Assembly (NCBI RefSeq): GCF_029991245.1
Contig: NZ_JAIVFO010000039.1
Coordinates: 1-32,764, forward strand
Direction of reading: 5' to 3'
Source: Xanthobacter autotrophicus
GTDB taxonomy: Bacteria; Pseudomonadota; Alphaproteobacteria; Rhizobiales; Xanthobacteraceae
DNA: 32,764 nucleotides
In this document: positions 1-32,764 of the stretch, in pieces
Layout: the number at the start of each line of letters is the position of its first letter
Numbering within the stretch: the first letter of the stretch is position 1
Notes under the pieces: model-generated
Told to the model about the DNA's origin: nothing
Seen by the model: the letters and a program-made list of their open reading frames with translations, nothing else
Database searches by the model: none
Position numbers and translations under genes: made by a program

Positions 1-545
1 GCGTAGGGGTGGGCGGCCTTCTCGGGGGAGCCCAGATATTTCTGCCAGCCGTCCGCCCACTTGCAGCCGCACGTGCCGGCCTCGGCCGCGCGCAGCGAGG
101 CGGTGGCGAGGCTCGGATCGAGCATGGGGGAGATGAGGATCTGCCCGGCGAGGGGGGGCGCTTGCTGGTCACGGGCCATCATGGCGAGGCCGGCGGCCAG
201 GTTGCCACCCGATTCCTCCCCGGCCACGTAAAGCGGGGCATTGCGGCCGGCGAACTCGGCCCGGCGGCTGTAGAGGGTGGCCAGCGCGCCGAAGGCGGCG
301 GTCAGGGCGAAGGGGAAGGGATGCGCGCAGGCCAGCGGATAGTCCACCGATACCACCACGGCGCCGGCATCCGCGAGCAGGGCGGCAATATAGGCGCCGC
401 CCTCCAGCGTGCCGCCGGTGAAAGCACCGCCGTGCAGGTGTAAAATAAGCGGAGCCGCGCCCTTGGCGGGACGGGCACCATACAGGCGGGCCGGCATGGG
501 GCCGGCTTCCGTCTGAAGGTGGGTCTCTCGCCAGTCGGGGGCCAT
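1..545 (-). CDS. alpha/beta hydrolase-like protein (HSL/esterase type), 3' end outside window
   Basis: The first 181 codons are visible and the frame stays open to the window edge, so the C-terminus is missing. The ATG at 545 is preceded by a GAGGACGG ribosome-binding stretch. The protein shows the oxyanion-hole motif HGGAF near residue 39 and a sheet/turn pattern typical of the hormone-sensitive-lipase branch of alpha/beta hydrolases. The nucleophile elbow, normally GDSAGGN, reads GEESGGN. The position of the catalytic serine is Glu, with a Ser one residue later. The protein may therefore be a non-classical or inactive member. It is divergent from the LysR gene at 698 and shares a 152-bp promoter region with it, so LysR control is likely. 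The substrate is unknown. Family assignment is fairly sure; enzyme activity is not. Confidence 0.75.
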   Translation of the reverse strand, partial: MAPDWRETHLQTEAGPMPARLYGARPAKGAAPLILHLHGGAFTGGTLEGGAYIAALLADAGAVVVSVDYPLACAHPFPFALTAAFGALATLYSRRAEFAGRNAPLYVAGEESGGNLAAGLAMMARDQQAPPLAGQILISPMLDPSLATASLRAAEAGTCGCKWADGWQKYLGSPEKAAHPY

Positions 546-638
546 CGCGAACCGTCCTCAATGCCGGCGGCAGAGGCCGCCTTGTGCAGTGCGAGAACGA
601 TATTGATCTATATATCGTCGATAAAGCTGCGAAACATG

Positions 639-670
639 GTATCATTGTTCATAAATGTGAATAATGATAC
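639..670. promoter_or_regulatory. imperfect 32-bp palindrome, candidate LysR operator
   Basis: The arms GTATCATT (639-646) and AATGATAC (663-670) are perfect inverted repeats. Inside them TTCA (648-651) and TGAA (658-661) also pair. The site lies between the divergent hydrolase and LysR genes, where LysR regulators normally bind and autoregulate. A smaller palindrome, TATCG-T-CGATA, sits at 613-623. The region is clearly more AT-rich than its surroundings. Binding by the 698 product is inferred. Confidence 0.6.
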
Positions 671-697
671 GGCATCCTAAGCGCGAGAGGTCGGGAC

Positions 698-1621
698 ATG
701 GACCAGCTTGCTGCGATGCGGGCGTTCGTGCGGGTGGTGGAGACCGGGAATTTCACCCGCGCCGCCGACCTCATGGACATGCCCAAGGCGACGCTGACCA
801 AGCATGTGCAATCGCTGGAGCAGCATTTGCGCACGCGCCTGTTCAACCGCACCACGCGGCGCGTCACCGTGACCCCGGACGGGGCGGCCTATTACGAGCG
901 GGCGCTGCTGATCCTCAACGACCTCGACGAACTCGATGGGACCCTCTCCACGGCCCAGGCCCTGCCGCAGGGGCGGCTGCGCATCGACCTGTCACCTTCC
1001 CTTGCCACCCGCCTGCTGATCCCGGCGCTGCCGGATTTCCTCGCCCGCTTCCCCGATATCGCGCTCGACGTGGGCTGCACCGACCGGCCGGTGGATCTGC
1101 TGGGGGAGAATGTGGATTGCGTGATCCGCGTGGGCGAGATCCACGACCCCAATCTGGTGGCCCGCCGCATCGGCGAACTGAGCTTCGAGGCGGTGGCGGC
1201 CCCCGCCTACATCGCCCGTTATGGTACGCCCTCACATCCGCAGGATTTCGAGGCCGGCGGCCACGCGGTGGTCCGCTATTTCAGCGCGCTGACGGGGCGC
1301 TACCACCCGTTCGAGTTCGTCCGCGGCTCCGAGGTGGTGGAGGTGACGGGCCACTACCGCATGGCCTGCAACGACGGCAACGCCTATATCGCCGCCGGCC
1401 TTGCCGGGCTCGGCGTGATCCAGGCGCCGGTGTTCCAGGTGGACGAGCACCTTGCATCCGGCGCGCTGGTGCGCGTGCTCACCGACTGGACCGCGGGCGC
1501 CATGCCCATCCATGTGGTCTACCCGCCGAGCCGCCACCTCTCCAACCGTTTGCGTGTGTTCGTGGATTGGGTGGCGGAGCTGTTCGCCCGCTCCGATCTT
1601 GCCCGCCGGGCGGCGGCCTGA
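698..1621 (+). CDS. LysR-family transcriptional regulator
   Basis: The 307-residue length is normal for the family. The N-terminal winged HTH spans about residues 1-60, with the pattern AMRAFVRVVETGNFTRAAD followed by a recognition-helix region KATLTKHVQSLEQHL and the wing LFNRTTRRVTVTPDG. Residues from about 90 form the periplasmic-binding-protein-like effector domain (RLRIDLSPSLA... and a conserved GLGVIQAP near residue 240). The start has a GAGAGG-type ribosome-binding site. It is transcribed away from the hydrolase gene, the usual arrangement of a LysR regulator and its target, and an operator-like palindrome lies at 639-670. The effector cannot be read from sequence. It belongs to the large CrgA/DmlR-like group judging by the domain style. 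Confidence 0.93.
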   Translation: MDQLAAMRAFVRVVETGNFTRAADLMDMPKATLTKHVQSLEQHLRTRLFNRTTRRVTVTPDGAAYYERALLILNDLDELDGTLSTAQALPQGRLRIDLSPSLATRLLIPALPDFLARFPDIALDVGCTDRPVDLLGENVDCVIRVGEIHDPNLVARRIGELSFEAVAAPAYIARYGTPSHPQDFEAGGHAVVRYFSALTGRYHPFEFVRGSEVVEVTGHYRMACNDGNAYIAAGLAGLGVIQAPVFQVDEHLASGALVRVLTDWTAGAMPIHVVYPPSRHLSNRLRVFVDWVAELFARSDLARRAAA

Positions 1622-1655
1622 TCCGCGTCGGGCCGAAGGTGGAGCGGCGCGGCGC

Positions 1656-2345
1656 TCAATCGCCCGAATAGCGCTCCTCGGCCCAGGGGTCACCGCGCAT
1701 GTGGTAGCCCCGCGCCTCCCAGAAGCCGGCGGTATCGCGGGCGATGAACTCGATGCCCTTCAGCCACTTGGCGCTCTTCCAGAAATACAGGTGCGGCACC
1801 ACCAGCCGCACCGGCCCGCCATGCTCGCGGGTGAGCGGCGCCCCCTCCCAGGAATGGGCGATCACCGCATCCTCGGCGGCGAAATCCTCCAGCAGCAGGT
1901 TGGTGGTGTAGCCGTCGTAGGAATGCAGCATCACCGCCGCCGCGTGGGGCGCGGGCCTCACCCGCTCCAGCAACTCGCGGGTGGAGACGCCCTCGAAGGC
2001 GTTGTCGTAGCGCGACCAGGTGGTGACGCAGTGGATGTCGCTGACAGTGCGGGTCTGCGGCAGGGCGCGGAAGCCGTCCCAGTCCAGCGACAGGGCGGTC
2101 TCCACCGCGCCGGTCACGTCGAGGCGGAAGGCCTCCCGTGTCACCACCGGCGTCACGCCGAGGTCGAGCACCGGCCAGTCCTTCACCAGGTGCTGGCCGG
2201 CGGGCAGGCGCTCGGTCTCCGGGCGGGTGACGCGGCCGGTCAGGAAGCGCCCTTCCTGCGCCCAGCGCTGCTTGGTGGTGGTGAGCTTGGTGTCGGGCGG
2301 CGGCGACGGATCTGCGCCGATGTCATTTCGGAGGTCTTCGCTCAT
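1656..2345 (-). CDS. sulfite oxidase-like molybdopterin oxidoreductase
   Basis: The 229-residue protein is a single oxidoreductase molybdopterin-binding domain of the SUOX/YedY fold. The molybdenum-ligating cysteine is in DIHCVTTWSRYDN, matching the family C-x-T-x-W pattern. The motif LTREHGGPVRLVVPHLYFWKSAKW is also typical. No Tat or Sec signal peptide is visible with the start at 2345 (MSEDLRND), so it looks cytosolic, unlike YedY/MsrP. The frame continues upstream to 2504, but that extension looks non-coding. The small single-domain members have no firmly established substrate. It points away from murB, leaving about 140 bp between them. Confidence 0.88.
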   Translation of the reverse strand: MSEDLRNDIGADPSPPPDTKLTTTKQRWAQEGRFLTGRVTRPETERLPAGQHLVKDWPVLDLGVTPVVTREAFRLDVTGAVETALSLDWDGFRALPQTRTVSDIHCVTTWSRYDNAFEGVSTRELLERVRPAPHAAAVMLHSYDGYTTNLLLEDFAAEDAVIAHSWEGAPLTREHGGPVRLVVPHLYFWKSAKWLKGIEFIARDTAGFWEARGYHMRGDPWAEERYSGD

Positions 2346-2485
2346 GGGGGCAGCTCCAGGCGAAAGGGGGGAGGGCGAATGGTCCGCCATGATGCCACGG
2401 CATGGCGGCCCGGCAAAAGCCGGCGATGCTTGCCCTCGCGACCCTGTTGTGGGAGAGCGACCCACAGGATGGACGGACGGGCAGG

Positions 2486-3439
2486 ATGAGCGTGGCAGAG
2501 ACACTCCCGGCAGGACAGGGCTTCGAGGATCTGGTTCCCGGCCTCATGACGCGTCTTCCGGGCCTGCGCGGCTCCCTGAAGGCCAACGCGCCGCTCGCCG
2601 AATTCACCTGGTTCCGGGCCGGGGGGCCGGCCCAGCTGCTGTTCGTGCCGGCGGACGAGGACGATCTCGCGAGCTTCCTCGCCGGCCTGCCGGTTAAGGT
2701 GCCGGTCACCGTCATCGGCCTCGGCTCCAACCTCATCGTGCGCGACGGCGGCGTGCCGGGGGTGGTGATCCGCCTTGCCCGCGGCTTCACGGATATCGCG
2801 ATGGAGGGCAACCGCATCATCGCCGGCGCCGGCGTTCCGGACGTGAAGGTGGCGCGGGCGGCGGCCGATGCGGGCCTTGCCGGCTTCTCCTTCCTGCGCG
2901 GCATTCCCGGCGCCGTGGGCGGTGCCCTGCGCATGAACGGCGGCGCCTATGGCGGCGAGACCAAGGACGTGCTGGTGCGTGCGGACGCCATCACCCGCGC
3001 CGGCGAGAAGGTGAGCTTCACCAACGCGGAAATGGGCTTCACCTACCGCCATTGCGCCGTGCCGGCGGACGTGGTCTTCACCCGCGCCGTGTTCGAGGGC
3101 CGCCCCGGCGATCCGGCGGTGATCGCCGCCGAGATGGCGAAGATCACCGAAAGCCGGGAAGCGACCCAGCCCATCAAGAGCCGCACCGGTGGGTCCACCT
3201 TCAAGAACCCGCCGGGCACCAGTGCCTGGAAGCTGGTGGACGCCGCCGGCTGCCGCGGTCTCACCATCGGCCGGGCGCAGGTATCCGAGCTGCACACCAA
3301 CTTCCTCATCAATCTGGGCGGCGCCACCGCTGCCGAGATCGAGGGGCTGGGCGAGGAAGTGCGGCGCCGGGTGAAGGCCCATTCCGGCATCGAGCTGGAA
3401 TGGGAAATCAAGCGCATCGGCCTGCCGGCCGCATCCTGA
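2486..3439 (+). CDS. murB: UDP-N-acetylenolpyruvoylglucosamine reductase MurB
   Basis: MurB reduces UDP-GlcNAc-enolpyruvate to UDP-MurNAc with FAD and NADPH in cytoplasmic peptidoglycan synthesis. The 317-residue product has the FAD-binding motif [14 protein letters not shown] (about residues 77-90) and the core [23 protein letters not shown]. It also has the catalytic-serine region [11 protein letters not shown] and the C-terminal Glu region [13 protein letters not shown]. Features fit type I/IIa bacterial MurB. I chose the ATG at 2486; the same frame is open back to 2402 but that part has no family similarity, and a nearby GTG or ATG is possible. It opens the dcw block here. murC, normally just upstream, is not in this stretch; the sulfite oxidase-like gene lies there instead. 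Confidence 0.95.
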
Positions 3440-3549
3440 GCGGGCCATTAGCAAAGGCGCAAGGCAACCGCGCCATTTTGGGGCGCCGGCCCCACGGCAG
3501 CTCAAGGCGCGTTCATCCGGGCGCCGGCGATCAGATCGGGAACAAGGTC

Positions 3550-4470
3550 ATGGCGAAACACGTGGCGGTGCTCATGGGCGGCTGGTCCTCCGAGCGCGAA
3601 GTCTCCCTGCGCTCCGGCGCCGCCTGCGCCGCCGCGCTGGAGGCGGCGGGCTACCACGTCACCCGCGTGGACGTGGGCCGCGACGTGGCCGAGGTGCTGA
3701 CCAATCTTGCGCCCGACGTGGCGTTCAACGTGCTGCACGGCCAGCCGGGCGAGGACGGCACCATCCAGGGCATCCTGGAAATCCTGCGCATCCCCTATTC
3801 CCATTCCGGCGTGCTGGCCTCGGCCCTCGCCATGGACAAGGCGCAGGCGCGAATCATGCTGGCCGCCGCCGGCGTCCCGGTGGCGAAGGGCGGCCTCGTC
3901 TCCCGCGCCGAGGCGGCGAAGGCGCACATCATGCCCACCCCCTACGTGCTGAAACCCAATGCGGGGGGGTCCAGCGTCGGCGTGTTCATCGTGCGCGAGG
4001 ACCAGGCCCATCCGCCGCAGGAATTGACCCGGGAGGACTGGTCGCACGGAGAAAATCTCCTGGCCGAAGAATTTATTCCCGGCCTTGAACTGACCTGCGC
4101 GGTGATGGGCGACAAGGTGCTGGACGTGATCGAGATCGAGTCCACACAGAAGTTTTACGATTACGAAAGCAAATATGCACCGGGCGGCTCGCAGCACATT
4201 CTTCCGGCCCGGATTTTACCCGAAATTTACCAACGGGTGCAGATGTTAAGCCTCACGGCGCACCGAGCTCTCGGATGCCGGGGGGTGTCGCGGAGCGACT
4301 TTCGATTCGACCCTTCGAGACAGGATGGCTCCGGCCTGATCTGCCTCGAGGTGAACACCCAGCCCGGGATGACGCAGACGTCTCTGGTGCCGGAACTGGC
4401 CGCCCACGCGGGCATCTCATTCGGTGAGCTTGTGACATGGATGGTGGAGGACGCTTCGCTGGAGCGCTAA
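3550..4470 (+). CDS. ddl: D-alanine--D-alanine ligase
   Basis: Ddl joins two D-alanines with ATP to make the terminal dipeptide of the peptidoglycan stem. The 306-residue protein begins MAKHVAVLMGGWSSEREVSL, the characteristic N-terminal motif of DdlB-type enzymes (Gly-rich loop and catalytic Glu/Ser). It continues with the ATP-grasp fold: HGQPGEDGTIQGILE, the MDKAQARIM region, KPNAGGSSVGV and the metal-binding end LEVNTQPGMTQTSL. It lies 110 bp after murB, and its 3' end overlaps ftsQ by 34 bp. It is essential and cytosolic. Confidence 0.96.
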   Translation: MAKHVAVLMGGWSSEREVSLRSGAACAAALEAAGYHVTRVDVGRDVAEVLTNLAPDVAFNVLHGQPGEDGTIQGILEILRIPYSHSGVLASALAMDKAQARIMLAAAGVPVAKGGLVSRAEAAKAHIMPTPYVLKPNAGGSSVGVFIVREDQAHPPQELTREDWSHGENLLAEEFIPGLELTCAVMGDKVLDVIEIESTQKFYDYESKYAPGGSQHILPARILPEIYQRVQMLSLTAHRALGCRGVSRSDFRFDPSRQDGSGLICLEVNTQPGMTQTSLVPELAAHAGISFGELVTWMVEDASLER

Positions 4471-5426
4471 GACCCCGCCCCGAGGCGGGGAGACGACCGC
4501 CGCAGCGTCCCGCTCCCGTGCCGCCTCCGGGCCGGCACAAGCGTCTCGCCATCGATCCACGCCCCACGAGCCGCATGGCGCTTCTGTTGCGCCGCCTGAC
4601 GGTGCGTCTCGCCGGCTCGCGGCTGGGCCGGCGCAGCGCCAGCCTCCTGACCATCGCCGTGGTGGGCGGCTTCACCGCCTACGGCGTCATGCTCGGCGGC
4701 CATGCGGAGACGGCCAAGGGCATTGTGGTCGATGTGGCGGATGCGGCCGGCAACGTGGCCGGCTTCAAGGTCAAGGAAGTCAACATTTCCGGCCATAACC
4801 ACGTGACCCCGGCGGAAATCCTGGAGACGGCGGGCATCAAGTCCTCCACCTCCATCCTGTTCCTCAATGCCGACGAGATGCGCGCCCGCCTTGAGGCGCT
4901 GCCGTGGATCGCGTCGGCCAGCGTGCGCAAGTTCTATCCCGACCGCATCGACATCGCGGTGGCCGAGCGGCAGGCGTTCGCCCTGTGGCAGGTCAACGGC
5001 GAGCTGAAGGTCATCGCCCGCGACGGCATCCCCATCGCGCCCTATTCGGACGATCCGCGCTACGTGCAACTGCCCATCGTGGTGGGCGAGGGCGCGCAGA
5101 AGAAGGTGGGCGAGGTGGTGGATGCGCTGGCCCGGGTCCCGGCCCTGCGCGACCAGGTGCGCGCCGCCATCCGCGTCGCCGAGCGTCGGTGGACGCTGAA
5201 GATCCGCAACGGCATCGACGTGCGACTGCCGGAAGAGGGCCTGGAGGAGGCACTGGTCGCGCTCATGGATCTCGACCGCGAGAAAAAATTGCTCAGCCGC
5301 GACATTTCCATCGTGGACCTGCGCCTGCCGGACCGCGTCGTGGTCCGGCTTTCGGATGCCGCTGCCGACGCCCGTGCGCAGATGCTCAAGGCGCGGGCCA
5401 AGGCTAAAAAGGGAGGCCCAGCATGA
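4437..5426 (+). CDS. ftsQ: cell division protein FtsQ
   Basis: FtsQ is a single-pass inner-membrane protein that links early and late divisome components through FtsB/FtsL. The 329-residue frame starts with ATG at 4437 inside the end of ddl. It has a Pro/Arg-rich cytoplasmic tail of about 65 residues, one membrane segment (LLTIAVVGGFTAYGVMLGG) and then the POTRA domain (VKEVNISGHNHVTPAEILETAG). A beta domain with PWIASASVRKFYPDRIDIAVAER follows. An alternative start at MALLLRRL (4575) would shorten the tail. I prefer the upstream start because overlapping ddl/ftsQ starts with a MDGGGR-like beginning are common in related genomes, as far as I recall. The stop overlaps the ftsA start (ATGA), so the genes are translationally coupled. 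Confidence 0.92.
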   Translation: MDGGGRFAGALRPRPEAGRRPPQRPAPVPPPGRHKRLAIDPRPTSRMALLLRRLTVRLAGSRLGRRSASLLTIAVVGGFTAYGVMLGGHAETAKGIVVDVADAAGNVAGFKVKEVNISGHNHVTPAEILETAGIKSSTSILFLNADEMRARLEALPWIASASVRKFYPDRIDIAVAERQAFALWQVNGELKVIARDGIPIAPYSDDPRYVQLPIVVGEGAQKKVGEVVDALARVPALRDQVRAAIRVAERRWTLKIRNGIDVRLPEEGLEEALVALMDLDREKKLLSRDISIVDLRLPDRVVVRLSDAAADARAQMLKARAKAKKGGPA

Positions 5427-6748
5427 GGCACAGGCTCGCCCAGGGCTTCGCGCCGAAGATGCGCCCGATGCCGCCGAAGAAGAGCGGCATCGTCGGCGTG
5501 CTCGACATCGGAACCAGCAAGGTGGTGTGCGCCATCGCACGGCTGAAGCCGCGCGGTGCATCGGATGTGCTCACCCGGCGCACCCACGCCATCGACGTGC
5601 TCGGCATCGGCCACACCCGCGCCCATGGCATCAAGGGCGGCGCCATCGTGGACATGGCCAAGGCGGAACTCGCCATCCGCCAGGCCGTGGACATGGCCGA
5701 GCGCGCCTCGGGGGTGCAGATCGCCTCCGTGGTGGTGGGCGTCTCCGGCGGGCGGCTTGCCTCCCAGCATTATGAAGCCGCCGTGCGCCTCACCGCCCCG
5801 GCGGTGGAGGAGTTCGACATCCGCCGCGTGCTGGAGGCCGCCTCCACCTACGGCGTGGGCGACGGGCAGGCGGTGATGCACGCCCTGCCGGTGGGCTATT
5901 CGCTGGACGGGCGGCGCGGCATCGGCGAGCCGTGCGGCATGCTGGGGCGCCAGCTCGGCGCCGATATGCACGTCATCACCGCCGACCTCACGGCGCTGAA
6001 GAACCTCGTGCTGTGCGTGGAGCGCTGCCATCTCTCCATCGAGGCCATGGTGGCGGCGCCCTATGCGGCGGCGCTGTCCTCGCTGACTGACGACGAGATG
6101 GAGTTGGGCGTCACCCTCATCGACATGGGGGCCGGCACCACCACCTTCGCCATCGTCGCCGGCGGCCACTGCCTCTACGTGGACGGCGTGGCCCTGGGCG
6201 GCCAGCACATCACCAACGATGTCGCCCGTGGCCTGCCGGCGCGCCTTGCCGACGCCGAGCGCATGAAGGCCCTGCACGGCGCCGTGGTGGCGGTCTCCTC
6301 CGACGACCACGACATGCTCACCGTGCCGCCCCTGTCGGGTGATTCGCGCGACCAGCCGCACATGGTGCCGAAATCGCGCCTCGTCACCATCGTCCGCCCC
6401 CGGGCGGAAGAAATTGTCGAACTGGTGCGTGATCGCCTGAAGGCCTCCGGACACGCGGGCGATGCCGGCCGGCGCATCGTGCTCACCGGCGGCGCGGCGC
6501 AGCTCCAGGGCCTGCCGGACCTCGTGGCGCGGCTCATCGGGCCGCAGGTGCGCATCGGCCGCCCGCTTGGCGTTTCCAGGCTTCCGGAAGCGGCGCGCGG
6601 GGCGGCATTCGCGGTGACAGCAGGCCTTCTTGTTTACCCTCAGGTGGCAGGATTGGAACACTTCGAACCCCGCCGGAGGCAGGCGGTGGTGGGCGAAAGC
6701 CCGAATTATTTCGGCCGCGTGGGACGCTGGCTGAAGGACAGCTTTTAG
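5423..6748 (+). CDS. ftsA: cell division protein FtsA
   Basis: FtsA is the actin-like ATPase that tethers FtsZ filaments to the inner membrane and recruits later divisome proteins. The 441-residue product has the phosphate-1 motif VGVLDIGTSKVVCAIARL and the SHS2 (1C) domain region (GHTRAHGIKGGAIVDM). The phosphate-2 motif is TLIDMGAGTTTFAIV, and IVLTGGAAQLQGLPDLV forms the adenosine-binding part. The C-terminal RVGRWLKDSF is an amphipathic helix, expected to be the membrane-targeting sequence. Length is usual for alphaproteobacteria. The ATG overlaps the ftsQ stop by 4 bp, and ftsZ follows after 88 bp. Confidence 0.97.
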   Translation: MRHRLAQGFAPKMRPMPPKKSGIVGVLDIGTSKVVCAIARLKPRGASDVLTRRTHAIDVLGIGHTRAHGIKGGAIVDMAKAELAIRQAVDMAERASGVQIASVVVGVSGGRLASQHYEAAVRLTAPAVEEFDIRRVLEAASTYGVGDGQAVMHALPVGYSLDGRRGIGEPCGMLGRQLGADMHVITADLTALKNLVLCVERCHLSIEAMVAAPYAAALSSLTDDEMELGVTLIDMGAGTTTFAIVAGGHCLYVDGVALGGQHITNDVARGLPARLADAERMKALHGAVVAVSSDDHDMLTVPPLSGDSRDQPHMVPKSRLVTIVRPRAEEIVELVRDRLKASGHAGDAGRRIVLTGGAAQLQGLPDLVARLIGPQVRIGRPLGVSRLPEAARGAAFAVTAGLLVYPQVAGLEHFEPRRRQAVVGESPNYFGRVGRWLKDSF

Positions 6749-6836
6749 ACATGGTTAACGAAGCCTGGGCTAACAAAGTGGTCAGACAGGATTCGTGAGA
6801 GGCGGACAGGCCGATCGGGTTCGACGGAGCAAAAGC

Positions 6837-8621
6837 ATGACGATCAATCTTCAGATGCCCGACATTCGTGAGCTTCGTCCCCGAATCACGGTGTTCGGTG
6901 TGGGCGGTGCTGGTGGCAACGCGGTGAACAACATGATCACCGCGGGCCTCCACGGGGTAGAGTTCGTGGTGGCGAACACCGACGCCCAGGCGCTCTCGCT
7001 CACCAAGGCCGAGCGTGTGGTGCAGATGGGCGTGGCGGTGACCGAGGGTCTCGGCGCCGGCTCGCAGCCGGAAGTGGGCCGCGCCGCGGCCGAGGAAGTC
7101 ATCGACGAGATCCGGGACCACCTGTCCGGCTCGCACATGGTGTTCATCACCGCCGGCATGGGCGGTGGCACCGGCACCGGGGCCGCTCCCGTGGTGGCGC
7201 GGGCCGCCCGTGAGCTCGGCATCCTCACCGTGGGGGTGGTGACCAAGCCCTTCCACTTCGAGGGCGCCCGGCGCATGCGCGTCGCCGAGCACGGCATCAG
7301 CGAGCTGCAGAAGAGCGTCGACACCCTCATCGTCATCCCCAACCAGAACCTGTTCCGGGTGGCGAACGAGAAGACCACCTTCGCCGACGCCTTCGCCATG
7401 GCCGACCAGGTGCTCTATTCGGGCGTCGCCTGCATCACCGACCTGATGGTGAAGGAAGGCCTCATCAACCTCGACTTCGCCGACGTGCGCGCCGTGATGC
7501 GCGACATGGGCAAGGCCATGATGGGCACCGGCGAGGCCTCCGGCGACAAGCGCGCCATCCAGGCCGCCGAGGCCGCCATCGCCAATCCGCTGCTGGACGA
7601 GACCTCCATGCGCGGGGCCGGCGGCCTGCTCATCTCCATCACCGGCGGCAAGGACATGACGCTGTTCGAGGTGGACGAGGCGGCGACCCGCATCCGCGAG
7701 GAAGTGGACCCCGACGCCAACATCATCCTCGGCGCCACCTTCGACGAGGTGCTGGACGGCATCATCCGCGTCTCCGTGGTGGCCACCGGCATCGACCCGG
7801 CGGTCATCCCCGACCAGATCAGCCCCGGCGCCGAGCGCTTCCCCGATCTCGCCGGCCGCAAGATCTCCAACGCCGGCCGCGCCGCCGTCGAGGCGAGCCG
7901 CGAGGCGCAGATCCGCACCGCCGTCGCTTCCATCTCGGCCGAGGATCTCATCGGCATGGAGGATGCCCAGGCCCAGGCCGGGCAGGCCCATGCGGCTTAT
8001 GCCCCGCAGGCCTATGCGCCCGCCGCGCCGGCGCCCCAGCAGGCGGTCGCCATCGACGACGTGACCATCCGCGCCGCGGCGCCCAAGCCCGCCTACTTCG
8101 CCGAGCCGGAGCCGGCCGCTCCGCCGGCCCCCATGGTGGAGGACGAGTTCGCGCCCTACATCCCGCCGCAGGGCCAGCGCCCGCGCAGCCAGCGCATGCC
8201 GCGCGTGGACGAGCTGCCGCTGCCCGGCCAGAACCAGATCCGCGCCCAGCGTGGCGAGCCGCCGGTGGAGCAGGCGCAGCCCGACAAGAAGCGCATGACC
8301 CTCCTGCAGCGCCTTGCCCATGTGGGTCGCCGCGAGGAGGAGCCGGAGCCCCAGCGCCGCGACCAGCCGAGCATGCGCGCCCCCGAGCGCCGTCCCGTCG
8401 AGCCGCGGCAGGAGACCCGCCAAGAGACCCGCCAGGAGACTCGCCCCGAGACCCGTGACGTGCGTCCGACCCTGCCGGGCCGTGCCGGCGAGCCGCCGGT
8501 GTCGGAATTCGCCAAGCGTCCGCCGGCCCGTCCGGCCGCCGAAGTGCCGTCCCGTCCGGGCCCGCACCACGAGGACGACCAGCTGGAGATCCCCGCCTTC
8601 CTGCGTCGCCAGGCCAATTGA
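6837..8621 (+). CDS. ftsZ: cell division protein FtsZ
   Basis: FtsZ is the tubulin-like GTPase forming the Z ring at mid-cell. The protein has 594 residues, long compared with about 380 in Escherichia coli but usual for rhizobial FtsZ1. The GTPase domain carries [13 protein letters not shown] near residues 21-33, the tubulin signature GGGTGTG at 109-115 and the T7 loop region [11 protein letters not shown]. After about residue 320 comes a long disordered linker rich in Ala, Pro, Arg and Glu, with a short tandem of RQET units. The end, [12 protein letters not shown], is the conserved C-terminal peptide that binds FtsA and other partners. Start: ATG after ACGGAGC. A GATTC (GANTC, CcrM-type) site lies 43 bp upstream at 6790-6794; in Caulobacter such sites link ftsZ to CcrM/GcrA control, here only a suggestion. 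Confidence 0.97.
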
Positions 8622-9131
8622 GGCGCCGGCGCGGAGCCTGATCAAGGGCGCTCCCGGATGCCTTCGCGTCTCCGGGATCGCGGGTGAAGCGACCGGCCGG
8701 GAGGTGTCCCCCCGTCCTCCGTCCGGCTGCAACCAGAGGCTTTGTTTTCCAACCGGCATCGGTCGCAAGACCGGTGCCGGTTTCGTATGGGCCGGGGCCG
8801 GGAGCGGGCGTGATGCGCGCAGGCCGAACCCGCGAGGGTCTCGCGCCGCCTGTAACAGACGCGGCGGGGCGCTCCGCGGCGGCTGCTCTAACAATTTGAT
8901 AGTTAATGGAAAATTGAAGCGGAAGCTTGGTAACAGTTGGTAGGCAAGCGTGATTTGGCGTGGCCTGTTCCGGCGACTAGGGTGCACCCATTCCAAAGGT
9001 TCCACACGGCTCGCGTTGACAGTTTGTTGGTACAACCGAGGCGAAAGTGGGAACGCAAGGTGAAGGTTTGAGGGACGGGTTGCGGCAGCCTTGAGGCACC
9101 GGACCCCATCTCCGATACGGGACGCATCGAC
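8622..9131. other. ftsZ-lpxC intergenic region (510 bp)
   Basis: I see no convincing gene here. Two hairpins are present: TCCCGGA/TCCGGGA around 8653-8677, and a strong 12-bp near-perfect stem at 8752-8763 / 8770-8781 with loop CGCAAG. The latter is followed only by TTCGTAT, so it is a weak terminator at best. After about 8890 the sequence becomes AT-richer and probably holds the lpxC promoter. TTGACA occurs at 9016-9021, but no good -10 element lies 17 bp downstream. Confidence 0.5.
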
Positions 9132-10067
9132 ATGCAGACGACACTGGCTCGCGAGATCACGCTCCAAGGTGCGGGTGTCCATGCGGCTGTCGATGCCACC
9201 CTCACCCTGAAGCCTGCTCTCGCGAACACCGGTATCGTCTTCATCCGCTCTTTTGCCGATCAGGCACCGCGCAAGGCCGTCGTGAGCCGCACTTCGGTTC
9301 AGGCCACCGACCTTGCCACCGTCCTCGGTGATCGGTCCGGCGCCCTTGTCTCCACCGTCGAGCATCTTCTCGCGGCCTTCCACGGCCTGGCGATCGACAA
9401 TGCGGTGGTGGAGATCGACGGTCCGGAAGTTCCGATCCTCGACGGCAGCGCCGCCCAGTTCGTGGCCGCCATCGATGCCGCCGGTGTCACCGAGGTGCGC
9501 GGCCGCCGCAAATATCTCAAGGTTCTGAAGCCGGTTCGCGTGGAAAACGGCGCCTCCTTCGGCGAACTCCTGCCCTATGATGCGGGCTTCCGCCTTGAGG
9601 TGGAGATCGAGTTCGCCCACGACGCCATCGGTCGCCAGCGCTTCGCCGCCACCATGTCCCCCGCCGTGTTCCGCCGCGAACTGGCCGGCGCCCGCACCTT
9701 CGGCTTCCTGAAGGACGTGGAGCGCCTGCGCGCCGCCGGCTATGCCCGCGGGGCGGCGCTGGAAAACACCGTGTGCCTCGACGAGGCCGGCGTGATGAAC
9801 GAGGGCGGCCTGCGCTTCACCGACGAATTCGTGCGGCACAAGGCCCTCGACGCGGTGGGCGACCTTGCGCTCTCCGGCCTGCCCCTGCTGGCCCGCTACC
9901 GCTCCTTCCGCGGCGGCCACAAGCTGAACTACCAGGTGGTGGACGCCCTTTTCTCCGACCGTTCCGCCTATGCGGTGGTGGAGGCCCCGGCCCGTCCCGT
10001 GCGCGATACGGTGGGCGCCGACATGGGGGTCTCGGCTCCGGTGCCGGTGTTCGCGCCGGAAGTCTGA
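9132..10067 (+). CDS. lpxC: UDP-3-O-acyl-N-acetylglucosamine deacetylase LpxC
   Basis: LpxC is the zinc-dependent deacetylase that commits UDP-acyl-GlcNAc to lipid A synthesis in the cytoplasm. The protein has 311 residues. The zinc ligands are visible: His78 in STVEHLLAAFHG, and His236 and Asp240 in RHKALDAVGD. The general acid/base His263 lies in GGHKLNY. The beginning LAREITLQGAGVHA matches the family (TLxxxvxxxGVGLHsG style). In many proteobacteria LpxC is controlled by proteolysis; the C-terminal tail here is APVPVFAPEV. It follows the dcw cluster directly, as in most Gram-negatives, and ends before a clear terminator. Confidence 0.97.
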   Translation: MQTTLAREITLQGAGVHAAVDATLTLKPALANTGIVFIRSFADQAPRKAVVSRTSVQATDLATVLGDRSGALVSTVEHLLAAFHGLAIDNAVVEIDGPEVPILDGSAAQFVAAIDAAGVTEVRGRRKYLKVLKPVRVENGASFGELLPYDAGFRLEVEIEFAHDAIGRQRFAATMSPAVFRRELAGARTFGFLKDVERLRAAGYARGAALENTVCLDEAGVMNEGGLRFTDEFVRHKALDAVGDLALSGLPLLARYRSFRGGHKLNYQVVDALFSDRSAYAVVEAPARPVRDTVGADMGVSAPVPVFAPEV

Positions 10068-10606
10068 TCGGCTCTTTGCTCGCGTTTCGACGGCGCCCTC
10101 CCGGGCGCCGTTTGCGTTTGGGGTGGCCTTCGCGGCCGGATCGCGCGGACGCTTGCGGTTTTTTAACCTGGATTCCCGTTCATTGGGGCTGGATCTGCAC
10201 CAGTGGAGCCCGAACCCATCGAAAAAGCGGGCTCCGGCCTGTGTCATCCGGCCGGGGCCGAACAGGTCGTGAGCCGGCGTTGCGGGGACGCCACAGTGCG
10301 GCGCTGGCTGACCACGGGCACGGCCATGCCGCCGCTCCGCCACATTGCCGACCGAAAGCCCCGATAGCGCGGAGACGGAAATTTTTTCCTCCGGCCCGGC
10401 GGGCGGGGCCGGATGGGGAAGACGCGGCGGGAACGAAGCTGTGGCAGGTGCGTGTTCCATGGCCGGCGCCTCAAGCCGGATATGGGAACAGGCTCCAACG
10501 ACGGGCGAGGACCAAGGTCGGGCGGCGCCCCTGTGGCGCCATGTCCCGACCGGACATCCTCCTTTACAAGCGGCGCCCTGGGGCGCGGGACGGAAGCTGA
10601 ACCGTG
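10068..10606. other. lpxC-bamD intergenic region (539 bp)
   Basis: Apart from the lpxC terminator, no gene is supported. The stretch contains several GC-rich inverted repeats. One is GGAGCCCG/CGGGCTCC around 10203-10231. Another is a nested structure around 10515-10551, with outer arms GGTCGGG/CCCGACC and inner arms GGCGCC/GGCGCC, just before bamD. These could be part of a bamD leader or attenuator; there is no coding signal and no obvious promoter. Confidence 0.4.
10090..10119 (+). terminator. rho-independent terminator of lpxC
   Basis: A perfect 9-bp stem ACGGCGCCC / GGGCGCCGT with a TCCC loop at 10090-10111 is followed by TTTGCGTTT. It lies 22 bp after the lpxC stop codon. Confidence 0.8.
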
Positions 10607-11461
10607 ATGCGATTCTTTTACGAGGTCCTGAAGGTGCGCGCCGTCGTCCGCGGCGGAACGCTGGCACTGGCCCTGGTCATGGGCCTGCTTGTCACCGGCT
10701 GCGCCAGCGACAAGGACGACGTGCTGCCCCCCGACGAGCCCGCGGAAAAGATCTATAATGAGGGCCTGACCCTGCTGCGCCGGCAGGAGCCGGAGAAGGC
10801 CGCCAAGCGCTTCGAGGATGTGGACAAGACCCACCCCTATTCGGAATGGGCACGCAAGTCGCTGCTCATGACCACCTATTCCTATTTCGAGGCGGGCAAA
10901 TACGACGAGGCCATCGCAACCGGGAGGCGCTACACCGCGCTTTATCCCGGATCGCAGGACGCGGCCTATGCGCAATATCTGGTTGCTTCCGCGCTCTACG
11001 AGAATATTCCGGACATCACCCGCGACCAGCGCAAGACGCGCCAGGCGCTCGACGCGCTCGATGATGTGGTGCGCAAATATCCGAACACCGAATATGCCGC
11101 CACGGCGAAGAAGAAGATCGAGGTCGCCCGCGACCAGCTTGCCGGCAAGGAAATGCTGGTCGGCCGCTACTATCTGGAGCAGCGCAACTACACGGGCGCC
11201 ATCAACCGCTTCAAGGTGGTGGTGACGCAATATCAGACGACGCGCCAGGTGGAAGAGGCCCTGTACCGCCTCACCGAGGCCTATATGGCCCTCGGCGTGG
11301 TGAGCGAGGCGCAGACCGCCGCCGCCGTACTCGCCTATAACTTCCCCGACAGTTCGTGGTACAAGGACGCCTACAAGCTGGTTCAGGCCGGAGGGGTCGA
11401 ACCGCAAGAGAACAAGGCGTCCTGGATCAGCCAGGCGTTCAAGAAGATGGGGCTTGGCTGA
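10607..11461 (+). CDS. bamD: outer membrane protein assembly factor BamD
   Basis: BamD is the essential lipoprotein of the BAM complex that folds beta-barrel proteins into the outer membrane. The 284-residue precursor has a lipoprotein signal peptide with lipobox LVTGC, giving a mature lipidated Cys. Five TPR-like repeats follow, beginning EKIYNEGLTLLRRQEPEKAAKRFEDV, then YSYFEAGKYDEAIATGRRYTALYPGS and GRYYLEQRNYTGAINRFKVVV. A GTG at 10604 directly precedes the chosen ATG and is an alternative start. The stop is 6 bp before recN, so the two are likely cotranscribed, a linkage seen in many alphaproteobacteria. Confidence 0.95.
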   Translation: MRFFYEVLKVRAVVRGGTLALALVMGLLVTGCASDKDDVLPPDEPAEKIYNEGLTLLRRQEPEKAAKRFEDVDKTHPYSEWARKSLLMTTYSYFEAGKYDEAIATGRRYTALYPGSQDAAYAQYLVASALYENIPDITRDQRKTRQALDALDDVVRKYPNTEYAATAKKKIEVARDQLAGKEMLVGRYYLEQRNYTGAINRFKVVVTQYQTTRQVEEALYRLTEAYMALGVVSEAQTAAAVLAYNFPDSSWYKDAYKLVQAGGVEPQENKASWISQAFKKMGLG

Positions 11462-11467
11462 TCATCC

Positions 11468-13165
11468 ATGCTGGCAGCGCTCTCGATCCGGGACATCGTC
11501 CTTATCGAGAAGCTCGATCTCACCCTCTCGGAAGGCCTCACGGTCCTCACGGGTGAGACGGGTGCGGGCAAGTCGATCCTGCTCGATGCCGTGTCCCTCG
11601 CCCTTGGCGGGCGCGGAGATGGCGCCCTGGTGCGGCATGGCCTGCCCAAGGGGCAGGTGACGCTCACCTTCGACCTGTCCCCGGACCATCCCGCCCACGC
11701 CATCCTCGCCGCCGCCGAACTGCCGGACGAAGGCCCCCTCGTGGTCCGCCGCATCCAGATGGCGGACGGGCGCACGCGGGCGAGCGTGAACGAGGAATCG
11801 GTGAGCGTGCAGACGCTCCGGGTCATCGGCGCGAGCCTCATCGAACTGCACGGCCAGCACGACGACCGCGCTCTGGTGGACCCCGCCAGCCATCGTGCCG
11901 TGGTCGACGCCTTCGGTGGCATCGGCGCCCAGGCGGAGGCCGTCGGCGCCTTGTGGAAAGCGTGGCGCGTGGCCCTGTCCGATGCCCGCGCCGAGCGGGA
12001 GCGGCTGGAGATTGCCGCCCGCGAGGCCGATTTCACCCGCCATGCGGTGGAGGAACTGACCACCCTTGCGCCCGAGGCCGGGGAAGAGGCGACGCTGTCC
12101 GAGCGGCGCACGGGGATGATGCGCTCGGAAAAGATTGCCGCCGACCTCGACGAGGCGCTCGACGCGGTGGCGGGCGGAAGTTCCCCGATACCCTCCCTGG
12201 CCGCTGCCGTCCGTCGGCTGGAGCGCCGGGCGGGCGAAGCGCAGGATCTGGTGCGGCCCGCGGTGGAGGCCATAGACCAGGCTTTGGATGCGCTGGAGAC
12301 CGCCCGCGCCCATCTTGAGGCGGCCCTGGCGGACGCCGCTTTCGAGCCGGCGGAACTGGAGCGCATCGAAGAGCGGCTGTTCGCGCTGCGCGCGGCGGCC
12401 CGTAAATACGGGGCGAGCGTGGACGATCTGCCGGCGGTCGCCGCGCGGTTTTCCGCCGAACTCGACCGCCTCGACCAGAGCGCGGCCACTCTGGCGCGAC
12501 TGGAGGCGACCGTCGCCGCGGCGGAAGCGGCCTATCGCGCCGCCGCCGCCGCCCTGTCGCTGGAGCGCCACGCCGTGGCCGGCGTGCTCGACGCGGCGGT
12601 GGTGGCGGAACTTCCGCCTTTGAAGCTGGAGCGCGCCGCCTTCATCACCAAGGTCACGAGCGATCCGGCCGCGGCGGGGCCGGACGGCTACGACCAGGTG
12701 GAATTCTGGGTTCGGACCAATCCGGGCACGCGGCCCGGGCCGCTCATGAAGGTGGCGTCCGGCGGCGAGTTGTCCCGGTTCCTGCTGGCGCTGAAGGTGG
12801 TGCTGGCGGATCGCGGCTCCGCCCCCACCCTCATCTTCGACGAGATCGACACCGGCGTCGGTGGCGCGGTGGCGGATGCCATCGGCCAGCGCCTGGGGCG
12901 GCTTGCCCAGAAGGTTCAGGTGCTGTGCGTGACCCATGCGCCGCAGGTGGCGGCGCGGGCCCGGCACCACCTGCTCATCGCCAAGGCTGCCGCAGACGGC
13001 GCGCCAGGACAGGACGGCCTGGCGGAAGATGCGCCGGTGACCACGCGGGTGGCGCCGCTCAACGCCGCCACGCGGCGCGAGGAAATCGCGCGCATGCTGG
13101 CCGGCGCCACCGTGACCGCCGAGGCCCGTGCCGCCGCCGACCGCCTGCTGAAGGCTGCGCGCTAG
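11468..13165 (+). CDS. recN: DNA repair protein RecN
   Basis: RecN is an SMC-like ATPase acting in double-strand break repair. The 565-residue protein starts MLAALSIRDIVLIEKLDLTL, the family N-terminus. The Walker A motif GETGAGKS is at residues 29-36, a Q-loop-like HGQHDDRAL follows near residue 137, and a long Ala/Glu/Arg-rich coiled-coil middle comes next. The C-terminal half-ATPase carries the ABC signature ASGGELSRFLLALK and Walker B TLIFDEIDTGVGG, then the H-loop region VLCVTHAPQVAARA. It follows bamD by 6 bp and is convergent with arfB. The stop codon abuts a palindromic intergenic repeat. Confidence 0.97.
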   Translation: MLAALSIRDIVLIEKLDLTLSEGLTVLTGETGAGKSILLDAVSLALGGRGDGALVRHGLPKGQVTLTFDLSPDHPAHAILAAAELPDEGPLVVRRIQMADGRTRASVNEESVSVQTLRVIGASLIELHGQHDDRALVDPASHRAVVDAFGGIGAQAEAVGALWKAWRVALSDARAERERLEIAAREADFTRHAVEELTTLAPEAGEEATLSERRTGMMRSEKIAADLDEALDAVAGGSSPIPSLAAAVRRLERRAGEAQDLVRPAVEAIDQALDALETARAHLEAALADAAFEPAELERIEERLFALRAAARKYGASVDDLPAVAARFSAELDRLDQSAATLARLEATVAAAEAAYRAAAAALSLERHAVAGVLDAAVVAELPPLKLERAAFITKVTSDPAAAGPDGYDQVEFWVRTNPGTRPGPLMKVASGGELSRFLLALKVVLADRGSAPTLIFDEIDTGVGGAVADAIGQRLGRLAQKVQVLCVTHAPQVAARARHHLLIAKAAADGAPGQDGLAEDAPVTTRVAPLNAATRREEIARMLAGATVTAEARAAADRLLKAAR

Positions 13166-13208
13166 AGCAATCCAGCAAAGCGCGAAGCGGTTTTGCGTCC
13201 GGAATTGC
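13165..13208. repeat. rhizobial-type palindromic intergenic repeat
   Basis: The stretch starts GAGCAATCCAGCAAA and ends TTTTGCGTCCGGAATTGC, an imperfect inverted repeat with a small asymmetric bulge. Elements of this form (AGAGCAnnnnCC...GGAAnTGC) are, from memory, very common between genes in Hyphomicrobiales genomes. Here it sits exactly between the convergent stops of recN and arfB and could act as a bidirectional terminator. Confidence 0.55.
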
Positions 13209-13219
13209 AACCCTCGCAA

Positions 13220-13642
13220 TCAGTCCGCCTGTGGCTTGTCTCGGCGCAGGGATTTGACCTCGCCACGCCGCTCCTTGGCGGCGAGCCGGCGCTCCTTGGA
13301 GCCGAGGGTCGGCCGGGTGGGCCGGCGGATGGGGGCCACTATGGTCGCGCTGCGGATAAGCTCGACCAGCCTTGCGAGCGCATCTTCTCGGTTGCGTTCC
13401 TGGGTGCGGAAACGCTGCGCCTGGATGATGATCACCCCACCCTGCGTCATCCGCCTTCCCGCCAGCCGGACCAGCCGGTTCTTCACCCCCTCCGGCAGGT
13501 TGGGCGAGCCGGCGGCATCGAAGCGCAGCTGGACCGCGCTCGACACCTTGTTCACGTTCTGCCCGCCCGGCCCCGAGGCGCGCACGAAGGCGAGTTCGAT
13601 CTCGTCCTCCGAGATGGCAATGCGGGGCGTGATTTCGATCAT
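13220..13642 (-). CDS. arfB: alternative ribosome-rescue factor ArfB (YaeJ)
   Basis: ArfB releases peptides from ribosomes stalled without a stop codon by hydrolysing the peptidyl-tRNA. The 140-residue protein is a stand-alone class I release-factor domain. The catalytic GGQ motif is in ASGPGGQNVNKVSSAVQLRFD (about residues 28-48). The basic C-terminal tail (RPTRPTLGSKERRLAAKERRGEVKSLRR) is the part that enters the empty mRNA channel. It lacks codon-recognition domains, which separates it from RF1/RF2. Length matches E. coli YaeJ (140). It is convergent with recN. Confidence 0.95.
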   Translation of the reverse strand: MIEITPRIAISEDEIELAFVRASGPGGQNVNKVSSAVQLRFDAAGSPNLPEGVKNRLVRLAGRRMTQGGVIIIQAQRFRTQERNREDALARLVELIRSATIVAPIRRPTRPTLGSKERRLAAKERRGEVKSLRRDKPQAD

Positions 13643-13884
13643 GACAAACCCTTCGGCGTCGGCTGCGCGCGCGAGGGGGCGGCCCCCGGCCCGCGCCGTC
13701 TGGCGACTTGCGGACCGTAAGAAGGGGCGCCGTCACTCTTGGAGCCGGATCCGATCAGATGCCGCTTTAGACCAAACGCCACCGCCGACCAACGGCCTCG
13801 ATCATTTGGCCGGCGATGGGCAAGCGGCTCAGGCGCGGTGGTGATCCGGCAAATGGCCGCGGCGCTGGCGCCGGACTTGTGTCT

Positions 13885-15045
13885 TCAGATGGCGTGGCGA
13901 TTGGCGGTGGGACCGAAATGCTCCACGTAGCGGGGGCTGATCACCGAGACCGGCAGGATGATGAGCACGTCGGTGGTGCCGAACTGGTGGTCCACCACCG
14001 CGCCGTCACCGACAAAGCCGCCGAGACGCAAATAGCCCTTGATGAGCGGTGGCAGCGCTTGAAGCGCGGCTTTCGGGTTGATCTCGGCCTTCGGCATGCG
14101 ATCCATGCTCACATGGCGGCCGTCCACGGCCCGCGCGCGCCATTCGTCGGGCGCCAGCGCATTGTGATGGAGGAAGGAAAGCGGCAGGGCGAGCGCCGCC
14201 GGGTCGGTGCCCTCAAGGCTCGCGCAGCCGAACATGGCGTCGATCTTGTTGCGCAGGATGTAGGTCCACACGCCGTGCCAGAGCAGTTCCACGGTGCGCT
14301 TGTTGCGGTAGGGCTTCAACACGCACGAGCGGCCGAGTTCCAGGAACCGGAGGTTCGCGTGGGCGGCGATGATGCCGTTCACGTCGAACTCGCCCTGGGT
14401 GTAGAAGCCGCCGTGGCGCTGGGCGACTTCCTGCCGCAGCAGGCGGTAGGTGCCGACCACCTTGGGCTTGCGCCGGCCGAGCACCATCTTGCCCGCGTCG
14501 TGGTCGAGCACGAGCAGGTGCTCGCAGATGGCGTCGAAGCTGTCCATGTCGCGGCGGGCGAGGCGGGCGGCGCCATCGGGCACCGCCGACATCTCCTCGT
14601 AGAACACCTTGTAGCGCAGGCGCTGGGCGCGGCGCACGTCGCGCGCGGTGCGGGCGAGCCGCACTTCCAGCGCGCCGAGGCGCCCGAGGACAAGCCCTTC
14701 CGGATCCGGCGGCAGCGCATCCTTGTAGCGGATGCCCGAATAGGCGCGAAAATCCGTCACCAGCTTCTGCGGCACGGGCATGGCGGGCTTGCCGGGCACC
14801 GCCCGTCCAATGGTCTTTTCGAACGGGGCGTGGAACGCGCTCTCGCGGCTCATGGGCCGGATGGCGCCGAGGCCGGAACTGGCCGGCCCGAAGCCAGACC
14901 GCGCGTCATCTCGCGCCACGTCCCAGGAGAGGTCCCTGGAGAGATCGCGGGCAAAATCGCGTGCCAGATCTCGGGCAACGTCGATGCCGCGCCCGAACAG
15001 GGCGGGCAGGCTGAAACTTGGATCGGTCTGTCCTGTGCGTTTCAT
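13885..15045 (-). CDS. olsB: OlsB-like L-ornithine N(alpha)-acyltransferase (GNAT family)
   Basis: OlsB transfers a 3-hydroxyacyl group from ACP to ornithine, the first step in phosphate-free ornithine lipid synthesis. The conserved core begins at about residue 135 (LGRLGALEVRLARTARDVRRAQRLRYKVFYEEM). It continues through the CEHLLVLD and VVGTYRLL regions and the GNAT-like LELGRSCVLKPYRNKRTVELLWHG. Total length is 386 residues from the ATG at 15045, which has a GGAGGGGG ribosome-binding site. This is about 90 longer than typical OlsB. The extra N-terminus contains a tandem of ARD/SRD units (about residues 22-45) and looks disordered; a later Met start is possible. Another GNAT acyltransferase of the hemolysin-like group cannot be excluded. 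Confidence 0.75.
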   Translation of the reverse strand: MKRTGQTDPSFSLPALFGRGIDVARDLARDFARDLSRDLSWDVARDDARSGFGPASSGLGAIRPMSRESAFHAPFEKTIGRAVPGKPAMPVPQKLVTDFRAYSGIRYKDALPPDPEGLVLGRLGALEVRLARTARDVRRAQRLRYKVFYEEMSAVPDGAARLARRDMDSFDAICEHLLVLDHDAGKMVLGRRKPKVVGTYRLLRQEVAQRHGGFYTQGEFDVNGIIAAHANLRFLELGRSCVLKPYRNKRTVELLWHGVWTYILRNKIDAMFGCASLEGTDPAALALPLSFLHHNALAPDEWRARAVDGRHVSMDRMPKAEINPKAALQALPPLIKGYLRLGGFVGDGAVVDHQFGTTDVLIILPVSVISPRYVEHFGPTANRHAI

Positions 15046-15512
15046 TGCAACGACCCCCTCCCCGGGCCGCCGCCTGCGGCGCGCGCGCCATCCCTGAACA
15101 TCCGCGTCCGCCCCCGGACCACCGGCCCGGAAGGGCATGTGCCGTGACACGGGGCGACTCCTCCACCCCTTCCCGGAACCGTTCTTCTCGATTGCCGGGA
15201 TATGAACGTCACCAACACCATAGTTTTCCGACGCCCATGTGACAATGGAGCAGCACCTCCCGTCTCGGGATTCAAGCGGCGACGGCGCTACGCAAAAGAT
15301 GCCGTCGCCGGGGATTCGGGCCGTGCTCTTTCCTGAATTTCGGGGGCGATTCGCCGGGCAAATGGGTTCAATGGCCCGGATCGCGCTCCAAGACGGCCCG
15401 ACAGCGGTTGCGAACCGGAAAACCGGCGGCCCCCGCCTTGTGGGGCGGCATGCGCGGTGCTAGCGCCAGAGGGAGGCGCAGGCTCACAGGAGCCCGTGAT
15501 TCCAAGGGGGGC
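15046..15512. other. intergenic region between divergent olsB-like and secreted-protein genes (467 bp)
   Basis: No gene is supported. It must hold promoters for both divergent genes. A perfect 10-bp inverted repeat, CGGCGACGGC (15277-15286) and GCCGTCGCCG (15301-15310) with a 14-nt loop, lies near the middle without a T tract. Confidence 0.4.
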
Positions 15513-16127
15513 ATGATGTTTGCTGTTCGTAGAAACGTCGCGGCTGCGGCGCTGGCCGCAGGACTGACGCAGATCGCGCCAGGCGCAGCTATCGCGCAGC
15601 CCCGGCCGGCCCCGGCCGAGGTCGAAACGGTGGTCGTCGAGGGCGCCGGCCAGGTCACGGTTCTCACCTATCAGGTGCGGTTCGTCTCCGCCGACCCGGT
15701 GACGCGGCGCGTGGTGCTGGAAGATCCCTCCGGTCGCCGCTGGGCGGTGCTCGCGCCGCCGCTGCTGGGCGACCTCACCTTCTTTCGCAATGGCGAGAAG
15801 CTGATCATCCGCGTGGCGCCCGGCGTGGTCACCGCCCTCGGCAAGGCGCGGCAGGGCAAGCCCGGCGAGGTGATGAAAGAGCTGGTGCTGGACGCAGGCC
15901 TGCCCGGCTGGCCCGAAGGCTTCGGCGTGCGCGAGGTGACGCTCACGGCCATCTTCGTGGATCTGAACAAGGGGGCTGGAACGGTCACCTTCGAAGGGCC
16001 GGATGGTGGCGTGCGCACTGTGCGCGCAGCCAATGACAAGGTGCTTGCCGACCTGCAGCAGGTCCAGCCCGGTGACCTCGCGCAGATCACCTATCTGGAA
16101 GGCCTCGCCATCAACGCCGTCCGCTGA
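15513..16127 (+). CDS. secreted protein of unknown function
   Basis: The 204-residue protein starts at ATG 15513 behind AAGGGGGGC. A Sec signal peptide is evident (MMFAVRRN, then an Ala/Leu-rich core, then a likely cut after GAAIAQ), so it is expected in the periplasm. The mature part looks all-beta (TYQVRFVSADPVTRRVVLEDPSGRRWAVL) and ends PGDLAQITYLEGLAINAVR. The pattern resembles small periplasmic proteins with OB/SH3-like beta folds, but I do not recognise a named family. It is convergent with the 3' part of the broken comM. Confidence 0.7.
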   Translation: MMFAVRRNVAAAALAAGLTQIAPGAAIAQPRPAPAEVETVVVEGAGQVTVLTYQVRFVSADPVTRRVVLEDPSGRRWAVLAPPLLGDLTFFRNGEKLIIRVAPGVVTALGKARQGKPGEVMKELVLDAGLPGWPEGFGVREVTLTAIFVDLNKGAGTVTFEGPDGGVRTVRAANDKVLADLQQVQPGDLAQITYLEGLAINAVR

Positions 16128-16183
16128 CCCGGCACGAGCCCTGAAGCGGCGGCGCAAGACGTCGCCTGGCTTGCGGGTGGGGG

Positions 16184-16894
16184 TCATGCGGCTGCCCGCG
16201 GACGTTCAGCGGCGGCGCGATAGGCGAGCGCCTCCGCGAGGTGTCGGCGGCCGATGCCGTCGGCGCCTTCGAGATCGGCGAGGGTGCGGGCCACTTTCAG
16301 AACCCGGTGATAGCCGCGGGCGCTGAGGCGCATGGCGTCCGCGGCGTCCCGCAGGAGGGCTGCACCGCCCGCGTCCGGCCTCGCCACCTGATCCAGCAGG
16401 GGGCCTGAGGCTTCCGCATTGGTGCGCACGTCCCGCCGCCCGAAGGCGGCGTAACGTTCCATCTGGATGTCCCGCGCCATGGCGACCCGCGCCGCCACTT
16501 CCCGCGAGCCCTCCGCGGGGGCGGGCAGCACGAGGTCCGATGCGGATACTGACGGCACTTCCAGATGAATGTCGATGCGGTCGAGGAAGGGGCCGGACAG
16601 CCGGGCCTGATACTCGTCCGCGCAGCGCGCGCCGCGCTTGCAGGTGAAGCCCGGCTCGCCGGCGCGCCCGCACCGGCACGGATTCATGGCCGCGATCAGC
16701 TGGAAGCGGGAGGGATAGGTGACGCGATGGTTGGCGCGCGCGATCAGCACCTCTCCCGTTTCCAGGGGCTGACGCAGGGAATCGAGGACCTGCGGAGAGA
16801 ATTCCGGCAACTCGTCCAGGAACAGCACGCCATTGTGCGCGAGGGAGACTTCGCCCGGCTTCGCCTTCGCGCCGCCGCCCACCATGGCGGCCAT
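16184..16894 (-). pseudogene. comM: comM/yifB 3' part, split by the integrated element
   Basis: This encodes the C-terminal 236 residues of ComM, a hexameric AAA+ helicase that promotes branch migration during natural transformation. It starts MAAMVGGG and includes Walker B GVLFLDELPEF, the arginine-finger/sensor region and NPCRCG...CKRGARC with zinc-binding-like cysteines. The C-terminal Mg-chelatase subdomain (RVLKVARTLADLEGADGI) is intact to the stop at 16184. The N-terminal Lon-like domain and Walker A lie 11 kb away at 27955-28781. An in-frame TAG eight codons before the first Met closes the reading frame at the element border, and no good ribosome-binding site is seen. The fragment itself shows no decay. 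Confidence 0.9.
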
Positions 16895-16907
16895 GCTGGC
16901 GGAATGG
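16890..16907. repeat. attL: 18-bp direct repeat inside comM
   Basis: GCCATGCTGGCGGAATGG is repeated exactly at 27955-27972. On the comM strand it encodes the conserved H-S-A-S-M-A segment between Walker A and Walker B. The bases on each side differ between the copies, so the crossover core is limited to these 18 bp. Confidence 0.93.
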
Positions 16908-17249
16908 CAGAATGACTAATCTAGTGTTCTTAAAAAGAAATATATTTCAATAACTTATTCCGCATTAATGGCAGCGTCTGTGGCGCCGTACAAGCGCTAT
17001 ACAAGCGCGGGCTGGGCTCGCCAACGGGGCGGCTAGGCGGCGGCTCGTAGGGTCGCCATTCAATCAGTCAAGCACGCAAATAATCTGTTAATTATTGTGC
17101 CGCACCCAGTCTACTTCGACCGAACCCTTTCTGCTCCTACTCGCCTGCATCAACGAAGCTGAGTTCTGTGCCGTGTGCGAAGTGCTGGCAGCGGGGCTCC
17201 CGATGATGGTAGCTCAAGCGATGCCGTTCCGGTCGAACAGGAGGCAACG
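16908..17249. other. element left end, non-coding (342 bp)
   Basis: The stretch just inside attL is AT-rich for about 60 bp, contains the ACAAGC repeats and carries a small inverted repeat AATAAT-CTGTTA-ATTATT around 17085. No gene is supported. It likely serves as the attachment-site arm and as the promoter region for the 17250 gene. Confidence 0.55.
16989..17008. repeat. left-end ACAAGC repeats (candidate integrase arm sites)
   Basis: Two copies of TACAAGCGC occur at 16989-16997 and 17000-17008, 11 bp apart and in the same orientation, about 85 bp inside attL. The same ACAAGC core occurs three times at the right end. The spacing of one helical turn fits tandem binding by the N-terminal arm-binding domain of the integrase. 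Confidence 0.6.
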
Positions 17250-17546
17250 ATGAGACTTCCCTACGGAGCCGTCGCCATTGTGCTGGCAACGATACCTGCG
17301 TTTGCCGCACCGAGCGAGGACAAGGTTTGGCGGTATGGCGCGATGGTGGCCTATGTGCAGCGTTGTACCCCAACAACCGGAGGTATTGATCGGGTCATCG
17401 CGGTGCTCAATCTCGCCCGGCAGGACGGCTTCACGCGGGACGACGAAGGCCCGATCCATGAGAAGGCGAAGGAGATCCGGAATGGCCTCTTGAAGAACGC
17501 CTATCCGGGTTCGGAAGTCTGCAAGGCGTTCGGGACTTACCGCTAG
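17250..17546 (+). CDS. small secreted protein of unknown function
   Basis: The 98-residue product begins MRLPYGAVAIVLATIPAFAAPSED, a clear Sec signal peptide with a likely cut after AFA. The mature part is about 80 residues and helical in pattern (VWRYGAMVAYVQRCTP...IHEKAKEIRNGLLKNAY). It has two cysteines (CTP and EVCKAF) that could form a disulfide. GAGGCAACG gives a good ribosome-binding site before ATG 17250. It is the first cargo gene beside attL, and a strong terminator follows at 17598. Function unknown. Confidence 0.7.
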   Translation: MRLPYGAVAIVLATIPAFAAPSEDKVWRYGAMVAYVQRCTPTTGGIDRVIAVLNLARQDGFTRDDEGPIHEKAKEIRNGLLKNAYPGSEVCKAFGTYR

Positions 17547-17597
17547 CGAGGTCGCCCGGCGTGCATTCGCCCCTGACCACTTCGCCGGGTCCCACTG

Positions 17598-17630
17598 GCC
17601 CCCGTCGCGTCGCTGTGGCGGGGGCTTTTT
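17598..17630 (+). terminator. rho-independent terminator
   Basis: The stem GCCCCCG (17598-17604) / CGGGGGC (17619-17625) with a 14-nt loop is followed directly by TTTTT. It ends transcription of the 17250 gene. Confidence 0.8.
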
Positions 17631-17698
17631 CGTTTGACATCACCCGACTTACAATCACAGGTTGTATTCGCGACGCACGTCAAACGCCGCAGACAGGG

Positions 17699-18190
17699 AT
17701 GATGACCATGACCACGAAGACCGACACTGCCGACCTCAGCTCCAAGGAAAAGGCTCGCGCCAAGGCGAAGGCACCCGCGAAGGCCGGGGTCAAGCCGGCC
17801 GCCAGCGAGACGCCCGCGCAGGCGGCGCCGAAGGCCGCAGCGAAGGCCGTCGCCAAGGGCGCCACGGCCCCCATCGCCAAGCCCAAGGCCGACGCCAGCC
17901 GCGAGGCGCAACTTAAGGCGGCCACCGGCCTCGTCCGCCGGGAACAGAACGGGGTGAAGGAGCCGGCGGCGGGCGGGCTTTGCGCCGCCGCGTGGCAGGC
18001 GTGCGATAAGGCCATGGCCGACCTCGGGCGGACGCCCACCGTCAAGGAGGTGCTGGCAGGCAAGCACATTGCCGGCCTCAACGAGACGAATGTGCGGGTC
18101 GAGTATTACCCGTGGAGGAAATTCCACGGCCATCGGCCGGTTGTCATCGAGGCTGCGGTGGCGCCGAACGAGGCCGCGCCGGAAGCCTGA
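17699..18190 (+). CDS. Ala/Lys-rich basic protein with C-terminal DNA-binding-like domain
   Basis: The protein is about 163 residues from ATG 17699; ATGs at 17702 and 17708 are alternatives. Residues about 15-75 are almost only Ala, Lys and Pro (KARAKAKAPAKAGVKPAA), like bacterial histone-H1-like tails. The C-terminal part, from GLVRREQNGVKEPAAGG to NETNVRVEYYPWRKFHGHRP, has the look of a small HTH-type domain found in phage and plasmid proteins, ending in a WRKFHG motif. It could be a nucleoid-associated or silencing-type protein of the element. It ends 24 bp before a strong terminator. Function is inferred from composition only. Confidence 0.7.
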   Translation: MMTMTTKTDTADLSSKEKARAKAKAPAKAGVKPAASETPAQAAPKAAAKAVAKGATAPIAKPKADASREAQLKAATGLVRREQNGVKEPAAGGLCAAAWQACDKAMADLGRTPTVKEVLAGKHIAGLNETNVRVEYYPWRKFHGHRPVVIEAAVAPNEAAPEA

Positions 18191-18214
18191 CTTTCCATCT
18201 GTGCCAGCGATACC

Positions 18215-18240
18215 AAGGCGCCTCTCGGCGCCTTTTTTTT
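18215..18240 (+). terminator. rho-independent terminator
   Basis: The perfect 8-bp stem AAGGCGCC / GGCGCCTT (18215-18222, 18227-18234) with loop TCTC runs into a T tract ending at 18240. It follows the 17699 gene and lies between it and the convergent lipoprotein gene. Confidence 0.92.
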
Positions 18241-18259
18241 TGTGTTGGAGCCTTAATAT

Positions 18260-18679
18260 TTATGCAGGACTGTCGGGAAGATATATTCCTTCCTTGAAGC
18301 AGTCCTTTCTCACCCAATCAAGACCAATATCAGTGTCATGTATGGCGGACACGATAAATTCGGAAGTTTGATTTCTCATGTGCCCGGTGAATGGTTGCAT
18401 TCCAGTATATCCGCCAAATGAATTCCTGGCATTTACCCATCCGCAAACAACAATTTTTCCGCCCACCTCACCAGCAACAATATTTCCAAATTTAGCGGAG
18501 TCCGGATATTTTAGCACGTTCTTTATGCCGCTGTGTATCGATTTTGATATTTCCGGTGTAAGCGGAACCAGCTTGCCGTTTTTTGGCTCAGAATGCCGGT
18601 AAACGGCGCCCGCATCTGGCGCAACACAACCTGATAGGACAAACGAAAGCAGCAATGAAGCCTGAAATACACGGGCCAC
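18260..18679 (-). CDS. small lipoprotein of unknown function, AT-richer than surroundings
   Basis: The 139-residue frame starts at GTG 18679, with GGAGAGG five bases upstream. An ATG at 18709 is less likely. The lipoprotein signal VARVFQASLLLSFVLSGC ends in lipobox LSGC. The mature part contains VLKYPDSAKFGNIVAGEV and VCGWVNARNSFGGYTGMQPF. Such a YPDSAKF...VCGxVNAxNSFGGYTG pattern recurs, from memory, in small secreted or phage-associated proteins of unknown function. Base composition is visibly lower in GC than every neighbour, which points to recent acquisition. Localisation would be the outer or inner membrane, facing the periplasm. Confidence 0.8.
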   Translation of the reverse strand: MARVFQASLLLSFVLSGCVAPDAGAVYRHSEPKNGKLVPLTPEISKSIHSGIKNVLKYPDSAKFGNIVAGEVGGKIVVCGWVNARNSFGGYTGMQPFTGHMRNQTSEFIVSAIHDTDIGLDWVRKDCFKEGIYLPDSPA

Positions 18680-19219
18680 GCTAACCTCTCCAAGATTGTG
18701 ACAGGCCAATTTGGCGCCGGCTCCTCAAAGCATAAAAACTGGAGATGAGAATTTCCAGCGCGAAGGTGGGGTCAGAAACTCCCGATTAGCGATTAGGGGT
18801 AGGGGGGGGCCGTGGCGGACGACATGGCCCGGCGGGAAGGCCGCAGGGCTCGCCAGCGGCGGCGCCAGACTCGCGCTTGGGTTGTGTCGGCTAGGGTGGT
18901 CGCTGTCCGACCAAAACGGCCGTCCACGGCGCTTATTCCGGCCAGCAGGTAAGCCTAGCTGCCGTAACTGGCACAGGGGAGGGGGAATGGTGGGCGCCGC
19001 AGCGGTGAGCCCGTCCAACCGGGCAGCAAGTCCGAGCCGTCGTGCGGCGCCCATGGGCAGAAGGCTGGCCAAGTGAGGCCGAAATGTGGCTGATTCTGGC
19101 GGCCATGTACGGCGTATGACGGGCGCCACTCGGTAAGTACTTACCGGTAATTGCTGATGCCGCCGCCGGGAAAGTGCATGTAAGCACCATGGCGACGGCG
19201 GCACCAGATGACGGCGGGC
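18680..19219. other. non-coding stretch inside the element (540 bp)
   Basis: No gene is supported on either strand. It lies upstream of the lipoprotein gene and downstream of the unknown operon. A perfect 16-bp palindrome, CGGTAAGTACTTACCG, occurs at 19131-19146. A short tandem CGATTAGCGATTAG lies near 18782, followed by a G-rich run. Confidence 0.45.
19131..19146. promoter_or_regulatory. perfect 16-bp palindrome
   Basis: CGGTAAGTACTTACCG is self-complementary over all 16 bp. It lies about 75 bp beyond the stop of the 19220 gene, so it could be a protein-binding site rather than a promoter operator. No T tract follows. Confidence 0.4.
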
Positions 19220-19705
19220 TCAGGGCTGGCGCCACGCGTTGCGCAAGTCCTCCGCGTACCGCTCGCGGGCCTTCTTCACCTCGGAGGGTTCCCCCTCGCC
19301 GTGCCGGGCGATGGTGGCCCCGGTGTTCACCGACGTGTCCGCAGGCTCGGCGTCGCCGGCCTTCCATGCGTCGGCGAGCTGGGCTTCAGTGGCGATGCGG
19401 AACCCTTCCGCACGGTCCCGCTCCGGGCCGCGCCCCGTAGCGAGCACGCGGCCGTAAGCATCGGTAAAGGTGGTGGGCGCGGTGGCGTCCTGTGTGGCCG
19501 CCGAGCCGCCGCCCGTGGCGCCCGCACCGTCTTGCGGCACACCATCGAAGAACATGAGCACTTCGCCATCACGGGCGGTGCCAGAGAGCGGAACGCGGGA
19601 GCCGTCCGCAAGCCGCTCGTAGCGCCGTCCATCGGGACCGCGAAACACGTGCTTGACGTTCGTGATCTGCATTCCGTTGCGCTTGGCGAAATCGTGGAAG
19701 TCCAT
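19220..19705 (-). CDS. hypothetical protein, last gene of unknown operon
   Basis: The start ATG at 19705 (MDFHDFAKRNGMQITNVKHVF) has a GGAAAGGACA ribosome-binding site; the frame is open further upstream but that part looks non-coding. The product has 161 residues. It has a beta-hairpin-like beginning (VFRGPDGRRYERLADGSRVPL), an Ala/Gly/Thr-rich middle and a charged helical end (EVKKARERYAEDLRNAW). No known family is recognised. It is separated from the upstream coiled-coil gene by 188 bp but lies in the same direction, so it is probably in the same transcript. Confidence 0.6.
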   Translation of the reverse strand: MDFHDFAKRNGMQITNVKHVFRGPDGRRYERLADGSRVPLSGTARDGEVLMFFDGVPQDGAGATGGGSAATQDATAPTTFTDAYGRVLATGRGPERDRAEGFRIATEAQLADAWKAGDAEPADTSVNTGATIARHGEGEPSEVKKARERYAEDLRNAWRQP

Positions 19706-19893
19706 CGGTTGTCCTTTCCGTTGCTGCACTATCAGCGGGGGTGCTGGTGGGGACGGTTCCGGCATTGGCATTGCTGCCACGGTCCATGAGGGCCGGCGAC
19801 TCGCCGTCTGCCTTTCGTGCGTCGTCGTCCGCACGCCCACCAGCACCATGCTCAACCTCGGCGACAGGGGCACCGGGGGAGCAATTTGAATCA

Positions 19894-20772
19894 TCACGCG
19901 GCCCGGCGCTTGGCGCCGGCCTCGACCCTGAGGCCGAGGACAGCGAGCGAGTCCGCGTCGGCACGACGAGTGCCACCGTCACGCTGGATCAGGGCTTCTT
20001 CCAGCACCTCGGCCTCGAACAGGTTGGCGTGGAGGGTTTCCAGCGCCGCTGTCTTCTCGGCCGCCGGGACGGCGCCGGCCTCGTGCAGGAGGCCGTCCTC
20101 AACCAGCCGCTTGAGCACGCCCTCCGCGTCGTACCAGCACAGCACCGAAAGCGCGGCCGTGCCGGAGTTCGTGAAGGCTGAAACCTTCAACCCGCCACTC
20201 CGATCCATGCGCGGCCGTCCGGCCTTCGCCTTCTCGGCAATGGCGCCTCGCAGCGCGTCCATCTGCTCTTGGACGGTCGGCGCGCTATGCTCCAGCTTGG
20301 CGATGTCACGCTTCAGGCCAGCAACGGTCTCGCGGACGGTGACGAGCGTGGCGCCCTTCTTCGGCTCCCGGGCCTCAACGGCGACGAGCACGGTTCCGGC
20401 CGGAAGGGTATCGAGGGCCTGCCGGATGCGAGCCAGCGGGCCGCCGGCTTCCCGCTGCGCCGACTGAAAGCGCCGCAGCGTTTCCTCGCGGTGCTCAAGC
20501 TCCTGTTCGAGCCGGGCGAGTTCCGACACGTTGACGGGATGGGGCGATGCGCTGTCCCGGCTCCCTTCTGCCACCGCCCGGCGCAGTTCGATGACGGGGC
20601 GCAGCACCTCGTCGCGCCGCTTCCGCGCCGCCCGCGCCGCTGCCTCGGAAGCAAAGCTCTCGTCCTCGAACGCGCGCAGCTTCGCCGCAGCGGCGGGCGG
20701 CAGGGCGATGGTGGACTTCTCGCGGGTGTAGCTGGGCCACGCCACGGTTTCGTGATGTTCAAAGCTGGGCAT
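19894..20772 (-). CDS. hypothetical coiled-coil protein
   Basis: The 292-residue product begins MPSFEHHETVAWPSYTREKS. A long helical, charged region from about residue 30 to 110 is coiled-coil-like (FASEAAARAARKRRDEVLRPVIELRRAV; VSELARLEQELEHREETLRRFQ). A second helical segment is around residue 150-185. The C-terminal half contains a compact part (SAFTNSGTAALSVLCWYDAEGVLKRLVEDGLL). Such architecture could be a scaffold, a phage-interfering factor or a DNA-associated protein; nothing specific can be said. The start is 2 bp after the stop of the upstream gene, so translation is coupled. Confidence 0.7.
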   Translation of the reverse strand: MPSFEHHETVAWPSYTREKSTIALPPAAAAKLRAFEDESFASEAAARAARKRRDEVLRPVIELRRAVAEGSRDSASPHPVNVSELARLEQELEHREETLRRFQSAQREAGGPLARIRQALDTLPAGTVLVAVEAREPKKGATLVTVRETVAGLKRDIAKLEHSAPTVQEQMDALRGAIAEKAKAGRPRMDRSGGLKVSAFTNSGTAALSVLCWYDAEGVLKRLVEDGLLHEAGAVPAAEKTAALETLHANLFEAEVLEEALIQRDGGTRRADADSLAVLGLRVEAGAKRRAA

Positions 20773-20774
20773 GG

Positions 20775-21152
20775 TCAGTCCTCGCCGGTTTCGCCGTCTT
20801 CAACGGGATTGGGGTGCGTGTGCGCCTCGTGCATGGTGCCGTAGAGGCGGCCGAACACACGGGAGCGTTCCCGCGTAATGGGGTGGCGGGGGCCGCAAAT
20901 CGCCTCGGCCACTTCCGCCTCGATCTGCGCGGCAGCGGTGCGCTCGGCCAGTTCCATGACGATGGGGCTATGCCGGCCGGGCAGTTCCTCCAGGTATGCG
21001 GCGCGGAGCATCGAGAGGCGGCGCTCGGTGTCATTCGACGGCTGGCGGCTCTCAAGGAACAAGTTGCCGAGCCGGCCGCGCTTCAGCCTGAGAAAACGCG
21101 TGTAGTCCGGCGGCCTCACCTCGGGCACATCGGCCGAATTGCTCGTGTACAT
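20775..21152 (-). CDS. hypothetical protein of the unknown operon
   Basis: The start ATG 21152 (MYTSNSADVPEVRPPDYTRF) has AAGAAGGGA upstream; the frame upstream overlaps the neighbouring gene and is not used. The 125-residue protein is basic at the N-terminus (FLRLKRGRLGNLFLESR). A helical, acidic middle (VMELAERTAAAQIEAEVAEAI) and the motif RSRVFGRLYGTMHEAH follow. No family is recognised. It sits 20 bp after the 21173 gene and 2 bp before the coiled-coil gene. Confidence 0.7.
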   Translation of the reverse strand: MYTSNSADVPEVRPPDYTRFLRLKRGRLGNLFLESRQPSNDTERRLSMLRAAYLEELPGRHSPIVMELAERTAAAQIEAEVAEAICGPRHPITRERSRVFGRLYGTMHEAHTHPNPVEDGETGED

Positions 21153-21172
21153 ATGAGTTCCCTTCTTCGTCG

Positions 21173-21529
21173 TCAGGCAGGGGAGAAGGTGGGCGCCGGC
21201 CAGCCGGTCAGTGTCGGGGGCGGACCAAATTGCGGCAGAGGCGGGGGTGGCGGCTCCACTCCCAACCCATAGACCCGGCGAGATCCGCCGACCGCGTAGA
21301 ATGCCTTGAGCGCCAGCGCGTGAACCTCGCTCCACAAGTCCAGAGCACGGTTGCCTTCGTCCATGCTGGCGAAGTCGATTTCACGCTGGTGGAGCGCCAT
21401 GACCTCTTGCTCGAAGGCGTTCAAGGCGCCATGGAGGCGGAAGTCCCCGCTACGCTCGGAGGCGTATAGGAACTTTCCGCGAAGCATCACAAGTCGTTTG
21501 ATAAGGTTTTGTCCACTGATCGTTTTCAT
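21173..21529 (-). CDS. hypothetical protein, first gene of unknown operon
   Basis: The 118-residue product starts MKTISGQNLIKRLVMLRGKF. It is helical and charged to about residue 85 (LNAFEQEVMALHQREIDFASM; ALDLWSEVHALALKAFYAVGG) and then has a Pro-rich tail (EPPPPPLPQFGPPP). The operon promoter should lie in the 21530-21723 gap, which carries three inverted repeats. Function unknown. Confidence 0.65.
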   Translation of the reverse strand: MKTISGQNLIKRLVMLRGKFLYASERSGDFRLHGALNAFEQEVMALHQREIDFASMDEGNRALDLWSEVHALALKAFYAVGGSRRVYGLGVEPPPPPLPQFGPPPTLTGWPAPTFSPA

Positions 21530-21606
21530 AACGGCACCACACAGAAAGTAGAATGCTCTATCTGAATCCCCTGTATTCGCTTCGCCCGGCGTCTATGTGC
21601 TAGGCT

Positions 21607-21681
21607 TACGGTTGACCGTACGTTATTGACTGCAATTTTTCAAGTTAAATTGCAGACATCAACTTTACGTCATGAAAGTTG
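21607..21681. promoter_or_regulatory. three evenly spaced inverted repeats between divergent genes
   Basis: Three perfect inverted repeats are present. TACGGT-TG-ACCGTA is at 21607-21620. CTGCAATTT / AAATTGCAG with an 8-nt spacer is at 21630-21655. CAACTTT / AAAGTTG with an 8-nt spacer is at 21660-21681. Their centres are about 29 and 28 bp apart. The AT-rich gap separates the unknown minus-strand operon from the GcrA-like gene, so this looks like a shared operator or promoter region. Which protein binds is unknown. Confidence 0.6.
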
Positions 21682-21723
21682 TGTCGGTCAATACATGGCA
21701 GGGGTCAAAGCTGAGGCGAGCGC

Positions 21724-21993
21724 ATGACCATTTCACTTTTCGATGCAGAGCGGTTTCATTGCCGCTGGCCGATTGAATGCACTGGCACAGTGGGGGACGG
21801 TGGCTCAGCCGCTAGTGAGGGCGCCCTGCTCGTTTGCGGTGAGGAGGTGCGCCCCGGCTCTAGCTATTGCCCGCACCACCACGGCATCGCCTATATCTCG
21901 GTGGAGCAGGACCGGCGGAATAGGACGATGACAACTGCTGCCGTGGATGCTCGGCGGAGCAAAGGCATGTCGTGGGCTTGGAAGGCTGCATAG
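21724..21993 (+). CDS. stand-alone GcrA C-terminal (sigma-interacting) domain-like protein
   Basis: The 89-residue protein has C13-RWPI, C38-G, Y48-C49 and H51/H53 followed by GIAY. This matches the CRWPIG...FCG...YC..H..xAY pattern at the C-terminus of GcrA, the part that binds sigma-70 domain 2 in Caulobacter. The N-terminal DNA-binding half of GcrA is absent. A protein like this could bind host sigma factor or RNA polymerase without sequence specificity, or carry its own different DNA contact. The Cys/His pattern could also hold zinc. GAGGCGAGCGC serves as ribosome-binding site. It diverges from the unknown operon across the triple inverted repeats. Assignment rests on motif recognition only. 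Confidence 0.65.
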   Translation: MTISLFDAERFHCRWPIECTGTVGDGGSAASEGALLVCGEEVRPGSSYCPHHHGIAYISVEQDRRNRTMTTAAVDARRSKGMSWAWKAA

Positions 21994-22529
21994 CGCGGCC
22001 GCCAGCGGCCACGGCCCGCGAGCGGCGCCCATGCCCGCCGGCCGGGCGGTCCCGCGCGGCACACACGCGGGCGACGCGGCCCGCGACGGGAAGCGAGACG
22101 ACTGCTGATCGACCGGCTGGGCTTGCACCCGGCTTGAACACCCCACCTGTGCCAGAATCATCCCCAAGCCTTTCAATGTGATGCCGAGGCCATGCGATCA
22201 TTGGGGCGCAATGGCCGCCGAGGGATCGCGGCTGGTGGATGCCGCGTCGTCTGGCGTCGTGAGACAGCGCGGGCATATGGGTGCGCGTGAAGGAGAGACG
22301 ACGCGCCGCCGGCCCCGTCCCCCGCGTGCGTGCGCGGGCGCTCGACCAAAACTCGTAGAACAGCCGCATCATATTCGATCCCCCATCGTCTGGCGGCTGC
22401 GGCGGTGCTCGCCCTTGGGTGCGCGCCCGCGTGAAAGAGAGTGGTCGGCGCGCCGCGCGCGAATAAGGAGAGTCGGCAACGCGCGCGCATGAAACGGCGA
22501 GTGGTCGCGGCGGGCGGCCCATGCCCGGT
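21994..22529. other. non-coding GC-rich stretch with degenerate repeats
   Basis: No gene is supported. From about 22270 to 22515 a loose motif recurs, GCGTGAA-(A/G)-GAGAG...GTCG...GCGCGC, in three or four degenerate copies. Open frames crossing it have no protein-like composition. With the repeat block to its right it may belong to a replication or regulatory region. Confidence 0.35.
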
Positions 22530-22679
22530 GGGTGGGTTGCGTCGGTTGGCTGCGTGCGTCAGTTTCCCCCCATACCCCCCGGCGCAACTGACGCGCCCGA
22601 ATGGGCGCTGTTGCGCGTCACTTGCGTGGGTTGGCGTCGGTTTAACTTACGCACAACTCACGCAACTCACGCAGGGGAT
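22530..22679. repeat. dense direct and inverted repeats beside repA-like gene (candidate origin)
   Basis: GTGGGTTGCGTCGGTT (22532-22547) recurs as GTGGGTTGGCGTCGGTT (22626-22642). GCGTCAGTT (22556-22564) pairs with AACTGACGC (22586-22594) around a C-rich run. GCGCCC-GAAT-GGGCGC forms a hairpin at 22593-22608. AACTTACGC, AACTCACGC and AACTCACGC occur at 22644, 22655 and 22664. The block lies just after the stop of the RepA-like gene. Iteron and ssi-like hairpin arrangements of this kind occur at origins of RSF1010-type replicons; origin function is inferred. Confidence 0.45.
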
Positions 22680-23963
22680 CTATTCTTCTTCGCTCTCGTC
22701 TGTCATTCCCGGCATGGGCGGTGTGTCGCTCGGCCGGCCGAACGGCGCGCCCCACATGCGGATCACCTTCCATCGAGATTTTTTGTTGCGGTTCTTTGTC
22801 GAGTAGACCTCCTCCTCGACGTAGCCGGTGCGAAGAAGTTCGCGCATAAGAGCGGTGCTCTGCTTGCGCTCTATGCCATAGGGCCAGTTCGGCAGGTCGC
22901 GGAAGCTCTCGTACACGCCATCCGGCGTATTGGTGGAGAAAGACGAGCTGACGTAGAACTCCTTTGCGTAGTGCTCTGCAATCAGCTCCAGAACAACTTG
23001 CTCAGGGGCGGGCGGCACGGCGGTGCCATCGGGCATTTGGGGAGCCTGCTGCCTCACCGGGAACAGAACGCCGCCCTCGCCGCGCTGTAGTTCCAGAGGG
23101 GCGCTCATGGGGCCGTCCTGAAACTTGCCACCCTTCAGGAACAGGCGCTCCGCGGCGCCCTTCTTATCCACCTCGAAATAGAGGCGGCTGCGGACGCCGT
23201 TGTGCCATTGAGCGCTTCCCACGTAGCCGTCATCGCCGGTCCGGTTGCCGCGCGAGTGGCTGCGATCCGTGTGCGTCGTCAGCACCGTGGCGACGCGCCG
23301 ATTCTTGTTCACCCGGAGGAGCAGGCGGATGAAGGCTTTCACCTGTTGCCGGACGAGGTCGTTTCCCTCGTATGTGTCGCCGGTGCCGTCTACGATGCAG
23401 AGCAGCGGGTCAATCTGCTTCACCAACTTGCGGTACGCCCCATACCCCGGCATCTCCCCGAGCGCCCGGTATGAAGAGCCCTCGCTGCCCCCTCGCTGCA
23501 TCTCACCATAAAATCCATCGAACTCCGTGGCGTCGAAGATGTGGAGATTCTGGTGGACCTCGTCGAGGTCGTAACCATGCAGCCGGCAAATGTCCTGGAG
23601 GCGCCATGTCACCCGGTCCTCGGGGTCCTCGGCGGACCAATAAAGCACCGGCCCCTTGAGCGTCTGGCACCCCATGAAGGGGACGCCGAGTGAGACGGCG
23701 CACGACGCCTGCAAGGTGAAGAAGCCTTTGCCGGCGCCGCCGTGCCCGCCGAGCAGGGTCACATCGGCATCCGGTATGAGGCCCTTCACAATGTCCGTCC
23801 GGCGCTGCGGCGTCTTCCTGAAATCGATGCGCGGGGGCAACGCGACCGGTGGCGACGCATTGCCCGGCATGGGCACCCACGGCGGCACGAAGCTCGCCGT
23901 GGGGGCGTCCTGTGGGGCGGAATAGACGAGCTGCGGGCCGCCCTTCTTCGCTTCCTCGGTCAT
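22680..23963 (-). CDS. RepA-like hexameric ATPase/helicase (AAA_25 type)
   Basis: The 427-residue protein has Walker [10 protein letters not shown] at residues 72-80, followed by [18 protein letters not shown]. Walker B LLCIVDG is near 187-193, and a sensor-like segment [12 protein letters not shown] follows. These are typical of the RecA-fold RepA helicases of IncQ plasmids and phage-encoded AAA_25 proteins. The C-terminal part (from about residue 320) looks like a winged-helix domain ([34 protein letters not shown]). Its ATG overlaps the primase stop by 4 bp, so the two are made together and presumably unwind and prime the element. A regulatory ATPase role is less likely. Confidence 0.85.
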
Positions 23964-25045
23964 GCTTCACCGTCCCGACGAGCGGCGAGGGCGTCGCGCT
24001 CGTGTTGTTTGGAGAACCACCGCGCGACATCTGCGGCGATGGCGTAATGATCCCGGTAGTGCCGCAGCACCCCGTCAGGCGGCGCATGGACCTGCCACGC
24101 AAAGGCGACGACGTTCAGCACCCGCTGATCGGGGAGTCCGTAATCCAGGGCCAGAATGCGGATCAGGCGGAAGCATTCGGCGCTCTTGTTTTCGTGACGC
24201 CCCCCGAGGACGAGGTGCGGCGAGGCCAGTCGCCCGCGCACATGCTCGGGGAGCAAATTCCAGAAGAGTTCCCCATCATCAAGGGAAGGCTGGTCCAAGG
24301 CGGCCCCACCGCCCACGATGACCCTCGCCTGTGCCAGTGCCGCCTCGTCTGGCGGCGGTAGGTCCGGCACCCATAGGGCGCCCGTGAAGGGGCGAGCGAT
24401 TGTCGCTGGCACAGGCGAGGGGCTGCGGCCGCGCGCGAGCTTCGCCCGGTTCGGCCAATTCAGGGTTCCGGGGAGGCGGAGCACCCCGTTGATGTTTTTT
24501 CCGATGTCGTCGTGAGCGCCGAGCCGGGCATCCAGCCCAAGGGCGAGCAGGTGGGCCTTGACCGGGTGCAGGGGCCATTGGAGCAGATAGACCGGCTGGA
24601 AGTTGCCGGGCGAGGTCTCCACCGCGTAAGGGGCATCGTCAGGAATGCCGCCGCTGCGCTTCTCGCCATCGTTGTCGAGGTCGTGCCCGCTGGCCAGCAC
24701 CGCCACAATGTCGGACGTGACGCGCCGTCCGCCGCGCCTGTAGACGTTCCACGTTGCGTAGATATTTCGATGAGGGAAGCGCGCCGGGTTCGACAGGTTC
24801 ATGGCCGCTGCGACCATGCCGTCAACGTCGCCGATGTCGAACCATGCCGAGTTCGATGCCACCGGCTTTCCGGTGGTCGGGTCTTCCCCGTAGCTGACGA
24901 GGTCGAGCACGCCGTCGCGGACCTCGCCCTCGCGAGCCATGTCCCGCCACCGCTGGGCGAGCCAATGCCGCAGGCCAATATGGTAGCGAATGGCCTCTGG
25001 ATCGACTAGGCGGCTGTAATCTGAAAATGAAAAATCCGTGTCCAC
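23960..25045 (-). CDS. primase/primase-polymerase-like replication protein (AEP style)
   Basis: The 361-residue protein shows a motif series of archaeo-eukaryotic primase-like replication proteins. These are HDLDND at 121-126 (metal-binding DxD position), [13 protein letters not shown] at 145-157, the acidic GAHDD at 177-181 and [10 protein letters not shown] at 190-199, a hallmark of these proteins. The C-terminal 120 residues are helical ([28 protein letters not shown]), like a PriCT-type extension. It is the first gene of a two-gene operon with the RepA-like ATPase. Together they suggest the element replicates after excision, as P4-like satellites do. Catalytic activity is inferred from motifs. 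Confidence 0.75.
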
Positions 25046-25204
25046 GGTTTATCTCCGAGTGTAGAAGACACCCGGCTAATACACGCGAAGGCTTGCAGGC
25101 GCCCCTAATGGGCTGTATGGTGCCGTTGTCCACTGACAGCACCCCTGTAAGTCTTTGGCTGTGCTCCAGCCGAGCGAAGGCCCGCCCACCACGGCGGGCC
25201 TTTT
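25046..25204 (+). ncRNA. candidate small RNA ending at a strong terminator, opposite the primase leader
   Basis: A plus-strand terminator at 25177-25204 lies in a gap whose only flanking genes are on the minus strand, so it must end some plus-strand transcript. The 130 bp before it contain short inverted repeats (GGTGC...GCACC; ACAG...CTGT) but no open frame with a ribosome-binding site. The RNA would be antisense to the untranslated leader of the primase-rep operon. P4-type satellites control replication genes with a short RNA, so this is a plausible copy-control or immunity RNA. The 5' end is unknown; the start given is arbitrary. Confidence 0.35.
25177..25204 (+). terminator. rho-independent terminator, plus strand
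   Basis: The perfect 10-bp stem AAGGCCCGCC / GGCGGGCCTT (25177-25186, 25193-25202) with loop CACCAC continues into TTTT. On the minus strand there is no T tract after the stem. Confidence 0.8.
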
Positions 25205-25398
25205 GCATTCGTGGTATGCCCTAAGCCTTCTCACGCGCGCCAACAAGATTTTGGCGGTTTGCGCGTGGGGATTCGATGTATTGGTTTGGCGCCCTTCGCC
25301 TTGTGGCTCCACTTATACTGCGCTTGCGCAGGGTTTAAGGCGTGCGAGCATCAGGTATTGCTTCAAGGTGATGGGCGCTGCTGTCCACCATTGACGGT
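25205..25398. promoter_or_regulatory. promoter/operator region of the primase-rep operon
   Basis: No gene is supported here. On the minus strand TATAAG (25312-25317) is a good -10 candidate. The palindrome CTGCGC-TT-GCGCAG at 25318-25331 lies just upstream of it, where a repressor would block RNA polymerase. The half site TACTGCGC (25316-25323) also occurs in the palindrome before the alpA-like gene. The -35 match is poor. Confidence 0.45.
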
Positions 25399-25680
25399 CT
25401 ATGCCGTGGCGGCGCGGGGCTGCTCGCTGGTGCTGTTGCGGGCGCCCTCATAGAGCCACGCCAGCACGTCCTTCTCCGCGTACCAAACACGCCGAGTGCC
25501 GCGCGGGCGGAAGTAGCGCGGGCCGCCGCCCCGGAGGCGGTATTGCTCGATGGTGTTGAAGTGGACGCCCACCACCTCGGCCACTTCAGGAGTGGAGAGC
25601 GGCCGTCGCTTCGGCAGATAGCCGAACAGGTCGCAAAGCTGGTCGAACGAGGGTTCCCCCTGCATTGCAGGACACTCCAT
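25399..25680 (-). CDS. AlpA/excisionase-like helix-turn-helix regulator
   Basis: The 93-residue protein has a MerR-like HTH of the excisionase/AlpA group: RRPLSTPEVAEVVGVHFNTIEQYRLRGGGPRYFRPRGTRRVWYAEKDVLAWL (in two halves, residues 25-49 and 50-76). The wing and the final DVLAWL are typical. ATG 25680 is used here; an internal ATG (MQGEPSF) five codons on has the better-placed GGAGTG and may be the true start. In P4 and PICIs an AlpA-type protein activates integrase or excision genes. It lies upstream of the primase-rep operon and downstream of a perfect palindrome. Confidence 0.8.
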   Translation of the reverse strand: MECPAMQGEPSFDQLCDLFGYLPKRRPLSTPEVAEVVGVHFNTIEQYRLRGGGPRYFRPRGTRRVWYAEKDVLAWLYEGARNSTSEQPRAATA

Positions 25681-26081
25681 GGGAGCCTGCCACGCGGGAT
25701 AGCGAGCAGGCGTTGGCCTGCCGCATGACCCAGCGGTTTAGGGGTGAACGCTCCGACAAGTGCCGAAGCCGATAGCGAAATAGTACTGCGCAGTACTTCA
25801 AAGCGGTGCGCCGAACTGGAAAACAACGGTACTACGGTCAAGGAACCGCAAGCAAGCGCTAAATGCACTCGGATAAAGTGTTTTAATTCAGTAACTTAGC
25901 TCGCCGCCCTTCGCGAATCCTGATGAGCTTTGGCGAGGTTCCCGATATTGAGAACGGCGGCGGGGCGAGTCAAGCCCGTTGCCGGTACGTGGTGTCTCAG
26001 TTTGAACTCCGGCACCCGTTGGCCACCGCCATCGTGCGCCGAATCCTGTGCTACGCTAACAAAGCAAGCAAGGAGGTGTGC
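25681..26081. other. gap between divergent alpA-like gene and small plus-strand gene (401 bp)
   Basis: Contains the 16-bp palindrome and an AT-richer segment around 25855-25900. A plus-strand frame is open from 25923 into the next gene, but its ribosome-binding site and composition favour the later GTG start. No other gene is supported. Confidence 0.45.
25782..25797. promoter_or_regulatory. perfect 16-bp palindrome before the alpA-like gene
   Basis: AGTACTGCGCAGTACT is self-complementary. On the minus strand it overlaps TACTAT, a good -10 candidate for the alpA-like gene about 100 bp downstream. It shares TACTGCGC with the palindrome at 25318-25331, suggesting one regulator for both promoters. 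Confidence 0.5.
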
Positions 26082-26321
26082 GTGGGCCGTTTTGAGTTGA
26101 TTTTTGATGGCGACGATATCGCCAGTTCTAGGGGGTCCGCGTGGATCGGCGTGCGCGCCCAAACCCACGCTGGCCGCCTCGTCATCACACACGATTGCGG
26201 GAGCCCGGCAGAGCTTGAGAGCGCTGTGCGGGACTTGAAAGCCGAATTGGACAATCTCGTAGAGAGGTCGCGAGCGAAGTTTGAACGCAACCTGCGTGAA
26301 AAAATTAGCAAGGATGGGTGA
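26082..26321 (+). CDS. small hypothetical protein of the element
   Basis: GTG 26082 follows a perfect AAGGAGG with a 5-base spacing, so the product has 79 residues. It begins with a beta-type stretch (GRFELIFDGDDIASSRGSAWIGVRAQ, split by a turn) and ends in a charged helix (ESAVRDLKAELDNLVERSRAKFERNLREKI). No family is recognised. It diverges from the alpA-like gene, a place where satellites and prophages often keep a small regulator, but there is no HTH. It is convergent with the integrase gene. Confidence 0.65.
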   Translation: MGRFELIFDGDDIASSRGSAWIGVRAQTHAGRLVITHDCGSPAELESAVRDLKAELDNLVERSRAKFERNLREKISKDG

Positions 26322-26389
26322 CGGTGCCAAACGGCCCAATCATTCTTGCGGGCTAGCCGCGTCGCTCGCGTGGGGCGGGCCGTGGTGGA

Positions 26390-26439
26390 CGGCAGGCGCG
26401 AGACCGGGGGCAACCCCGGCTGCACCGGAAGGCCTGCCG
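26390..26439. other. two-tier hairpin between convergent small gene and integrase
   Basis: Outer arms CGGCAGGC (26390-26397) and GCCTGCCG (26432-26439) enclose an inner hairpin CCGGGG-GCAA-CCCCGG (26404-26419). It lies between the stop codons of the 26082 gene and the integrase, without T tracts. It may help end transcription in both directions. Confidence 0.4.
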
Positions 26440-26449
26440 CCGGGCCGCG

Positions 26450-27787
26450 CTACGCACGCAGGGCGACCACGTTCTCGCCGGCCGCCTGCGCCGCCGCCAC
26501 CTTCCCCTGTGCCTCAATGAAGTCGCCAATGCGCTGCACCTCCGCCAGGAGGTATTGCAAGTGTTGCGTCTCGAGATAATGCCGCGCGGTGACGCCTTTC
26601 GGAACATGATTCGTCAGCAACTCGACCTTGTAGAAATCGAGCTTGAGCTCGGCTACGCCGATCGTCACGAAGGTGCGCCGCAAGTCATGCGCTATGGGGC
26701 GATAGCCTGCCGCTTCCTCGATGCGCTGAAGCGCGGCGCGCGGGTCATGAATGTGCCCGGCCTTGCTCTTGGTCGGGAACACGAAGGCGCTCGATCCTCG
26801 CACCCCTACGCCATCGCCGCGCCGTTCCTTCCGGGCCTTCAGGAGAGCGATGGCCTGCGTGCTGAGTGGTAGCCAGACAGGGTTATGGTTCTTCGGATTC
26901 GGGATGTGCCACCATGCCTCGTCGAGGTTCACGTTCTCCCAGCGCAGCGCGGCGGCTTCCATGAGCCGGGCGCCCGTCAACAGTAGGAACTTCACCAGTT
27001 CCATGCTCGTCAGGTTCTCGATGTCGTGCGGATCGAAGCGGCCGTCACCCCGCGCCACGTTGGATTCCAGTTCCGCACCCCGCGCCGAAAGGACGTGCCA
27101 GACGGCGCCGATCTTCGCGGCTGGGATGTAGCCGGTGCGTGGCTTGATGGGCATCCAATCGTCGTTCAGGGCATCGACCGGGTTATTGGTGATGATGGCG
27201 GTGCCGTCCGCGCGCTTGTATTGCCTCCCCGCGTAATTGACGAGCGCTCGCAGGGTGCCAAAGGCGATGCTCGCTTGGCCCGGCGAGCCGCCCTTGCGGT
27301 CCCCATGCAGCCCTGTGGTGGCGTAAAGGCGATATTGCTTCCGCACCATTTCCTCGGTGATGTCGGCGACGGGCTTGTCCGCCCATGACGCCAGCGCGAC
27401 CGTGATATGGCGCCGGATCTCAACCTTCGTGCTCTCGGTCAGCTTACCCGGCCGGTCAAGGTAGGACTGCATCACCTGCCGCAGCGTGACCTTTTCGGCC
27501 TCCTCGGTCCGGCGCATATCGCGCGGGTCCACGCCCTCCCGCATTTGCTGAAGGAGGCTCTGCGCCCGCTTCCGTGCTTGGTCCTCGGTGTACGTCCCGT
27601 ATTTGCCGATGGTCACGACCACCGTGCGGCCTCGGACGCGGCCCTGAGCGACGAACGCCTTTGCGCCGGCCGCCGTCACCCGCAGCCCATAGCCCGGCAC
27701 CCTCTTATCCCAGAGGATGACGTAGCCAGACGCGGGCGGTTGTACCCCGTCGATGAACGTCTTTGTGAGTGAGACTGTGGTTCCCAT
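26450..27787 (-). CDS. int: tyrosine integrase (DUF4102/P4-like)
   Basis: The 445-residue protein starts at ATG 27787 (MGTTVSLTKTFIDGV). The frame is open to 27862 but that part lacks similarity. The N-terminal arm-binding DUF4102-type domain spans about residues 5-95 (ILWDKRVPGYGLRVTAAGAKAF). A SAM-like core-binding domain covers about 100-200. The catalytic domain shows Arg274 (TGARLMEAA), a likely Lys299, His367 and Arg370 (HDLRR), His394 (TNH) and the nucleophile Tyr404 (ARHYLE). All catalytic residues are present, so it should be active. It sits next to attR, pointing away from it into the element. It most likely recombines the 18-bp comM core. Confidence 0.95.
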   Translation of the reverse strand: MGTTVSLTKTFIDGVQPPASGYVILWDKRVPGYGLRVTAAGAKAFVAQGRVRGRTVVVTIGKYGTYTEDQARKRAQSLLQQMREGVDPRDMRRTEEAEKVTLRQVMQSYLDRPGKLTESTKVEIRRHITVALASWADKPVADITEEMVRKQYRLYATTGLHGDRKGGSPGQASIAFGTLRALVNYAGRQYKRADGTAIITNNPVDALNDDWMPIKPRTGYIPAAKIGAVWHVLSARGAELESNVARGDGRFDPHDIENLTSMELVKFLLLTGARLMEAAALRWENVNLDEAWWHIPNPKNHNPVWLPLSTQAIALLKARKERRGDGVGVRGSSAFVFPTKSKAGHIHDPRAALQRIEEAAGYRPIAHDLRRTFVTIGVAELKLDFYKVELLTNHVPKGVTARHYLETQHLQYLLAEVQRIGDFIEAQGKVAAAQAAGENVVALRA

Positions 27788-27832
27788 AGCCGCCCGGTTG
27801 ACGCCCACTCCGCCGGCCCCATGCCAGCGCCA

Positions 27833-27938
27833 TACAAGCAGGCTAGGACAAGCTAGCACCACGCCACACCATTTGTCACATACACTAAGTGACTATCAAT
27901 AAAAGCTTATTGTTGCTTGCACAAAGATGGACAAGCTA
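27833..27938. repeat. right-end ACAAGC repeats (candidate integrase arm sites)
   Basis: ACAAGC occurs at 27834-27839, 27848-27853 and 27931-27936, the last two within GACAAGCTA. All are in the same orientation as the left-end copies. They lie between the integrase start and attR. Five copies in two short end regions are far more than chance. Confidence 0.55.
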
Positions 27939-28781
27939 CCCCATGCGCCGCGCCGCCATGCTGGCGGAATGGTGGGGTGCGCGGAACGGGCGGCGGTCCA
28001 TCAGCGCGCCGTCCTCGATGGAGCCGGCCACCGACGCGATCATGGAGACATCGAGCATCTCGGCGGGCGACAGCGACGGCAGGATGGAGGGAAGTCTCTG
28101 GGCCAGCATGGACTTTCCCGCGCCCGGCGGCCCGATGAACAGAAGATTGTGCCCACCAGCCGCGGCGACCTCGAGGGCGCGCTTGGCCGTCTCCTGCCCT
28201 TTCACGTCCTTCAGGTCGAGCATGGCTTCCCCCGGCGCCTTCATCTTAGGTTCGGGCCGGCCCATCACCTGTCGGCCGGTCATGTGGTTGGCGAGTTGGA
28301 TGAGGGATTGCGGCGCCAGGATCTCCATGTCGGGGCTGGCCCAGGCGGCTTCCGCGCCGCACGCCGCAGGGCAGATGAGCCCATGGCCGCGCGCGTTGGC
28401 GCCGATGGCCGCCGGCAGCACGCCGGCCACCGCGGCGATGGCCCCGTCGAGCGCGAGTTCGCCCACCACGGTGAAGCCGCCAAGGGCATCGGAGGGAATC
28501 GCGCCGATCGCCGCCATGAGCCCGAGCGCGATGGGCAGGTCGTAGTGGGAGCCTTCTTTCGGCAGGTCCGCCGGCGCGAGATTGACGGTGATGCGCCGCG
28601 CCGGCAGCGCAAGGCCCGAGGCGATGAGCGCCGCACGCACGCGCTCGCGCGCCTCCGACACCGCCTTGTCCGGCAGGCCGACGATGGTGAAGGCCGGCAG
28701 GCCCGCCGCGACGTGCACCTGGACGTCCACGGGGCGCGCGTCCACCCCCTCGAATGCGACTGTCGCAACCCGCTGGATCAC
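27936..28781 (-). pseudogene. comM: comM/yifB 5' part, split by the integrated element
   Basis: This holds the first 275 native residues of ComM. It has the Lon-like ChlI domain (VATVAFEGVDARPVDVQVHV; LPDKAVSEARERVRAAL) and Walker A GPPGAGKS. It ends at the attR core (RPFRAPHHSASMA), after which RRMG and a stop are read from the element. I place the start at GTG 28781, where similarity to ComM (VQRVATVAFEG) begins; the frame is open to an ATG at 28871 that would add an unlikely extension. Walker B and the rest are at 16184-16894. A truncated protein with Walker A but no Walker B should not work as an ATPase. Confidence 0.9.
27955..27972. repeat. attR: 18-bp direct repeat inside comM
   Basis: The exact second copy of GCCATGCTGGCGGAATGG (first at 16890-16907). 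The 5' part of comM runs through it and then meets a stop six codons into the element at 27936. Confidence 0.93.
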
Positions 28782-28921
28782 CGCCCCCACCCCGCTCGAC
28801 TGCCTGCACCTCACGCTAGCGGAGGATCGCCGCACCGACAAGAACGAAAGCGGAACAATTTTACTTGCCACGGTCGAGGCCGGCGCTATCCTGGCGTGGC
28901 TTCGACGAATGGGGGCGGGGG

Positions 28922-29707
28922 ATGGCGGACGCTTCAGCCGGCGGGATGCGCAGTCATGAGGCCCATGTGGCCGACATGTTCGGGCCTCAGGCGGCCGCCT
29001 ATGTGGCGAGCGCGGTCCATGCCCGCGGGGCGGACCTTGAAGCCCTGTCGGCGCTGGTCGCGGAATTGCGGCCCGGGCGGCTGCTGGATCTCGGGTGCGG
29101 CGGCGGGCATGTGAGTTTCGCCGCGGCTCCGTTCGCGGGCGAAGTGGTGGCCTACGATCTGTCCGATGACATGCTGGGCGCCGTCGCCGCAGAATCCGGG
29201 CGGCGCGGCTTCGCCAACATTGCCACGCGGCAGGGCGTGGCCGAGCGCCTGCCGTTCGCCGACGCCAGCTTCGATTTCGTCGCCACCCGCTTCAGTGCCC
29301 ACCACTGGCGGGATGTCCCGGCGGCGATGGGCGAGGCGCGGCGCGTGTTGAAGGCGGGCGGGTGTGCCATGGTGATGGATGTGATCGCTCCCGACTGGCC
29401 GGTGGCGGACAGCTTCCTGCAAACCATCGAGGTGCTGCGCGACCCCTCCCACGGCCGCGACTACCGGGAGGCGGAATGGGTCGAGCATGCGGAGGGGGCC
29501 GGCTTGCGAGTCATGCGGTCCGCGCGGCGACGGCTGCGGCTCGCGTTCGACGCCTGGGTGGAGCGGATCCGCACGCCCGAACTGCACGTGGCGGCCATAA
29601 GGTCATTGATCGCCGGTGCGAGCCGGGATGTGGTCGAGCATTTCGAGATCGAGGCGGACGGCTCCTTCACCCTCGACACGCTGACACTGGAATTGGAGCC
29701 GGCCTGA
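28922..29707 (+). CDS. class I SAM-dependent methyltransferase
   Basis: The 261-residue protein starts at ATG 28922 behind GGGGGCGGGG. Motif I LLDLGCGGGHVSFAAAP (about residues 53-69) binds SAM. Motif II VVAYDLSDDML and the post-II segment LPFADASFDFVATRFSAHHW are typical of UbiE/YcgJ-like Methyltransf_11 proteins. FSAHHWRDVPAAMGEARRVLKAGG resembles YcgJ. The substrate is unknown. It is divergent from comM and likely ends at the hairpin near 29790. Confidence 0.9.
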   Translation: MADASAGGMRSHEAHVADMFGPQAAAYVASAVHARGADLEALSALVAELRPGRLLDLGCGGGHVSFAAAPFAGEVVAYDLSDDMLGAVAAESGRRGFANIATRQGVAERLPFADASFDFVATRFSAHHWRDVPAAMGEARRVLKAGGCAMVMDVIAPDWPVADSFLQTIEVLRDPSHGRDYREAEWVEHAEGAGLRVMRSARRRLRLAFDAWVERIRTPELHVAAIRSLIAGASRDVVEHFEIEADGSFTLDTLTLELEPA

Positions 29708-29789
29708 TCGCGGGGCCGGCGCTCTCGTCCGGCGGGGGGCCAGGGTTCTTGCCTGGTGTCTTTGCGGCGCGCGCGCGGGGTGATGGGTC

Positions 29790-29816
29790 GGCCGTTCGGG
29801 CGTCGGCCTATTTTTT
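29790..29816 (+). terminator. probable terminator of the methyltransferase gene
   Basis: The stem GGCCG (29790-29794) / CGGCC (29804-29808) with a 9-nt loop is followed by a T tract (29811-29816). The T tract overlaps the end of the convergent PHA-system gene, whose last Lys codons read as T on the plus strand. Confidence 0.45.
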
Positions 29817-30119
29817 CTCCAGCATCAGCCGGCCCTGCTTCTTGATGAGGTCCTGTGCCTTGCGGGCCAGGAGGTCGAGGAGGAAGGGCAGCTCGACGGA
29901 CAAGTGGACGGCGTCCTCCGTCACGTCGAGGGTGCCGCTCGCGGTCTGGCCGAGGGCGGCGATATGGAAGTCCAGGTGCTCGCCGGTCCAGACCTCCTGG
30001 AGGATGGTGATGTGGCGGCCGAAGCGCGAGCGCACGGTGGTGAGTCCCACCTGAAGGCGCCGTGTTGCCTCCGCCTTGCCGAGGCGGTGCGGAATGGAAG
30101 CGGTGAACGGCTGGCCCAT
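29808..30119 (-). CDS. polyhydroxyalkanoic acid system family protein
   Basis: The 103-residue protein matches the short PHA_gran_rgn family. It starts PFTASIPHRLGKAEATRRL, continues with a beta-rich middle (VWTGEHLDFHIAALGQTASGTLDV) and ends VELPFLLDLLARKAQDLIKKQGRLMLEKK. Members are found near PHA granule genes and elsewhere in alphaproteobacteria; their role is not firmly established. No signal peptide. It lies downstream of gshB in the same direction after a 321-bp gap. Confidence 0.85.
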   Translation of the reverse strand: MGQPFTASIPHRLGKAEATRRLQVGLTTVRSRFGRHITILQEVWTGEHLDFHIAALGQTASGTLDVTEDAVHLSVELPFLLDLLARKAQDLIKKQGRLMLEKK

Positions 30120-30440
30120 GCGCCTGTCTCCCCGGTGGCGGCGGCCGGGAGCGACATTCTCCGGCCGAATGCTTTGTGGTTTCGTCGATGGTGCCGTCGG
30201 TCCTTGACCGGTGCCGAAAGGATGCTGCTCGTGAGCGGGGGCGTTCCCGGCTCCCGGATCTTGAGGCCGGTTCCGGCTTTACCCGGAACCGGCCGCCGCG
30301 CAGGCCTGTGCCAACGGCCGATCGGTCGTCCTCATCGGCTGTCGGCATACCCCGACGCCGGGAGTAACCCGGTGACGGGGCATGCCAAGCCCGAGCGGCG
30401 ACTGAGCCTTCTGCCGGACGAGTTCCGGCGGAAAGGAATA
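30120..30440. other. gshB-PHA gene intergenic region (321 bp) with perfect hairpin
   Basis: A perfect 12-bp inverted repeat GGCCGGTTCCGG / CCGGAACCGGCC at 30265-30276 and 30283-30294, loop CTTTAC, dominates the gap. No T tract follows on either strand, so it may be a REP-like element or a processing stem rather than a terminator. It resembles in form the hairpin at 8752-8781. No gene is supported. Confidence 0.5.
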
Positions 30441-31388
30441 TCAGGCAAGGGTGCGCTTCTCCTCGATCCTGTCCCAGATCTGGGCCGCGATGTCCGGTCC
30501 GCCCAGACGCTTGATGGCGCGCAGGCCCGTGGGGGAGGTGACGTTGATCTCGGTGAGGTGGCCGTCGATCACGTCGATGCCCACGAAGATGAGCCCCATC
30601 GTCTTCAGTGAAGGACCAATGCGGGCGCAGATTTCCAGTTCCCGATCCGTCAGGTCGGTGGGCCTGGCGGCACCGCCGCGCACCATGTTGGACCTGAGAT
30701 CGCCCGGGCTCGGCACGCGGTTGACCGCCCCCGCCGCCTCGCCGTCCACCAGGATGATGCGCTTGTCGCCGTGCTTCACGGCGGGCAAAAACTGCTGGAT
30801 GACCCAGGGTTCACGGAAGGTGGTGGCGAACAGGTCGTAGAGCGAGCCGAAGTTGAGGTCGTCGGCGGTCAGGCGGAACACGGCCGCGCCGCCGTTGCCG
30901 TAGAGCGGCTTCATCACCACGTCGCCGAACTCGGCCCGGAACGCCTTGATCTCGTCGAGGTCGCGGGAAATCAGCGTCGGCGGCATCAACTCGGGAAACG
31001 CGGTGACGAAGATCTTCTCCGGTGCGTTGCGCACATGGGCCGGGTCGTTCACCACCAGCGTCTGCGGGTGGATGCGCTCCAGAAGGTGCGTGGCGGTCAC
31101 ATAGGCCATGTCGAAGGGCGGGTCCTGGCGCATCAGCACCACGTCCATCTCGTTGAGCGCGACGCGTCGCTTCTCGCCGAGGCTGAAATGGCCGCCAGCC
31201 TCGTCCTTCACCTCAAGCGGCTCGACGGTGGCGAAGACGGCGCCGTCGCGCATGGCCATGCGGTCGGGGGTGTAGTGGAACAGGGTGTGCCCGCGCGCCT
31301 GGGCTTCGAGCAGCAGGGCGAAGGTGGAGTCGCCCGCAATGTTGATGTTGGCAATATGGTCCATCTGGACCGCGACCTTGAGGGCCAT
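30441..31388 (-). CDS. gshB: glutathione synthetase
   Basis: GshB joins gamma-glutamylcysteine and glycine with ATP to make glutathione in the cytosol. The 315-residue protein has the N-terminal substrate domain ([30 protein letters not shown]) and the motif [21 protein letters not shown]. The ATP-grasp part includes [35 protein letters not shown] and the C-terminal [20 protein letters not shown] lies 6 bases before ATG 31388. Length equals E. coli GshB (316). The order rsmI-yraN-gshB is standard in alphaproteobacteria. Confidence 0.97.
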
Positions 31389-31458
31389 GGCAATCTCCCG
31401 GCGCCCGGCTGGGGCTTCGCCTTATCTATAGCTGCGCGGCGCCCGTCGCCACCTCTCG

Positions 31459-31848
31459 TCAGACCTCCGCCTCGAATGCGCCGGGCAGGTGCTCGGCGGC
31501 GCCCGAGCGGGCGAGCAGCACGGCGTCGAAACGCATGTTGAGGCGGGATAGCTCCGGATGGTCGGCGAGGAACGCCTCGGCCGCCGCGGCGATGCGCCGC
31601 CTTTGGCGCGGCAGCAGCGAGAAGGCGGCGTCGGAAAGGTCCGCCCGCAGCTTCACCTCGCAGAAGACGAGAAGGTCGCCCTGGCGCGCGATCAGGTCGA
31701 TCTCTCCGGCCTTGGTGCGGACCCGCCGGGCCACGATCTCGAAGCCATGGGCGCCGAGCAGGGTGGCGGCGCGCTCCTCCGCGGCGAGGCCCCGCGCGTG
31801 GGCGGCGCGGCGGCGGCGCGTCGCGGCGGGAACGGCGGCGTCAGTCAT
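31459..31848 (-). CDS. yraN: YraN family (UPF0102) nuclease-fold protein
   Basis: The 129-residue protein starts at ATG 31848, overlapping the end of rsmI by 8 bp. It has the UPF0102 signature: HARGLAAEERAATLLGAHGFEIVARR, then GEIDLIARQGDLLVFCEVKLR, holding the Asp and Glu-x-Lys of a PD-(D/E)XK nuclease fold, and RRRIAAAAEAFLADHP. The biochemical role is unresolved in the family; a Holliday-junction-resolvase-like fold is known. Lies between rsmI and gshB, likely one transcript with rsmI. Confidence 0.92.
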   Translation of the reverse strand: MTDAAVPAATRRRRAAHARGLAAEERAATLLGAHGFEIVARRVRTKAGEIDLIARQGDLLVFCEVKLRADLSDAAFSLLPRQRRRIAAAAEAFLADHPELSRLNMRFDAVLLARSGAAEHLPGAFEAEV

Positions 31849-32764
31849 CGGCCGCGGTGTCCCCGGCCCGGCCTTCGGACAGGGCAAGGGCACGGGCATA
31901 GACCTCCCGCTTGGGCCTCCCGGTCATGGCGGCCACGGCGGCGACGGCATCCTTCAGGGACGCGTCCTTGAGGGCGCGGGCGAGGGCGTCGTCCACCGCG
32001 GCATCGCCGGCGGCCTCCTCCAGCGGCGGGCCCACCACCAGCACGATCTCGCCCCGGGGCGCTTCCGCCTGCCCATAATGGGCGGCGAGGGTGGAGAGGT
32101 CGCCGCGCCGCACCTCCTCATAGGCCTTGGTGAGTTCGCGGCAGACCGCCGCCTTGCGCGGGCCGAGGCGGTCGGCGAGGTCGGCAAGGCTCTCGGCGAG
32201 GCGCGGGCCGGTCTCGTAGAACACCAGCGTGGCCGGAACACTCGCAAGGGTCGCGAGTCGGTTGCGGCGCTGGCCCGATTTCGGCGGGAGGAAGCCGTCG
32301 AACAGGAAGCAGTCCGTGGGCAGGCCGGCGGCGACCAGGGCTGCCAGCAGGGCCGAGGCGCCGGGCACGGGGTGCACCGTGTGGCCGGCCTCCGCCGCCT
32401 CCACCACCAGCTTGAAGCCGGGATCCGAGACCAGCGGCGTTCCGGCGTCCGAGATCAGGGCGATGCGGTGGCCGGCGGCAAGGCGCGCCAGCAGCTTGGG
32501 CCGGGCGCTGGCGCCGTTGTGGTCGTGATAGGGCACAAGCGGAGTGGTGATGCCGTAGCGCTCGGTGAGCCGGCGGGACATGCGGGTGTCCTCGCAGGCG
32601 ATCACGTCCGCGCCCGCCAGCGTCTCCAGCGCGCGCACGGTCACGTCGCCGAGGTTGCCGATGGGGGTCGCCACCACGTGCAGGCCGGGCGCAAGCGTGG
32701 GGGCCGCGACGCGGGTGCCGGCGATGAGGAAGGTGTTCGCGTCCGCCCCGGCGGCGGAGGGCTC
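31841..32764 (-). CDS. rsmI: 16S rRNA (cytidine-1402-2'-O)-methyltransferase RsmI, 5' end outside window
   Basis: RsmI 2'-O-methylates C1402 of 16S rRNA in the ribosomal P site. The frame is open to the right edge; visible upstream residues (FLIAGTRVAAPTLAPGLHVVATPIGNLGD) belong to the protein, so the true start lies outside. Tetrapyrrole-methylase-fold motifs are present: VVATPIGNLGDVTVRAL, CEDTR, LISDAGTPLVSDPG, PVPGASALLAALVAAGLP, FLFDGFLPPKSGQRR and a GEIVLVVG C-terminal part. At least 307 residues are visible, near full length. The stop overlaps yraN. Confidence 0.95.
   Translation of the reverse strand, partial: EPSAAGADANTFLIAGTRVAAPTLAPGLHVVATPIGNLGDVTVRALETLAGADVIACEDTRMSRRLTERYGITTPLVPYHDHNGASARPKLLARLAAGHRIALISDAGTPLVSDPGFKLVVEAAEAGHTVHPVPGASALLAALVAAGLPTDCFLFDGFLPPKSGQRRNRLATLASVPATLVFYETGPRLAESLADLADRLGPRKAAVCRELTKAYEEVRRGDLSTLAAHYGQAEAPRGEIVLVVGPPLEEAAGDAAVDDALARALKDASLKDAVAAVAAMTGRPKREVYARALALSEGRAGDTAADD

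Follow-up and report, generated by a model that had tools for sequence, protein, structure and literature searches.

The window, which is the whole stretch of 32,764 nucleotides analysed here, contains a comM (yifB) gene divided into two parts by a mobile element. The two parts of the gene, the element body and the short repeat at its ends are located as follows:

27955..28781, minus strand: 5' half of comM/yifB, starting with GTG at 28781 and comprising codons 1-275 plus a part of codon 276; ends in the att core
16184..16907, minus strand: 3' half of comM/yifB, beginning with the second copy of the core (residues 271-510 by tblastn)
27955..27972, no strand: att core, integrase-proximal copy, 18 bp, at 167 bp from the integrase ATG
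16890..16907, no strand: att core, integrase-distal copy, 18 bp, from the repeat analysis
16908..27954, no strand: body of the mobile element, 11,047 bp, missing from comM in all 13 other genomes of the genus

The divided comM gene and its att cores

The direct repeat GCCATGCTGGCGGAATGG is present as exact copies at 16890-16907 and 27955-27972. No other exact direct repeat in positions 16000-28900 is as long, the runner-up having 14 bp, and 100 first-order Markov shuffles gave maximal repeats of 12-17 bp, a length of 18 bp being reached in none (0/100). When a single copy of the core is kept, positions 28781-27973 and 16889-16184 join into one open frame of 1533 nt, stop included, whose product has 510 residues. 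A sequence-only reading of this DNA had described the repeat as perfect and as encoding HSASMA, and both its positions and its residues were borne out. It had also proposed that the halves rejoin as an intact ComM, which is the case, and that this protein has 511 residues; the actual number is 510, because the 1533 nt include the stop codon.

The core, which reads HSASM(A), spans codons 271-275 and the bases next to them, and HSASM is invariant across nine aligned ComM proteins. The insertion site (codons 271-276) lies within the ComM AAA+ domain, past Walker A and about 21 codons upstream of Walker B (codons 297-302). The open reading frame of the 5' half extends into the element to position 27936, which adds a few foreign residues. 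Pfam domains are recognized in both halves: ChlI (PF13541, 9e-41) and Mg_chelatase (PF01078, 9.6e-37) in the 5' half, Mg_chelatase (6.4e-53) and Mg_chelatase_C (2.1e-29) in the 3' half.

The relatives search, over 61 genomes with that of the window among them, matched the 5' half of comM in 59. The alignment with element-free relatives that the sequence-only reading had suggested as a check shows comM unbroken across the site, and the element absent, in all 13 other genomes of the genus. The residues PHHSASMAAM are unchanged in the 13 genomes, and the 18-bp core is retained exactly in four of them, with one mismatch in five and with two mismatches in four. The nearest genome is the same for both halves (G002; 94.2% for the N half and 91.5% for the C half). 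With respect to this genome, the N half shows 43 synonymous-codon and four non-synonymous-codon differences, and the C half 50 and 10; the halves are undecayed, and these counts give no date for the insertion. An origin of the two halves from different comM alleles was ruled out by their common nearest genome. The single frame and this shared relative thus agree with the earlier view of two undecayed halves of one allele.

Since the draft genome consists of 495 contigs, an erroneous joining of unrelated contigs at the 18-bp repeat has to be considered. However, a single contig contains both comM/element junctions, the core is found at only these two sites in the 4.96-Mb draft (up to two mismatches allowed), the distance between core and integrase is that of related elements, and the two halves share one frame and one nearest relative. 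Such an artefact is highly improbable, and integration itself is strongly supported.

Gene content of the element and its probable mode of insertion

The open reading frames (ORFs) of the element were scanned against Pfam (13 ORFs), PHROGs (10), PADLOC (10) and NCBIfam (10). Its main genes are:

26450..27787, minus strand: tyrosine integrase, 445 aa, ATG at 27787 (start codons compared), with arm-type DNA-binding and catalytic domains
25399..25680, minus strand: AlpA-like protein with a helix-turn-helix, a candidate excisionase or regulator (match to phrog_66, excisionase and transcriptional regulator, 1.2e-7)
23960..25045, minus strand: ORF of 361 aa, primase-like by eye only (phrog_3123, of unknown function, 0.0017; no Pfam match)
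22680..23963, minus strand: RepA/helicase-like ATPase (PF13481 AAA_25, 1.1e-22; phrog_906, DNA polymerase/primase, 1.1e-14)
19220..21529, minus strand: four adjoining or overlapping ORFs of 225, 292, 186 and 118 aa, of unknown function
17561..18190, plus strand: accessory ORF (phrog_11298, of unknown function, 2.2e-15; 48% over 65 aa to locus L021)

The integrase searches used residues 4-445 (26450-27778), a query of 442 aa. The protein matches PF00589 (3.4e-12), PF13356 (1.1e-11) and, as its best PHROG, phrog_1 (integrase, 1.4e-40). The catalytic R (in TGAR), HxxR, H and Y are present, the motifs TGAR, HDLRR, NH and RHY starting at residues 268, 364, 390 and 399 of the query. The sequence-only reading had placed a tyrosine integrase at one end of a precise insertion, and these domains and motifs agree with it. 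The AlpA-like ORF matches HTH_17 below the Pfam cut-off (2.7e-5) and, weakly, the PADLOC family mad1 (0.0088); over 82 aa it shares 71% identity with an ORF of an element found in a tRNA-Lys gene of the alphaproteobacterium G443 (locus L073). With respect to the four ORFs of 225, 292, 186 and 118 aa, none gave a match above the Pfam curated cut-off or any match in PHROGs or PADLOC, DUF2249 being a sub-threshold match of the 292-aa ORF (0.009). A small ORF on the plus strand (21724-21993) matches the GcrA cell-cycle regulator with 26.1 bits, the Pfam cut-off being 26.9 bits. The GC content of the element is below that of the flanks over parts of its length.

Several classes of mobile elements are disfavoured by this gene content. 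In none of the four scans, NCBIfam included, did an element ORF match a relaxase, mating, transposase, terminase, capsid or accepted defence family. Among the 13 ORFs searched in Pfam there is no relaxase or mating-pair gene, which argues against an ICE; no transposase, which argues against a Tn6022/AbaR island; and no recombinase with PF00239 and PF07508, which argues against a large-serine-recombinase element. The 13 ORFs also lack any Pfam zinc-finger match, which, as far as family profiles go, speaks against a Tsy element with its second recombinase-like protein TnsF. What was found is typical of an integrative element of the genomic island/IME-like kind, i.e. a PF00589 protein with its catalytic residues, and a core that is present at both ends and of which the empty site keeps a single copy or near copy.

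The element could also be a prophage remnant or a helper-dependent phage satellite for which the comM site serves as attB. The order of integrase, AlpA and replication-type ATPase presumably resembles that of Gram-negative phage satellites, which was counted in favour of this origin together with the matches to phrog_906 and phrog_11298 and with a true prophage present in comM at another locus (L077, codon ~336). However, no terminase, capsid or packaging match, such as a prophage would be expected to give, was obtained with 10 ORFs in PHROGs and 13 in Pfam, and megablast gave no near DNA match to the element in the phage or plasmid collections. A phage or satellite origin is possible but rather doubtful.

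It is very probable that comM was invaded by an integrative element of some 11 kb through tyrosine-integrase recombination between the element's attP and the 18-bp core, and that working ComM is lost while the element is inserted. According to this preferred explanation, the attP of the element would recombine with the core at codons 271-276, presumably by the action of the element's own integrase, and the split gene would yield no working ComM as long as the element is in place. Exact excision, perhaps aided by the AlpA-like protein, would restore comM. Within the species itself neither an empty nor an excised form was seen, which counts against this explanation, and the recent or reversible insertion suggested by the sequence-only reading is a hypothesis.

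Relatives of the integrase and tRNA genes

Among the matches listed for the 61 near genomes, other integrases reach at most 42% identity over any matched stretch, none beyond an E value of 1e-31. The order-level search (397 genomes, E <= 1e-45) matched three genomes, namely that of the window, G109 and G131 (31%), and the class-level search (385 genomes, E <= 1e-50) two, that of the window and G443. Both searches scored at most four first-look candidates per genome, so that some relatives may be missed. A named genome collection yielded three more relatives (L020, L021 and L022). No integrase homologue was confirmed in IMG/VR. The matches to phages, in 27 records, and to plasmids, in 59, were all below 60% identity, the best 20 of each showing 21-34%.

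The five closest integrases (L020, L021, L022, L070 of G109, and L073 of G443) are 45-51% identical to that of the window. The locus of a betaproteobacterium of UBA2592 (L020) has an 18-bp repeat in tRNA-Ser(TGA), that of Brachymonas (L021) a 33-bp repeat in tRNA-Ser(TGA), and that of G443 (L073) a 51-bp repeat in tRNA-Lys(CTT). The distance from the core to the integrase start is 167 bp in the window and 157-188 bp in these three loci. L070 showed neither repeat nor tRNA in the stretch searched, and L022 ends early, with only tRNA-like sequence upstream, by eye. No comM piece was present in the stretches fetched for the five loci. The label of a tRNA family for this integrase lineage is based on three of the five closest relatives. 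These three elements are like that of the window in their integrase and core spacing, and L073 also in its AlpA-like protein, but they use tRNA genes, whereas the element of the window lies within the coding sequence of a protein gene, where no tRNA fragment is visible. Because the nearest resolved relatives occupy tRNA genes, the lineage of the window's integrase has probably changed its target from a tRNA gene to comM.

A likeness of the comM core itself to tRNA was also considered. The 51 ARAGORN calls of the window's genome (43 distinct sequences) were compared with 1918 sliding positions of the flank-joined comM region. The best ungapped match of the core, 14/18 with the 5' end of tRNA-Leu(CAG), was reached by 57 of the 1918 and is unconvincing as mimicry. 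By eye, no tRNA piece is present in the flanks of the core, and an 8-bp likeness between the core and the 3' end of tRNA-Ser was discarded, as it has the opposite orientation relative to the integrase. A second integrase-associated break of comM, in genome G045, has a 17-bp core, for which mimicry was likewise rejected: its best match is 11/17, and 236 of the 422 17-mers of its own comM score 12 or more. The comM cores themselves thus do not score as tRNA-like. Of the 32 nt abutting the G045 core, 29 agree with tRNA-Arg(CCG) of the window's genome, the maximum in 307 control windows being 22; these 32 nt lie on the contig opposite to that of the integrase. The G045 assembly, which is 84% complete, yielded no chromosomal tRNA-Arg source at up to three mismatches.

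comM as a target of mobile elements

The target gene is already known for Tn6022/AbaR islands, Tsy elements and large serine recombinases, according to the available accounts (PMC10293859, PMC10083194, PMC4774983, PMC11472951). Tn6022 and Tsy are reported to target the Walker B region of comM (PMC10293859), so the kind of event is known. Tn6022/AbaR Tn7-like islands split the AAA+ part of comM, as does the element of the window, but they are described with TnsABC/TniQ/TnsF, a target-site duplication and a Walker B target, none of which was found in the latter (PMC10293859). The sequence-only reading had rightly separated its site, at codons 271-276, from that of AbaR. Tsy is also a tyrosine recombinase element in comM but is reported to require the second recombinase-like protein TnsF at the Walker B region (PMC10293859), whereas the contig of the window gave a single integrase match. 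According to PMC4774983, comM elements of several genera carry a common CF65_00446-like integrase; these are likened to the element of the window by their target gene alone. The interruption of comM by mobile elements is described as frequent in Acinetobacter (PMC11472951).

The relatives search for broken comM covered codons 1-277. In G019, G032 and G041, the break in comM is next to Walker A, at codon ~214. In the first of these (L055, 1179-7853), a 6.8-kb insert encodes a large serine recombinase (PF00239, PF07508) and two further proteins, one with a TIR domain and one with a beta-propeller, which are possibly defence cargo; in the other two the comM halves are on separate contigs and the recombinases at the break are 40% and 34% identical to that of G019. 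The three thus share their target gene with the window, as do reported large-serine-recombinase elements in Mg chelatase/comM (PMC10083194), but differ from it in enzyme and codon. In G045, the break in comM is at the LPKEGS codons (~74) and the halves are on separate contigs. An arm-type tyrosine integrase (PF13356, PF00589) begins 157 bp past the core, and the insertion was noted at L066 (about 509-557) and L097 (1635-3101). Incomplete or broken comM was also seen in G014, G024, G027, G028, G040, G044 and a second copy of G059. In the class sample, the N half was matched in 95 of 115 genomes, a few matches being partial (for instance G434, G445 and G484, near codon 220). Three genomes (G509:C108, G468:C2, G482:C2) contain, near an intact comM, a short additional stretch for the initial 37-48 residues of ComM; these stretches are perhaps remnants of insertions that rebuilt the 5' end of the gene.

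In IMG/VR, 20 loci encode ComM, three near full length and 17 partial, some of these cut only by a contig end. Two queries placed a serine-recombinase ORF at the break in eight of the 17 (L081, L082, L084, L086, L087, L090, L094, L096), a tyrosine integrase at codon ~74 in two (L081 and L093, domains confirmed), and a tyrosine integrase at the window's codon in none of the 20. The integrases of G045, L081 and L093 lie beside broken comM and contain PF13356 and PF00589, as in the window; however, they are 23-25% identical to that of the window (25% for G045) and act about 200 codons away, and L081 and L093 show one junction only. In the literature searched, no arm-type tyrosine integrase at the HSASMA codons of comM was found. 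Arm-type tyrosine integrases in comM, at HSASMA in the window and at codon ~74 in three other loci, are what is new here.

Other arrangements were observed among the viral contigs. The comM fragment of L081 (8661-12113) is flanked by two different enzymes: the tyrosine integrase on the left, where the break is at codon ~74, and a serine recombinase on the right, where it is at codon ~214. This looks like the entry of two elements into one comM. In L087 (1-1330), a serine recombinase is at the right break (codon ~382), and the left break, near codons 271-280, adjoins a Mu-type transposase ORF (PF09039, 2.3e-8). In L077 (787-11729), with its prophage in comM, the contig that has the broken gene encodes a terminase (PF20441, PF03354) and a phage capsid protein (PF05065).

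The sequence-only reading had proposed that the element switches off DNA uptake. ComM is reported to act after uptake, during recombination (PMC11472951), so that a reduced integration of divergent incoming DNA is the better description. According to the same source, loss of comM in Acinetobacter lowers transformation about 100-fold for non-homologous inserts, and V. cholerae is little affected by a missing comM when the DNA is identical. The genome of the window has homologues of DprA and of ComEC, the latter in two pieces at contig ends (C33 and C494), which was treated as an assembly gap because both ends are coding. Both families matched control genomes too, such as E. coli, and therefore these homologues do not show competence; ComM may be of little weight if the organism is not naturally transformable. 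From the sequence, a reversible competence switch by the element is plausible. Loss of ComM would lower the integration of divergent incoming DNA and might in this way protect the element from replacement. A gain of this kind from breaking competence genes, comM among them, has already been proposed (PMC4774983, PMC11472951), and comM insertions have been argued to protect the elements (PMC4774983).

The landing in comM could, however, be neutral, the integrase using a conserved string in a dispensable gene whose loss gives the element nothing. The invariance of HSASM makes it a broad-range anchor, no accepted defence family was found among 10 element ORFs in PADLOC, and recombinase targets are described as not enriched near anti-phage defence genes (PMC10083194). 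Against this, unrelated recombinases enter comM at several codons, a count made for comM alone without a comparison gene, and competence genes are reported to be enriched among large-serine-recombinase targets (PMC10083194). A neutral landing has a real chance of being correct, if not quite an even one.

A broader reading takes comM as a target with many doors, entered at separate conserved codons by unrelated recombinases (arm-type tyrosine, large serine, and Mu-type or TnsF-guided transposition), with tRNA-type integrases as one supply, retained since the breakage of ComM protects them. Integrases that home to tRNA genes could slip into comM, because the lineage of the window's integrase sits in tRNA genes and the G045 end bears the 32 nt resembling tRNA-Arg. 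This general picture is speculative and, on balance, unlikely. The element of the window extends the list of elements that break comM by one more enzyme, independently evolved, and one more codon, which fits the view of the gene as a selected and not an accidental target. The relatives in tRNA genes and the tRNA-Arg piece of G045 suggest a path by which a tRNA integrase may reach a competence gene.
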